A model generated the notes under the pieces. That model was not told where the DNA came from, ran no database searches, and worked only from the letters and a program-made list of their open reading frames with translations. The position numbers and the translations under genes were made by a program. A stretch of DNA of 64,000 bases, from contig NZ_JAUSNR010000019.1 in assembly GCF_030656345.1 (NCBI RefSeq), positions 388,796 to 452,795 of the forward strand, given 5' to 3'. Of the stretch, positions 1 to 64,000 are shown piece by piece; the first letter of the stretch is position 1, and the number at the start of each line of letters is the position of its first letter. The DNA comes from Pseudotabrizicola sp. (lineage in GTDB: Bacteria > Pseudomonadota > Alphaproteobacteria > Rhodobacterales > Rhodobacteraceae).

Positions 1-596
1 CGGGCGAGTCCCACAATGGCCGATTGCGTGACATGGCCGTTGCCGGGCAGGTTGTCGCAACTGAGTACTGTGAAGGGCGGGGTGCCTGAGGATTTGCGGG
101 CGCGGAGCGCGGCGAGGATGGCGCCGAAGGCGGTTTTCGGGGCGGAGGGATGGGTGGCATCATGCCGGATATCCGCCGCTTCGGGGTCGAATTGCCCGGT
201 GGCGGCATTGATGAAATAGCCGCCTTCGGTCACCGTCAGGCTGACGATGCGGATGGCGGGGTCGGCCATGGCTTTGATCAGCGCTGCATTGTCAGGCTGT
301 ACCTCGATGAATCCTGTCATCGCGCCCACGCGGCGGGCGGTGCGGCCTTTGGGGTCCAGCTCGATGATGGTGGACAGGCAGTCCTGTGCGATCAGGGCAT
401 CGCGCATCTGCGCGTCGGGGGCACGCACACCGGCGCCCAGAATGGCCCAATCCTGCGCCAGACCCATGGACATCAAATCATCAAGGTAGACCGCCATATG
501 CGCGCGATGAAAATTGCCCAGACCAATGTGGACGATGCCGGGGGTGAGGCTGGCGCGGTCATAGCCGGGCAAAGTGACGGGGAGTGCAGATTTCAT
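1..596 (-). CDS. mtlK: mannitol 2-dehydrogenase family protein (N-terminal part; runs off the left window edge)
   Basis: Reverse-strand translation from ATG at 596: MKSALPVTLPGYDRASLTPGIVHIGLGNFHRAHMAVYLDDLM..., typical polyol dehydrogenase N-terminus; 1 nt downstream of the SDR stop. Absent from the ORF track because truncated. Confidence 0.85.
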   Translation of the reverse strand, partial: MKSALPVTLPGYDRASLTPGIVHIGLGNFHRAHMAVYLDDLMSMGLAQDWAILGAGVRAPDAQMRDALIAQDCLSTIIELDPKGRTARRVGAMTGFIEVQPDNAALIKAMADPAIRIVSLTVTEGGYFINAATGQFDPEAADIRHDATHPSAPKTAFGAILAALRARKSSGTPPFTVLSCDNLPGNGHVTQSAIVGLA

Positions 597-597
597 G

Positions 598-1368
598 TCA
601 GGCCATCCAGTTTCCGCCATCGACGCCAAAGCATTGGGCAACGATGTATTTCGCCTCATCCGTGGCAAGAAAGATCGCCATACCGGTCAGATCAGCCGCC
701 GTTCCCATGCGGCCAAAGGGCACCGCTGCGCCCACTTCGCGCTTTTTCTGGCCCGGTGCCTTGCCTTCGTATTCCGCAAAGAACGCATCCACCCCGTCCC
801 AATGGTCACCATCCACCACCCCGGGGGCGATGGCGTTAACGTTGATGCCGTGGGAAATCAGGTTTTGCCCGGCGCTTTGGGTCAGCGAGATAACGGCGGC
901 TTTGGTCGCGCAGTAGACCGCCACCAGCGATTCCCCGCGCCGCCCGGCCTGTGACGCCATGTTGATGATTTTGCCACCGTCGCCACGGGCAATCATGTGG
1001 CGCGCGGCGGCCTGCATGCAGAACAGGGTACCCGAGACGTTGACAGAGAACAGTCGTTCATAATCGGCGCGGGCGATCTCTGCAATTGGGGCGGCGCTGA
1101 ACAGGGCGGCGTTGTTGATCAGGATATCCAGCTTGCCCATCTGCGCAATCGCCGCTGAAAAGCCCGCATCAATACTGGCCTGCTGCGTCACATCCATCTG
1201 TACCGCCATCGCCTGTGGCCCAAGACTTGTCGCCGCCTCTGCCACCGCATCGGTGTTAATGTCGGCCAAGGCCACCCTTGCCCCTTCGGCAATATAGGCC
1301 CGGGCGAATTCCAGCCCGATGCCCCGCGCCGCCCCGGTGATCAGGGCGGTTTTTCCTTGCAGCCTCAT
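598..1368 (-). CDS. smoS: SDR-family polyol (sorbitol) dehydrogenase
   Basis: [27 protein letters not shown] active site, VDGGNWMA C-terminus; ATG at 1368 overlaps the stop of the upstream ATPase gene (ATGA). The longer ORF start (1557) overlaps that gene. Confidence 0.9.
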
Positions 1369-2363
1369 GCCAGTGCCTTTCCGTCTGCGCCAAAGCGCAG
1401 GATCTTGCCGGGTTGCGGGGTCATGCGGATGCTGTCGCCGTGATGCATCATCACCTCGCCGCTGGCGCGGACGGTCAGGGTGCCGAGTGAACCCGCGTTC
1501 ACTTTCAGAAACGTATCGGAGCCGAGGTGTTCCGACAGGCCGACCACGCCTTCCCACGGGCCATCGCCGCAGATGGTGATGTGTTCGGGCCGGATGCCGA
1601 TGGTGGTCGCACTATGCTTTGCCGCCTCGGCCCCGTCGATCAGGTTCATCTTCGGGCTGCCGATGAAACCCGCAACGAACAGGTTGGCGGGGCTGCGGTA
1701 CAGCTCCATCGGGCTGCCGACCTGTTCGATGCGGCCTGCGTTCAGCACCACGATTTTGTCGGCCATGGTCATCGCTTCGACCTGATCATGGGTGACGTAG
1801 ATCATCGTAGTTTTCAGGGTCTGGTGCAGCTCGCTGATTTCCTGCCGCATCGACACGCGCAGGGCGGCGTCGAGGTTGGACAGCGGTTCGTCAAACAGGA
1901 ACGCCGCCGGTTCGCGCACGATGGCGCGGCCGATGGCGACGCGCTGCCGCTGACCGCCCGACAGCTGGCCGGGGCGGCGGTCGAGATAGGCCCCGAGGTT
2001 CAGGATTTTCGCGGCGTGGTTCACCCGCTTTTCCTGCTCAGCCGCGTCCATCCCGGCCATTTTCAACGGAAAGGTAATGTTTTTGCGCACCGACATATGC
2101 GGGTACAAAGCATAGGACTGGAACACCATGGCCAGCCGCCGCTTGGCGGGGGGCAGGTCGGTGGCGTCCATGCCGTCAATCTCGATGATCCCGCCCGAGG
2201 TGTCTTCCAGCCCCGCGATCAGCCGCAGCAGGGTCGATTTTCCGCAACCCGAGGGGCCGACAAAGACCACGAATTCACCCTCATTCACGGTCAGGTCGAT
2301 GCCGGGAATGACATCCACCTCGCCAAAGGATTTGCGCACTTGATTGAGTGTTATCTTGCCCAT
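1365..2363 (-). CDS. smoK: ABC transporter ATP-binding protein (polyol/sugar, MalK-like)
   Basis: Walker [25 protein letters not shown] signature, C-terminal regulatory domain; operon context. Confidence 0.9.
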
Positions 2364-2370
2364 GTTTTTC

Positions 2371-3201
2371 TCACTTCACCGCGCCAAAGGTCAGGCCGCG
2401 CACGAGTTGCTTTTGACTGAACCAGCCAAGGATCAGGATCGGAGCGATGGCCATGGTGCTGGCCGCCGAGAGTTTTGCGTAGAACAGTCCTTCGGGGGAT
2501 GAATAGCTGGCGATGAACTGGGTCAGCGGGGCCGCCTGTGAGGTGGTGAGCTGCAGGGTCCAGAACGCCTCGTTCCAGGCAAGGATGATGTTCAGCAGCA
2601 TGGTGGAGGCGATGCCGGGAACGGCCATCGGCGTCAGGACGTAGAGGATTTCCGACCGCATCCCGGCCCCGTCCATCCGCGCAGCCTCAAGGATCTCACC
2701 GGGGATTTCCTTGAAGTAGGTGTACAGCATCCAGACCACGATCGGCAGGTTGATCAGGGTCAGCACACCCACCAGCCCGATCCGGCTGTCCAGCAGGCCG
2801 AAATCGCGGAACAAGAGGTACATCGGCACCAGAACGCCGACGGCGGGCATCATCTTGGTGGACAGCATCCACATCAGCAGATCCTTGGTGCGCCGACCGG
2901 GCACAAAGGTCATCGACCACGCCGCCGGAATGGCGATGGCCAGTGCGATGACGGTCGATCCGACCGAGAGGATGACCGAGTTCCAGAAATGCCGGGCGTA
3001 GTTCGAGCGCGCCTGCACGTCATGGTAGCTTTGCAGCGTCCAGTCGCTGAACAGCACCTGAAACGGGGTTTTGATGGCGTCGGCTTCGGATTTGAAGCTC
3101 AGGATGATGATCCACAGGATCGGGAAGAAGATCACGAAGCCCACGGCCCATGCGGCGACGGTGACAACGGCCTTGCGGGTGTTTGAGGGGGTGCGGGCCA
3201 T
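2371..3201 (-). CDS. smoG: ABC transporter permease (polyol/sugar, MalG-like)
   Basis: MalG-type permease with [12 protein letters not shown] motif; operon context. Confidence 0.88.
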
Positions 3202-3202
3202 T

Positions 3203-4075
3203 CTACGCCTCCAGATTCTTGCCGATCATCCGCATCAGGAAGATCGCAACGATATTGGCCAGAATGACCGCGATGATGCCGCCCGCCGACCCGCCGCCGA
3301 CATCGTAATTCAGCAGCGACTGCGCATAGACAAGGTAGGTCAGGTTGGTCGACGCCGTGCCGGGCCCCCCGTTGGTGGTGACCAGAATTTCGGCAAAGAC
3401 CGACAAAAGGAAGATGGTCTGGATCAGGATCACCACGGTGATCGACCGGGTCAGGTGTGGCACGGTCAGGTTGAAAAACCGTTGCAACCAGCCCGCGCCA
3501 TCCATTTCAGCCGCCTCTTGCTGTTCGCGGTCAAGGCTTTGCAGCGCGGTCAGCAGGATCAGCGTGGCAAAGGGCAGCCATTGCCAGGCGACGATCAGGA
3601 TGATCGAGGCCAGCGGCGCATGTGACAGAAAATCAAAAGGTTGCAGGCCAAGCGATTTGGCGATGTGGGCGAACATGCCGTTGACCGGGTTCATGAACAT
3701 GTTCTTCCAGACCAGCGCCGACACGGTGGGCATCACAAAGAACGGGGCGATCACCAGCACCCGCACAATGCCCTGACCCCAGACGGGCTGATCCAGCAGC
3801 AGGGCCAGCAAAACGCCGCCGATAACGGTGATGCACAGCACCCCCAGCACAAGGATCAGCGTGTTCGACAGAGCCGACCAGAAGGCGGGTTGGTTGATGA
3901 AGTAGTAGTAATTGTCGAATCCGACGAATGTCTCCATCCCCGGCATCAGCAGATTGTAGCGCAGGAAACTGAAATACAGCGTCATGCCGAGCGGCACGAT
4001 CATCCACAGCAAAAGCAGGATGACGGCGGGCGACAGCATCAGGCGCGCAGCAGTCCGGGAATGGGCGGTTGCCAT
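3203..4075 (-). CDS. smoF: ABC transporter permease (polyol/sugar, MalF-like)
   Basis: MATAHSRTAARLMLSPAVILLLLWMIVPLG; EAAEMDGAG motif; ATG at 4075 preceded by AAGGACC. Confidence 0.87.
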   Translation of the reverse strand: MATAHSRTAARLMLSPAVILLLLWMIVPLGMTLYFSFLRYNLLMPGMETFVGFDNYYYFINQPAFWSALSNTLILVLGVLCITVIGGVLLALLLDQPVWGQGIVRVLVIAPFFVMPTVSALVWKNMFMNPVNGMFAHIAKSLGLQPFDFLSHAPLASIILIVAWQWLPFATLILLTALQSLDREQQEAAEMDGAGWLQRFFNLTVPHLTRSITVVILIQTIFLLSVFAEILVTTNGGPGTASTNLTYLVYAQSLLNYDVGGGSAGGIIAVILANIVAIFLMRMIGKNLEA

Positions 4076-4186
4076 CGGCTTGGTCCTTAGAAGGGGTTGG
4101 GGTGGTGCCGGGCGCATGATCCCGGCACCACAAGACGCAGATCTGCGATGCCGGGCGGAGGCACCCGGCATCACGGGGAGGACCGG

Positions 4187-5500
4187 TTACTTGATGTAGC
4201 CAGACCGCGTCATTTCCGTTGTCACCAGCGTCTGCGCAGCGGCCAGAGCTGCCTCTGCCGTCATCGTGCCGGCCAATGCGGCGCTGAACTGCTGGCCCAC
4301 AGCGGTGCCCAGCCCCTGAAACTCAGGGATGGCGACGAACTGCACGCCGACATAGGGCACCGGATCAACCGTCGGGCTGTTCGGATCGGCCGAGTTGATG
4401 CTGTCGAGCGTCATCTGCGCGAACGGCACCTGCTGGTATTCGGGATTGGCGTAGAGCGAGGCGCGGGTTCCCGGGGGCACGTTGGCCCAGCCTTCCTTGG
4501 CCGCGACAACCTCCAGATACTCTTTCGACGTGGCCCAGGCGACAAAGGCTTTGGCCGCGTCAACCTTCTGGGTGCCCGCCGGAATGCCCAGCGACCATGC
4601 CCAGAGCCAGTTGCCGCGCTTGCCGAGGCCGGTATCGGGGGCCAGTGCAAATCCGACCTGATCGGCCACGGTGGAATCGGTCGGGTTGGTCACAAAGGAG
4701 GCGGCGACGGTGGCATCGATCCACATGCCGCATTTGCCTTGCTGGAACAGCGACAGGTTTTCGTTGAAGCCGTTGTTGGCTGCACCGGGCGGGCCGTAAT
4801 CGTTCAGCAGCGCCAGATAATCGGTCAGCGTGGCTTTCCACGCGTCGCTGTCAAACTGGGGCTGCCAGTTTTCATCGAACCAACGCGCGCCGTAGCTGTT
4901 CGACATGGCGGTCAGGAAGGCCATGTTCTCGCCCCAGCCGGCCTTGCCACGCAGGCAGATGCCGTATTGCTCGGCCGATTTGTCGGTCATCGCGGCGGCG
5001 GCGGTCTTGATGTCATCCCAGGTCGGCGCATCCGGCATGGTCAGACCAGCGGCTTCCATCAGGTCGCGGCGGTACATGACCATCGAGGATTCGCCGTAGA
5101 ACGGGGCAGCGAACAGCTCGCCGTCCACGGTCAGACCGCCGCGGATGGCGGGCAGCAGATCGTCGACGTCATACTCGGCGGGCAGATCGTTCAGGCCGAC
5201 CAGCCAGCCCTGCTTGCCCCAGATCGGCACTTCGTAGGTGCCGATGGTCAGCACGTCAAACTGGCCACCCCTGGTGGCGATGTCGGTGGTCACACGCTGG
5301 CGCAGGACGTTTTCTTCCAGCGTCACCCACTCGACCTTGATGTCGGGGTGTTTGGCGTAGAAGTCGTCCATCAGGCCTTGCATACGGATCATGTCGCCGT
5401 TGTTCACGGTGGCGACGGTGATGGTGGTCTCGGCCATGGCGGCACCCGCCAGGGTCAGCGAAACCGTCGCGCCCAAAAGGGCTCGAAAGGTCAGTGTCAT
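4187..5500 (-). CDS. smoE: ABC transporter substrate-binding protein (polyol)
   Basis: Signal peptide MTLTFRALLGATVSLTLAGAAMAETTITVATVNNGDMIRMQGLMDDF; extracellular solute-binding family. Confidence 0.88.
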   Translation of the reverse strand: MTLTFRALLGATVSLTLAGAAMAETTITVATVNNGDMIRMQGLMDDFYAKHPDIKVEWVTLEENVLRQRVTTDIATRGGQFDVLTIGTYEVPIWGKQGWLVGLNDLPAEYDVDDLLPAIRGGLTVDGELFAAPFYGESSMVMYRRDLMEAAGLTMPDAPTWDDIKTAAAAMTDKSAEQYGICLRGKAGWGENMAFLTAMSNSYGARWFDENWQPQFDSDAWKATLTDYLALLNDYGPPGAANNGFNENLSLFQQGKCGMWIDATVAASFVTNPTDSTVADQVGFALAPDTGLGKRGNWLWAWSLGIPAGTQKVDAAKAFVAWATSKEYLEVVAAKEGWANVPPGTRASLYANPEYQQVPFAQMTLDSINSADPNSPTVDPVPYVGVQFVAIPEFQGLGTAVGQQFSAALAGTMTAEAALAAAQTLVTTEMTRSGYIK

Positions 5501-5605
5501 GGTATCCTCCCTATCAGCGAATGAGCAAATCATCGCTTGATGGGCAATTACTCATAACTTGCCCCGTTGCGTCAAGCCCCCACATCCGCCGCACCTGCAC
5601 AGGCG

Positions 5606-6559
5606 TCAGGGGGCCAGAATGGCGCGGGCTGTGACCTCGTCGGTGATCAGCCCGTTGATAATCCTCGATTTCAAAGCGCCACGGATCGCCGGAACCTTTG
5701 ATGCGCCCGCAGCAATGCCGATGGATGGCCTGTCAAGATGAGGCTCGACCCGCACGCCGCCGGTGCGGGTGTTGGTGCCGACATCCAGATACTGGCCCTG
5801 CGAATCAAACACCCAGCCCGCGACTTCGCCTGCGGCCCCGGCGGCCCGCATCTGGTCCAGCTCTCCGCGCGTGACAAAACCATCGGCCAGCAGCGGCGCA
5901 TCATCTGACATCTGGCCGACGCCGACAAAGACCACATCGGCGCTGCGGGCCAGATCGGCCACCCGCTTGACCGGGCCAAGCGCGCGGAACGCGTCACGCT
6001 CGGCGCTGGTGGGCGAAATCACCGGCACCAGCATCGGGTAATGCGGGGCGCGGACCTTGTCGGACACCCGCATGATCACGTCGAAAAAACTGGCGGACCC
6101 GTCCGGCGCGATATTGCCGATCAGCGATACCAGCCGGTGATGCGCCGCCTCCAGCGGGGCTACGGCATCGACCATGCCGCGCAAGGCCCGCCCGGTGCCC
6201 AGTGCGATGGTCAGCGGATCGGGCAGGCGCAACACGCGTTCCAGTTCGGCAGCGGCAGCAGGGGCAATCGACAGCACCGGGTCCGCTCCGCCCAAGGATG
6301 GCGACACCCGGCAGCGGCCAAGGCCGAAACGGTCGCGCAGCGCCGATTCCAGATCAAGGCAGGTGCCGATCCGGTGATTCAGCCGCACATGGATCAGCCC
6401 GTCGGCCATAGCCTTTGCGACCAGACGCTGCGCCCGCTGGCGGCTGATGCCAAGCTCAGCGGCGATCTGGTCCTGGGTCATGCCGCCCACGTAATACAGC
6501 CACCCGGCCCGGGCGGCATCATCCTGCGGGGTTGGGTCGCTGTGCTCGATCCGGCTCAT
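5606..6559 (-). CDS. smoC: SorC/DeoR-type sugar-binding transcriptional regulator
   Basis: HTH (MTQDQIAAELGISRQRAQRLVAKAMADGLI) plus SorC-type sugar-binding domain (GTGRALRGMVDAV, GVGQMSDDAPL). Confidence 0.8.
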   Translation of the reverse strand: MSRIEHSDPTPQDDAARAGWLYYVGGMTQDQIAAELGISRQRAQRLVAKAMADGLIHVRLNHRIGTCLDLESALRDRFGLGRCRVSPSLGGADPVLSIAPAAAAELERVLRLPDPLTIALGTGRALRGMVDAVAPLEAAHHRLVSLIGNIAPDGSASFFDVIMRVSDKVRAPHYPMLVPVISPTSAERDAFRALGPVKRVADLARSADVVFVGVGQMSDDAPLLADGFVTRGELDQMRAAGAAGEVAGWVFDSQGQYLDVGTNTRTGGVRVEPHLDRPSIGIAAGASKVPAIRGALKSRIINGLITDEVTARAILAP

Positions 6560-7227
6560 GCCTGCCTCTTTAGGTCGGGGGCAATGTGGAAGAATTCCGC
6601 GAAAGAGGCAAAGCGCAAATCGGCGCGGGCGGTTTCGGGCTCTTGCAGATCAAGCCCGGTCATGTGGCTGCCGCCGGTGAACTGCCAGACCTCCATCCCG
6701 GCTGCGCGGGCGGCGGCGACGCCGGTCAGGCTGTCTTCGATCACCAGACAGTCTGCCGGGGCAAAGCCCATCCGGGCGGCGGCGAACAGGAACAGGTCGG
6801 GCGCGGGTTTTCCCATGGCAACCTGACTGGCAGTGAAGATCCGGCCGTCCAGGTGGTCCCACAACCCGACCAGCCGCAATGACATCTCGGCCCGGCGGGG
6901 GCTGGAGGAGGTGGCGACGCAGAACGGCATGGCCAGCGCGCCGATCACCTCTGCCACATCGGGCATGATCTTCAGCCCGGCGCGAAAGCCTTCCAGCAGG
7001 CGGTCGCGGTATTCGTCTTCAAAGCTGGGGGGCAGGTCGAGGCCGAATTCGTCCCGGATCTGTGCCATCACCACCGGATAGCTGCGGCCAAGGAAATGGC
7101 GGGCGACATAGGGCAGGTCTATGATGACCCCGCGTGTCGCCAGCGCCTCTATCAACATGCGGGCGCTGATGATCTCGGAATCGATCAGCACGCCGTCGCA
7201 GTCAAAGATGACACAGGCGCGGCCCAT
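6556..7227 (-). CDS. HAD-superfamily hydrolase (beta-phosphoglucomutase/sugar phosphatase-like)
   Basis: VIFDCDGVLIDSE motif; GKPAPDLFLFAAARMG; overlaps smoC start. Confidence 0.85.
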   Translation of the reverse strand: MGRACVIFDCDGVLIDSEIISARMLIEALATRGVIIDLPYVARHFLGRSYPVVMAQIRDEFGLDLPPSFEDEYRDRLLEGFRAGLKIMPDVAEVIGALAMPFCVATSSSPRRAEMSLRLVGLWDHLDGRIFTASQVAMGKPAPDLFLFAAARMGFAPADCLVIEDSLTGVAAARAAGMEVWQFTGGSHMTGLDLQEPETARADLRFASFAEFFHIAPDLKRQA

Positions 7228-7234
7228 GGCCGCC

Positions 7235-7699
7235 TTACGCCGCTTGCGTAGAGCGGGCTTCGGTCAGGATGGCGTGCAGCTTGGCCGGGTCGGTGTTGGC
7301 GCGCAGTTTGGTGACAACGCTTTGGTCCCGCATGGTGCGGCTGACCAATGCCAGCGCCTTGAGGTGATCGACCCCGGAATCCTTGGGCGCGAACAGCCCG
7401 AAGATCAGGTCGACCGGCTGGCGGTCGACAGAATCGTAATCCAGCGGCTTTTCCAGCCGGATGAACACGCCGACGATCCGGTCAAGATCCTGCAGCCGCG
7501 CATGAGGCAGGGCGATGCCATGGCCCACACCTGTGGGGCCAAGGCTTTCGCGTTCCTGCAATCCGTCCACCGCAATGCCCGCCGTCAGCCCGTAGCTGGC
7601 GGCGACCATCTCTCCCAATTCCTGAAAGAGACGCTTTTTGCTGGTGATCTGCCCGACGACGCGAACGGCGCCGGGCGTGAGTAGCTTTGCTAGATCCAT
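7235..7699 (-). CDS. ptsN: PTS IIA-like nitrogen regulatory protein
   Basis: GHGIALPHARL phospho-His motif, RVVGQITSKKRLFQELGEM. Confidence 0.92.
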   Translation of the reverse strand: MDLAKLLTPGAVRVVGQITSKKRLFQELGEMVAASYGLTAGIAVDGLQERESLGPTGVGHGIALPHARLQDLDRIVGVFIRLEKPLDYDSVDRQPVDLIFGLFAPKDSGVDHLKALALVSRTMRDQSVVTKLRANTDPAKLHAILTEARSTQAA

Positions 7700-7735
7700 G
7701 GACGGTCGTGTTCCCGAACAGCCGTAGCGCTGCCC

Positions 7736-8311
7736 TTACTTGCTGTTACGCGGGTCGATCCAGCCTATATTGCCGTCATCCCGGCGATAGACCACATTCA
7801 CCCCGCCGTGCCCTTCGTTGCGGAAAACCACCATATGTTGCCCGCCAAGCTCCAGCTGCATCACGGCTTCGCCGACGGTGACCGAAGGAATCTTCGTCTC
7901 CATCTCGGCGATCACGATGGGCTGAAGGCTGTCCGGCTCCACATCCTCGGCGTCTTCGGTTGCGGCGAGGATATACGAGGATGCCCCGCCGAATTCAACA
8001 GGTGACGTTCGGGCAGAATGGTGGTTGCGAATCCGGCGTTTGTAGCGGCGCAGCTGCTTGTCCATCTTTTCCCGGCAGGACTCGAAAGCGGCATAGATTT
8101 CAGTGGCATGGCCCTTGGCCTGCGCGGTCAGCCCGGTGGAAAGATGGATCACGGTTTCGCACACATATTCATGCGCCACGCGGGAAAAGACGATGACAGC
8201 CTCGGTAGGCCGCTGGGCGTATTTCTCGACCACCTCGCCGAGTTCGGATTTCACATGGGTTTGCAGGGCCTCTCCGACGTCGATCTGTTTTCCACTGATC
8301 TGATAGCGCAT
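7736..8311 (-). CDS. hpf: ribosome hibernation promoting factor, long form (HPF/RaiA)
   Basis: MRYQISGKQIDVGEALQTHVKSELGEVVEKYAQRPTEA; C-terminal HPF domain; upstream of ptsN. Confidence 0.9.
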   Translation of the reverse strand: MRYQISGKQIDVGEALQTHVKSELGEVVEKYAQRPTEAVIVFSRVAHEYVCETVIHLSTGLTAQAKGHATEIYAAFESCREKMDKQLRRYKRRIRNHHSARTSPVEFGGASSYILAATEDAEDVEPDSLQPIVIAEMETKIPSVTVGEAVMQLELGGQHMVVFRNEGHGGVNVVYRRDDGNIGWIDPRNSK

Positions 8312-8541
8312 GATATATCCTCCGCGGGGCTTCTTGCTCTGGCAGCGGGCAGGGTGCCCGATCCCAAAGGTCTTCTCTCTTTGACATGGGGACGTGCGAC
8401 GCATCTGCAAGGTGGCGGAGCCGGAAGGCGGCCGCAGGGCAGGTCTGGCACAGGGCGGGTTTTCGCACGCATCACGTGTATTTGGCGACAGGCATGGCGG
8501 CCTTGTCAACCGAATCGTCACATGGTTGTCATCTGATCAGA

Positions 8542-9303
8542 TCAGGAAATGCGGAAATTCTGTCCCAGATAGACCCGGCGCACGGTTTCATCGCGCACAA
8601 CTTCGTCGGTGGTGCCGCTCATCAGCACATGGCCGTCGTGCAGGATATAGGCGCGGTCGACAATTTCCAGCGTTTCCCGGACGTTATGGTCGGTGATCAG
8701 CACGCCGATACCGCGCGATTTAAGATCATGCACCAGATTGCGGATCTCGCCCACGGCGATCGGGTCCACCCCGGCAAAGGGTTCGTCCAGCAGCAGGTAT
8801 TTCGGGTTGGCGGCCAGACAGCGCGCGATTTCCACCCGCCGCCGTTCGCCGCCCGACAGGGCCAGCGCAGGCGCGCGGCGCAGGTGGGTGATGGAAAATT
8901 CCGACAGCAGTTCTTCCAGCCGTTCGCGTTGCTTGTGGCGGTCCAGATCGGTGATTTCCAGCACGGCGAGGATGTTGTCCTCAACGGACAGGCCCCGGAA
9001 AATGCTGACCTCTTGCGGCAGATAGCCGATGCCAAGCCGGGCGCGGCGATACATCGGCAGCGCGGTCACATCCTTGCCATCGATGATCACCTGCCCGCCT
9101 TCGGGTGTGACAAGACCGGCAATGGCATAGAAACAGGTGGTCTTGCCCGAGCCGTTCGGACCGAGCAGCGCCACGACCTCGCCCCGGTTCAGATGCATCG
9201 ACACATCCCGGATCACCGGCCGCTTCTTGTAGCTTTTGCGCAGCGACCGGATCACCAGACCGGCGCTGCCGGTGGTTACCGAAAGGGCGGGGCTGGCGGT
9301 CAA
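8542..9303 (-). CDS. lptB: LPS export ABC transporter ATP-binding protein
   Basis: LALSGGERRRVEIARCLAANPKYLLLDEPFAGVDPIAV; adjacent to lptA/lptC. Confidence 0.95.
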   Translation of the reverse strand: MTASPALSVTTGSAGLVIRSLRKSYKKRPVIRDVSMHLNRGEVVALLGPNGSGKTTCFYAIAGLVTPEGGQVIIDGKDVTALPMYRRARLGIGYLPQEVSIFRGLSVEDNILAVLEITDLDRHKQRERLEELLSEFSITHLRRAPALALSGGERRRVEIARCLAANPKYLLLDEPFAGVDPIAVGEIRNLVHDLKSRGIGVLITDHNVRETLEIVDRAYILHDGHVLMSGTTDEVVRDETVRRVYLGQNFRIS

Positions 9304-9812
9304 GGCGCGCCACCCGGGGTGAAAATCGTTCTGACCCGGCCTGTCATGGTGCCGGTGCCATCGGTCAGGTTGACGGTCAGCATCTCGCCGGAAATCGCCG
9401 CGCGTCCCTGGGTCAGCAAAACATCGCCGGTCATCACCACGTTGCCGGTTGCGATGGTATAGACCGCCTCTGCCGCTTCGGCCGCATCTGTGGGGCTGAC
9501 CAGCGTGACCCCGCCACTGGCGATCAGCTTGTCGATGCCCTGGCTGCCCTCGGCGTACTCCACCCGGATCGTTCCGGCGGTCAGGCGCATGTCACCCTGC
9601 TGGGCCGTCACATTGCCGGTGAACAACGCCGCCCCACTGGCCTGATCGACCGACAGCGAGTCCGACGTCACCTCGACCGGCAAGGTGGTGTCCTGCTGCA
9701 GCCCGCCAAAGCGGATATCGGCCTGTTGCGCCATGGCCGGGCCGGAAAGGGCGGCCACAAAACAAAGGGCGCGCAAGAAATGGGACATATGTTGCCTGCA
9801 ATAATGGATCAT
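9300..9812 (-). CDS. lptA: LPS transport periplasmic protein LptA
   Basis: Signal peptide; OstA-like repeats (TSDSLSVDQASGAALFTGNVTAQQGDMRL); overlaps lptB. Confidence 0.88.
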   Translation of the reverse strand: MIHYCRQHMSHFLRALCFVAALSGPAMAQQADIRFGGLQQDTTLPVEVTSDSLSVDQASGAALFTGNVTAQQGDMRLTAGTIRVEYAEGSQGIDKLIASGGVTLVSPTDAAEAAEAVYTIATGNVVMTGDVLLTQGRAAISGEMLTVNLTDGTGTMTGRVRTIFTPGGAP

Positions 9813-9816
9813 CTGG

Positions 9817-10422
9817 TCAATTTACCGGCTGGTATATCAGCTTTACCGTCCCGTTGAAAACCAGAAGATAGGCACCGTCGCGGCCTGCGTCCTGGGTCAG
9901 GCGCATGGTGTCGGCGGTGACCACCCCCGCCGGGCCGGTGGCGGTGACCGGGTCGGGCAGCAATATATCTGTGGCATCCATATCGGCGGTCAGGCGATCA
10001 CCGACAATTGTCCAGCCGGTCGAGGATGTCACCGTCACCCCGTCCGACAGCAGGATCTGCCGCGCCGCCGGGTCCATCCGGCCTGTGCCGGCCTGCAGCT
10101 GGGTGGTGCCGCCATCGGGGGTTTCCAGCAGCCCGTTCAGGGCGCTTGCACTGGCCCCGGCACCATCGGCCACCGCTGGCCGGGCCTCATCCGCGCTGAT
10201 GGTCAGGGCGGCACCGTCGCTGGTCAGTCCGGCGTAGGTGGGCGCGGTCATCCTTGGTTCGCGCAGGCGCTCTTCCACATCGACATCGGCATAGGGCAGG
10301 GCATCATCCGGGTTGATGGTTCTGGCGACCAGAAACAGGGTGGACAGGATCACAAGCGCCAGCAGCGGCAGGATCACCTTTAGCCAGCCGATCAACCGGG
10401 TGTGAAAGTCTGCATCCATCAT
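9817..10422 (-). CDS. lptC: LPS export system protein LptC
   Basis: Single N-terminal TM, LptC-type sequence, immediately upstream of lptA. Confidence 0.85.
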   Translation of the reverse strand: MMDADFHTRLIGWLKVILPLLALVILSTLFLVARTINPDDALPYADVDVEERLREPRMTAPTYAGLTSDGAALTISADEARPAVADGAGASASALNGLLETPDGGTTQLQAGTGRMDPAARQILLSDGVTVTSSTGWTIVGDRLTADMDATDILLPDPVTATGPAGVVTADTMRLTQDAGRDGAYLLVFNGTVKLIYQPVN

Positions 10423-10506
10423 CGGGCGCTGCTCTTTTTTGCCGAAGGGTAAAGGCGGTGAAGGATTCGACCAACCTGCGCGGCAATGCCCTCGGCGGGT
10501 CGCCGC

Positions 10507-11121
10507 CTAGTGGTGAAAGATATCATTGGGCTCGTCCCAGCCCATCAGATCCAGCTCGGCCCGGGTTGGCAGAAAGGCAAACAGCCGGTTGGCCAGATCG
10601 GTGCGGCCTTCGCGCGCCAGCCGCTTTTCAAGCTCGGCCTTCAGGGTGTGCAGGTACAGCACATCTGACGCTGCGTATTCCTTTTGCGCGTCGGTCAAAT
10701 TTGCGGCACCCCAGTCGCTGGTCTGCTGTTGTTTTGACACGTCCACACCGGCCAGTTCCAGCAGCAGATATTTCAGCCCGTGCCGGTCGGTAAAAGTGCG
10801 GATCAGCCGTGAGGCGATCTTGGTGCACCACACCGGCTGGGTGGTCACGCCAAAGGCTTTCTTCAGCGCGGCAATGTCGAATCGGCCGAAATGGAACAGT
10901 TTCAGGGTGGCGGGGTCGGTCAGCAAACGTTCCAGATTGGGGGCGCTGGTCTGGCCAAGGGCGATCTGCACCAGATGGGCATCGCCGTTGCCGTCAGACA
11001 GTTGCACCACGCACAAACGGTCGCGTCTTGGGTCCAAGCCCATGGTTTCCGTATCAATTGCCACCACAGGGCCAAGGGAAAGCCCATCCGGCAGGTCATT
11101 CTGGTGCAGGTGAATTGTCAC
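10507..11121 (-). CDS. ribonuclease D-like 3'-5' exonuclease
   Basis: VAIDTETMGLDPRRDRLCVVQLSDG, HFGRFDIAALKKAFG exonuclease motifs; GTG start at 11121 preferred (the N-terminal extension of the longest ORF is translated tRNA). Confidence 0.85.
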   Translation of the reverse strand: MTIHLHQNDLPDGLSLGPVVAIDTETMGLDPRRDRLCVVQLSDGNGDAHLVQIALGQTSAPNLERLLTDPATLKLFHFGRFDIAALKKAFGVTTQPVWCTKIASRLIRTFTDRHGLKYLLLELAGVDVSKQQQTSDWGAANLTDAQKEYAASDVLYLHTLKAELEKRLAREGRTDLANRLFAFLPTRAELDLMGWDEPNDIFHH

Positions 11122-11187
11122 GCGGGCGGCCCTTTTCAAAACATGCGGTGCTGTCGCCCGAAGCTCTAGCAGCAGGCGGCACAAATG

Positions 11188-11218
11188 AAAACGGCCGTCC
11201 CGGGGGACGGCCGTTTTG
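11188..11218 (-). terminator. rho-independent-like hairpin downstream of tRNA-Leu
   Basis: aaaacggccgtcccgggggacggccgtttt: ACGGCCGTCC/GGACGGCCGT stem flanked by A/T runs. Confidence 0.7.
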
Positions 11219-11222
11219 AATT

Positions 11223-11307
11223 TGGTGCCCAGAAGAGGACTCGAACCTCCACGCCTTGCAGCGCTGGTACCTGAAACCAGTGCGTCTACCAATTCCGCCA
11301 TCTGGGC
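11223..11307 (-). tRNA. tRNA-Leu (anticodon CAG)
   Basis: Reverse complement GCCCAGATGGCGGAATTGGTAGACGCACTGGTTTCAGGTACCAG...GGTTCGAGTCCTCTTCTGGGCACCA; acceptor GCCCAGA/TCTGGGC, loop TTCAGGT; CCA encoded. Confidence 0.95.
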
Positions 11308-11472
11308 GATGGTGTAGGCGGCTTCTATGCGGGCAAAGCGGGGGTGTCAACGGGGCGGATGCAAGGATTTTCAAAATTCGCAGAATGGGTGTGACGGCCT
11401 TTCATCTTGCCCGCAGGGGGCGTGAAAGCTATGGAAGTTTCAGGTTTCGTCTGGCCGAAAGGGGTCCTGCGC

Positions 11473-12459
11473 ATGGGCAAGCTTGTCACCATCTACGGCG
11501 GTTCGGGTTTTGTGGGCCGCTATATTGCAAGGCGAATGGCCAAAGACGGCTGGCGCGTCCGGGTCGCGGTGCGCCGTCCCAACGATGCGCTGTTCGTGCG
11601 GCCCTACGGCGTGCCGGGGCAGGTGGAACCTGTGCTGTGCAACATCCGGGATGATGCCAGTGTGCGCGCGGTGATGACCGGCGCCGATGCGGTGATCAAC
11701 TGCGTCGGCATTCTGAACCGGTCTGGCAAGAACACCTTCGACTCGGTGCAGGCGCAGGGGGCCGCGCGTGTGGCGCGGATTGCCACCGAGCTGGGCGTGC
11801 CGCATCTGGTGCAACTGTCGGCCATCGGGGCCGATGCCGCCAGCGACAGCGCCTATGCCCGCAGCAAGGCCGAGGGTGAGGCGGGCGTTCTGGCCGCTTA
11901 TCCCACGGCGGTTATCCTGCGCCCGTCGGTGATTTTCGGGAATGAGGATCAGTTCTTCAACCGCTTTGCCGGCATGTCGACCCTGACGCCGGTACTGCCG
12001 GTTGTGGGGGCGGAGACGCGGTTTCAGCCGGTCTATGTCGACGATGTGGCGCAGGCTGCGGTGCTGGCTGCGCAGGGTCTGGCCGCGCCGGGCGTGTATG
12101 AATTGGGCGGGCCGGATGTGGCGACGTTCCGCGAACTGATGGGCAGGATGCTGGCCGTGGTTCAGCGCCGCCGCCTGATCGTGAATGTGCCTTTCTTTGT
12201 CGCGCGTTTGATGGGCGGCGCGTTTGATATGCTGCAAACCCTGACGGCGGGGCTGTTTGAAAACAAGACCTTGACCCGTGATCAGGTCAGGAACCTTGCG
12301 CGTGACAATGTGGTGGCTGAGGGTGCTATGGGCTTTGCCCAGCTCGGGCTTGCCCCCACCTCGATTGACTCGGTTCTGCCGGAGTATCTGTGGCCCTACC
12401 GCCCTTCTGGCCAATATGCCGCGATCAAGAAATCGGCAAAGAACCTGAAAAAGGCCTGA
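11473..12459 (+). CDS. NAD(P)-binding complex I NDUFA9-subunit-like / NDP-sugar epimerase family protein
   Basis: [23 protein letters not shown]...; ATG at 11473 preceded by gaaagggg. Confidence 0.82.
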
Positions 12460-12463
12460 GTTT

Positions 12464-13264
12464 TTGGACAATATCTTTCTTGCAGCGCTGCTGGGCCTTC
12501 TTGAAGGGCTGACCGAATTCATCCCGGTATCATCGACCGGGCATCTGTTGCTGGCGGGGCATTTTCTGGGCTTCGACAGCCCCGGCAACACCTTTGAAGT
12601 GGTGATTCAGCTGGGGGCCGTTCTGGCGCTGATCTCGCTTTATGCGGTGAAGCTGACCGGGCTGGCGCTGCGGGCGCGGACCGATCCGGCGGCGCTGCGG
12701 GCGCTGATGTCGTTGCTGATCGCGTTTCTGCCTGCGGTGTTCATCGGCCTCTTGGCGCATGATTTCATCAAGACAGTGCTGTTCCAGACCCCGGTTCTGA
12801 TCGCCATCATGCTGATTGTGGGTGGCGTCATTCTGCTGGTGGTTGACCGGATCGCCCCGGCGCCGGTGCATTTCGATGCCACCGAACTGCCGCTGCGCAA
12901 AGCGCTGGTGATCGGGTTTTGCCAGTGCCTTGCCATGGTGCCCGGCGTGTCGCGGTCGGGCGCGACGATTGTGGGTGCCTTGATGCTGGGTGTGGAAAAG
13001 CGGGCGGCGGCAGAGTTTTCGTTCCTGCTCAGCCTGCCGACGATGGGGGCTGCGGTTGCCTATGACCTGTTCAAATCGCGGGACCTGCTGGATTTTTCAG
13101 CAGTGGCCGATATCGCCGTCGGTTTTGCGGTGGCTTTCGTCACCGCGATTATTGTCGTGCGGGGGGTGCTGGGGTTTGTTGGGCGGCATGGCTATGCGGT
13201 GTTCGGCTGGTGGCGAATCATCGTCGGAACCGCTGCTTTGGTCGCGCTTTGGGCCGGTGCCTAG
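12464..13264 (+). CDS. uppP: undecaprenyl-diphosphatase (UppP/BacA)
   Basis: [18 protein letters not shown] and [12 protein letters not shown] motifs; start is TTG at 12464. Confidence 0.93.
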
Positions 13265-13305
13265 GAAGATAGGTATCGCGTGCTGACCTAATTCCGAGAA
13301 AAAAT

Positions 13306-13361
13306 GTCAACACGGCTGACCAAAGCCGCAAAAAACTGTAAATAAGGTCAGCACTGCTGAC
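13306..13361. promoter_or_regulatory. two palindromic operator-like sites upstream of gltD
   Basis: GTCAACACGGCTGAC (13306-13320) and GTCAGCACTGCTGAC (13347-13361), starts 41 bp apart. Confidence 0.5.
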
Positions 13362-13408
13362 TTTTATTCCTGGCGGCGGTTGGCTATGAAAGCGAACCCG
13401 ATATCCGC

Positions 13409-14860
13409 ATGGGAGACGCAGCCTTGGCCACGCAGAAAATGCTCAAATTCGTGACCGTCGCCAAAGAGACGCCCGAAAAGCGCCCGCCTACTTTGCGCAA
13501 TCAGGATTTCCATGAGATTTACCGCGAGTTCGCGACCGAGAAGGCAGCCGAGCAGGCCGGGCGGTGCAGCCAGTGTGGCGTGCCCTATTGCCAGTCGCAT
13601 TGCCCCTTGCACAACAACATTCCCGACTGGCTGCGGCTGACCGCCGAGGGCCGGTTGCAGGAAGCCTATGAGCTGAGCCAGGCCACCAACACCTTTCCCG
13701 AGATCTGCGGCCGCATCTGCCCGCAGGACCGGCTGTGCGAAGGCAATTGCGTGATCGAGCAATCGGGCCATGGCACTGTGACCATCGGTTCGGTCGAGAA
13801 ATACATCACCGATACGGCCTGGGAAAATGGCTGGGTCAAGCCGATAAAACCGGCGGTCGAACGGGCGGAAAGTGTGGCCATCATCGGGGCAGGGCCGGGG
13901 GGTCTTGCCGCCGCCGATGTGCTGCGCCGCCGCGGCTATCAGGTCACGGTGTATGACCGCTATGACCGCGCAGGCGGATTGATGACCTATGGCATCCCCG
14001 GCTTTAAACTCGAAAAACCCGTTGTGATGCAACGGATTGAGCAGCTGGAGCTGGGCGGTGTGCAATTTGTGCTGAACTGCACGGTGGGCGTCGATATCAG
14101 CTTTGATGCGATCCGGGGCCAGCATGATGCGGTGCTGATCGCCACCGGCGTCTACAAATCGCGCGATATCGAGGCCCCCGGCGTGGGTGCCAAAGGCGTG
14201 GTGCGGGCGCTGGATTACCTGACCGCCAGCAACCGCAAAAGCTTTGGCGATGACGTGCCGGAATTCGACTCGGGCGAGCTGAACGCGATGGGCAAGCGCG
14301 TGGTGGTGATCGGCGGCGGTGACACGGCGATGGACTGTGTGCGCACGGCCATTCGGCAGGGGGCGACCTCGGTCAAATGCCTGTATCGCCGTGACCGGGC
14401 CAATATGCCGGGCAGCCAGCGCGAAGTGCAGAACGCCGAAGAAGAAGGCGTTGAATTTGTTTGGCTTTCCGCACCGAAAGGCTTCACTGCCGGAGATGCG
14501 GTCGATGGCGTGATGGTGCAGAAGATGCGCCTTGGTCAGCCGGATTCGACGGGGCGCCAGTCGCCGGAACTGATCGAGGGGGCCGATTATGTCGAACCCG
14601 CCGATCTGGTGGTGCAGGCGCTGGGCTTTGAGCCGGAAGAGATCCCGACGCTGTGGGGCGTGCCTGATCTGGCGGTCACCCGCTGGGGCACCATCAAAGC
14701 CGATTTCCGCACCCATGCGACCAGCCTGCCCGGCGTTTATGCGGCAGGTGACATCGTGCGCGGTGCGAGCCTTGTCGTCTGGGCCATCCGCGACGGGCGC
14801 GAGGCGGCGGATGCGATCATGGGATATCTGGCGCAAAACGGCGTGGTGGCTGCGGAATAA
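13409..14860 (+). CDS. gltD: glutamate synthase small subunit
   Basis: QAGRCSQCGVPYCQSHCPLHNNIPDW, FAD/NAD Rossmann motifs; true start could be TTG 13424 (MATQKMLKFV, SD gggag) or ATG 13439. Confidence 0.94.
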   Translation: MGDAALATQKMLKFVTVAKETPEKRPPTLRNQDFHEIYREFATEKAAEQAGRCSQCGVPYCQSHCPLHNNIPDWLRLTAEGRLQEAYELSQATNTFPEICGRICPQDRLCEGNCVIEQSGHGTVTIGSVEKYITDTAWENGWVKPIKPAVERAESVAIIGAGPGGLAAADVLRRRGYQVTVYDRYDRAGGLMTYGIPGFKLEKPVVMQRIEQLELGGVQFVLNCTVGVDISFDAIRGQHDAVLIATGVYKSRDIEAPGVGAKGVVRALDYLTASNRKSFGDDVPEFDSGELNAMGKRVVVIGGGDTAMDCVRTAIRQGATSVKCLYRRDRANMPGSQREVQNAEEEGVEFVWLSAPKGFTAGDAVDGVMVQKMRLGQPDSTGRQSPELIEGADYVEPADLVVQALGFEPEEIPTLWGVPDLAVTRWGTIKADFRTHATSLPGVYAAGDIVRGASLVVWAIRDGREAADAIMGYLAQNGVVAAE

Positions 14861-14863
14861 TGG

Positions 14864-14913
14864 GTATGGCGGGCGTATGATCTGCGTATGGCAGACGTAT
14901 GGTTTACGTATGG
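14864..14913. repeat. array of five GTATGG-type units with exact 11-bp period (copy A)
   Basis: GTATGG at 14864, GTATGA 14875, GTATGG 14886, 14897, 14908. Confidence 0.85.
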
Positions 14914-14941
14914 CACCCAGTGCAGACGAGAATTTTGGTGC

Positions 14942-14960
14942 AGGTCAGCAAGGCTGACCT
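14942..14960. promoter_or_regulatory. 19-nt palindromic operator-like site
   Basis: AGGTCAGC-AAG-GCTGACCT, immediately upstream of the SD of the gene at 14979. Confidence 0.5.
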
Positions 14961-14978
14961 GATCGGAGGGCGGGTTCG

Positions 14979-15764
14979 ATGATGAAACAGCTTTTGATCC
15001 TGGCAGCCCTGTTGCCCGCCCCGGCCTTTGCCGGGGCCTTCACCCCACCCGAGGGCTGCACCACCTACCTGACCGTGCAGGCGCGGCAGTGCCGGGTGTC
15101 GAACCATTACACCTGCAGCGCCGATCCCGAGGGCGACAAGTGGCGCGCCGATTTTGACCAGCAGGGCCCGTTCTTTCTGAGCCGGATCAACCATGAGGCC
15201 GAATGGATCGAAAGCTATGATCTGGGCCAGACCATCATTCGCCAGACGCTGGACCCCAACCCGTCTGACCCGGCGTCATTTTCCGAGCTGCTGGCCAGCG
15301 GCACCGATACCTTTGCCTTCAACCTGAGCCGCGACAATGGTGAGCAGACCCGGGTGAACGGTTTTGACACCCTGACCGGGCGCAGCTTTACCATTGATGG
15401 CGTGACGCTGCAGGAAACCGAATTCGAGTTCACCGAAACCGATCTGACCGGGGTGATCCTGCGCCGGTCGCGGGGGCGTGAATACATTCACCCCGAGATG
15501 CGCATCTTCTTTTCCGGCCCGTCGGAATGGATGGGCCCGGACGGTGAGTTTCTGCCCATGGACGGCAGCCCGGTCGAGTTCATGTTTCCGGGCGAACCCG
15601 GATTCGAGGCCACCGAGCCGCTGTTCGACTGTGACCCGCTGATGACGCAAGCCCCGCGCGAGGCGACGCCGGTTCCGGCGGTGTTCTGGTCGGGCAAGAT
15701 GCCAGAGTTTAGCCGTACCGGACTGCCTGCGCTGTCCGGCGACAATGCCAGCCCAGAGGAGTGA
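14979..15764 (+). CDS. hypothetical secreted protein encoded between gltD and gltB
   Basis: Signal peptide MMKQLLILAALLPAPAFAG; SD ggaggg; ends 4 nt before gltB. Confidence 0.75.
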   Translation: MMKQLLILAALLPAPAFAGAFTPPEGCTTYLTVQARQCRVSNHYTCSADPEGDKWRADFDQQGPFFLSRINHEAEWIESYDLGQTIIRQTLDPNPSDPASFSELLASGTDTFAFNLSRDNGEQTRVNGFDTLTGRSFTIDGVTLQETEFEFTETDLTGVILRRSRGREYIHPEMRIFFSGPSEWMGPDGEFLPMDGSPVEFMFPGEPGFEATEPLFDCDPLMTQAPREATPVPAVFWSGKMPEFSRTGLPALSGDNASPEE

Positions 15765-15767
15765 GCC

Positions 15768-18700
15768 ATGACGATCTATGATGATGCCTGGGTAAAAGCC
15801 GAAGAGACCAAGCGCGCCTTTATGGACGCCAACAGCCTGTACAAATCCGATGACGAGCATTCGTCCTGCGGTGTGGGTCTTGTGGTGGCGATCAGCGGCA
15901 AGCCGAGCCGCAAGGTTGTGCAATCGGGGATCGACGCGCTGAAGGCGATCTGGCACCGGGGCGCGGTGGATGCCGACGGGAAAACCGGCGACGGCGCCGG
16001 TATTCACGTGCAGATTCCGGTCAAGTTCTTTTATGACGTGATCCGCCGCACCGGGCACGAGCCGGACATTCACAAGCTGGTGGCCGTCGGGCAGGTGTTT
16101 CTGCCGCGCACCGATTTTGGCGCGCAGGAGCGGTGCCGCACGATTGTTGAGGCCGAAGTGCTGCGCATGGGGCACTATATCTATGGCTGGCGGCATGTGC
16201 CGGTGGATACCACCGTGCTTGGGGAGAAGGCCAATGCCACCCGGCCCGAGATCGAGCAGATTCTGATCCGCTGTGAAAAGGACATCGATCAGGAACAGTT
16301 CGAGCGTGAGCTGTACATCATCCGCCGCCGGATCGAAAAAGCGGCCATCGCTGCGCAGATTCAGGGTGTGTATCTGTGCAGCCTGTCGTGCCGGTCCATC
16401 ATCTACAAAGGCATGATGCTGGCCGAACAGGTGGCCACCTTCTACCCCGACCTGATGGACGAACGGTTCGAGTCCGCCTTTGCGATCTATCACCAGCGCT
16501 ACAGCACCAACACTTTCCCGCAGTGGTGGCTGGCGCAGCCGTTCCGCATGCTGGCCCATAACGGCGAGATCAACACGCTGAAGGGCAACGTCAACTGGAT
16601 GAAAAGCCACGAGATCCGGATGGCGTCGAACAATTTTGGCGATGCGGCTGAGGATATCAAGCCGATCATCCCGTCGGGCACGTCCGATTCCGGCGCGCTG
16701 GATGCGGTGTTTGAGGTGATGGTACGCTCGGGCCGGTCGGCCCCGATGGCGAAAACCATGCTGGTGCCGGAAGCGTGGTCGAAGACCACCACCGACATGC
16801 CGAAAGCCTGGGCCGATATGTACGCCTATTGCAACGCGGTGATGGAGCCTTGGGACGGGCCTGCCGCGCTGGCGATGACCGATGGCCGCTGGGTCTGCGG
16901 CGGGCTTGACCGCAACGGGTTGCGGCCGATGCGCTATGTGGTGACCGGGGATGGCCTGCTGATCGCCGGGTCCGAGGCGGGCATGGTGCCGGTGGATGAA
17001 ACCACCATCCGCGAAAAGGGCGCACTTGGGCCGGGGCAGATGATTGCCGTCGATATGAAGGCGGGCAAGCTGTACCACGACGCGGCGATGAAGGATAAGC
17101 TGGCCGCGTCGAACCCTTATGGCGAGTGGATCGAAAAGGTCATCGACCTGAACAGCCTGCTGCACGATGTGCCGGAACGGGCGCAGTTCGACGGGGCTGA
17201 TCTGCGCCGCCGCCAGATTGCCGCCGGGTTCACGGTGGAAGAGCTTGAGCAGGTTCTGGCGCCGATGGCTGAAGACGGCAAGGAAATGATTGCCAGCATG
17301 GGCGATGATACGCCGGCGGCGGTGTTGTCCAGCATCTACCGCCCGCTGTCGCATTTCTTCCGGCAGAACTTCAGCCAGGTGACGAACCCGCCGATTGACA
17401 GCCTGCGCGAAAGCCGGGTGATGAGCCTGAAGACGCGGTTCGGCAACCTCAAGAACGTGTTGGACGAAAACTCCAGCCAGACCGAGATTCTGGTGCTGGA
17501 AAGCCCGTTTGTGGCGAATTCCGAATTTGACGTGATGTGCAAACATTTCGGCGAGCAGGTGGCCTATATCGACTGCAGCTTCCCGGTGACGGCGGGGCTG
17601 GACGATCTGCGGCAGGGGCTGGAGCGGATAAGGGCCGAGGCGGAGGATGCCGTGCGCTCGGGTGCCAGCCATCTGGTGCTGACCGACGAACATCAGGGGC
17701 CTGACAAGGTGCCGATGCCGATGATCCTGGCCACCAGTGCCGTGCACAGCTGGCTGACGCGCAAGGGGCTGCGGACGTTTTGTTCGGTCAACGTGCGGTC
17801 TGCCGAATGTATCGACCCGCATTACTTTGCGGTGCTGATCGGCTGTGGCGCGACCACGGTGAACGCCTATCTGGCGCAGGACAGCATTGCCGACCGGATT
17901 GCCCGTGGCTTGCTGGATGGCAGCCTGACCGATGCGATGCGTCGGTATCGTGATGCGATCAACGGCGGGTTGCTGAAGATCATGTCGAAGATGGGGATCT
18001 CTGTGATCTCCAGCTATCGCGGGGGCCTCAACTTTGAGGCGGTGGGGTTGAGCCGCGCCATGGTGGCGGAGTATTTCCCCGGCATGCACAGCCGGATTTC
18101 GGGCATCGGCCTGACCGGGATTGAGCAGAAGCTGGAAGAGGTTCACGCCAAGGGCTGGCTGGGCGGCGCGGATGTGCTGCCGATCGGCGGGTTCTACAAG
18201 GCGCGGCGGTCGGGTGAGAAGCACGCCTGGGAAGCGCAGACCATGCACATGCTGCAGGCGGCCTGTGACCGGGCCAGCTTTGACATCTGGAAGCAGTATA
18301 CGGCGGCGATGCGGGCCAATCCGCCGATCCACATCCGCGATCTGCTCGACATCAAGCCCTTGGGCAAGCCGGTGCCGATTGAGGAGGTGGAGAGCATCAC
18401 CTCTATCCGCAAGCGGTTTGTCACGCCGGGCATGAGCCTCGGGGCCCTCGGGCCAGAGGCGCACAAAACCCTGAACGTCGCGATGAACCGCATCGGTGCC
18501 AAATCCGACAGCGGCGAAGGCGGCGAAGATCCGGCGCATTTCCTGCCCGAAGCCAATGGCGACAACCCATCGGCCAAGATCAAACAGGTGGCTTCCGGGC
18601 GCTTTGGCGTCACCGCGGAATATCTGAACGCCTGTGAAGAGCTGGAAATCAAGGTTGCCCAAGGGGCGAAACCGGGTGAGGGCGGGCAGCTGCCGGGGAT

Positions 18701-20306
18701 GAAAGTCACCGAGCTGATCGCGCGGTTGCGGCATTCGACCAAGGGGGTGACGCTGATCTCGCCGCCGCCGCACCATGATATCTATTCCATCGAAGACCTT
18801 GCGCAGCTGATCTATGACCTCAAGCAGATCAACCCGCGCGCCAAGGTGACGGTGAAGCTGGTGTCGTCGTCGGGCGTGGGCACGATTGCGGCGGGGGTGG
18901 CCAAGGCCAAGGCCGATATCATCCTGATTTCCGGCCACAATGGCGGCACCGGGGCATCGCCCGGCACATCGATCAAATATGCCGGCCTGCCGTGGGAGAT
19001 GGGCCTGACCGAGGCGCATCAGGTGCTGAGCATGAACAACCTGCGCGACCGGGTGACCTTGCGCACCGACGGCGGGTTGCGCACGGGCCGCGATGTGGTG
19101 ATGGCGGCGATGATGGGGGCCGAGGAATACGGCATCGGCACCGCCGCGCTGATCGCGATGGGCTGCATCATGGTGCGGCAGTGCCAGTCCAACACCTGCC
19201 CGGTGGGGGTCTGCACGCAAAGCGAAGAGCTGCGCAAGAAGTTCACCGGCACGGCGGACAAGGTGGTGAACCTGATCACCTTTTACGCGCAGGAAGTGCG
19301 CGAGCTGCTGGCCGGAATCGGCGCGCGGTCCCTGGATGAGATCATCGGGCGGGCCGATCTGCTGACTCAGGTCAGTCGTGGTGCGGCGCATCTGGATGAT
19401 CTGGACCTCAACCCGCTTTTGATCACCGTCGATGGCGCGAACCGGATCACCTATGATCGTACGCGCCCGCGCAATGCGGTGCCTGATACGCTGGATGCCG
19501 AGATCATCCGTGATGGTGCCCGCTTCTTTGAAGAGGGCGAGAAGATGCAGCTGTCCTATGCGGTGCGCAACACCCATCGGACCATCGGCACGCGCGCATC
19601 GAGCCATATCGTGCGCAAGTTCGGGATGCGCAACAGCTTGCAGCCCGACCATCTGACGGTGAAGCTGACCGGCAATGCCGGGCAGTCGCTGGGGGCGTTT
19701 GCGGCGCGCGGGCTGAAGCTGGAGGTGATGGGCGACGCCAATGACTATGTGGGCAAGGGCTTGTCGGGGGGCACCATTGTGGTGCGGCCGATGATGTCGT
19801 CGCCGCTGGACGCGTCGGAAAACACCATCATCGGCAATACCGTGCTGTACGGGGCGACCGATGGCTATCTTTACGCGTCAGGCCGCGCCGGAGAGCGGTT
19901 TGCCGTGCGCAACTCGGGTGCTAAGGTGGTGGTTGAAGGCTGCGGGTCGAACGGGTGTGAATACATGACCGGCGGTGTGGCGGTGATTCTGGGCCGGATC
20001 GGCGCGAATTTTGGGGCCGGGATGACCGGGGGCATGGCCTATCTGTACGACCCGGATGGCGTGGCCGAAGATTTCATCAACCTGGAATCGCTGGTCACCT
20101 GTGCTGTCAGCCACCCGCATTGGGATGCGCAGCTGCGCAGCCTGATCGAGGCCCATGCGCATGAGACCGGCAGCCGCAAGGCGCGCACGATCCTGTCGAA
20201 CTGGGAGGCAGAGCGCGCCAACTTCCTGCAGGTCTGCCCGACCGAAATGCTGGTGCATCTGCCGCACCCGCTGAGCGATGAGCCGGTGAAGGTTCCGGCG
20301 GAGTAA
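15768..20306 (+). CDS. gltB: glutamate synthase large subunit
   Basis: SSCGVGLVVAISGKPSRKVVQSGIDALKAIWHRGAVDADGKTGDGAG, GQSLGAF C-terminal domain; 1512 aa. Confidence 0.97.
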   Translation: MTIYDDAWVKAEETKRAFMDANSLYKSDDEHSSCGVGLVVAISGKPSRKVVQSGIDALKAIWHRGAVDADGKTGDGAGIHVQIPVKFFYDVIRRTGHEPDIHKLVAVGQVFLPRTDFGAQERCRTIVEAEVLRMGHYIYGWRHVPVDTTVLGEKANATRPEIEQILIRCEKDIDQEQFERELYIIRRRIEKAAIAAQIQGVYLCSLSCRSIIYKGMMLAEQVATFYPDLMDERFESAFAIYHQRYSTNTFPQWWLAQPFRMLAHNGEINTLKGNVNWMKSHEIRMASNNFGDAAEDIKPIIPSGTSDSGALDAVFEVMVRSGRSAPMAKTMLVPEAWSKTTTDMPKAWADMYAYCNAVMEPWDGPAALAMTDGRWVCGGLDRNGLRPMRYVVTGDGLLIAGSEAGMVPVDETTIREKGALGPGQMIAVDMKAGKLYHDAAMKDKLAASNPYGEWIEKVIDLNSLLHDVPERAQFDGADLRRRQIAAGFTVEELEQVLAPMAEDGKEMIASMGDDTPAAVLSSIYRPLSHFFRQNFSQVTNPPIDSLRESRVMSLKTRFGNLKNVLDENSSQTEILVLESPFVANSEFDVMCKHFGEQVAYIDCSFPVTAGLDDLRQGLERIRAEAEDAVRSGASHLVLTDEHQGPDKVPMPMILATSAVHSWLTRKGLRTFCSVNVRSAECIDPHYFAVLIGCGATTVNAYLAQDSIADRIARGLLDGSLTDAMRRYRDAINGGLLKIMSKMGISVISSYRGGLNFEAVGLSRAMVAEYFPGMHSRISGIGLTGIEQKLEEVHAKGWLGGADVLPIGGFYKARRSGEKHAWEAQTMHMLQAACDRASFDIWKQYTAAMRANPPIHIRDLLDIKPLGKPVPIEEVESITSIRKRFVTPGMSLGALGPEAHKTLNVAMNRIGAKSDSGEGGEDPAHFLPEANGDNPSAKIKQVASGRFGVTAEYLNACEELEIKVAQGAKPGEGGQLPGMKVTELIARLRHSTKGVTLISPPPHHDIYSIEDLAQLIYDLKQINPRAKVTVKLVSSSGVGTIAAGVAKAKADIILISGHNGGTGASPGTSIKYAGLPWEMGLTEAHQVLSMNNLRDRVTLRTDGGLRTGRDVVMAAMMGAEEYGIGTAALIAMGCIMVRQCQSNTCPVGVCTQSEELRKKFTGTADKVVNLITFYAQEVRELLAGIGARSLDEIIGRADLLTQVSRGAAHLDDLDLNPLLITVDGANRITYDRTRPRNAVPDTLDAEIIRDGARFFEEGEKMQLSYAVRNTHRTIGTRASSHIVRKFGMRNSLQPDHLTVKLTGNAGQSLGAFAARGLKLEVMGDANDYVGKGLSGGTIVVRPMMSSPLDASENTIIGNTVLYGATDGYLYASGRAGERFAVRNSGAKVVVEGCGSNGCEYMTGGVAVILGRIGANFGAGMTGGMAYLYDPDGVAEDFINLESLVTCAVSHPHWDAQLRSLIEAHAHETGSRKARTILSNWEAERANFLQVCPTEMLVHLPHPLSDEPVKVPAE

Positions 20307-20313
20307 AGACATC

Positions 20314-20337
20314 AAAGGGCCCCCTGCGGGGCCCTTT
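20314..20337 (+). terminator. intrinsic terminator after gltB
   Basis: AAAGGGCCCCctgcGGGGCCCTTT. Confidence 0.8.
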
Positions 20338-20386
20338 GCTTTGTGGTCTGTCTTGACCCCGTCTCCGGCTTGGGGCCTAACAGGGT

Positions 20387-21121
20387 ATGGCCAGCTCACC
20401 CCGAAAATCCCGCAAGGGCACTGATACCGTTCCGCTGCTGGCCCCCGCCCGCGCGCTGCGGCGGCGCGTGCTGCGCTGGGCGGTGAGGGGGGTTCTGGGC
20501 GTGGCGGGGGTCTTTGCGCTGCTGGTGGTGCTTTTTTCCTTCCTCAACCCGCCGGTCAATATCTACCAGCTGCAGGAATCGGCCCGGCTTGGTGGCGTGC
20601 AGCGCGAATGGGTGGCGTTTGACGATATCGCGCCGGTGATGGGCCGGTCGGCGGTGGCGGCAGAAGATGCGAATTTCTGCCTGCACTGGGGGTTCGACAT
20701 GAACGCCATCCGCGCGGCGGTGGCGCAGGGGGGCAACCGGGGGGCATCGACGATCAGTCAGCAGGTGGTGAAGAATGTGTTCCTGTGGCACGGCCGGTCC
20801 TGGCTGCGCAAGGCGATGGAGGGCGTGCTGACCCCGGCGGTGGAGCTGGTCTGGTCAAAGCAGCGGATTCTGGAAGTCTATCTGAACATTGCCGAATTTG
20901 ATGAGGGCGTGTTCGGCGTGCAGGCGGCGGCGCAGCATTATTTCGGCACCGATGCCCGCGCCCTGACCGCTTTGCAGGCGGCGCGGCTGGCGGCGATTCT
21001 GCCCGATCCGAAAGCGCGATCGGCGTCGAACCCGTCAAACTTTGTGCGCAACCGGACGCGGTCGATCATCTCGGGGGCCGAGACCATTGCGGCTGACGGG
21101 CGCGATGGCTGCTTCAGGTAA
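20387..21121 (+). CDS. mtgA: monofunctional biosynthetic peptidoglycan transglycosylase
   Basis: EDANFCLHWGFDMNAIRAAV, GASTISQQVVKNVFLWHGRSWLRKAMEG. Confidence 0.9.
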   Translation: MASSPRKSRKGTDTVPLLAPARALRRRVLRWAVRGVLGVAGVFALLVVLFSFLNPPVNIYQLQESARLGGVQREWVAFDDIAPVMGRSAVAAEDANFCLHWGFDMNAIRAAVAQGGNRGASTISQQVVKNVFLWHGRSWLRKAMEGVLTPAVELVWSKQRILEVYLNIAEFDEGVFGVQAAAQHYFGTDARALTALQAARLAAILPDPKARSASNPSNFVRNRTRSIISGAETIAADGRDGCFR

Positions 21122-21233
21122 GACGTTGGTCTGACGCCGGGGGTTTTATGGCCCATTGACGAAGGCAGCCGTTCCACGGTTGAAGGGGCCGCAGAGGGTC
21201 CGGTCGGGCCAGGGTGCCAAAGGGGAAAATCGC

Positions 21234-21923
21234 ATGACATTTGACCGCAACATCAAGATCGCGCCGTCGATTCTGGCCGCCGATTTCGCGAATTTCGGCG
21301 CGGAGTGTGAGGCGATTGAGGCGCAGGGCTGCGACTGGGTGCATGTGGATGTGATGGACGGGCATTTCGTGCCCAACATCACCTTCGGGCCTGCCACCTG
21401 TGCGGCCATCCGCCCGCATATCAAGGGGGTGATGGATGTTCACCTGATGATCGCGCCGGTCGATTCGTATATTGACGCCTTTGCGCAGGCCGGGGCCGAT
21501 GTGATTACGGCGCATCTGGAGGCCGGGCCGCATATTCACCGCACGCTTCAGGCCATTCGCGGGGCGGGGGCCAAGGCGGGGCTGGCGATCAACCCGGGGA
21601 CGGGGGTGGAAGATGTGGCGTATCTGCTGGATATGGTCGATCTGATCTGTGTGATGACGGTGAACCCCGGTTTTGGCGGGCAGAAGTTCATTCACAGCCA
21701 GATTGAAAAGGTGCGGGCGCTGCGGGCCATGATCGGCGACCGGCCGGTGCATATCGAGATTGACGGCGGGGTGACGGTGGAAACTGCGCCCTTGGTGGCG
21801 GCGGCGGGGGCCGATGTGCTGGTGGCGGGGTCGGCGGTGTTCAAGGGCGGGTCGGTCGGCAATCCGGGGCCCTATGGCGACAACATCCGCGCCATCCGCG
21901 CGGCGGCAGAGGCGGCACGATGA
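21234..21923 (+). CDS. rpe: ribulose-phosphate 3-epimerase
   Basis: IAPSILAADFANFGAE, VHVDVMDGHFVPNITFG, MTVNPGFGGQKFI. Confidence 0.95.
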   Translation: MTFDRNIKIAPSILAADFANFGAECEAIEAQGCDWVHVDVMDGHFVPNITFGPATCAAIRPHIKGVMDVHLMIAPVDSYIDAFAQAGADVITAHLEAGPHIHRTLQAIRGAGAKAGLAINPGTGVEDVAYLLDMVDLICVMTVNPGFGGQKFIHSQIEKVRALRAMIGDRPVHIEIDGGVTVETAPLVAAAGADVLVAGSAVFKGGSVGNPGPYGDNIRAIRAAAEAAR

Positions 21924-22594
21924 GCGTCGCGCATCTGGTGTTTGATCTGGACGGCACGCTGGTAGATTCCGCGCCCGACATCCACGCCGCTGTGGCGCGG
22001 ATGCTGGCGGGGGAGGGGCGGGAGGCGCTGGATCTGGCGGTGGTAACCTCCTTTATCGGGCTTGGCCTGCCCAATCTGGTGCAGCGGGTGATCGGGCACT
22101 GTGGGATGGACCCAAGCGACCATGCGCGTCTGGTTGGTGTCACACTGGGCCATTACAATGCGGGCACCAATGCTTTGACCCGGGTGTATCCGGGGGTGAT
22201 CGAGGCGCTGACCCGGTTGCAGCAGGCGGGCCATGCGATGGCGGTGTGCACCAACAAGCCCGAGGCCCCGGCGCGGGCCGTGCTGCGCGATCTGGGGTTG
22301 GAGGGGTTTTTCGGCGTGGTGATCGGTGGCGACTCTCTGGCGGTGACCAAGCCCGACCCGGCCCCGCTGCACGCCTGCATCGCGGCGCTTGGGGGTGGGC
22401 CTGCGATCTATGTCGGTGACAGTGAGGTGGATGCGGCGACGGCTGTGGCGGCAGGGGTGCCGTTTGCGCTGTTCACCGAAGGGTATCGCAAGACGCCGGT
22501 GCCCGGGCTGCCGCACCGGGCGGCGTTTTCCGATTTTTCCCGCCTGTCCGATGTTCTGGCCGGGATGCAGGCCGGAACCTCTGAACCGGCATAG
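21920..22594 (+). CDS. gph: phosphoglycolate phosphatase
   Basis: LVFDLDGTLVDSAPDIHAAVARML; overlaps rpe end. Confidence 0.9.
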   Translation: MSVAHLVFDLDGTLVDSAPDIHAAVARMLAGEGREALDLAVVTSFIGLGLPNLVQRVIGHCGMDPSDHARLVGVTLGHYNAGTNALTRVYPGVIEALTRLQQAGHAMAVCTNKPEAPARAVLRDLGLEGFFGVVIGGDSLAVTKPDPAPLHACIAALGGGPAIYVGDSEVDAATAVAAGVPFALFTEGYRKTPVPGLPHRAAFSDFSRLSDVLAGMQAGTSEPA

Positions 22595-22684
22595 ACTGAC
22601 CGGCCTGCGCGGCAGGGGGCGGTTGCGCATTGAACCCCGGCAGGTTGGCCTGTATCAGTTGCACAAAATTTACACGGGTGCTGC

Positions 22685-23350
22685 ATGATCCGCCTTTACC
22701 ATTTTCCGCTCTCTCCCTTTTGCCGCAAAGTGCGTCTGACGCTGGCGGAAAAGAAGCTGGAGGTGGAGCTGGTGGAAGAGCGGTATTGGGAACCCAGCCC
22801 CGATTTTCTGCGCCGCAACCCGGCGGGCAAAGTGCCGATCCTGAAGATGGAGCAGAAGACGCTGAGCGAGAGCCAGGCGATCTGCGAATATCTGGATGAG
22901 ACCTTTCCGACACCCGCGCTGATGCCGCGCGACCCGGAAGTGCGCTATGAGGTGCGGCGGATCTGTGCGTGGTTTGACGACAAGTTCCATGCCGAGGTGA
23001 CATCCAAACTGCTGTACGAGCGGGTGAACAAGAAGGTGATGAAGCTGGGCTATCCGGATTCGAAGAATGTGAAATTCGGGGCCGGGCGGATCAAGTTTCA
23101 TCTGGATTATATGGCGTGGATTCTGGACCAGCGCCGCTGGCTGGCGGGCGATATCATGACGCTGGCCGATTTCACCGCCGCCGCGCATCTGTCCTGCCTC
23201 GACTACATCAGCGATGTGGACTGGAACCGGTCGGCCACGGTGAAGGACTGGTATGCCAAGATCAAATCGCGGCCCAGTTTCCGCACTTTGCTCGCCGATC
23301 AGGTGCCGGGATTCCCGCCGCCGGCGCATTACGCCGATCTGGATTTCTGA
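22685..23350 (+). CDS. glutathione S-transferase family protein
   Basis: MIRLYHFPLSPFCRKVRLTLAEKKLEVELVEE; thioredoxin-like N-domain. Confidence 0.88.
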   Translation: MIRLYHFPLSPFCRKVRLTLAEKKLEVELVEERYWEPSPDFLRRNPAGKVPILKMEQKTLSESQAICEYLDETFPTPALMPRDPEVRYEVRRICAWFDDKFHAEVTSKLLYERVNKKVMKLGYPDSKNVKFGAGRIKFHLDYMAWILDQRRWLAGDIMTLADFTAAAHLSCLDYISDVDWNRSATVKDWYAKIKSRPSFRTLLADQVPGFPPPAHYADLDF

Positions 23351-23443
23351 GGGCACGATATTTCTGCGAAAGATCAACGGATGGATCTGACGCCGCAGCT
23401 TGTGCGGTGCCGGAGTCAGATGAGTATTTGAGAAAGGTGCAGA

Positions 23444-25357
23444 TCAGGCGCGTTTTGCCAGGGATGCAATGTTGAGGGTTTGCAGCACCTTGGCCTCGAT
23501 CTGTGCCGCATCCATCCCGGCGGTGCGGTACATCGCCTCGGGTGAGGCGTGGTCGATGAAGGTGTCGGGCAGGACCATGGAGCGGTATTTCAGGCCGGTG
23601 TCGAAGATGGCTTCTTCGGCCAGCAACTGCGCGACATGGCTGCCGAAGCCGCCGATGGCACCTTCTTCGATGGTGATCAGCGCCTCGTGGTTGCGGGCGA
23701 GATTGAGGATCATGTCGCGGTCGAGCGGTTTGGCAAAGCGGGCATCGACGACGGTGGGGGTGAGACCCTTTTGCGCGAGGCTCTCGGCGGCTTTCAGGGT
23801 TTCCTGTAGCCGGGTGCCGAAAGAGAGGAGGGCAACGCGGTTGCCCGAGGTGATCAGCCTTGCTTTGCCGATCTCTAAAGGCATGCCACGGGTGGGGAGG
23901 TCCACGCCGACGCCATCGCCGCGCGGGAAGCGGAAGGCGATGGGTCCGTCGTTGTGCGCCACGGCGGTGGCGACCATATGGGTCAGTTCCGCCTCGTCGG
24001 CTGCTGCCATCACCACCATGCCGGGCAGGTTGGCGAGGAAGGCCACGTCGAAACTGCCTGCGTGGGTGGCGCCGTCGGCCCCGACCAGACCGGCACGGTC
24101 GATGGCGAAGCGGACGGGCAGGCGCTGGATGGCCACGTCATGCACCACCTGATCATAGCCGCGTTGCAGGAAGGTGGAGTAGATCGCGCAGAACGGCTTC
24201 ATTCCGCCTGCGGCGAGGCCCGCGCTGAAGGTGACGGCGTGTTGTTCGGCGATGCCGACATCAAAGCAGCGGCGCGGGAAGCGGTCAGCGAACAGGTTGA
24301 GGCCGGTGCCGTCGGGCATCGCGGCGGTGACGGCGACGATTTTCTCGTCACGCTCGGCTTCGGCAATCAGGGATTGGGCGAAGACCTTGGTATAGCTGGG
24401 CGCGTTGGAGGCGGCCTTGGCCTGCACGCCGGTCAGCACATCGAATTTGCCGGTGGCGTGGCCCCGGTCGCGCGCGGCCTCTGCCGGAGCGTAGCCTTTG
24501 CCCTTTTTGGTCAGCACATGCAGCAGGATCGGGCCGGTGGCACGGGCCTTTGCGGTGCGCAGGATCGGCAGCAGCTGGTCGAGGTCATGCCCGTCAATCG
24601 GGCCGATGTAGGAGAACCCCAGTTCTTCGAACAGGGTGCCGCCCATCGCCATGCCCTTGAGCATTTCCTTGGCCCGGCGCGCGCCTTCCTGAAACGGCGG
24701 CGGCAGCAGGCCCAGGGCCCCCTTAGCGGCGGCCTTGAGGTCCTGCAGCGGGGCTTCGGCATAGAGGCGGCTGAGGTAGCTGGACAGCGCACCGACCGGG
24801 GGGGCGATCGACATTTCATTGTCGTTCAGCACCACGAACAGCCGCTTTTTCAGGTGGCCCGCGTTGTTCATCGCCTCAAACGCCATGCCCGCACTCATGG
24901 AGCCATCGCCGATCACCGCCACCGCATCGCCCGGATCACCGCCCAGATCGGCGGCCATGGCAAAGCCGAGGGCGGCGGAGATCGAGGTGCTGGAATGGGC
25001 GGCACCGAACGGGTCATAGGGGGACTCTGAGCGTCTGGTGTAGCCTGACAGCCCGCCTTCGGCCCGCAGGGTGCGGATGCGGTCGCGCCGCCCGGTCAGG
25101 ATCTTGTGCGGATAGCACTGGTGGCCGACATCCCAGATGATCTTGTCGCGCGGGGTGTCGAACACGGCGTGCAACGCCACGGTCAGTTCAACCACGCCCA
25201 AGCCAGCGCCCAGATGGCCGCCGGTCACCGAGACCGCCGAAATGGTCTCGGCGCGCAGCTCATCGGCCAGTTGCCGCAGCTCACGGTCCGTCAGCGCCTT
25301 CATGTCTGAGGGCAGGGTCACACGGTCAAGCAGCGGGGTTTTGGGTCGGTCGGTCAT
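23444..25357 (-). CDS. dxs: 1-deoxy-D-xylulose-5-phosphate synthase
   Basis: [46 protein letters not shown]; 637 aa. Confidence 0.97.
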
Positions 25358-25366
25358 CTTTGGCTT

Positions 25367-26236
25367 TCAGCTGTCGCGCGCGATCACGAAACGCGCGGCG
25401 TCTATCAGGGTTCCGGCGCTGTCACCATAGGGGGCAAGGTGGGCCGTCGCCTCTGCGACCAGATCACGCGCCCTTGCGCGCGCGCCGTCCAGCCCCAGAA
25501 GCGAGACGAAGGTGGCTTTGCCGGCGGTTGCATCCTTGTGCAGGCGTTTGCCGGTCTGCGCCTCATCCCCCGTTTCATCGAGGATGTCGTCGGCGATCTG
25601 GAAGGCGAGGCCGAGGGCGGTGGCATAGGCGCGCAGCGGCGTAGGGTCGGCCCCGGCGATCACGGCCCCCGCTTCGGCGGACCAGCGGATCAGCGCGCCG
25701 GTTTTGCCCGCCTGCAGCCGGGTGATCTGCGGCAGGGTCAGTGGGGCGGGGCTGGTTTCGGCGGCGATGTCCAGCGCCTGACCCAGCACCATGCCTTCGG
25801 CCCCCGAGGCCACTGCCAGACCCTGCACCAGCGCGATGCGGGTGTCGCCATTGCCCAGCGCCGGGTCGCACAGCAGCTCAAACGCCAGCGTTTGCAGGGC
25901 GTCACCGGCCAGCACCGCCGTAGCGTCGTCCCATTTCACATGCACGGTGGGCTGGCCGCGGCGCAGGTCGTCATTGTCCATGCACGGCAGGTCGTCATGC
26001 ACGAGGCTATAGGCGTGCAGGCATTCCACAGCCGCCGCCGCGCTGATGGCACGCTCGGGCGGCAGGCCGAACAGGGCGGCGGTTTCCAGCACCAGAAAGC
26101 CGCGCAGGCGTTTGCCGCCGCTGACCGCATAGCGCATCGCGTGGATCACGGGTTCATCGGCCTTGTCGCTCAGGGCGTGGTCCAGCCGGGACTGGATCAG
26201 CCCACCGGCGCGGGCGAGTGCTGCGGGAAAGCTCAC
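25367..26236 (-). CDS. ispA: farnesyl-diphosphate synthase / polyprenyl synthetase
   Basis: DDLPCMDNDDLRRGQPTVH and DDILDETGD aspartate-rich motifs; GTG start at 26236 overlaps xseB stop. Confidence 0.93.
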   Translation of the reverse strand: MSFPAALARAGGLIQSRLDHALSDKADEPVIHAMRYAVSGGKRLRGFLVLETAALFGLPPERAISAAAAVECLHAYSLVHDDLPCMDNDDLRRGQPTVHVKWDDATAVLAGDALQTLAFELLCDPALGNGDTRIALVQGLAVASGAEGMVLGQALDIAAETSPAPLTLPQITRLQAGKTGALIRWSAEAGAVIAGADPTPLRAYATALGLAFQIADDILDETGDEAQTGKRLHKDATAGKATFVSLLGLDGARARARDLVAEATAHLAPYGDSAGTLIDAARFVIARDS

Positions 26237-26484
26237 ATCCCCTCCACCGGGGTGGTGCCGATGGCGCGGCCTTCGGCGGCGCGGATCAGTTCCACCTTTT
26301 CCTCGGCGTCTTTCAGCCGGGCCTCGCAATGCGCCTTCAATGCCGCGCCGCGTTCGTAAAGCGCGATAGAGGCATCGAGTGCCACATCGCCGCGTTCGAG
26401 CTGGCCCACGACCTGTTCCAATGCGGCCATCGCCTCTTCAAAGCTCATGCCCGATACGGGCTTTTCGGCGGGTTTGTCGGTCAT
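26233..26484 (-). CDS. xseB: exodeoxyribonuclease VII small subunit
   Basis: SFEEAMAALEQVVGQLERGDVALDASIALYERGAALKAHCEARL. Confidence 0.94.
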   Translation of the reverse strand: MTDKPAEKPVSGMSFEEAMAALEQVVGQLERGDVALDASIALYERGAALKAHCEARLKDAEEKVELIRAAEGRAIGTTPVEGM

Positions 26485-27407
26485 GCGGCTTGCCTTCCCA
26501 GTTCTGTCACATGCGCGGCCACGCTGTCGGCCAATGCGTCCAGATCATAACCGCCCTCCAGCGCCGATACCACCCGGCCCGCGCAGCAGTCTTCCGCCAG
26601 ATCGCAGATGGCGCGGGTCAGGCGGGCGAAATCCTGCGTGGTCCAGTTCAGGCCCGCCAACGGGTCATCGCGATGGGCGTCGAACCCGGCGCTGATCAGG
26701 ATCAGTTCGGGTTTCCAGTCGCGCAGGGCATCGAGGACCGGCTGCCACGCGGCCCACATCTGCGCGCCGCCTGAGCCTGCGGCCAGAGGCAGGTTGGTGA
26801 TCTGGCCATGCGCGCCGCGTTCATCGGGGTGGCCTGTGCCGGGATACAGCGGCATCTGATGGGAGGAGACAAAGCGCACCCGCGCCTCATCCCACAGCAG
26901 ATCCTGCGTGCCGTTGCCATGGTGGACGTCGAAGTCGAGCACGGCCACGCGGGACAGGCCATGGTGGTCGAGCGCGCGCATGGCCCCGATGGCCACGGTG
27001 CCGAACAGGCAAAAGCCCATGGCGGTTTCGCGTTCCGCATGGTGGCCCGGCGGGCGGGTGGCGACAAAGGCGCGGCGGCCTGTGGTCAGCACATGGTCGA
27101 CTGCGTGACAGATCGCGCCGACGCCGCGCATTGCGGCGGTGTAAGAGCCGGGCGAGAGGATCGTATCGCCATCCAGCGGTGCCCAGCCGGTTGAAGGCAC
27201 CGCCCTGCGGATACGGTCGATGTGGCGCTGCGGATGGCAGCGCAGCACGTCCTCTACGTCGCCCATCGGGGCTGCCTGCCGGTCTATGGTCAGGCCATGC
27301 AACCCCCGCTCCACTGCCGCCAGCCGCGCCACCTGTTCCGGGTGGCCGGGCGGGGTCACATGCGACAGGCAATCGTCATGCGTCAGAACCAGAACCGGCT
27401 CAGTCAT
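26481..27407 (-). CDS. histone deacetylase-family protein
   Basis: RPPGHHAERETAMGFCLFGTVAIGAMRA, LDFDVHHGNGTQ; ATG at 27407. Confidence 0.9.
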   Translation of the reverse strand: MTEPVLVLTHDDCLSHVTPPGHPEQVARLAAVERGLHGLTIDRQAAPMGDVEDVLRCHPQRHIDRIRRAVPSTGWAPLDGDTILSPGSYTAAMRGVGAICHAVDHVLTTGRRAFVATRPPGHHAERETAMGFCLFGTVAIGAMRALDHHGLSRVAVLDFDVHHGNGTQDLLWDEARVRFVSSHQMPLYPGTGHPDERGAHGQITNLPLAAGSGGAQMWAAWQPVLDALRDWKPELILISAGFDAHRDDPLAGLNWTTQDFARLTRAICDLAEDCCAGRVVSALEGGYDLDALADSVAAHVTELGRQAA

Positions 27408-27666
27408 TGATATCGCGGTCCCACAGCCGGACCTGCCCCTTGCGCACCCCCAGCACCCGGCGCAGCACCAGCCAGGCCACCAGCGAGGCGACGGCAAACA
27501 CCAGCAGCAACACCGCCAGACTGCCGCCCAGCAGGCCAAGGCCCAACCCGGCCCCCACCACAACCGCCCCTATGGCAAAGCCCACGAAGATATAGCCCGG
27601 TGCCAGCACCTCCAGCACGCCAAGCGCAAAGCCTGCCACGATCCAGACCCACCAGACAGCCCACAT
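27400..27666 (-). CDS. NfeD-like integral membrane protein
   Basis: Short hydrophobic protein directly downstream of an SPFH gene, classic NfeD/stomatin arrangement. Confidence 0.75.
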   Translation of the reverse strand: MWAVWWVWIVAGFALGVLEVLAPGYIFVGFAIGAVVVGAGLGLGLLGGSLAVLLLVFAVASLVAWLVLRRVLGVRKGQVRLWDRDIND

Positions 27667-28547
27667 CAGACGCGCCCTTTCAGCATCTTGAACGCGTCGG
27701 CAAAGGCATCCAGCGCCTGTGCGGGTATCAGAATGGTCTGCTTGCCCGGGCCTTGCGCCACCTTGGCCAGTGCATCCACCTGCGCCAGTGCCAGCTGGTA
27801 CTGCGCCGCCTCCAGCCCCGATTCGCGGATCGCCACGGCGATGGCCGATGTGGCATAGGCCTCGGCATCCGCCGTCACCCGCTTGGCTTTGGCCTGCTGT
27901 TCGGCGGCGTACAGGTCGGCATCGGCGGCGAGTTCAACCGAGCGTTTGCGGCCCTCGGCCTCCATCACATGTGCGCGGCGGGCGCGTTCGGCGTTCAGCT
28001 GTTGCAGCATGGCGGCGCGGGTCGCCTCATCCAGATTGACGTCGAGAATCTCGGCCCGCGTCACCTCGACCCCCCAGTCATCGACCATGGCCGTCACCTG
28101 TTCGCGCACGCGTTCAATCAGCTGGGCGCGGTTCGATTGCACCTGATCCAGCTCGATCTTGCCGATTTCAGAGCGCACGATCCCGGCCACCGTGGTGGCA
28201 ATCGCACCATCGATATCGCGGATGCGGTAGACGGTCTTTTCCGGTTCGGTGATGCGGTAAAAGACCGACGTTTCCACCTTTACCAGCACGTTGTCGGCGG
28301 TGATGGCATCCTGACTGGCGGTCGGCAACTGGCGTTCCAGGATAGAGATTCTATGCGCCACCCGGTCCAGAAACGGCACCACGAAGTTGATCCCCGGTCC
28401 CAGCACCGACCGCAGACGCCCAAAACGTTCGACCACATGCTTTTCCGACTGCGGCACGATCCGCACGCCCAGAAAGATGCACAGGATGATGAAGACGGCG
28501 ATGGCCAGAAACACCGCATTGCCGCCCAGAAACTGGTTGAAATCCAT
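27666..28547 (-). CDS. SPFH/Band 7 (stomatin/QmcA-like) membrane protein
   Basis: VPQSEKHVVERFGRLRSVLGPGINFVVPFLDRV; ATG at 28547. Confidence 0.9.
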   Translation of the reverse strand: MDFNQFLGGNAVFLAIAVFIILCIFLGVRIVPQSEKHVVERFGRLRSVLGPGINFVVPFLDRVAHRISILERQLPTASQDAITADNVLVKVETSVFYRITEPEKTVYRIRDIDGAIATTVAGIVRSEIGKIELDQVQSNRAQLIERVREQVTAMVDDWGVEVTRAEILDVNLDEATRAAMLQQLNAERARRAHVMEAEGRKRSVELAADADLYAAEQQAKAKRVTADAEAYATSAIAVAIRESGLEAAQYQLALAQVDALAKVAQGPGKQTILIPAQALDAFADAFKMLKGRV

Positions 28548-28814
28548 TACAGAACGCCTTGTACAATTCATTTTCGCCACAAGGATGGCGGGTTCAAAGG
28601 CCAGAGGCAAGTGCAGGGATAATCTTGCGCCGCTACCCAAGATGACCGTTCATTCTTCGCACAATTAATGATCAGGCGGGGAATTATCCTGTCTTTTGCC
28701 TGCTACGACGGCATTTCTTCGAAAAATTCTGAAATCCGTAGCCAAGTTTGCCAGAAAATCCCCCGGCCGCGGGTGCATGATCAGTCTATCATTTCCATCG
28801 CGAAAGGTCGCCCC

Positions 28815-30116
28815 ATGAAAATCGTCATCCTCGGCTCTGGCGTCATCGGCGTGACCTCGGCCTGGTATCTGGCACAGGCCGGGCATGAGGTGACGGTGAT
28901 CGACCGTCAGCCCGCCGCCGCACTTGAAACCAGCTTTGCCAATGCGGGCGAGATCAGCCCCGGCTATTCCGCGCCATGGGCGGCACCCGGCGTGCCTGTG
29001 AAGGCGCTGAAATGGCTGTTCATGGAACACGCGCCGCTGATCGTGAACCCAAAGCCCGACATGGCGAAAATTCGCTGGATGCTGCAGATGCTGGGCAATT
29101 GCACCAGTGCGGCCTATGCGGTGAACAAGGGGCGCATGGTGCGGCTGGCCGAATATTCGCGCGATTGCCTGACCGACCTGCGCGCCACGACCGGCATTGC
29201 CTTTGATGAACGCCAGCAAGGCACGCTGCAACTGTTCCGCACGCAAAAGCAGGTCGATGCGGCCGGCAAGGATATTGACGTGCTGCGTCAGGGCGGCGTG
29301 CCGTTCGAGGTGCTGGATGTGGCCGGTTGCCTTGCGGTGGAACCGGGTCTGGCGGATGCGGCGGGCAAGATCATGGGCGGGCTGCGCCTGCCCAATGACG
29401 AAACCGGCGATTGCTTCAAATTCACGCAAGGGCTGGCGGCGCAGGCGGCGGCGGCGGGCGTTACCTTCCGCCACGGCGTCAGCATCATCGGACTGAACCG
29501 GACAGGCGACAAGATCACCAGTGTCACCACGTCGGAAGGTGAGGTCACTGCCGATGCCTTCGTGCTGGCGCTTGGGTCGTATTCGCCCAAGCTGGCGGCA
29601 GATCTGGGCATCAGCCTGCCGGTCTACCCGGTGAAGGGCTATTCGATCACCGTTCCGGTCACCGATGCCAGCCGCGCCCCGGTGTCGACCGTGATGGACG
29701 AAACCCACAAGATCGCCATCACCCGGCTGGGCGACCGGATTCGCGTCGGCGGTATGGCCGAGATTGCGGGTTACGATCTGTCGCTGTCCGACAGGCGCAA
29801 GCGCACCCTGCAACACTCGGTCGAAGACCTGTTCGGCGGCGCGGGGGATCAGAGCCGTGCCACGTTCTGGGCCGGCCTGCGCCCGATGACACCGGATGGC
29901 ACCCCGATCATCGGGCGCTCGCCGCTGGCCAACCTGTTCCTCAACACCGGGCACGGCACGCTGGGCTGGACCATGGCCGCCGGATCTGGCCGGTTGCTGG
30001 CCGATATCGTGTCAGACCGCGCGACAGAGATCGAAAGCCGCGACCTTGGGCTTGACCGCTACCGCAAGCCCGCCAAAGCCGCACAGCCCGCCCTGCAGCC
30101 CGCCCCCGTACGCTGA
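28815..30116 (+). CDS. dadA: D-amino acid dehydrogenase small subunit-like FAD oxidoreductase
   Basis: [52 protein letters not shown]. Confidence 0.9.
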
Positions 30117-30126
30117 CCCTTCGCCA

Positions 30127-30156
30127 TTCATCTTGACAAAAATACTCCCGCCGGAG
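30127..30156. repeat. single-arm copy of interspersed TTCATCTTG-AAAATACTC element
   Basis: TTCATCTTGACAAAAATACTCCCGCCGGAG; matches the arms at 35755-35776 and 42340-42360. Confidence 0.65.
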
Positions 30157-30230
30157 GCGTCTTCCGATGCCCCCGGCGTTCCCGCTTTGCCCCTGTGCGC
30201 GGCGGCCACAACCGGCTATGATCGCGCATC

Positions 30231-31493
30231 ATGCCCGCCCTGTGCCGCGATTGCCTGACCACATTTGACACGGCCCCGCCCCGGGGCCGCTGTCCGGCCT
30301 GTCGCAGCCCGCGCCTGCTGGCGCATCCTGATCTGTTCAGCCTCTCGATCGCGCATATGGATTGCGATGCCTTCTACGCCTCGGTCGAAAAGCGCGATGA
30401 TCCCTCGCTTGCCGACAAGCCGCTGATCGTCGGCGGCGGCACCCGCGGCGTGGTGTCCACCTGCTGCTATATCGCGCGCATCCATGGCGTGCGCTCGGCG
30501 ATGCCGATGTTTCAGGCGCTCAAGCTGTGCCCCGAAGCGGTGGTCGTCAAACCGCGTATCGCGCGCTATGTCGAGGTCAGTCGCCAGATCCGCGCCATGA
30601 TGGAGGATCTGACCCCCGCCATCGAACCCCTGTCACTGGACGAGGCGTTTCTGGACCTGACCGGCACCGCCCGCCTGCATGGCGCGCCGCCTGCGGTGCT
30701 GCTGGCGCGGTTGACCCGGCGGATGGAGGCAGAGCTGGGCATCACCGGATCTGTCGGCCTTGCCCACAACAAGTTTCTGGCCAAAATCGCGTCTGATCTC
30801 GACAAACCGCGCGGCTTTTCCATCATCGGCCCGTCAGAGACGGAGAGCTTTCTGCGCCCGAAACCCGTGCGCATCATCTGGGGGGTGGGCACCGCGATGC
30901 AGGCGTCGCTGGAACAGGCGGGCATCCGCACCATTGCCGATCTGCTGCGCTGGGACCGCGCCGATCTGACTGCGCGTTTCGGCCAGATGGGCGACCGGCT
31001 GTGGCATCTGGCGCGCGGGCAGGACAGCCGCCGCGTGACCCGGGATGAAAAGCTGAAGTCGATTTCCAAGGAAACCACGTTCTTTGAGGATACGTCTGAC
31101 CCCGATCTGCTGGACGGTCATCTGTGGCGGCTGTCGGAACAGGTGTCAGACCGGGCAAAGGCCAAAGGGCTTGCCGGGCGCACGGTGACGCTGAAGCTGA
31201 AAACCGGGGCGTTCCGGTTGATCACCCGTCGTCATGCCCTGACAGACCCGACCCAGATCGCCGACCGCATTTACCGCACAGCGCGGGGCCTGTTCGATCA
31301 TGCGGGCAATGCCGGGCCGTTCCGCCTGATCGGGGTGGGGATTTCCGATCTGGCACCTGAGGATCAGGCCGACCGCTCCGCCGATCTGCTGGACCCGGAT
31401 GCGGGCAAGCGCGCCATGGCCGAACGGGCCGCAGATGCGATTCGCGCCCGGTTTGGCAAAGAGGCGATCATGAAGGGGCGCGCGCTGCGCTAA
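30231..31493 (+). CDS. dinB: DNA polymerase IV with N-terminal Cys-rich (zinc-ribbon-like) extension
   Basis: AHMDCDAFYASVEKRDDPSLADKPLIVGGG; N-term CRDC-x14-CPAC. Confidence 0.93.
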   Translation: MPALCRDCLTTFDTAPPRGRCPACRSPRLLAHPDLFSLSIAHMDCDAFYASVEKRDDPSLADKPLIVGGGTRGVVSTCCYIARIHGVRSAMPMFQALKLCPEAVVVKPRIARYVEVSRQIRAMMEDLTPAIEPLSLDEAFLDLTGTARLHGAPPAVLLARLTRRMEAELGITGSVGLAHNKFLAKIASDLDKPRGFSIIGPSETESFLRPKPVRIIWGVGTAMQASLEQAGIRTIADLLRWDRADLTARFGQMGDRLWHLARGQDSRRVTRDEKLKSISKETTFFEDTSDPDLLDGHLWRLSEQVSDRAKAKGLAGRTVTLKLKTGAFRLITRRHALTDPTQIADRIYRTARGLFDHAGNAGPFRLIGVGISDLAPEDQADRSADLLDPDAGKRAMAERAADAIRARFGKEAIMKGRALR

Positions 31494-31569
31494 GGCGGTC
31501 GCAGCGAGTTGATGTCGCGGGATCAAATGGTTCATTGACCTTCGATGCCCAATCCCTCAGCGAGGGCGG

Positions 31570-31932
31570 ATGAACTGGTTCCGATCCCTCGCACTCCTTT
31601 TGCTCGTTCTGGCGGTCATGCCATGGGGTGCCTATTCCGGAGCGACAACATTGCAGTCCGGGGTCCAGCAGGACGCCGGATTTGTCGGTGCGGGGCCAGA
31701 TTCAGCTGTATCCAGCGGTGAGTTCCGCAATGGAATAGCTTTCGCGCCAAAGCCGAAGCGGTGTCGGACAGCCATTCTGCTTGGAGCGCCCTGCGGGCCG
31801 GATCTTGCGCTGCCCGGTTCTGTGCTTTCCCCGGATCTGACGGATGTCGATGATGCTGTGCTTCTGGCGGGTGAAACCCAGCTTGCCGGAGTGAAGCTGG
31901 CAGGGTCACTGGACCCGCCCCGGTACCGCTGA
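31570..31932 (+). CDS. hypothetical secreted protein
   Basis: MNWFRSLALLLLVLAVMPWGAYS signal-like N-terminus; 120 aa, no family recognised. Confidence 0.45.
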   Translation: MNWFRSLALLLLVLAVMPWGAYSGATTLQSGVQQDAGFVGAGPDSAVSSGEFRNGIAFAPKPKRCRTAILLGAPCGPDLALPGSVLSPDLTDVDDAVLLAGETQLAGVKLAGSLDPPRYR

Positions 31933-31993
31933 GTGTCGCGACCGCGCAAAACAGGCGGTCACCAACGATCACCAGCACATATGGATCAGACAC

Positions 31994-32695
31994 ATGATGA
32001 CCCGTCGTCTCTTCGTTACCGGGGGCTCCTCCACGTTGCTTTCGGCCTGCGTCATGCAGCCTACGCCCTCGCTCCAGCCACTGGTTGCCCCAGAAGCCGA
32101 AGCCTTCCCGCCGCTTCCCGCGCATTATGGCGCGATTACCAACGAACCCTATCCCATTCCCGCGGTACCTGAAGGCGTCGTGCCGCCCGAGCTGTGGCGG
32201 CAGGAGGTTGACAATCCGTTTCCGCTGGAAGCGCCCGGGACCATCGTTGTCGATCCTACCGCCGGTTTTCTGCATCTGGTGGGCGTTGAGGGACGTGCCA
32301 TGAGATACGGCGCGGGCACGGGGGCTGCGGCGTTCGCCTGGCAAGGGGACGCCAGGCTGCAGTTCTGCCGAAGCTGGCCCCGCTGGAGGGTGCCGGACAG
32401 CATGATCGCGCGCCAGCCTGATCTGGAGCCGTATTCCGTAGCGAATGGCGGTATGGACCCGGGCCCGGGAAATCCGCTTGGCGCGCGCGCCCTGTACCTG
32501 TTCCAGAATGGCGTGGACACGCTTTACCGGATTCACGGAGCATGCGAGCCAGAGTATCTTGGCAAACGCGTATCAGCTGGCTGCATTCGGCTGTTGGACC
32601 ATGACGTGATCGATCTTCGTCAACGCGTACGTCATGGGGTGACCGTACGTGTGCTGCCAACGCAGCACACGCCCGAAGCTGCCGCAGTGTATTGA
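31994..32695 (+). CDS. L,D-transpeptidase (YkuD-type)
   Basis: Lipoprotein-like N-terminus; YRIHGACEPEYLGKRVSAGCIRLLDHDVIDL catalytic motif. Confidence 0.88.
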   Translation: MMTRRLFVTGGSSTLLSACVMQPTPSLQPLVAPEAEAFPPLPAHYGAITNEPYPIPAVPEGVVPPELWRQEVDNPFPLEAPGTIVVDPTAGFLHLVGVEGRAMRYGAGTGAAAFAWQGDARLQFCRSWPRWRVPDSMIARQPDLEPYSVANGGMDPGPGNPLGARALYLFQNGVDTLYRIHGACEPEYLGKRVSAGCIRLLDHDVIDLRQRVRHGVTVRVLPTQHTPEAAAVY

Positions 32696-32709
32696 GGTCA
32701 CTTTTCCGA

Positions 32710-32735
32710 AGGCGGGGTAACCACCCCGCCTTTCG
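32710..32735 (+). terminator. hairpin between convergent genes
   Basis: aaGGCGGGGtaaccaCCCCGCCttt. Confidence 0.7.
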
Positions 32736-32760
32736 CTGCGCAGTGTGCCGAACGCTGCGC

Positions 32761-33621
32761 CTATTCCGCCGCCAGCGGCACCTGCAGCCGCCCAATGCCT
32801 GCAATCTCGGCGACCACCCCGGCAATCAGGGTGCGGAAGGCTTCGAAATCGGCCCGGGGCTCGACCCGCGCCTCGTCCATGTAAAGCGCCCGGTCAATCT
32901 CGACCTGCACCACATGAAAGCCGCGCGACGGGCGGCCGTAGGTCTGGGCGATATAGGCCCCGGCAAAGGGTGCGTTGCGTGATACCCGCAAGCCGGCGCG
33001 GCGGAAGGCGGCTTCGACCTGATCCATCACATCACGCGCGGCGGCAGCCCCGAACCTGTCGCCAAGCACCACCTCGGGATGGGGAAAGCCGGGGCGGGAA
33101 TGCGCCTCGATCGCCTCATGCGGCATCGAATGGCAATCAATCAGCACCGACTGGCCGAATTGTGCGTGGCTGTCTTCGGTCAGGCTGCGCAAGGCGGCAT
33201 GGTAGGGGTGCCAATGGTCGCGGATCCGCGCCTCGGCCTCGGCCAGTGCCATCTTGCCGCGATAAATCGCCCGCCCGCCCGACACCACGCGGGGAATCAC
33301 CCCAAGGCCAGAAGCCACGCGCGGATTGTGCGGGCTGCGCGCCACACCTTCGATGACGGCGGCGTCCAGCTCATCCGCCGCGCGGTTCAGGTCGATAAAG
33401 GCACGCGGGGCATTGGCCGCGATCAGCGGCGCGCCATATTCGGTGGCTGACCGGAACAGATCATCGACAAAGGCATCCTCGGACGACCGGATGATTTGGG
33501 CATCCAGCACCGATCCGTCCAGAAATGCAGGCGGATAGACCCGGCCACTGTGGGGGGACGAGAAAACCACCGGCGTCTCGCGACGGGCGGGATGGTAAAG
33601 GGTAAAGGCTTCGCTGTGCAC
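32761..33621 (-). CDS. N-formylglutamate amidohydrolase family protein
   Basis: VVFSSPHSGRVYPPAFL, LIDCHSMPHEAI, RNAPFAGAYIAQTYGRPSRGFHVVQVEIDRALYM. Confidence 0.9.
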   Translation of the reverse strand: MHSEAFTLYHPARRETPVVFSSPHSGRVYPPAFLDGSVLDAQIIRSSEDAFVDDLFRSATEYGAPLIAANAPRAFIDLNRAADELDAAVIEGVARSPHNPRVASGLGVIPRVVSGGRAIYRGKMALAEAEARIRDHWHPYHAALRSLTEDSHAQFGQSVLIDCHSMPHEAIEAHSRPGFPHPEVVLGDRFGAAAARDVMDQVEAAFRRAGLRVSRNAPFAGAYIAQTYGRPSRGFHVVQVEIDRALYMDEARVEPRADFEAFRTLIAGVVAEIAGIGRLQVPLAAE

Positions 33622-33808
33622 TGCTGTCTCCCGGTCATACCTGTTATAGCGGGCTTTGCCGAAATGCCAAAAGCCAAGATTGCGTGGGGTGTGCGCGCGG
33701 AAAGGCTCTTGCGGCCATGGGCGGAACTGGCTATAGACCCCCGCACACCGACGCGGTTCCTCCCGCGTCCTTTTCTTTGGGGCTTTGGGGGAAATGCGGC
33801 TGTAGCGT

Positions 33809-33883
33809 GGGCGGTTAGCTCAGCGGTAGAGCACTACGTTGACATCGTAGTGGCCACTGGTTCGATCCCAGTACCGCCCACCA
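33809..33883 (+). tRNA. tRNA-Val (anticodon GAC)
   Basis: GGGCGGTTAGCTCAGCGGTAGAGCACTACGTTGACATCGTAGTGGCCACTGGTTCGATCCCAGTACCGCCCACCA; loop TTGACAT. Confidence 0.95.
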
Positions 33884-33958
33884 TTCACCGCCCCCATTCC
33901 TGGGGGTCACTGTTTTCAACTGGCGCGTGATGCGCCGCGACCAAGGAAAGAGACGACC

Positions 33959-34084
33959 ATGAAAGTCGCCAACTCGCTCCGTTCGCTGAAGACGCGTCAC
34001 CGTGATTGCCAGGTCGTGCGCCGCAAAGGCCGCGTCTATGTGATCAACAAGACGCAAAAGCGCTACAAGGCCCGTCAGGGCTGA
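33959..34084 (+). CDS. rpmJ: 50S ribosomal protein L36 (bL36, type B-like)
   Basis: [41 protein letters not shown]; 41 aa, below the ORF track cutoff; SD aaggaaagag. Confidence 0.95.
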
Positions 34085-34105
34085 TATCGCTTGCAGCGAC
34101 ATGCA

Positions 34106-34140
34106 AAAAAAAGGCCGCCACGGGCAACCGGGCGGCCTTT
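34106..34140 (+). terminator. intrinsic terminator after rpmJ
   Basis: aaaaaGGCCGCC..GGGCGGCCttttt. Confidence 0.75.
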
Positions 34141-34184
34141 TTCTTTTGCTTGCAACCCGCAGCCCGGCGGCTAAGTGTTCGCCC

Positions 34185-34607
34185 ATGTTCGAGATGTCCC
34201 GTCCACGGCTGATTGCCACGCTGATCGCTGCTGCCACTCTGGGGCTGGCGATGGTGCTGGCCAATGGCATCCCGCCGGAACCCCGCGCCCTTATCCGCAC
34301 AGTGGTGCCGATGATTCTGGGCGCGGGGCTGGCGCAATGGCTGCTGTTTCCGCTGTTCACCCGCCGCGAGGGCGCGGTGGGGCTGGCGCTGGATGTCGCC
34401 CTCTGGCTGGGGCACATCGCGCTTGCCGGGCTGTTTGCCGGTACGCTGGTGATGCCGGGGGCGGGCACGATTCTGGGGCCGATGGTCACGCTGTCGCTGC
34501 CGCTGCAGTCGCCGGTGGCCGCGCTGGTCTATGCGCTGGGCGCCGCACTCGGGCTGCGCGTGATCCGCCGTGCCAGATTCGCCGCACTGGCGACACCGCC
34601 CGCATAA
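34185..34607 (+). CDS. hypothetical integral membrane protein
   Basis: MFEMSRPRLIATLIAAATLGLAMVLANG...; hydrophobic segments. Confidence 0.55.
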   Translation: MFEMSRPRLIATLIAAATLGLAMVLANGIPPEPRALIRTVVPMILGAGLAQWLLFPLFTRREGAVGLALDVALWLGHIALAGLFAGTLVMPGAGTILGPMVTLSLPLQSPVAALVYALGAALGLRVIRRARFAALATPPA

Positions 34608-34686
34608 CCCGGCTCTGGCCTGCAGCTAGCGGTGGACAGCGCCCCATCGCCCCCCTAGGATTCGCCCGAACCGACCGGAGGTCATG

Positions 34687-34983
34687 ATGCCGCTGCCCCT
34701 TGCCCCGCTGCTGCCCTTTGCGCTCCGACTGGGGGCGGTTGCGGCGCTTGGCTATGTTGCCCAGCGCCTGATCCGGCGGCATGGTCACGTGGGCCGCACC
34801 GATCAGCGGGCCGAAGAGGCGCTGGATGATCTGGACGAAGGCCTGGCCTCGCACCGCCTGCGCGATGCGGCGGGCCAGCGCAACACCACCTTCCGCCTTC
34901 GCCGCACCTTCCGGCTGGGCGGCAAGACCTATGAAATTGACGCGGGGGCCATCGCCCGACTGCGCCGGCGGGAAATTGAATGA
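34687..34983 (+). CDS. hypothetical protein
   Basis: MPLPLAPLLPFALRLGAVAALGYVAQRLIRRHG; SD ggaggt; overlaps next gene ATG (ATGA). Confidence 0.55.
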   Translation: MPLPLAPLLPFALRLGAVAALGYVAQRLIRRHGHVGRTDQRAEEALDDLDEGLASHRLRDAAGQRNTTFRLRRTFRLGGKTYEIDAGAIARLRRREIE

Positions 34984-35585
34984 AGCTCTATCACTCCCCC
35001 ACCTCGCCTTACGTCCGCAAGATCATGGTGCTGATCGCCGAGACCGGGCTGACCGGCATTGATCTGGTTGCCGCCTCGGGCACGCCCATCGCCCCTGATG
35101 CCGGGGTGGTCGGGCAGAACCCGCTGGGCAAGATCCCCGCGCTGGAACGGCACGATGGCCCCACGCTCTATGACAGCCGGGTGATCTGCCAGTATCTGAA
35201 CGCCGAAGCCGGGGCGGGGCTATACCCTGCGGCCCCGTTGTTGTGGGACACGCTGACCGTGGAGGCCACCGCCGACGGCATGCTGGATGCCGCGCTGCTG
35301 ATGGTTTACGAACAGCGCATCCGGCCTGAAGACAAGCGCTTTGACCCTTGGGTCGAAGGGCAGTGGACCAAGATCGCCCGCGCGCTGGATGTGCTGGAAA
35401 CCCGCTGGATGGATCATCTGAACGGCCCGCTGGAGATGGGGCAGATCGCCACCGCCTGCGCGCTGGGCTATGTCGATTTCCGCCTTGGCGACCGCACCTG
35501 GCGCATGGGCCGCCCGCTGCTGGCCGCCTGGGAAGCCGGCTTCGCCGCCCGCCCGTCGATGCAGGCCACGCTGCCGCCGGGCTGA
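34980..35585 (+). CDS. glutathione S-transferase family protein
   Basis: MKLYHSPTSPYVRKIMVLIAETGLTGIDLV. Confidence 0.88.
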   Translation: MKLYHSPTSPYVRKIMVLIAETGLTGIDLVAASGTPIAPDAGVVGQNPLGKIPALERHDGPTLYDSRVICQYLNAEAGAGLYPAAPLLWDTLTVEATADGMLDAALLMVYEQRIRPEDKRFDPWVEGQWTKIARALDVLETRWMDHLNGPLEMGQIATACALGYVDFRLGDRTWRMGRPLLAAWEAGFAARPSMQATLPPG

Positions 35586-35710
35586 CCCGGTTTGCGCCGC
35601 GCCGGGGGCCGCCTCGGGGGGCATCGAGCCCCCGCCCGGCGGCGCTGCCACGGAAGGGCTGTGCTGGCGGCGGCAGGGCTGATGCGGCGCGCGGCGGTGC
35701 GGGTCTGAGT

Positions 35711-35776
35711 GAGTATTTGGATCAAGATGAAGGCACAGGCGATGCGCTTTGGCATTTCACCTTGATGAAAATACTC
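35711..35776. repeat. interspersed ~65-bp palindromic element (copy 2)
   Basis: Arms GAGTATTTGGATCAAGATGAA / TTCACCTTGATGAAAATACTC (18/21 complementary) around a 23-nt loop. Confidence 0.75.
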
Positions 35777-36040
35777 ATTCGACGGCGGCCCTTTCGCGCT
35801 ACGTCTTGTCGCAGGGGGTTGAATCCTGTCCGCCACGCGGCATCCTTGGGGAATGACAGCCGCGCCTTATCAGCCACAGGCATAGAAATAACGGTGCAAA
35901 CCGAGTCACATGCGCGCTATTGTCCGCTGGACGCGGGGGCGAGCCTTGGCTAATAAACCGCTTGGCAGGGTCGTGGGCAACCACAGCCCCGAAATCTTTA
36001 TGGGCCACAGCCCCTGTGGCCTTGAAAGGGAGAATATCTC

Positions 36041-36601
36041 GTGTCCCACGCAGAAGACCACGCAGGCACCCGCAGGGATTTCCTGTATTACGCAACCGCC
36101 GGGGCCGGGGCTGTTGCCACCGGTGCCGCCGTCTGGCCGCTTGTGAACCAGATGAACCCTTCGGCCGACGTTCAGGCCCTGTCCTCGATCTTTGTCGATA
36201 TCTCGGGGATCAGTCCCGGCACCCAGCTGACCGTCAAATTTCTTGGCAAGCCGGTGTTCATCCGTCGCCGCACCGAAGCCGAGATCGAAGCTGGCCGCGC
36301 CACTGCGCTGACCGCACTGCCGGATCAGGCCTCGGGCAACCCGAACAAGGCCGGAACCGATGCGTCGGATGCGAATCGCACGCTCGACGATGCCGGCGAA
36401 TGGCTGGTGATGATCGGTGTCTGCACCCACCTGGGCTGCGTGCCGATCGGTGATGGTGCCGGTGAATTCGGTGGCTGGTTCTGCCCCTGCCACGGCTCGC
36501 ATTACGACGAGGCGGGCCGGATCCGCAAAGGCCCCGCGCCGCGTAACCTCGACATTCCGTTGGCGTCCTTCGTCGACGATGCCACGATCAAGCTGGGATA
36601 A
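36041..36601 (+). CDS. petA: ubiquinol-cytochrome c reductase Rieske iron-sulfur subunit
   Basis: [29 protein letters not shown]. Confidence 0.97.
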
Positions 36602-36612
36602 GGACAACACCC

Positions 36613-37950
36613 ATGGCCGGAATTCCGCACGACCATTACGAGCCCAAGACAGGTGGAGAGAAGTGGCTGCACAAGCGCCTTCCCATCGTCGGGCTGCTAT
36701 ATGACACGCTGATGCTGCCCACGCCCAAGAACCTGAACTGGATGTGGATCTGGGGCATCGTTCTGACCTTCTGCCTTGCCATGCAGATCGTGACCGGCAT
36801 TGTGCTGGTGATGCATTACACGCCGCATGTCGACATGGCCTTTGCCTCCGTTGAACATATCATGCGCAACGTGAATGGCGGGCATATGCTGCGCTATCTG
36901 CACCAGAACGGCGCATCGCTGTTCTTCATTGCCGTCTACCTGCACATCTTCCGCGGGTTGTACTACGGGTCTTACAAAGCCCCGCGTGAGGTGACGTGGA
37001 TCATCGGTATGCTGATCTATCTGGCGATGATGGCCACCGCCTTCATGGGCTATGTTCTGCCATGGGGTCAGATGTCGTTCTGGGGGGCCACCGTGATCAC
37101 CGGCCTGTTCGGTGCGATCCCCGGTATTGGCGAACCGATCCAGACCTGGCTGCTGGGCGGCCCGGCAGTGGACAATGCCACGCTGAACCGCTTCTTCTCG
37201 CTGCACTATCTGCTGCCCTTCGTGATTGCAGCGCTGGTTGCCGTGCACATCTGGGCCTTCCACACCACCGGCAACAACAACCCGACCGGGGTTGAGGTGC
37301 GCCGCGGGTCGAAGGAAGAGGCCGAGCGCGATACCGTGCCGTTCTGGCCGTATTTCGTGATGAAGGATCTCTTCGCGCTTGCCGTCATCCTTGCGGTGTT
37401 CTTCGCGATTGTCGGCTTCATGCCGAACTATCTGGGCCACCCCGACAACTATCTGGAAGCGAACCCGCTTGCGACGCCTGCGCATATCGTGCCGGAATGG
37501 TACTTCCTGCCGTTCTACGCCATCCTGCGCGCCTTTACCGCCGATGTCTGGGTGGTGATCGCCGCCGAATGGATCACCTTCGGCATCGTCGACGCCAAGT
37601 TCTTTGGCGTGCTGGCGATGTTCGGGGCCATCGCGGTGATGGCCCTGGCCCCCTGGCTGGACACGTCTTCGGTGCGCTCGGGCCGGTATCGCCCGATGTT
37701 CAAATGGTGGTTTGCGCTGCTCTGCGTCGACTTCATGGTGCTGATGTGGGTCGGTGCCATGCCGGCGGAAGAGCCCTATGCCTCGATCTCGCTGATCGCT
37801 TCGGCCTATTGGTTCGCCTATTTCCTGATCATCCTGCCGTTGCTGGGTGTGATCGAAAAGCCGATGCCGCAGCCTGCGACCATCGAAGAAGACTTCAACG
37901 CCCATTACTCCCCGACGACCGGCGGCACCAAAACCGTCGCGGCAGAGTGA
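36613..37950 (+). CDS. petB: cytochrome b of the bc1 complex
   Basis: [48 protein letters not shown]. Confidence 0.97.
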
Positions 37951-37967
37951 GAAAGGAACTGACTGAC

Positions 37968-38816
37968 ATGATCAGGAACATCGCACTCACCGCAACCGCA
38001 GCCCTTGCCCTTTCGGCAGGGGTCGCGATGGCCGCCGGTGGTCATTCGGAAATCACCGATTACGCCTTCGCCCATGAAGGCCCTTTCGGCAAGTTCGACC
38101 AGAACCAGCTGCAACGCGGCCTTCAGGTCTATACCGAGGTTTGCGCCGCCTGCCACGGCCTGCGCTACGTGCCGATCCGCAGCCTGTCGGATGCGGGCGG
38201 GCCGGAAATGCCGGAAGACCAGATCCGCGCCTATGCCACCCAGTTTTCGGTGACCGACGCGGAAACCGGCGAAAGCCGTGATGGCGTGCCGACCGACCAT
38301 TTCCCGATGTCGGGAATGGAAGGCGCGCCGGATCTGTCGTTGATGACCAAGGCCCGCGCCGGGTTTCACGGGCCTTATGGCACCGGCATCAGCCAGTTCT
38401 TCAAGGGCATCGGCGGGGCGGAATACACCTATTCGATCCTGACCCATTATGAGGAAGAACCGGCCTGCGCCCCCGATGGCGTGGACGGGTTCTACTACAA
38501 CTCGGCCTTCCCCAATGGCGGCGTGCCTGACAGTTGCAAGGATGCGCATGGCACCCCAACCATTCCTGGCAGCTGGATCGCCATGCCCAACCCGCTGGGC
38601 GATGACATGGTGACCTATGCCGATGGGACACCGGCCACCGTGTCGAACATGGCGGCAGATGTGACCTCGTTTCTGGTCTGGGCGGCAGAGCCGAAGATGA
38701 TGGCCCGCAAGGAAGCCGGTTTCAAAGCCGTGATCTTTCTGATCGTGCTGTCGACCCTGCTTTACCTGACCAACAAGAAGATCTGGGCCAATGTCAAAGG
38801 CAAGAAGATCGCCTGA
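37968..38816 (+). CDS. petC: cytochrome c1
   Basis: Signal peptide; [16 protein letters not shown] haem motif; C-terminal TM anchor; ATG at 37968. Confidence 0.96.
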
Positions 38817-38837
38817 CCCGGACTTTTGACCACCCTT

Positions 38838-38861
38838 AAAACCCCGCTTCGGCGGGGTTTT
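38838..38861. terminator. terminator between convergent petC and thiQ
   Basis: AAAACCCCGCttcgGCGGGGTTTT. Confidence 0.85.
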
Positions 38862-38870
38862 TTCATGGGA

Positions 38871-39563
38871 TCAGCCCAGATAGGCGCGCAAGCTTTCTGG
38901 CGGGTCGGCAAGCAGCGCCGCTGTATCGCGCGGGGCCTGTGCCACCCCGTCGGCCACCAGAACCGTCAGCCCGGCAAAGGCCAGCGCATCCTTGGGCTCA
39001 TGCGTGACCATCATCACCAGCGCGCCCGTTTCGTCCGCCACCTCTGCCACCAGCGCCAGCATTTCCGCCTTCAGCGCCGGGCCAAGCGCGGCAAAGGGCT
39101 CGTCCAGCAGCAGCACCGGCCGCGCCCGCAACAGCGCCCGCGCCAAAGACGCCCGCCCGATCTGCCCGCCCGACAGCTGCGCCGGTTTGCGCGCGCCCAT
39201 CCCCGCCAGCCCGACCCGGTCCAGCACCGCCGCCACCTGCGCCGATTGCGCCGCGCTCAGCCGAAGGTCGGGGCGCAGGCCGAGGCCGAGGTTCTGCGCC
39301 AGCGTCAGATGCGGAAACAGGTTCTGGTCCTGAAACAGAATCGTCACCGGCCGCGTGGCCGGGTCCATCGGCCCCAGATCCGTGCCTTGCCACAGGACCC
39401 GGCCACTGGCGGGGGCCAGAAACCCCGCCACCGCAGACAGCAGCGTCGATTTCCCCGCGCCTGACGGCCCGATCACTGCCACTCGCGCACCTGCAGGCAC
39501 GGTCCAGTCCGCCGCCAGCCGGAACCCGTCAACCGCCAGCACCACCCCGTCAAACCGCAGCAT
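38871..39563 (-). CDS. thiQ: thiamine ABC transporter ATP-binding protein
   Basis: MLRFDGVVLAVDGFRLAADWTVPAGARVAVIGPSGAGKSTLL; ThiQ-type; ATG at 39563. Confidence 0.88.
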   Translation of the reverse strand: MLRFDGVVLAVDGFRLAADWTVPAGARVAVIGPSGAGKSTLLSAVAGFLAPASGRVLWQGTDLGPMDPATRPVTILFQDQNLFPHLTLAQNLGLGLRPDLRLSAAQSAQVAAVLDRVGLAGMGARKPAQLSGGQIGRASLARALLRARPVLLLDEPFAALGPALKAEMLALVAEVADETGALVMMVTHEPKDALAFAGLTVLVADGVAQAPRDTAALLADPPESLRAYLG

Positions 39564-41100
39564 AGCGTCGCCCCCATGCATCAAACGCCCAGAACAGGCC
39601 AAAGCTCAGCCCCACCAGAATAAGCGCCGCCGCCGCCGCGCTTTCCATCCGGTAGGCCGCCATCAAGCGTTGCACCACCAGCGGCAAGGTCGCGCTCTGG
39701 TCTGAGGCGAACAGGGCGATCACCCCCAGATCACCCATCGACAAGGCCGCCGACAGTCCCGCGCCAAAGCCCAGCGGCCGCGCCAGCCGGGGCACCCCGA
39801 CCAGCCGCAGCCACGCGACGCCGCGCAGCCCCAATGACGCCGACAACCGCCCGTAATCGGCGCGCAAGATCCGCGCCTCGGGCAGCAGCAGCCGGTAGAC
39901 AAAGGGCAAGGACAGCGCGACATTCACTGCAACCGTCACCTGCAACGCCAATGCGGATGGCACTGCAAAGGGCTGCACCAGCAGGAACAGCCCGGTGCCC
40001 AGCACCAGCCCCGAACTCGCCAGCGGCAGCAACGCCACGCCGTCCATCACCCCCGCGCCGCGCTCGCCATTCGCCACCCGCAGCGCCAGAATCAGCGCCG
40101 CCGGAACCGTCACCACGGTCGATGCCAGTGCCACCGACACCGAGCGCATAGCCCCCTGCCAGACCGCATCCGGCAGATCGAACAGCCCCGGCACCCCGCG
40201 CAGACCAATTGCCACCAGCGGCAGCAGCAAAAACAGCGCCGCCCCGCCAATCGCCAACCCATCTGCCAGCAAGGGCCAGCCCCCGCGTACCCGCAACACC
40301 GGCGCGCGGCCCAGACCGGCCCCAAAGGCGGCCGGAGTCACCACGCGCCAGACCAGCACCGCCACCAGCGCGCACAGCGCAAATTGAACAGTTGCCAACA
40401 TTGCCGCGCGGCCCAGATCAAAATCGAATCGCACCGCCTGATAGATCGCAAGCTCGACCGTCGTGGCCTTTGGCCCGCCGCCCAGTGTCAGCGCCACGGC
40501 AAAACTGGTCAGGCAGATCACGAAGATCACCGCAAATGCCCCCGGCACAACGGCGCGCAGCATCGGCCATTCCAGATGCCGCGCCACTTGTGCCGGGGCA
40601 AAGCCCAGTGACTGCGCCAGCCGGAACCGCTCGGCCGGAATCGCTTGCCAGCCTTGCAGAATCATCCGCACCGCCAGCGGCAGGTTCAGGAACACATGGG
40701 CCAGAATCACCCCCTGCGCGCCGTAGACCGACAGCGGCGACAGGCCCAGCATCCCCAAGCCTTGATTGAACAGCCCCGACCGCCCGAACACAGCGATCAG
40801 CCCCATCACGGCGACAATCGTCGGCAACAGAAACGGCGCGCCCATCAGGGTGATCAGCGCCGCGCGGCCCCAGAACCGCCGTCGCGCCAGCGCCCGCGCC
40901 ACCGGCACCGCCAGCAGGCACGACGCCACCGCCGACAGAAGCGCCTGCCACAGCGTGAACCACAGCGCCTGCGCGTCGCCCGGGGCCAGCGCCGGCCACG
41001 CCCCGGCGCGCAGCATCACGGCGGCCAGCGGCAGCAGCACCAGCGCCGCGACAGATGCCGCGACGGCGGTGCCGGCTATTGCGACAGCGCGGCGCGCCAT
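39550..41100 (-). CDS. thiP: thiamine ABC transporter permease
   Basis: 516-aa fused two-domain permease between thiB and thiQ. Confidence 0.9.
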   Translation of the reverse strand: MARRAVAIAGTAVAASVAALVLLPLAAVMLRAGAWPALAPGDAQALWFTLWQALLSAVASCLLAVPVARALARRRFWGRAALITLMGAPFLLPTIVAVMGLIAVFGRSGLFNQGLGMLGLSPLSVYGAQGVILAHVFLNLPLAVRMILQGWQAIPAERFRLAQSLGFAPAQVARHLEWPMLRAVVPGAFAVIFVICLTSFAVALTLGGGPKATTVELAIYQAVRFDFDLGRAAMLATVQFALCALVAVLVWRVVTPAAFGAGLGRAPVLRVRGGWPLLADGLAIGGAALFLLLPLVAIGLRGVPGLFDLPDAVWQGAMRSVSVALASTVVTVPAALILALRVANGERGAGVMDGVALLPLASSGLVLGTGLFLLVQPFAVPSALALQVTVAVNVALSLPFVYRLLLPEARILRADYGRLSASLGLRGVAWLRLVGVPRLARPLGFGAGLSAALSMGDLGVIALFASDQSATLPLVVQRLMAAYRMESAAAAALILVGLSFGLFWAFDAWGRRYAAV

Positions 41101-42059
41101 TCCTCAACCGCCTCCACCCGCAGGGCTTCGGCTTCGGTCTCCGACAGGAACAGCACCTTGTCGGGCAGCGGCAGGTTCGACCAGCCCGCTGGCCAGTCGG
41201 CCTGCGGCAATGCGGCGGGCAGGGACCAGTTGGCCGCCGGAATCACGCTTTGAAACTCAGGCGTCAGCACCCAGGCCATGAACATATCTGCCAGCTCGGG
41301 CTGATCGGTCCCGGCGATTTTGCCTACGGTTTCGGCCATGAAGTAATGCCCTTCGGGAAAAATCGCGGCCTTCTTGGTCAGGTCATCCTCGGCCACGATG
41401 TGATAGGCGGGCGATGTGGTGTAGCTCAGCACCATATCGGCCTCACCGCTGGTGAACAGGCCATAGCTTTCCGACCAGTCCTTGGTGACAGTCAGGATAT
41501 GCGGGGCCAGATCGGCCCAGAATGCCCCGGCCTGATCTCCGTAAACCGCCTTGACCCACAGCACCATCGCCAGCCCCGAGATAGAGGTGCGGGGGTCTTG
41601 CAGCACCACCGTCACCCCATCCGGCAGGCTGCGCATGGCATCCAGCGTGGCGGGCGGCGTGGCCATCCGCGTGGTGTCGTAGATGAACGCAGTATGCCCC
41701 CAGTTGAACGGCAGGAACGTGTCATCCGGCCAGTCCACAGGCACAGTCAGCGCCGACAGATCCTGCCCGTGCGGTGCGAACAGCCCGGCCCCACGCGCCC
41801 GCGCCAGCACATCCGTGCTCAGCCCGATCACCACATCGGCCTGCGTGCGTGCGCCTTCCAGCATCAGCCGGGGCAGCAGGTCGCCGGTCGAAAACTGCAG
41901 ATCACACTCGCAAAATGCCTCAAACCCAGATTCGATGGCCGGTCCCGGCCCCCATTCCGAGGTGAAATAATCGCCCGCATAGACAGTCAGGACAGGCGTT
42001 TGCGCCATCGCCGTAAAGGCAATGCAGGAAAAGCCAGTCGCAAGGATCGAAGTCTTCAT
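41076..42059 (-). CDS. thiB: thiamine ABC transporter substrate-binding protein
   Basis: MKTSILATGFSCIAFTAMAQTPVLTVYAGDYFTSEWGPGPAIESGFEAFCECDL; preceded by TPP riboswitch. Confidence 0.92.
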   Translation of the reverse strand: MKTSILATGFSCIAFTAMAQTPVLTVYAGDYFTSEWGPGPAIESGFEAFCECDLQFSTGDLLPRLMLEGARTQADVVIGLSTDVLARARGAGLFAPHGQDLSALTVPVDWPDDTFLPFNWGHTAFIYDTTRMATPPATLDAMRSLPDGVTVVLQDPRTSISGLAMVLWVKAVYGDQAGAFWADLAPHILTVTKDWSESYGLFTSGEADMVLSYTTSPAYHIVAEDDLTKKAAIFPEGHYFMAETVGKIAGTDQPELADMFMAWVLTPEFQSVIPAANWSLPAALPQADWPAGWSNLPLPDKVLFLSETEAEALRVEAVEEWRAALSQ

Positions 42060-42111
42060 GTCTTCCTCCAGTTGCGACGGAACAGGTCGGGCTTGGAGGA
42101 GATCCATCGCA

Positions 42112-42203
42112 CCTTCCCTCCGCCGGTATGATCCGGTTCAGGTTCAACGGGTCCGCTTGCGCATCTCAGCCCGGCGGAAAACCCGCCCGGCACCCCGAGG
42201 TAT
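42112..42203 (-). ncRNA. TPP riboswitch (THI element)
   Basis: Minus strand: CCTCGGGGTGCCGGGCGGGTTTTCCGCCGGGCTGAGATGCGCAAGCGGACCCGTTGAACCTGAACCGGATCATACCGGCGGAGGGA contains GCTGAGA, ACCCGTTGAACCTGA and CCGGCGGAGGGA core. Confidence 0.95.
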
Positions 42204-42295
42204 GCTGAAAGATAGGGAACGCCCCGGCAGGTGCAAGTGGAATCGCACCGGCGCTGGTGCCCGGCGTGTCACCTGTCCTGAATGGGCGGGTTCAT

Positions 42296-42360
42296 GAGTA
42301 TTTTTATCAAGATGAAGGGGCAGGCGCAGCACTTTGCCATTCATCTTGATAAAAATACTC
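42296..42360. repeat. 65-bp element with perfect 21-bp inverted repeat (copy 3)
   Basis: GAGTATTTTTATCAAGATGAA (42296-42316) and exact reverse complement TTCATCTTGATAAAAATACTC (42340-42360), 23-nt loop. Confidence 0.95.
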
Positions 42361-42387
42361 AAAACCTGCTGCCAGCCAGGTTGACCC

Positions 42388-43221
42388 TCAGTCGGAAGGC
42401 AACAGCGCCGCCAGCCCCTCGCGATAGGTCGGGTAGAGCAGGCGCACGCCAAGGTCATCCTTGATGCGATCATTTCGCACCCGTTTCGACTCGCCGTAAA
42501 AGCTGCGCGCCATTGGGGTCATTTCGGCCTGATCGAAGGGCATGGCGGGCGGTTCGGGCAGGCCAAGCAGGGCTGCGGCATGCGACAGCACGTCTTCGGG
42601 CGGAGCGGGTTCATCGTCGCAGACGTTATAGGCGGCCCCCGGGTTCGGCTGCGCGATCGAGGCCGCCAGCACTTGCGCGATATCGTCCACATGGGTGCGG
42701 CTGAAGAACTGCCCCGGCTTGATGATCCGCCGGGCGGTCCCGTCGCGCACCTTTTCAAACGGGCCACGACCGGGGCCGTAGATGCCCGCCAGCCGGAAGA
42801 TATGCACAGGCAGGCCAGTCGCCTGCCATTGCGATTCCGCCAGCACCCGCTGCGCGCCGCGCGGGCTGTTCGGGGTCAGCGGTGTGGTTTCATCCACCCA
42901 GGCCCCCTGATGGTCGCCGTACACCCCGGTGGTGGACAGATAGCCGAGCCAGTCCGGCGTTGCGTCAGCAATACCGGGCCAGGATTGCAGGAACGGATCG
43001 CCTGTCGCATCCGGGGCCGCCGATACCAGAATATGCGTGGCCAGCGCCAATGCCGGGGCAAGATCCCCCGGCCACAGCAGCGGGCGGATGCCCGCCGCCT
43101 GCATCCGTGCGGCCTTGTCGCCGTTGCGGGTGGTGCCGATGACGGTCCAGCCCTGCGGGATCAGCAACCGGGCCAGCGCGTCGGCGCTGTAGCCATGTCC
43201 AAGGGAAAGCAGCGTTTTCAT
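42388..43221 (-). CDS. NAD(P)-dependent epimerase/oxidoreductase (YeeZ-like)
   Basis: MKTLLSLGHGYSADALARLLIPQGWTVIGTTR; atypical SDR/epimerase; ATG at 43221. Confidence 0.8.
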   Translation of the reverse strand: MKTLLSLGHGYSADALARLLIPQGWTVIGTTRNGDKAARMQAAGIRPLLWPGDLAPALALATHILVSAAPDATGDPFLQSWPGIADATPDWLGYLSTTGVYGDHQGAWVDETTPLTPNSPRGAQRVLAESQWQATGLPVHIFRLAGIYGPGRGPFEKVRDGTARRIIKPGQFFSRTHVDDIAQVLAASIAQPNPGAAYNVCDDEPAPPEDVLSHAAALLGLPEPPAMPFDQAEMTPMARSFYGESKRVRNDRIKDDLGVRLLYPTYREGLAALLPSD

Positions 43222-43292
43222 AACCGCACTATGCCGCGCCACGCAGCGGCTGCAACCCACTTGATTGCAGGCGCTGCACCCGGCATGCTGTG

Positions 43293-43913
43293 ATGATGAC
43301 CGATCTGAACGCCGCTTTCGCCCTGTCCTCCCCCGAAGACTGTGCCCGGCTCTATGCCGACTGGGCCGCCAGCTATGACACCGGCTTTGCCGCCGGACTG
43401 GATTACCGGCTGCCCGCCCATGTGGCCGCCGCTTTCCTTGCCCATGGCGGCACTGGTCCGGTGCTGGATGTCGGCGCGGGTACCGGCCTGCTGGCCGGGC
43501 ATCTGCGCGACATGGGCTTCGCGGGGGAGGTGGACGCCGCCGATCTGTCGCCCGAGATGTTGCAGGCCGCCCGGGCCAAGGGGCTGTACCGCAGCCTGTT
43601 TCAGGCCGATATCACCCGCCCTTTGTCACTGGGCGGGCCCTATCACGGCATCGTCTCTTCCGGCACCTTCACGCATGGCCATGTCGGCCCCGCTGCGATT
43701 TCGCAGCTGGAAACCCAGGCCGCGCCCGGTGCCCTGTTCGCGCTGTCGATCAATGAAGGCGTCTACCGCGCGATGGGGTTCGACGCAGCACTGGCACAGC
43801 GCCCCGGCGTTACCCTGCTGGAGGTGCAGATCTACGGTCCGGCTGCGGCAGAGAAAGACCCTGACCACGCCATGCAACGCGGGCTGATCGCTCTGTGGCG
43901 GCACGCGGCGTAA
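43293..43913 (+). CDS. class I SAM-dependent methyltransferase
   Basis: GPVLDVGAGTGLLAGHLRDMGFAGEVDAADLSPEML. Confidence 0.88.
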   Translation: MMTDLNAAFALSSPEDCARLYADWAASYDTGFAAGLDYRLPAHVAAAFLAHGGTGPVLDVGAGTGLLAGHLRDMGFAGEVDAADLSPEMLQAARAKGLYRSLFQADITRPLSLGGPYHGIVSSGTFTHGHVGPAAISQLETQAAPGALFALSINEGVYRAMGFDAALAQRPGVTLLEVQIYGPAAAEKDPDHAMQRGLIALWRHAA

Positions 43914-43932
43914 GCCGCGCACCGGCGCAATA

Positions 43933-44442
43933 TCAGCCCTGCGCTTCCTGACAGGCAATCGCCTCTTCCAGCGCGCGCAGACTGTCGGTCAGGTCAATCG
44001 ACATGATTTCGCCAGCGTCGGTAGACAGCGTCAGCGTCTGTTTTGTCGCCACATCCATCAGGAAATCGGCGCTGTCGAATTCGATATCCACGCCGGGCAG
44101 CCCATCAATGTGAATGCCCTTGCCTTCGCCTTCATACACCGCGCCGTCGACATCCATCGACACCGGATACATCACATCGTCTTCAACGCCTTCCCAGCCG
44201 TCATTCAGCGCCAGAAGATAGCCAAAGCCGGTATCGGGCGCGAAGCCGATGCGCACGTCCGACCCATCCTCGAACGTGGCGTTGATCAGACAGCCATTGC
44301 CAATGGTCGGGTCGATCAGGATGTCCCAGACGCCGACCGTTTCATAGGTCACCAGGTCCTGAGCCAGCGCCACATGGGAAGAAGCCATCAAAGCGACCGT
44401 CGTCGCCAAAGTCATGCAAGCAGTTTTCAACCTGAACCCCAT
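43933..44442 (-). CDS. hypothetical secreted protein
   Basis: MGFRLKTACMTLATTVALMASSHVALAQ signal peptide. Confidence 0.65.
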   Translation of the reverse strand: MGFRLKTACMTLATTVALMASSHVALAQDLVTYETVGVWDILIDPTIGNGCLINATFEDGSDVRIGFAPDTGFGYLLALNDGWEGVEDDVMYPVSMDVDGAVYEGEGKGIHIDGLPGVDIEFDSADFLMDVATKQTLTLSTDAGEIMSIDLTDSLRALEEAIACQEAQG

Positions 44443-44507
44443 AGGATGCCACGGGCCGCATCATGCGCCTGTCGGACACGTACGCAGTAACAGACCCGCA
44501 AAACCTT

Positions 44508-45203
44508 TCAATCCGGTTGCAGCATATACCCCTCGCCGCGCACGGTTTGCAGATAGCGCGGCTGTTTCGGGTCATCCTCGATCTTGCGGCGCAGGCGGGT
44601 GATCTGCACATCGACCGCGCGTTCCTGTGCGGCATCGTCGCGGCCCAGATCGGCGACCAGCTTTTCCCGGCTGATCGCATGGCCGGGGTGGGCCGAGAAC
44701 AGCCGCATCAGCGCGGCTTCGGTCGCGGTCAGCCGCACCGGATCGGGGCCGCGCCACAGTTCTCCCCGGTCCATGTCATAGCGGACCGGGCCAAGATGCA
44801 GCACCTTGGGTGCCGCATCGGCCCGCACCACCGGCACCCGGCGCAGAATGGCGTTGATGCGTAGCAACAGCTCTTTCGGCTCGAAGGGTTTGCCAAGGTA
44901 GTCGTCGGCCCCGGCCTCAAACCCCTCAATCCGGCTGGCGGTTTCGCCCTTGGCGGTCAGCAGCAGGATCGGCGTCTGCATCTTCTGCCGCAACTCGCGG
45001 GTCAGGCTGATGCCATCAATCCCCGGCATCATCACATCCAGCACGATCATGTCGAATTCCAGCCCCGACAGCAGCCGCCGCGCCTGCGCGCCATCGCGCG
45101 CGACGGACACCAGAAAGCCGTTGCGGATCAGGAACTTCTGCAACAGCCCCCGGATACGTTCATCATCATCGACAACCAGCAGATGCGCGTCACCTTGGGT
45201 CAT
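44508..45203 (-). CDS. petR: OmpR-family response regulator (PetR-like)
   Basis: Receiver domain LLVVDDDERIRGLLQKFLIRNGF, winged-helix C-term (RAVDVQITRLRRKIEDDPKQPRYLQTVRGEGYML); overlaps an upstream MarR gene as in petPR. Confidence 0.82.
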   Translation of the reverse strand: MTQGDAHLLVVDDDERIRGLLQKFLIRNGFLVSVARDGAQARRLLSGLEFDMIVLDVMMPGIDGISLTRELRQKMQTPILLLTAKGETASRIEGFEAGADDYLGKPFEPKELLLRINAILRRVPVVRADAAPKVLHLGPVRYDMDRGELWRGPDPVRLTATEAALMRLFSAHPGHAISREKLVADLGRDDAAQERAVDVQITRLRRKIEDDPKQPRYLQTVRGEGYMLQPD

Positions 45204-45700
45204 GCCCCGCTCTCCTTCAATCCTTGGTATTGCCGGCGCAATTCCGGGTCCATCATCGCCTCCAGCACCTGACGGAACCCGGCCACCGCCTGCGGCCCCG
45301 CCGCCCGGTACGCCGCCCGCATCCGCGCGCGCTGCGCGTCTGACAGTTCGCGTTCCAGCTCCTGCCCCTTGGCGGTCAGGTGCAGGTGGCGTTCGCGCTT
45401 GTCACGCCGGCCCACCCGCGCCTCGACCAGACCTTCTTCGATCAGGGCGCGCAACACCCGGTTCAGCGATTGCTTGGTCACGCCCAGAATGGTCAGCAGG
45501 TTGGAAACCGTGGTGCCCGGGCTGCGGTGAATGAAGTGAATCGCCCGGTGATGCGCGCGGCCATAATCCATGCCTTCCAGAATACGGTCGGGGTCGGAGG
45601 TAAAGCCGCGATAGGCAAAGAACATCGCCTCTATGCCCTTGCGCAACTGCTCGTCGGTCAGAAACAGCAGGTTTTCGCCGCTGGGGGTCTGCTCTGCCAT
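45200..45700 (-). CDS. petP: MarR-family transcriptional regulator (PetP-like)
   Basis: MarR wHTH; GTTVSNLLTILGVTKQSLNRVLRALIEEGLVEARVGRRDKRERHLHLT; ATGA overlap with response regulator. Confidence 0.8.
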   Translation of the reverse strand: MAEQTPSGENLLFLTDEQLRKGIEAMFFAYRGFTSDPDRILEGMDYGRAHHRAIHFIHRSPGTTVSNLLTILGVTKQSLNRVLRALIEEGLVEARVGRRDKRERHLHLTAKGQELERELSDAQRARMRAAYRAAGPQAVAGFRQVLEAMMDPELRRQYQGLKESGA

Positions 45701-45716
45701 GGGTCGCCTCCCTGTT

Positions 45717-45772
45717 CTGACGGTTAAGGTCTGTCAGTAACCTGACGGTGAAGTTATGTCAGCCTTGTTGAC
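45717..45772. promoter_or_regulatory. direct-repeated operator-like palindromes between petP and ilvE
   Basis: CTGACGGTTAAGGTCTGTCAG (45717-45737), CTGACGGTGAAGTTATGTCAG (45742-45762), overlapping GTCAGCCTTGTTGAC (45758-45772). Confidence 0.6.
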
Positions 45773-45868
45773 TTTCCAACCCCTGACTGCTAGCCCGCCT
45801 ACGGCTTTGCGCAAGATTGTGTCCGAAACGGACCAGTTTCGTGTAACATTGTGAAGAAAGAGGGCATC

Positions 45869-46735
45869 ATGGCGGGCTATGACGATCGTGACGGATTCAT
45901 CTGGATGGATGGCAAACTGGTGGACTGGCGCGACGCCAATGTCCATATCCTGACCCATGCCATGCACTACGCCAGCGCGGTGTTTGAGGGTGAGCGGTGC
46001 TATAATGGCAAGATCTTCAAGTCGCGCGAACATTCCGAACGCCTGCGCACATCGGGCGAATTGCTGGACATGGATCTGCCATGGTCAGTCGATGAGATCG
46101 AGGCCGCGAAAGACGCCGTGCTCAAAGCCAACAACCTGACCGACGCCTATGTGCGGGCGCTTGCCTGGCGTGGCGCGGGCGAAGACATGGGCGTGGCCGC
46201 CAAGCGCAACCCGATCCGCATGGCGATCGCGGTCTGGTCCTGGGGCAATTACTACGGCGACGCCAAGTTCAAGGGCGCGAAACTCGACATTGCCAAGTGG
46301 AAACGCCCGTCGCCCGACACCATTCCGCACGCGGCCAAGGCGGCGGGCCTGTACATGATCTGTACCATGTCGAAACACGCGGCCGAGGCCAAAGGCTGTT
46401 CCGACGCGATGATGTTCGATTACCGTGGTTATGTGGCCGAGGCGACCGGGGCCAATATCTTCTTCGTCAAGGATGGCGAGGTGCACACGCCTATCCCCGA
46501 CGCGATCCTGAACGGCATCACCCGCCAGACCGTGATCGGCATGCTGAAAGACATGGGCATCCCGGTGGTGGAGCGCCGGATCGAGGCGTCAGAGCTTGAG
46601 TCGTTCCAGCAATGCTTCCTGACCGGCACCGCAGCCGAGGTGACCCCGGTGGGGCAGATCGGCGACTACAATTTCGAGGTTGGCGCGCTGTGCAAACAGG
46701 TGTCGACGGATTACGAAAAACTGGTGCGGGTCTGA
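45869..46735 (+). CDS. ilvE: branched-chain amino acid aminotransferase
   Basis: FIWMDGKLVDWRDANVHILTHAMHYASAVFEGERCY; ATG at 45869 with SD aaagaggg. Confidence 0.94.
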   Translation: MAGYDDRDGFIWMDGKLVDWRDANVHILTHAMHYASAVFEGERCYNGKIFKSREHSERLRTSGELLDMDLPWSVDEIEAAKDAVLKANNLTDAYVRALAWRGAGEDMGVAAKRNPIRMAIAVWSWGNYYGDAKFKGAKLDIAKWKRPSPDTIPHAAKAAGLYMICTMSKHAAEAKGCSDAMMFDYRGYVAEATGANIFFVKDGEVHTPIPDAILNGITRQTVIGMLKDMGIPVVERRIEASELESFQQCFLTGTAAEVTPVGQIGDYNFEVGALCKQVSTDYEKLVRV

Positions 46736-46743
46736 TGTGAAAA

Positions 46744-46763
46744 CGGGCACCTTGCGGTGCCCG
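46744..46763. terminator. hairpin between ilvE and convergent small ORF
   Basis: CGGGCACCttgcGGTGCCCG. Confidence 0.65.
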
Positions 46764-46769
46764 TCTGCC

Positions 46770-46952
46770 TTAGGCCGTCCGGCCCCGCGCGATGCGCAGG
46801 AACTGCGCCAGGCGTGATGCGCCTGCAGGGGTGCGGCTGGTGTGGAACGCTTCCCGCTTGCCACGGGCAATGCGCAGGAACTGCGCGGTCTTGCTGCCGG
46901 TGCTGGGCGTGCGGGTGTCGGCCTGATGGCGGCCATTGGGGTCACGGTGCAT
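46770..46952 (-). CDS. small Arg-rich protein with duplicated AQFLRIARG motif
   Basis: MHRDPNGRHQADTRTPSTGSKTAQFLRIARGKREAFHTSRTPAGASRLAQFLRIARGRTA*; SD GGAGG 5 nt before ATG 46952. Confidence 0.6.
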   Translation of the reverse strand: MHRDPNGRHQADTRTPSTGSKTAQFLRIARGKREAFHTSRTPAGASRLAQFLRIARGRTA

Positions 46953-47008
46953 GGTGTCCTCCATTGATTACGGGCAGCCATCCTAGCGCAGAATCACCAG
47001 AACACCAA

Positions 47009-47032
47009 ACGCCCGCGCAGCTGCGCGGGCGT
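47009..47032. terminator. perfect 24-bp palindrome downstream of ohr (putative terminator)
   Basis: ACGCCCGCGCAGCTGCGCGGGCGT. Confidence 0.5.
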
Positions 47033-47051
47033 GGGGCAGGCGCAAACCGGC

Positions 47052-47480
47052 TTATGCCAGTTCGGTTTCCACCTCGATATTGCCCTTGGTCGCGTTGGAA
47101 TAAGGGCAGATGAAATGCCCGCGTTCGACCATTTTCTCGGCCACCGATTTCTCGACCCCCGGCAGTTTCACCACCAGCTTCACCTTCAGCCCAAAACCGC
47201 CATCACTGCGCGGGCCGATGCCGACGTGGGCATTCACGGTCGCATCCTCCGGCACCGTTCCCAGCTTTTCAGAGCTGGCCGCAAAGCGCATCGCGCCGAG
47301 GTAGCAGGCGGCATAGCCGATGGCGAACAGCTCTTCCGGGTTGTGCCCGGCGCCGTTGCCACCCAACTCCTTCGGGCTGGTCATCGTGACCGTCAGCTTG
47401 CCATCTGTCAGCTTGGCCAGACCATTGCGACCGCCGCCTGTGGCCTGAGCTTCGGTCCAGTACTTCGGATCTACAGACAT
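47052..47480 (-). CDS. ohr: organic hydroperoxide resistance protein (Ohr/OsmC)
   Basis: NPEELFAIGYAACYLGAMR, ICPYSNATKGNIEV catalytic Cys motifs. Confidence 0.95.
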   Translation of the reverse strand: MSVDPKYWTEAQATGGGRNGLAKLTDGKLTVTMTSPKELGGNGAGHNPEELFAIGYAACYLGAMRFAASSEKLGTVPEDATVNAHVGIGPRSDGGFGLKVKLVVKLPGVEKSVAEKMVERGHFICPYSNATKGNIEVETELA

Positions 47481-47495
47481 CTGATTTCCCTTCGT

Positions 47496-47573
47496 TTGCG
47501 ATTTAATCGTATGCGATGGATATACCCGAGTCGGCAGCCCCCGTCAACCCGCTTGCGATTTAATCGCACGCGA
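47496..47573. promoter_or_regulatory. two OhrR-type operator sites in the ohr/ohrR divergent promoter
   Basis: TTGCGATTTAATCGTATGCGA (47496-47516) and TTGCGATTTAATCGCACGCGA (47553-47573). Confidence 0.8.
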
Positions 47574-47586
47574 CTATATTGCCCGC

Positions 47587-48030
47587 ATGACCCTCGCCCT
47601 GCCTGACATGATCTGCTTTGCGCTGTATTCAGCCACCCATGCGATGCAGCATGTCTATAAACCGCTGCTCGATGATCTGGGCCTGACCTATCCGCAATAT
47701 CTGGTCCTCACCGCGCTGTGGCAGCAGGACGATGAGGGGCGGAAAAACGGGCAAACGGTCGGTGCGCTTGGCCGTCAGGTGCAGCTGGAATCAAACACCC
47801 TTACCCCACTGCTGAAACGGCTGGAGGAACGTGGCCTTGTCACCCGTACCCGAAGCGAGACCGATGAGCGTCAGGTCAACATCACCCTGACCGACCCCGG
47901 CCGCGCGCTGCAAACCCGCGCGGCACATATCCCCGCCTGTGTGCTGGAAAAATCCGGCCTGTCGTTCGATGATCTGACCCGTCTGCGCGACCAGATCACC
48001 ACACTGCGCGATCATTTGCGCGCGGGTTAA
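47587..48030 (+). CDS. ohrR: MarR-family organic peroxide regulator OhrR
   Basis: [39 protein letters not shown] with reactive Cys near N-terminus; divergent from ohr. Confidence 0.92.
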
Positions 48031-49049
48031 AGCCGCGCCACAGCCCAGCGCGCCGCATCGGCGACCACCGGGTCTTCGTCGCCGCACAGCCCCTGCGCCA
48101 CGCCGCGCAGCGCCGCATCGCCGGAATTGCCGATGGCATACAGCACATTGCGCACGAACCGCCCGCGCCCGATCCGCTTGACCGGGCTGCCGGCAAACCG
48201 CGCCCGGAACGCCACATCGTCCAGCCCCGCCAGTTCTGCCAAGGGCGGGGCACCGTGACGGGGGGCATAGCCGATATCGCGCGCGGCCTTGGCAAACTTG
48301 TTCCACGGGCAGATCGCGAGGCAATCATCGCAGCCATAAATCCGGTTGCCCATCAGGGGGCGCAAGTCTTCCTCCACCGGGCCGGAATGCTCGATGGTCA
48401 GGTAAGAAATGCAGCGCCGCGCATCCAGCTGATAGGGGGCCGGAAACGCCCCCGTCGGGCAAATCGTGAGGCAAGCGGTGCAGGACCCGCAATGGCTGAC
48501 CTCTGGCGCATCCGGCTCCAGCTCCAGCGTGGTGAAAATCGCGCCCAGAAAGAACCAGTTGCCCAGATCCCGGCTGAGCACATTGGTATGCTTGCCCTGC
48601 CAACCCAGACCCGCCGCCTGCGCCAGCGGCTTTTCCATCACCGGGGCGGTGTCGACGAACACCTTGATCTCACACTTTGCCTGATCAACCAGCCAGCGCC
48701 CCAGCCGCTTCAGCCGCCGCTTGACCAGATCGTGGTAATCCTTGCCCTGCGCGTAGACCGAGATCACCCCCCGGTCGCGCAGCTCCAGCAGCGGCAGCGG
48801 GTTCTCTTCCGGTGCATAGCTTTCGGCCAGCATGATGACCGACCGCGCTTCGGGCCACAGCGCGGTGGGGTCGCCGCGCCAGCCCATCCGCTCGGCCATC
48901 CAGCCCATCTGTCCATGACGCCCCTGCGCCACAAACTCGGCCAGCCGCTCTGCCGCCAGCGGAATCGCATCCGGCGTGGTGATGCGCATGGCCGAAAACC
49001 CCTCCTCAAGGGCGCGGGCGTGCAGGCGTGATTTCAGATCATCGGTCAT
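48027..49049 (-). CDS. queG: epoxyqueuosine reductase
   Basis: [39 protein letters not shown] and [14 protein letters not shown] 4Fe-4S motifs; ATG at 49049. Confidence 0.95.
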
Positions 49050-49115
49050 GGCCGCCAGCATAGCGCCGCGCGGGGCCAAGGGCCACGCCCCCCGGCCCTG
49101 AACGTCGCCAACGCC

Positions 49116-49745
49116 TTGAACTTCCCGCCCCGCCCTGAAACACTGACCGACCAAAACGCCGGAGCCTGCGCCTTGCGAACCCGTCCTCTTTTCCTTGCCG
49201 CCGCTGCGCTGGTTGTTCTTGCTGTCGGGGTGTTTGGCTATACCAAGACCATGGCCCGCATCGGCTCTGGCACGCCGCCCGCCTATGCCGCCGCCGATCA
49301 GCAGGCTGACAGCATCGCCGTTTCCAAATCCGACCGCAAACTCTACCTTTTGCGGGGCGATACCGTTCTGAAAGCCTACGATATTTCCATGGGGAGCGCC
49401 TGGGATCAGGGCCACAAACAGCGCGAAGGCGATATGCGCACGCCCGAGGGCCACTATGTGATCGACTGGCGCAATGCCAGTTCCATTGCCCACCTAAGCC
49501 TGCATATCTCATACCCCGATGCGGGTGACAGCGCCGCCGCCGCACAGGCGGGGTACAGCCCCGGCGGCAATATCATGATCCACGGTCTGCCAAACGGCTG
49601 GGGCCTGCTCGGGCCGGTTCACACGCTGCTGAACTGGACAGATGGCTGCATCGCCGTCACCAATGCCGAGATGCGGGACATCTGGTCCCTGACCCCGACC
49701 GGCACCCCGATCACCATTCATGCGTCGTGGACTCCGAAGGGCTGA
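49116..49745 (+). CDS. L,D-transpeptidase family protein
   Basis: [42 protein letters not shown]. Confidence 0.88.
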
Positions 49746-49889
49746 GTGGCCTTTGGAAAGGGGCGCAGATCCGGTGAGGCACCAAGTGCTTGATTTTTGG
49801 AAATAACCCAACCTGAAGCACAGGGGGAACCCACCCCCTTCATTCCCGCCCCGTTTTCCCCTAAACCAGCAGCATAAGGGGAGATTGTC

Positions 49890-50990
49890 ATGAGCCTGAA
49901 CACCTTCGGCCACCTGTTCCGCGTGACCACCTGGGGCGAAAGCCATGGGCCGGCCATCGGCTGCACCGTTGACGGCTGCCCGCCGGGGGTGCCCCTGACC
50001 GAGGCCGATATTCAGCCTTGGCTGGACAAGCGCAAGCCGGGGCAGAACAAGTTCACCACCCAGCGCAAAGAGCCGGATGAGGTCCGCATCCTGTCGGGCG
50101 TGTTTGAGGGCCGGACGACGGGCACCGCGATCCAGCTGATGATCGAGAACACCGACCAGCGGTCGAAGGATTACGGCGACATCGCGCAGGCCTTCCGTCC
50201 CGGCCATGCCGACATCACCTATCATCAGAAATACGGCCACCGCGACTATCGCGGCGGCGGGCGGTCATCGGCCCGCGAAACCGCTGCCCGTGTGGCGGCG
50301 GGCGGGGTCGCCCGCGCCGCGCTTGCGGCGCTGATGCCGGGACTGCAGATCACCGGCTATATGGTCCAGATGGGCCCCCGCGCCATCGACCGCAGCCGCG
50401 TGGATCTGGCCACGGTTGAGGGCAACCCGTTCTGGTGCCCCGACCCCGTGGCGGCAGCGGATTGGGCGGTCTATCTGGACGAACTGCGCCTGTCGCACAA
50501 TTCGGTCGGTGCCGTGATCGAGGTGATCGCCCAAGGCGTGCCCCCGGGCCTTGGCGCGCCGCTGTATGGCAAGCTGGACAGCGATCTGGCGGCCGCGATG
50601 ATGAGCATCAATGCGGTGAAGGCGGTGGAAATCGGCGACGGCATGGCCGCCGCGACCCTGACCGGCGTGGACAACGCGGATGAAATCCGCATGGGTGCAA
50701 ACGGGCCGGAGTTCCTGTCAAACCACGCGGGCGGCATCCTTGGCGGCATTTCCACCGGCCAGACCGTGATCTGCCGCTTTGCGGTCAAGCCGACCTCCAG
50801 CATCCTGACCCCGCGCCAGACCATCAATCAGCGCGGGCAGGAGATTGACCTGATCACCAAGGGCCGCCACGACCCCTGCGTCGGCATCCGCGCCGTGCCG
50901 GTGGGTGAGGCGATGATGGCCTGCGTGCTGCTGGACCATCTGCTGCTGGACCGTGGCCAGACCGGCGGCGTGCGCGGCGTGGTGGGCTGA
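49890..50990 (+). CDS. aroC: chorismate synthase
   Basis: [33 protein letters not shown]. Confidence 0.97.
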
Positions 50991-50991
50991 C

Positions 50992-51078
50992 TCAGGACGT
51001 CAGCCCGGCAGCGGGTGGCCGCACCGGCGCGGGCAGGGTGACCTTGGCGACCAGACGTTTCAGATCAGACAGGCGCAT
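50992..51078 (-). CDS. putative 28-aa small ORF
   Basis: MRLSDLKRLVAKVTLPAPVRPPAAGLTS*; SD GGGAG 7 nt before ATG; not in ORF track. Confidence 0.4.
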   Translation of the reverse strand: MRLSDLKRLVAKVTLPAPVRPPAAGLTS

Positions 51079-51168
51079 TGCCATTCTCCCTCATCAGATG
51101 AGCGGCATCATGCGTGGTCCGCGGGGCACGCGCCAACCAAGGCTGCGTGAAGATTGTTTCAGCCCAGA

Positions 51169-51196
51169 AAAAAGGGCGCCCGATGGGCGCCCTTGC
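51169..51196 (-). terminator. intrinsic terminator after HU gene
   Basis: aaAAGGGCGCCCgatGGGCGCCCTT. Confidence 0.75.
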
Positions 51197-51219
51197 AAAG
51201 CCTTGGCAGCCTTGAATGA

Positions 51220-51510
51220 TCAGGCGTTGACGCTGTCTTTCAGGGCCTTGGCGATGGCGAATTTCACTTGCTTGTCAGCTGGCTTGGTCATGGTTTCGCC
51301 GGTGGCCGGGTTGCGGACCTGACGTTCAGGGCGGGCCTTGCAGGCGACTTTGCCCAGACCGGGCAGCGTGACCGCGCCACCGGCGGCCACTTCACGGGTT
51401 ACCACATCAATGATGGCATCCAGCGCCGAACCAGCGGTTTTCTTGTCAGCGCCCATCGTCTCGGCGATAGCGGCAACGAGCTGGGTTTTGGTCATTGGTT
51501 TCGTCGTCAT
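51220..51510 (-). CDS. HU-family DNA-binding protein
   Basis: MTKTQLVAAIAETMGADKKTAGSALDAIIDVVTREV; RNPATGE. Confidence 0.95.
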   Translation of the reverse strand: MTTKPMTKTQLVAAIAETMGADKKTAGSALDAIIDVVTREVAAGGAVTLPGLGKVACKARPERQVRNPATGETMTKPADKQVKFAIAKALKDSVNA

Positions 51511-51649
51511 GTTCTTCTTCCTTATTGCAGGCCGTCGCCATCGGACGGGCCGGAGATGTGGTTGGCCGTTGCCGGCGACGGGTTCCGCTACACCGCGTTT
51601 TGAGCCGCAAATCAAGCCCAAACCGTGCAGCGGGTCTCAAAATGAGCGG

Positions 51650-53125
51650 TTATAGGAAGGCGGTCTCTTCAAAGCTGCGCAACTTCCGGCTGTGGATGCG
51701 TTCGATGGGCATCAGGCGAAGCCGTTCCATCGCGCGGATGCCGATCTGCAGGTGACGGCTGACCTGCGTCTTGTAAAAGTCGCTGGCCATGCCGGGCAGC
51801 TTCAGTTCGCCGTGCAGGGGCTTGTCCGACACGCAAAGGAGGGTGCCGTAGGGCACGCGGAAGCGGAAGCCGTTGGCGGCAATCGTCGCGCTTTCCATAT
51901 CCAGCGCAATCGCGCGCGATTGCGACAGGCGCTTGACCGGGCCGGACTGATCGCGCAGTTCCCAGTTGCGGTTGTCGATGGTGGCCACGGTGCCAGTGCG
52001 CATAATGCGTTTCAATTCATAGCCTTCCAGCTGTGTCACCTCGGCCACCGCTTCCTGCAGCGCGATCTGGATCTCGGCCAGCGCCGGAATCGGCACCCAG
52101 ACCGGCAGATCGTCGTCCAGCACATGGTCTTCGCGCAGGTAGGCATGGGCCAGCACGAAATCGCCCAAGGACTGGCTGTTGCGCAGCCCGGCGCAGTGGC
52201 CGACCATCAGCCAGGCATGCGGGCGCAGCACGGCGATATGGTCGGTGGCGGTCTTGGCATTGGACGGGCCGACGCCGATGTTGACCAGCGTGATGCCCTG
52301 CCCGTCGGCCCGCTTCAGGTGATAGGTCGGCATCTGCGGCAGCTTGGTCACCGTCTGCAATTCACCATCTGCCGTGGTGATGATCTGGTTGCCGGTGGCG
52401 ACAAAGGCGGTGTAGCCCTGTGACGGATCGGCCAGCATCTTGCGGGCGTGGCTTTCGAATTCATCCACATAAAACTGATAGTTAGTGAACAGCACATGGT
52501 TCTGGAAATGCTGCGGATCGGTCGCGGTGTAATGCGCCAGACGCGCCAGCGAGTAATCCACCCGCTGCGCCGTAAAGGGGGCCAGCGGCATTGAGCCATC
52601 GGGGTTCACGCTGCGCGTGCCGTTGACGATGTCATCATTCGTGGTGGCCAGATCCGGCACGTCGAACACATCGCGCAGGCTGAAGTCCAGCACGCCCTCT
52701 TGCGGGACGGATACGGCGGGGTTGCCGGCGACCGCGAAATGCACGGGGATCGGGGTTTCCGACGGGCCGATCTGCACGGCGATGCCGTGGTTTTCCATCA
52801 GCAGACTTAGCTGCTGAATCAGGTAGTTGCGGAACAGGTCGGGGCGGGTGACCGTGGTGGCATAGGTGCCGGGGCTGGCGACATGGCCGAAGGCCAGGCG
52901 CGAGTCGGCCTTGGTATGGCTGGTCACGGTCAGGCGGATTTCGGGGTAGAAGGCGCGGATGCGGGTCTGGGGTTTGCCCCTTGTGACCGTCGCGCTGAAG
53001 TGTTCAGCCAGATAGGCGGTCGCTTTGGTGTAAAGTTCCTCCAGCCGGTCAACGGCGGCGGCGGGGTCGGTGAAGTCCTGCGCGGCGGGCAGGTCTGGCG
53101 TCTGGGGGGCGGAACCGTCTTGCAT
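51650..53125 (-). CDS. amn: AMP nucleosidase
   Basis: AMN N-terminal and C-terminal (NIGVGPSNAKTATDHIAVLRPHAWLMVGHCAGLR) domains; alternative ATG at 53152. Confidence 0.93.
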   Translation of the reverse strand: MQDGSAPQTPDLPAAQDFTDPAAAVDRLEELYTKATAYLAEHFSATVTRGKPQTRIRAFYPEIRLTVTSHTKADSRLAFGHVASPGTYATTVTRPDLFRNYLIQQLSLLMENHGIAVQIGPSETPIPVHFAVAGNPAVSVPQEGVLDFSLRDVFDVPDLATTNDDIVNGTRSVNPDGSMPLAPFTAQRVDYSLARLAHYTATDPQHFQNHVLFTNYQFYVDEFESHARKMLADPSQGYTAFVATGNQIITTADGELQTVTKLPQMPTYHLKRADGQGITLVNIGVGPSNAKTATDHIAVLRPHAWLMVGHCAGLRNSQSLGDFVLAHAYLREDHVLDDDLPVWVPIPALAEIQIALQEAVAEVTQLEGYELKRIMRTGTVATIDNRNWELRDQSGPVKRLSQSRAIALDMESATIAANGFRFRVPYGTLLCVSDKPLHGELKLPGMASDFYKTQVSRHLQIGIRAMERLRLMPIERIHSRKLRSFEETAFL

Positions 53126-53230
53126 TACATCTCTCGTCAAATGATCCGGCATATAAGCCGAAAGACGGGGGGTCGTGCAAGTGAAGGCTTGATGAAGGCC
53201 CGCAAACCGGGGGAACCGCGTGTTTTGGGG

Positions 53231-53280
53231 GTATGGCGGGCGTCTGGTCTGTGTATGGGAAACGTATGGCTAACGTCATG
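53231..53280. repeat. array of five GTATGG-type units with exact 11-bp period (copy B)
   Basis: GTATGG 53231, GTCTGG 53242, GTATGG 53253, GTATGG 53264, GTCATG 53275; 41/48 identical to copy A. Confidence 0.82.
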
Positions 53281-53324
53281 ACGTTTGTGCGGGCCTTGCA
53301 GCGGCGGGTTTTTGCCCGCGCCTG

Positions 53325-54020
53325 TCAGCGCAGCGGCAGTTCGGCCACGACAAGGCGGGCCGCTTCGGCCGGGTCTGCGGCCTGCCAGACCGGGCGGCCG
53401 ACGACAATGTGGTCGGCCCCGTCGGCAATGGCCTGTGCCGGGGTGGCGATGCGCTTCTGGTCGCCGCTGGCGCTGCCCGTGGGCCGGATGCCGGGGGTGA
53501 CGATCAGCTTGCCCGCCGCCTCGGGCAAGGCGCGGATCGCGGCGGCCTCTTGCGGGCTGGCGATGACGCCATCGGCCCCGGCGGCCAGCGCGCGGGCGGC
53601 GCGTTCCAGCGTGAGGGCGTGGATGTCGCCCGGCTTGATGCAATTGTCGTCCAGATCATTCCGGTCGAGCGAGGTGAGGATGGTGACGGCGAGGATCTTC
53701 AACCCACTGCCGCCCTTGCCTTCCTGTGCCGCGCGCACCACCTGCGGGTCGCCGTGTACGGTCAGGAAATCGAGGTCGTATTGCGCGATGCCGCGCACCG
53801 CCGCTTCGACCGTGGCCCCGATGTCGAACAGCTTCATGTCGAGAAAGATGCGCTTGCCGTGTTCCTGCTTCAGCTCATTGGCCAGCGCAAAGCCGCCCCC
53901 CGTCAGCATGCCAAGGCCGATCTTGTAAAAGCTGGCGGCGTTGCCGATGCGGGCGGCCAGTGCCAGACCCTGCACAACATTGGGCACATCAAGTGCCACG
54001 ATCAGGCGATCATCGGACAT
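53325..54020 (-). CDS. pyrF: orotidine 5'-phosphate decarboxylase
   Basis: LIVALDVPNVVQGLALAARIG, FLDMKLFDIGATVEAAV, VTPGIRP; ATG at 54020. Confidence 0.95.
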   Translation of the reverse strand: MSDDRLIVALDVPNVVQGLALAARIGNAASFYKIGLGMLTGGGFALANELKQEHGKRIFLDMKLFDIGATVEAAVRGIAQYDLDFLTVHGDPQVVRAAQEGKGGSGLKILAVTILTSLDRNDLDDNCIKPGDIHALTLERAARALAAGADGVIASPQEAAAIRALPEAAGKLIVTPGIRPTGSASGDQKRIATPAQAIADGADHIVVGRPVWQAADPAEAARLVVAELPLR

Positions 54021-54105
54021 GGGGAGGCTCCTGTGTGAGATGCAACGCGTCTTGCGGTGATGGGCAACTGCTGTCAAGCCATAGCCGGGCAGAACGGGGG
54101 GCGCG

Positions 54106-54981
54106 ATGATCCTGTGCTTTGACATCGGCGGGTCGCGGATCAGGGCGGCTGTGGCAACGCGTGACGGCCTGACGCCTTTGGGCGATTGCCCGACCCCGGT
54201 GGCGGATTTCGATGCGTTTCTTGCGGCGCTGTCCGGATTCGCCAAGGGCCTTGCCCTGCGCGGGGTGGCAATTTCCATCGCCGGGGTGGTGGCACCCGAA
54301 ACCGGGCGGATCAAGGTGGCGAACATACCTTGCGCCGATGGGCGGGTGCTGGCCGATGAGATTGCGGCGGCGCTGCGCCTGCCGGTGCTGGTGCTGAACG
54401 ACGCCGATTGCTTTGCGCTGGCCGAGGCGCGGCAGGGCGCGGGCCGGGGGCATCGCACCGTGTTTGGCGTGATTCTGGGCACGGGTGTGGGCGGCGGTCT
54501 GGTGATCGACGGGCGGCTGGTGCAGGGCGCGGGCGGCTATGCCGGGGAATGGGGGCATGGGCCGGTGGTTGCCGCCCCGTGGGATCTGCCCTGCGGCTGT
54601 GGTCTGCGCGGCTGTGTCGATGCGGTCTGCGGCGCGCGGGGGCTGGAAAAGCTGCACGCGGGGTTGCACGGTACGGTGCTGCCATCGACCGCCATCCTGT
54701 CGGACTGGCAACTTGGGCAGGCGCAGGCCGGGCAGACGATTGGCCTGTGGCTGGACCTGATTGCGCCGCCGCTGGCGCTGGTGGTCAATGTGGTGGGGGC
54801 GTCGGTGGTGCCGGTGGGCGGCGGTTTGTCGAATGTGCCGGAACTGCTGGTCGCGCTGGACCGGCGGGTGCGGGCTGCAATTCTGCGCCAGAGTGATATA
54901 CCGCTGATTGTGCCCGCCCTATGCCGCCCCGAACCGGGGCTGATCGGGGCAGCCGAAGCGGGGTTGGAGGCCTTTGTGTGA
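54106..54981 (+). CDS. ROK-family sugar kinase (N-acetylglucosamine kinase-like)
   Basis: ILCFDIGGSRIRAAVA, GVILGTGVGGGLV, CGCGLRGCVDAVCGARGLE. Confidence 0.86.
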   Translation: MILCFDIGGSRIRAAVATRDGLTPLGDCPTPVADFDAFLAALSGFAKGLALRGVAISIAGVVAPETGRIKVANIPCADGRVLADEIAAALRLPVLVLNDADCFALAEARQGAGRGHRTVFGVILGTGVGGGLVIDGRLVQGAGGYAGEWGHGPVVAAPWDLPCGCGLRGCVDAVCGARGLEKLHAGLHGTVLPSTAILSDWQLGQAQAGQTIGLWLDLIAPPLALVVNVVGASVVPVGGGLSNVPELLVALDRRVRAAILRQSDIPLIVPALCRPEPGLIGAAEAGLEAFV

Positions 54982-55706
54982 TGAGTGTTCTGGTGGAAGT
55001 CTGTGTCGACACCACGGAAGGGCTGGCGGAAGCGGTGCGCGGCGGGGCCGGGCGGATAGAGCTGTGTTCGGCGCTGGATCTGGGCGGGCTGACGCCATCG
55101 GTCGGGATGATGCAGCGGGCGGCGGGGGCCGGGGTGCCGATCTATGCGATGATCCGGCCCCGCACCGGCGATTTCGTCTGGTCGCCGGATGAGATTGCCG
55201 TGATGGAGACCGACATTGAGGCCGCCTGCCGCGCGGGGTTGCAGGGTGTGGTGCTGGGGGCCAGCCGGCCCGATGGGCGGCTGGATACCGATGTGCTGGG
55301 GCTGCTGATTGCGCGCGCGTCCAGGATGGGGCTGACGCTGAACCGTTGCTTTGATCTGGTGCCGGATTTTTCCGATGCGTTGGAGCAGGCGGTTGAACTG
55401 GGCTTTCAACGGGTGCTGACCAGTGGCGGCGAGAAACGTGCCGCCGAAGGCACCGACCGTCTGGCCAGCCTGATGGCGCAGGCGGCGGGCCGGATCACCA
55501 TCATGCCGGGCGGCGGGTTGTCTGCTGATACGCTGGCCCCGTTCAAGGGCCTGCCGCTGCGCGAGGTGCATGCATCCTGCTCGGCACCGGTGCTGGCCTC
55601 GGGGCCGGTGGTGGATTTCGGGTTTGCGGCGCGCATCGGCCGGCGGACCGATGGCACCCGGTTGCGCGATCTGTGTGCGGCGCTTGAGGGTCCGGCGTTG
55701 CGGTAG
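54981..55706 (+). CDS. cutC: CutC-family protein
   Basis: VLVEVCVDTTEGLAEAVRGGAGRIELCSALDLGGLTPSVGMM, RILTSGG-like; TGATG overlap with ROK kinase. Confidence 0.92.
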   Translation: MSVLVEVCVDTTEGLAEAVRGGAGRIELCSALDLGGLTPSVGMMQRAAGAGVPIYAMIRPRTGDFVWSPDEIAVMETDIEAACRAGLQGVVLGASRPDGRLDTDVLGLLIARASRMGLTLNRCFDLVPDFSDALEQAVELGFQRVLTSGGEKRAAEGTDRLASLMAQAAGRITIMPGGGLSADTLAPFKGLPLREVHASCSAPVLASGPVVDFGFAARIGRRTDGTRLRDLCAALEGPALR

Positions 55707-55747
55707 CGCACGGCTTGACGCGAAAGGCCGAAACGCAGAGCCTTGGG

Positions 55748-55779
55748 CGCGGGTTACGAAGGACGCGGGTTACGAAGGA
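55748..55779 (+). repeat. perfect 16-bp tandem duplication in 5' leader
   Basis: CGCGGGTTACGAAGGA x2 directly upstream of ATG 55786. Confidence 0.95.
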
Positions 55780-55785
55780 TTGGGC

Positions 55786-56559
55786 ATGGACGTTACGATC
55801 ACTTTCGACCGGCCGGACGAGGGGCCGAAAGCGGGCCCGCTGACCGTGGGCTGGTTTCTGACATCGGACAAGGGCGCGGTGATGTATGATGCGCCCGAAC
55901 GCATCCTGTTCCGCCAGACCAACAAGGCCCATGCCAAAAGTGCCAGCCGCTGCCCGGCGGTGATACAGATGGAAAGCCGGTATTTCATGGTGAAATGCCC
56001 GTTTGATCTGCATCTGGGCTTCAAGCGCGATGACAAGGGCAAGGCGGTGCTGGTCAACCGGCTTGGTACTGCCAGCCCGGTGCGGGGCAGCAAGCTGGCC
56101 GACCTGCTGACGCTGGTGAATGAGGCGGAATGGCGCTACCCCGACCGGCCCACGGTGCAGCTGATGCTGCCCTATTGCTTCATCGCGGATGAGATGTGCT
56201 ATGTCACCCAGCTTGGCCCGTTTGCGCATTACCGCAAGGACCCGCTGCCCGGCACGATCTTTGGCGGGCGCTTTGCGCTGAACGTCTGGCCGCGCCCGCT
56301 GATGTGGGCGTTTGAATGGCACGAGCCGGAGAAGGACATTGTGTTGAAGCGGGGCGAGCCGCTGTTTTACTGCCAGTTTGAAGGGGAAGACCCCAGCCGC
56401 GCCGTGCAGATGGTCGAGGCAGAGCGGACGCCTGAGCTGGCGGCCTATATGGAGAAAATCGGCGGGGTGGTGAATTACGTCAACCAGACCTTCGGCTTGC
56501 TCAAGGCGGCTGAGGCGATGCGCCCGGCAAGGTTGCTGAAACCCAAGGGCCGGGAATGA
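55786..56559 (+). CDS. conserved-looking protein of unknown function
   Basis: MDVTITFDRPDEGPKAGPLTVGWFLTSDKGAVMYDAPERILFRQTNKAHAKS; 257 aa; SD gaagga. Confidence 0.7.
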   Translation: MDVTITFDRPDEGPKAGPLTVGWFLTSDKGAVMYDAPERILFRQTNKAHAKSASRCPAVIQMESRYFMVKCPFDLHLGFKRDDKGKAVLVNRLGTASPVRGSKLADLLTLVNEAEWRYPDRPTVQLMLPYCFIADEMCYVTQLGPFAHYRKDPLPGTIFGGRFALNVWPRPLMWAFEWHEPEKDIVLKRGEPLFYCQFEGEDPSRAVQMVEAERTPELAAYMEKIGGVVNYVNQTFGLLKAAEAMRPARLLKPKGRE

Positions 56560-57389
56560 GATCATCGCTGGAGGTCTGGGATATGGCGCGGGGGGAGGCT
56601 CGGGTCGTGTTGCAGACCGAGCGTCATATCGAGGCGCCGAACTGGTCGCCCTGTGGCCGCTATCTGCTGGTGAACGGGGAGGGCGGGCTGTTCCGGGTGC
56701 CGCTGGATGCGCCTGCCTTGCAGGGGATCGATCTGGATGGTGTGGGGCGGCTGAACAACGATCACGGGATTTCGCCCGATGGGAAAACATGGGTGTTTTC
56801 CAGCCACCATCGCGGCATCGGGTCTGAGATGTATCTGGTGCCCGCCGGTGGCGGCGTGCCGCGCCGGGTGTCGCCCGGCGCGCCCAGCTGGTGGCACGGC
56901 TGGTCGCCGGATGGCAAAACGCTGGCCTATGTGGCGGCGCGGGGGGGCAGCCGGGTGATCGACGTTTACACCCTGCGCGTGGATGGCGGCGATGAGGTGC
57001 GGCTGACGCAAGGGGAGGGGCATTGTGACGGGCCGGATTACAGCCCGGATGGTGCCTCGATCTACTACAACTGCGACCGCGACGGCCACGCGCAGATTTG
57101 GGTCATGGCGGCGGACGGGTCTGGCCAGCGCAAGCTGTTTGCCGATGCGTTCGTGAACTGGTTCCCGCACCCGTCGCCCTGCGGGGGCCATGTGATTTAT
57201 CTGGCCTATCCGCCCGGCACCACGGGCCATCCCGCCGATCTGCCGGTGGCGATCTGCCGGATGGACCCGGATGGCGGCAACCGGCAGCGGTTGGTTGAGA
57301 TCAACGGCGGGCAGGGCACGATGAACGTGCCGAACTGGGCGCCGGATGGCAGCGCATTTGCCTATGTGCGCTATGCCCTGCCGGGTTAA
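56556..57389 (+). CDS. TolB-like WD40/PD40 beta-propeller protein
   Basis: Repeated PD40 motifs: APNWSPCGRYLLV, DHGISPDGKTWVF, WHGWSPDGKTLAYV, GPDYSPDGASIYY; ATGA overlap. Confidence 0.85.
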   Translation: MRSSLEVWDMARGEARVVLQTERHIEAPNWSPCGRYLLVNGEGGLFRVPLDAPALQGIDLDGVGRLNNDHGISPDGKTWVFSSHHRGIGSEMYLVPAGGGVPRRVSPGAPSWWHGWSPDGKTLAYVAARGGSRVIDVYTLRVDGGDEVRLTQGEGHCDGPDYSPDGASIYYNCDRDGHAQIWVMAADGSGQRKLFADAFVNWFPHPSPCGGHVIYLAYPPGTTGHPADLPVAICRMDPDGGNRQRLVEINGGQGTMNVPNWAPDGSAFAYVRYALPG

Positions 57390-57823
57390 GAGGGCTGATC
57401 GGGTTCGGTGGGCACGTTTTCGGACTTCAGCGGCTTTGGCGTCGACACCGTGCCGTCATTTGCCCAGACCGCGATGTGGCGCGGGTCGCCCCAGACCGAG
57501 ACGTGAACCTCTGGCCCGAAGCCGGGCGAGGTCAGATGTTCGGGCGTCAGGCCCACGATGCGCACCCTCAGCAACTCGCCGCGCTCTACCGCCGGGGCGA
57601 TCAGGGCACTGGCCTGCGGGCCGAGCACCCCCAGCAGCACCGTCACCTTGCGCGGGATGACCCCCAGAAACTTCCGGTCCAGACGGGCAAAGACCCCGAT
57701 TCGCCCGTCGGGCAGGGGGTGCAGTTCGGCCTCGCTGCCGATCGACAGGCCGGTGCGGGCGACATGGACCGCGATGTCGCGGACGGCGGCCTTGTGGATC
57801 AACGGTTGCAACAGATCATTCAT
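57386..57823 (-). CDS. hypothetical protein
   Basis: MNDLLQPLIHKAAVRDIAVHVARTGLSIGSEAELHPLPDGRIGVFARLDRKFLGV...; C-terminal portion of the 1136-aa ORF track entry. Confidence 0.65.
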   Translation of the reverse strand: MNDLLQPLIHKAAVRDIAVHVARTGLSIGSEAELHPLPDGRIGVFARLDRKFLGVIPRKVTVLLGVLGPQASALIAPAVERGELLRVRIVGLTPEHLTSPGFGPEVHVSVWGDPRHIAVWANDGTVSTPKPLKSENVPTEPDQPS

Positions 57824-58085
57824 GGCGGGCCTTTCACGGCAGGGGCGGTGCGGCTGCTCTCGCCCGCCTGTTCTTTTGCCCCGTTGTCGGCAGCGTGGGT
57901 CTGCACTGCAACCCGTTGCGGCAAGGGCAGGCCATCTGCGCCCGCTTCCCGCCGATTGAGCCCATTTGTGTCGGCGGAATTGCTCTGCCGGGCGGGTCCG
58001 GGGCCGGGACCCCCATTGACGAGCGTGGCAGCCGGGCGATTCGACACGGGCCGCTGGTGAAAGTGTCGCGCCCCCTTGTGGCAAT

Positions 58086-58114
58086 CTTGCATCAAGCGCT
58101 GTTACATCCCATGT
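58086..58114 (+). promoter_or_regulatory. candidate RpoH-type heat-shock promoter of clpB
   Basis: CTTG-N18-CCCATGT about 70 nt upstream of clpB ATG. Confidence 0.45.
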
Positions 58115-58186
58115 CTTGACTGAGGCCGGAGTTCCGCGTGCCACTGTTGGGCGCGGGCGAGCGGTGCCAACATAGGAGAATGACCG

Positions 58187-60799
<2,613 letters not shown>

Positions 60800-60813
60800 T
60801 CGGTTGGAGGGAT

Positions 60814-60831
60814 GGCGGGGTTAACCCCGCC
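60814..60831. terminator. 18-bp perfect palindrome after clpB
   Basis: GGCGGGGTTAACCCCGCC. Confidence 0.5.
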
Positions 60832-60898
60832 CTACCGCATCGGAAAGGTCTGTTGAAGGGTTCGGGGGGCGCGCCGCATGCACGCCCCCCAAGGCCGA

Positions 60899-61375
60899 TT
60901 ACATCGGTGGCATCAGGACGGTGTCGATCACGTGGATCACGCCGTTGGACGCTGCGATGTCGGCGGTGGTGATGGTGGCGCCGTTGACCTTGGCGCCGCC
61001 GTCGAGCGTGATGGTGACATCGGCGCCGTTGACGGTGGCGGCGGTCATGCCTTCGGTCAGGTCGGTCGACATGACGGCACCCGGAACCACGTGGTAGGTC
61101 AGGATCGCGGTTAGCTGTTCCAGATTTTCCGGCAGCAGCAGCGAGTCGACGGTGCCTGCGGGCAGGGCGGCAAACGCCTCATCCGTTGGGGCGAAAACGG
61201 TGAACGGGCCTTCGCCTTTCAGCGTATCGACCAGACCGGCGGCGGTCACCGCGGCCACGAGGGTGGTAAAGGTGCCGGCACCGACTGCGGTGTCGACGAT
61301 ATCCATGTCCTGCGCGAAGGCAGGGGCGGAAAAGGCCAGAGCGGTTGTCATAGCAAGAAAGGTTCTGCGGATCAT
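60899..61375 (-). CDS. fasciclin (FAS1) domain protein
   Basis: [43 protein letters not shown]. Confidence 0.94.
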
Positions 61376-61553
61376 AAGGTCACTCCCGGTTGATCATCGC
61401 CTTGATTGGCCTGCCGTATATGGCCCGCAAAGGCCATCGGATCAGGGCGACATTCCGGTGAGCGGGGCTTGCCCGGGGCAAATGCAGCACTAAGCCCCGG
61501 GCGGCTGTGGTTTCCAATCAATAACCTGTGACGGTTGTTGATCGGGCGTGACC

Positions 61554-61991
61554 CTATTCGGCGGCTGTCGCCTCTTTGACGATGCCGGACAGCAGGTCGT
61601 TCACCGGGGCCATGCTGCCGCTATAGGCGCGGTGACCGATGGTGATGGTGCCGGGCGCATCCGGGGTTTCGTAGACGAAGATGCCATAGGGACAGTGCTG
61701 CACGTTGGTGATGTCAGCCTCCATCACCTCACGGCTGACGGTGGCGGAGCAGAAGGTGTAGATCTCGGCCCCGGTGAAGAGCGAGACATCAGAGCCGACA
61801 TCGGCGCGCGTCCTCTCCAGCATGGTGCCGACGTGGCTGACGTGATCGATCACCAGCCCCGCGCCGACGATGGCCGATTCCAGCGCGAAGGTGACGTTTT
61901 CGAACGAGTCCTCGACCGTATAGGTGACGGGGGCCGTGTCGGCCGCAACCGGCAGGGCAAGAATGGACATGAGTGTGGCGATACGCAGCAT
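61554..61991 (-). CDS. DUF302-like secreted protein
   Basis: Signal peptide; SFENVTFALESAIVGAGLVIDHVSHVGTML, CSATVSREVMEADITNVQHCPYGIFVYE. Confidence 0.75.
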   Translation of the reverse strand: MLRIATLMSILALPVAADTAPVTYTVEDSFENVTFALESAIVGAGLVIDHVSHVGTMLERTRADVGSDVSLFTGAEIYTFCSATVSREVMEADITNVQHCPYGIFVYETPDAPGTITIGHRAYSGSMAPVNDLLSGIVKEATAAE

Positions 61992-62173
61992 GATGAAATC
62001 CTCCTGACCGTCAGCTTGGGCCATAAACATCAGAATGTGAATATATCTTTCCCGCCTGCGCGGCCGGAAGCGGTTTGTTGCAGAGCGTTCCCGCTGATGT
62101 GAGCAGCTTTGCTTTGATTTTTACGCGCGCCCGGTCATCTTAGCGGGAAGACTGTCGGTCAGGGGAGGTTGGG

Positions 62174-63079
62174 ATGACGCTTGGGTTGAAATGGTCGGAC
62201 GTGACGCCAAAGCCGCTGTGGATGAACCGCCGGCAGCTGATGGCGGGGGCGGGGGCCATTCTGGCGGCGCCTGCGGTGGCGCAGACCGGGCTGGCGAAGA
62301 GCGCGTTTTCCACCGATGCCGCCCCCAACACGCTGTCCGAGATCACCACCTATAACAACTTCTATGAGTTCGGATGGGACAAGGGCGACCCCGCCCGCAA
62401 CGCCCGCTTGCTGACGACCGACCCCTGGGCGGTCGAGATCGGCGGCATGGTGGACCGGCCCGGCAGCTATGATCTGGCCGATATTCTGCAAGGAGCCCCG
62501 CTGGAGGAGCGGATCTATCGCTTCCGCTGTGTCGAGGCGTGGTCGATGGTGATTCCATGGGTCGGCTTCGAGCTGGCGCATCTGCTGAACAAGGCGGGCG
62601 TGCAACCCGGCGCGCAATATGTGGCGTTCGAGACGCTGGTGCGCCCGGAAGAGATGCCGGGGCAGAAGACCCGCAGCCTTGACTGGCCCTACCGGGAAGG
62701 CTTGCGGCTGGATGAGGCGATGCATCCGTTGACGATTCTGGCGACCGGGCTGTATGGCGAGCCGATGCCGAACCAGAACGGCGCGCCGATCCGTCTGGTG
62801 GTGCCGTGGAAATATGGCTTCAAGTCGATCAAGTCGATTGTCAGCATCCGCCTGACCGACACCCGGCCCGAAACCACCTGGAACATGCAGAACGCCCGCG
62901 AGTACGGCTTCTATAGCAACGTGAACCCGGAGGTCAGCCATCCACGCTGGTCACAGGCCAGCGAACGGCGGGTCGGCGCGGGCATCTTTGCCGGGCGTGA
63001 GGATACGCTGATGTTCAACGGCTATGGCGAACAGGTGGCGAGCCTGTATGCGGGCATGGACCTGAGCAAAGAGTTCTGA
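62174..63079 (+). CDS. msrP: protein-methionine-sulfoxide reductase catalytic subunit
   Basis: [38 protein letters not shown] molybdopterin motif. Confidence 0.96.
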
Positions 63080-63086
63080 CCCCACG

Positions 63087-63686
63087 ATGATGGACCGCAT
63101 CAACAGCCTTGCCCGGCGTCTGCCCACCGGGGTGGTCTGGGTTGCGGCCTTCGTTCCCTTTGTCTGGCTGGTCTGGGCGGCGGCCACCAACCGGCTGGGG
63201 GCCGATCCGGTGAAAACGATAGAGCTGCAGCTGGGCCTGTGGGGGCTGCAGTTCCTGATCGCATCGCTATGCATCACGCCGCTGCGCAAGACCGGGCTGA
63301 ACCTGTTGCGATTCCGGCGGGCGCTGGGGGTGATGGCCTTCTTCTATATAGCGATGCATTTTCTGGCCTGGGTGGTGCTGGATATGGGGCTGCGCTGGGA
63401 TGAGATCCTGCGCGACCTCTACAAGCGGCCCTACATCATCCTGGGGATGGTGGGGTTGCTGGCGATGATTCCCCTCGCGGTGACCTCGACCAATGCCGCG
63501 ATCCGCCGACTCGGACCGGCCCGTTGGCGGCGTCTGCACAGGCTGGCCTATGTGGCAGCGGTGGCCGGGACTTCGCATTTCGTGATTCTTGTGAAGGGCT
63601 GGCCGCTGGAACCGCTGCTTTATGCGGGTGCCGTGGGGGCAGTTTTGCTGCTGCGCCTGCGTCTGCCCCGCACAGCCCGCGCCTGA
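63087..63686 (+). CDS. msrQ: protein-methionine-sulfoxide reductase haem-binding subunit
   Basis: Polytopic ferric-reductase-like protein directly after msrP; start may be ATG 63090. Confidence 0.93.
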   Translation: MMDRINSLARRLPTGVVWVAAFVPFVWLVWAAATNRLGADPVKTIELQLGLWGLQFLIASLCITPLRKTGLNLLRFRRALGVMAFFYIAMHFLAWVVLDMGLRWDEILRDLYKRPYIILGMVGLLAMIPLAVTSTNAAIRRLGPARWRRLHRLAYVAAVAGTSHFVILVKGWPLEPLLYAGAVGAVLLLRLRLPRTARA

Positions 63687-63912
63687 GTCTGTGGATAACC
63701 CCGGCAGGGGCAAAATGTTCCCGTCACAGGCGCAAGAAAGTTGCCGCAGCGCGGCGTGTCTTGTGGCGAAAATTTCGCCAACCCCCAGATTTTGTGCGAT
63801 TTTCGGGTTTTGTGAAAAAAATGCGACTGTCTGCATTTTTTCCTCTTGCAGCTTTTGGACGCTGGGCCTAAACACCGCCTTACCGAAGCGGAAGACAAGC
63901 GGAAACGCGGAA

Positions 63913-64000
63913 ATGAAGCGACGGAGCGGCGATGGAAGTTCGGCGCAGACATCTGAAGGTACGGTTGCAGGAAGCACCAATTCGTTGGTGGTCCTGAAAT
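63913..64000 (+). CDS. partial ORF at right window edge
   Basis: MKRRSGDGSSAQTSEGTVAGSTNSLVVLK..., open to the edge; identity not recognised. Confidence 0.35.
   Translation, partial: MKRRSGDGSSAQTSEGTVAGSTNSLVVLK

Follow-up and report, generated by a model that had tools for sequence, protein, structure and literature searches.

The array downstream of gltD

The window analysed here is a stretch of 64,000 nucleotides (G000:C3:388796-452795) of a Pseudotabrizicola genome from the Rhodobacteraceae (G000, hereafter the home genome). It contains gltD, and four base pairs beyond the stop codon of that gene (TAA, last base 14860) begins a tandem array of 11-bp units, which we call array A; a similar array, B, lies further along the window (Table 1). 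A first-pass annotation, made from the letters alone, had reported the unit positions, the 11-bp spacing and the match between the two arrays (41 of 48 positions identical, 14862-14909 versus 53229-53276), and all three were reproduced exactly. Three consecutive GTMTGR-N5 units occur 5 times in the window versus 0 times in 100 dinucleotide-preserving shuffles, and among unit-to-unit distances of 6 to 19 in the window only 11 is in excess (7 pairs, the others having 0-2).

Two further observations were made in the window. The interval between gltD and gltB holds a 261-aa reading frame (14979-15764) with an apparent N-terminal signal peptide, which is present in Pseudotabrizicola, G172 and G196, and was not found at this site in Donghicola, G138 and G075. 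At 55748-55779, a 16-bp unit, CGCGGGTTACGAAGGA, is duplicated in perfect tandem.

Table 1. Features of the two arrays, their surroundings and the candidate reader gene (window positions unless a contig is given)
Feature	Position	Strand	Remarks
Array A, five GTATGR units, 11-bp period	14864..14913	+	Unit starts 14864, 14875, 14886, 14897, 14908
Array A, 5' box	14844..14863	+	From the 28-copy alignment; AAATTCCGG-like in many copies, weak here: GGAATAATGG
Array A, 3' tail AGTGCAG	14919..14929	+	Diverged form of the family tail TGTGCG
Array B, four GTMTGG units, 11-bp period	53231..53269	+	In the pyrF/amn gap; runs antisense to the two genes
Array B, 3' tail GTCATGACGTTTGTGCGG	53275..53292	+	Commonest tail in Pseudotabrizicola
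gltD	13409..14860	+	Upstream neighbour of array A; context, outside the element
gltB	15768..20306	+	In the GC-skewed zone that follows array A; context
RHH gene, home genome	G000:C24:321439-321861	-	Outside the window

A family of arrays at conserved sites

Arrays A and B had been taken for a two-copy family, which proved far too small a number: an initial pattern search of the home genome gave about 28 loci, and our model R1 recovers 29 copies at E <= 1.4e-9, the next match having an E-value of 0.235. The 28 copies that entered the anatomy alignment share a conserved architecture of about 80 bp with end boxes, in which an AT-rich box is followed by usually four GTMTGR-N5 units and then by a tail, this tail being GTCATGACGTKTGTGCGS or one of two variants in Pseudotabrizicola copies. 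The arrays are polar, and they are intergenic in all copies of the home genome but one.

Two congeners, P. formosa XJSP (G009) and P. sediminis DRYC-M-16 (G011), have 29 arrays each, and 28 and 27 of the home sites, respectively, are common to them with relative orientation kept. Array matches are present in 34 of 398 genomes of the family Rhodobacteraceae and, with fuller scoring, other genera turn out to have 62, 40, 21, 8 and 6 copies. The gltD array itself recurs 3-44 bp past the gltD stop in at least six genera (Pseudotabrizicola, including G009 and G011, as well as G002, G138, G075, G172, G196 and two Donghicola species), and its position is independent of the presence of the 261-aa frame between gltD and gltB. 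An array without further copies and without conservation at gltD would, according to the first-pass annotation, have suggested chance or a one-off duplication; with 29 copies and a gltD site that is kept, the data speak against this. In G172, 6 of 20 sampled arrays are syntenic with home arrays, and the orientation is the same in all six. The idea that arrays shift by kilobases between genera was rejected, the gene gap being identical while the gene content differs.

A candidate reader protein

One array, near carB, is conserved in twelve compared genomes and lies in eleven of them directly in front of a small gene encoding a ribbon-helix-helix (RHH) protein (G000, G009, G011, G001, G005, G006, G138, G172, G110, G075, G085). 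In G196 the carB-side array has no RHH gene, and the RHH gene follows another array; judged by coordinates, an RHH gene lies behind an array in G196, G018, G295, G149, G416 and G130. Seen in a few genera, the neighbours of the RHH locus comprise carB, a thymidine-kinase-like gene and, in some of them, a DEAD-box helicase gene, these names being taken from sequence inspection. The RHH protein is present in 30 of 34 array-bearing genomes versus 109 of 364 others (Fisher p 2.5e-11), and the array-bearing genomes in which it was not detected (G084, G217, G256, G396) have one or two weak arrays each.

The home protein matches the Pfam family BrnA_antitoxin (PF14384) at 2e-7, with 31.8 bits for a cut-off of 26.1, and this family, which has the RHH fold, is matched by 10 of 10 aligned members; the AlphaFold model of the protein is poor (pLDDT 62). 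Because the array lies in front of the RHH gene, the protein probably regulates its own gene. Apart from this locus, a second, shorter BrnA-type RHH gene is found near parS (G000:C3:289159-289320 and G009:C9:114631-114792). Elsewhere in the home genome, at G000:C30:230070-230285, a frame of 214 aa matches DnaA in its DNA-binding domain IV and in no other part (50 bits); a similar frame is present in G006 and absent from G009.

The same sites in different dialects

Thirty RHH loci were compared. At most of them, an array of four units precedes the RHH protein match by about 120 bp, and lag 11 is the one repeat distance in excess. The unit in these upstream arrays is genome-specific and differs between genera of the Rhodobacteraceae: GTATGG or GTCTGG, GTACAC, ATGCAC, GTCTTG, GTTCATGC and others. 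G004 and G026 have no GTATGG array at the carB-side locus, where a diverged RHH gene is kept and is preceded by an 11-bp GTRCAC array. Other apparent dialects upstream of RHH genes (TGTCGTG-like, GTCTTG, GTTCATGC, TACAGA) come from G368 (L356), G434 and G365 (L360, L363), G061 (L355) and G216 (L361).

A unit read at the RHH promoter predicts arrays elsewhere in the genome. A genome-wide search with ATGCAC gave 84, 95, 36, 27 and 9 matches in five ATGCAC genomes (overlapping matches inside one array being tallied separately), versus 0 in ten control genomes and 1, 4 and 3 in three others, and the reversed pattern gave 0 matches in every ATGCAC genome. Three sampled ATGCAC arrays stand where the home genome has GTATGG arrays, each in the corresponding gap between genes and with its orientation preserved (dnaJ/radC, aminotransferase/sulfotransferase and ABC ATPase/permease, as named from sequence inspection), so the positions persist while the word changes.

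The protein changes together with the word. The residue of the RHH strand that precedes V/I/L-T is K wherever the unit is of the TGG/TTG class (13 of 13 typed genomes) and R wherever it is of the CA type (12 of 12), which makes an agreement with unit class in 25 of 25 genomes; moreover, N replaces T in this strand in both GTCTTG genomes, and Q at the strand residue accompanies a third unit. The protein tree gives 7 inferred unit-class changes and 7 residue changes, and the well-supported independent pairs are concordant in 4 of 4 cases, these four being the phylogeny-corrected support (p 0.125). RHH proteins contact bases through these strand positions, and the K/R-bearing positions are the predicted DNA-reading residues. 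Because unit and protein covary, and because the unit predicts the dispersed arrays, we think that all arrays are very probably bound by one dedicated RHH protein. The earlier suggestion of a cooperative DNA-binding platform is supported by the same two facts, together with the RHH gene behind the array.

Spacing and strand asymmetry

The arrays keep a distance from each other, with 0 inter-array gaps under 12 kb in G196 versus 10.0 expected, and G172, the home genome and G009 agree on a minimal spacing, at 16 kb. Read on the strand of the array, GC skew is positive at 24, 26 and 27 of 29 arrays in the genomes with 29 copies, at 29 of 30 in five other genera and at 21 of 21 in G196; in the ATGCAC dialect, 18 of 19 distinct arrays lie on the G-richer strand. 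The skew passes from about 0 upstream to between +0.08 and +0.11 downstream, for about 10 kb, and this step is positive in 46 of 50 arrays from three genera (p 4.5e-10); in G196 and G172 the skew sets in 2-3 kb before the array.

Several explanations were rejected. Third-position and fourfold sites near arrays shift in sense and antisense genes alike, which excludes an artefact of gene orientation, and the shift at fourfold sites is from C to G with no T/A shift, which excludes C-to-T deamination. An oriented motif of the KOPS or Chi kind was also discarded, the k-mer skew being a general G-richness in which no single word is prominent. Finally, replichore polarity fits contig C24 (8 of 8), G085 and G018, but fails as a general rule in G196, where it is mixed. 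On C24 itself, two stretches (G000:C24:200001-240000 and 360001-385000) break the GC-skew pattern of the contig, whose strand bias is consistent elsewhere; they are possibly recently acquired or rearranged islands.

Orthologues whose orientation to the array is flipped have a skew that changes as predicted in 20 of 27 cases (p 0.002). The skew of gltB is 0.239 with an intact array versus 0.023 (p 7e-6, or p 8e-4 if two degenerate arrays are scored as present), whereas that of carB is 0.356 versus 0.228, below significance (p 0.10), and carB skew stays high in Pseudotabrizicola without the array. Since the gltB test supports a link to the array and the carB test does so only weakly, what we claim is an association between the arrays and a local GC-skew step, and not a cause.

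Comparison with known systems

One of the closest parallels is ParR of plasmid R1, an RHH protein that binds head-to-tail repeats and needs at least two 11-bp repeats; the parC array lies just upstream of the operon it controls, and ParR/parC specificity differs between families (PMC9426499). As in this type II plasmid partition system, we find an RHH protein and tandem direct repeats of about 10-11 bp upstream of its gene, but here the arrays are chromosomal, with 6-62 dispersed copies, the protein matches BrnA_antitoxin, and no actin-like ParM partner was noticed on inspection of the RHH-locus neighbours in a few genera. The resemblance to BrnT/BrnA concerns the antitoxin half, the home RHH domain scoring above the PF14384 cut-off, and antitoxins of toxin-antitoxin systems autoregulate their promoters; however, the present protein has longer N- and C-terminal parts and dozens of remote sites, and no BrnT-like toxin gene was recognised by eye beside it at the locus.

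Dialects are known from the DNA uptake sequences (DUS) of Neisseriaceae, a dispersed, species-specific genomic word with variants between related species (PMC3630211). Our arrays resemble DUS/ComP in dialect switching, here at kept positions, but a DUS is one word present thousands of times, whereas the arrays have four units each, stand at fixed sites and number in the tens. The families that organise chromosomes (matS/MatP, SBS/SlmA, Noc sites, parS/ParB, KOPS/FtsK) also combine tens of dispersed sites with one dedicated protein, and some are polar; their sites are single, short, often palindromic and of conserved sequence, and we know of neither local skew steps nor repeated changes of dialect in them. 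Operators of the OmpR/PhoB family are 11-bp direct repeats and share the head-to-tail spacing, but the cognate protein here is an RHH protein and not a winged-helix response regulator, and a reader of that type was abandoned once the RHH gene was found. A concerted change of dialect across all sites would recall PRDM9 hotspots.

What the arrays may do

Taken together, we consider it probable that array A is one binding platform of a chromosome-wide, polar system that is read by the RHH protein, switches dialect and serves a directional process at the level of the chromosome. The small RHH protein would bind the 11-bp direct repeats, presumably with one dimer per unit, and since the dimers would follow one another head to tail along a single helical face, the bound complex would have a direction; we infer this polar, dimer-per-unit geometry by analogy with ParR of plasmid R1. 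About 30 such platforms (6 to 62 in other genomes) would be held at fixed intergenic sites in a fixed orientation, and a change of the recognition residues of the RHH protein would be followed by a change of unit across the whole set. The bound complex may then serve the loading, pausing or anchoring of a strand-discriminating machine over about 10 kb. That the process would be directional and chromosomal, rather than confined to the promoter of one gene, is suggested because the skew step is independent of gene direction and replichore, and the fixed orientation, the exclusion distance and the skew step together favour such a role. That this is a previously undescribed system, in which an RHH protein reads polar arrays of four 11-bp units, drives or guides a strand-asymmetric process over about 10 kb and has switched dialect concertedly several times within a family, is a more tentative proposal, to which we would give somewhat less than an even chance; searches of the literature on the motif, on local skew with motifs and on GTA packaging sites found no description of such a system.

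The main rival is an ordinary regulon. On this view the RHH protein would act as a transcription factor with the arrays as its operators, present at 30-60 promoters, and the skew would be a by-product of gene location. This reading has some appeal, as the RHH fold is common in repressors, the array that precedes the RHH protein match by about 120 bp is in an autoregulatory position and the majority of arrays lie near at least one gene start, but we find it doubtful on several grounds: the orientation of the arrays to their flanking genes is mixed, with 3 convergent gaps, these genes have no shared function, array A stands directly past the gltD stop in all genera compared, and neither a minimal spacing of 12 kb nor a strand-wide skew step would be expected.

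Alternatively, each array could be a polar site at which a DNA-processing machine loads or enters (a helicase/nuclease, or local replication or repair synthesis), and the strand-specific mutagenesis of this machine would leave the downstream skew. The step in sense and antisense genes, the C to G shift without a T/A shift and the behaviour of flipped genes agree with this; nevertheless, no partner machine came to light, the carB test is not significant and in G196 and G172 the skew starts before the array, so that we regard the proposal in this specific form as unlikely.

Two other readings, both raised by the first-pass annotation beside the DNA-binding platform, did not stand as the latter did. 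A mobile repeat of the MITE or REP type, dispersed by a transposase, would account for dispersed, intergenic copies with a conserved architecture and end boxes, but it is very improbable given sites fixed between species and genera (27-28 of 29 common to congeners), the absence of clustering with mutual exclusion within 12 kb, and a unit that changes in concert with the RHH residue; as a recent process, it is refuted by the conservation of sites and orientations. No array copy was found on plasmids or phages, the five viral matches, on contigs mostly AT-richer, resembling simple tandem repeats, and a plasmid or phage origin was dropped. Least probable of all is an RNA element, be it a TRAP-like RNA-binding array or a transcript Rho site, for which the regular spacing and the C-rich complement of the GTATGG dialect could be invoked, but which fits neither the mixed orientation to transcription, nor the lack of a consensus fold among the copies and of any Rfam match above threshold, nor an ATGCAC dialect that is not C-skewed in the same sense.

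Significance

If the chromosome-level reading is right, the arrays would represent an unrecognised layer of chromosome marking in a widespread family of environmental bacteria, and one with a built-in natural experiment, in which one set of sites carries different words and the reader proteins differ at known residues. The system offers a directly testable protein-DNA recognition code for RHH proteins. It also links dispersed binding sites to a local GC-skew step, a signal that is normally attributed to replication alone.
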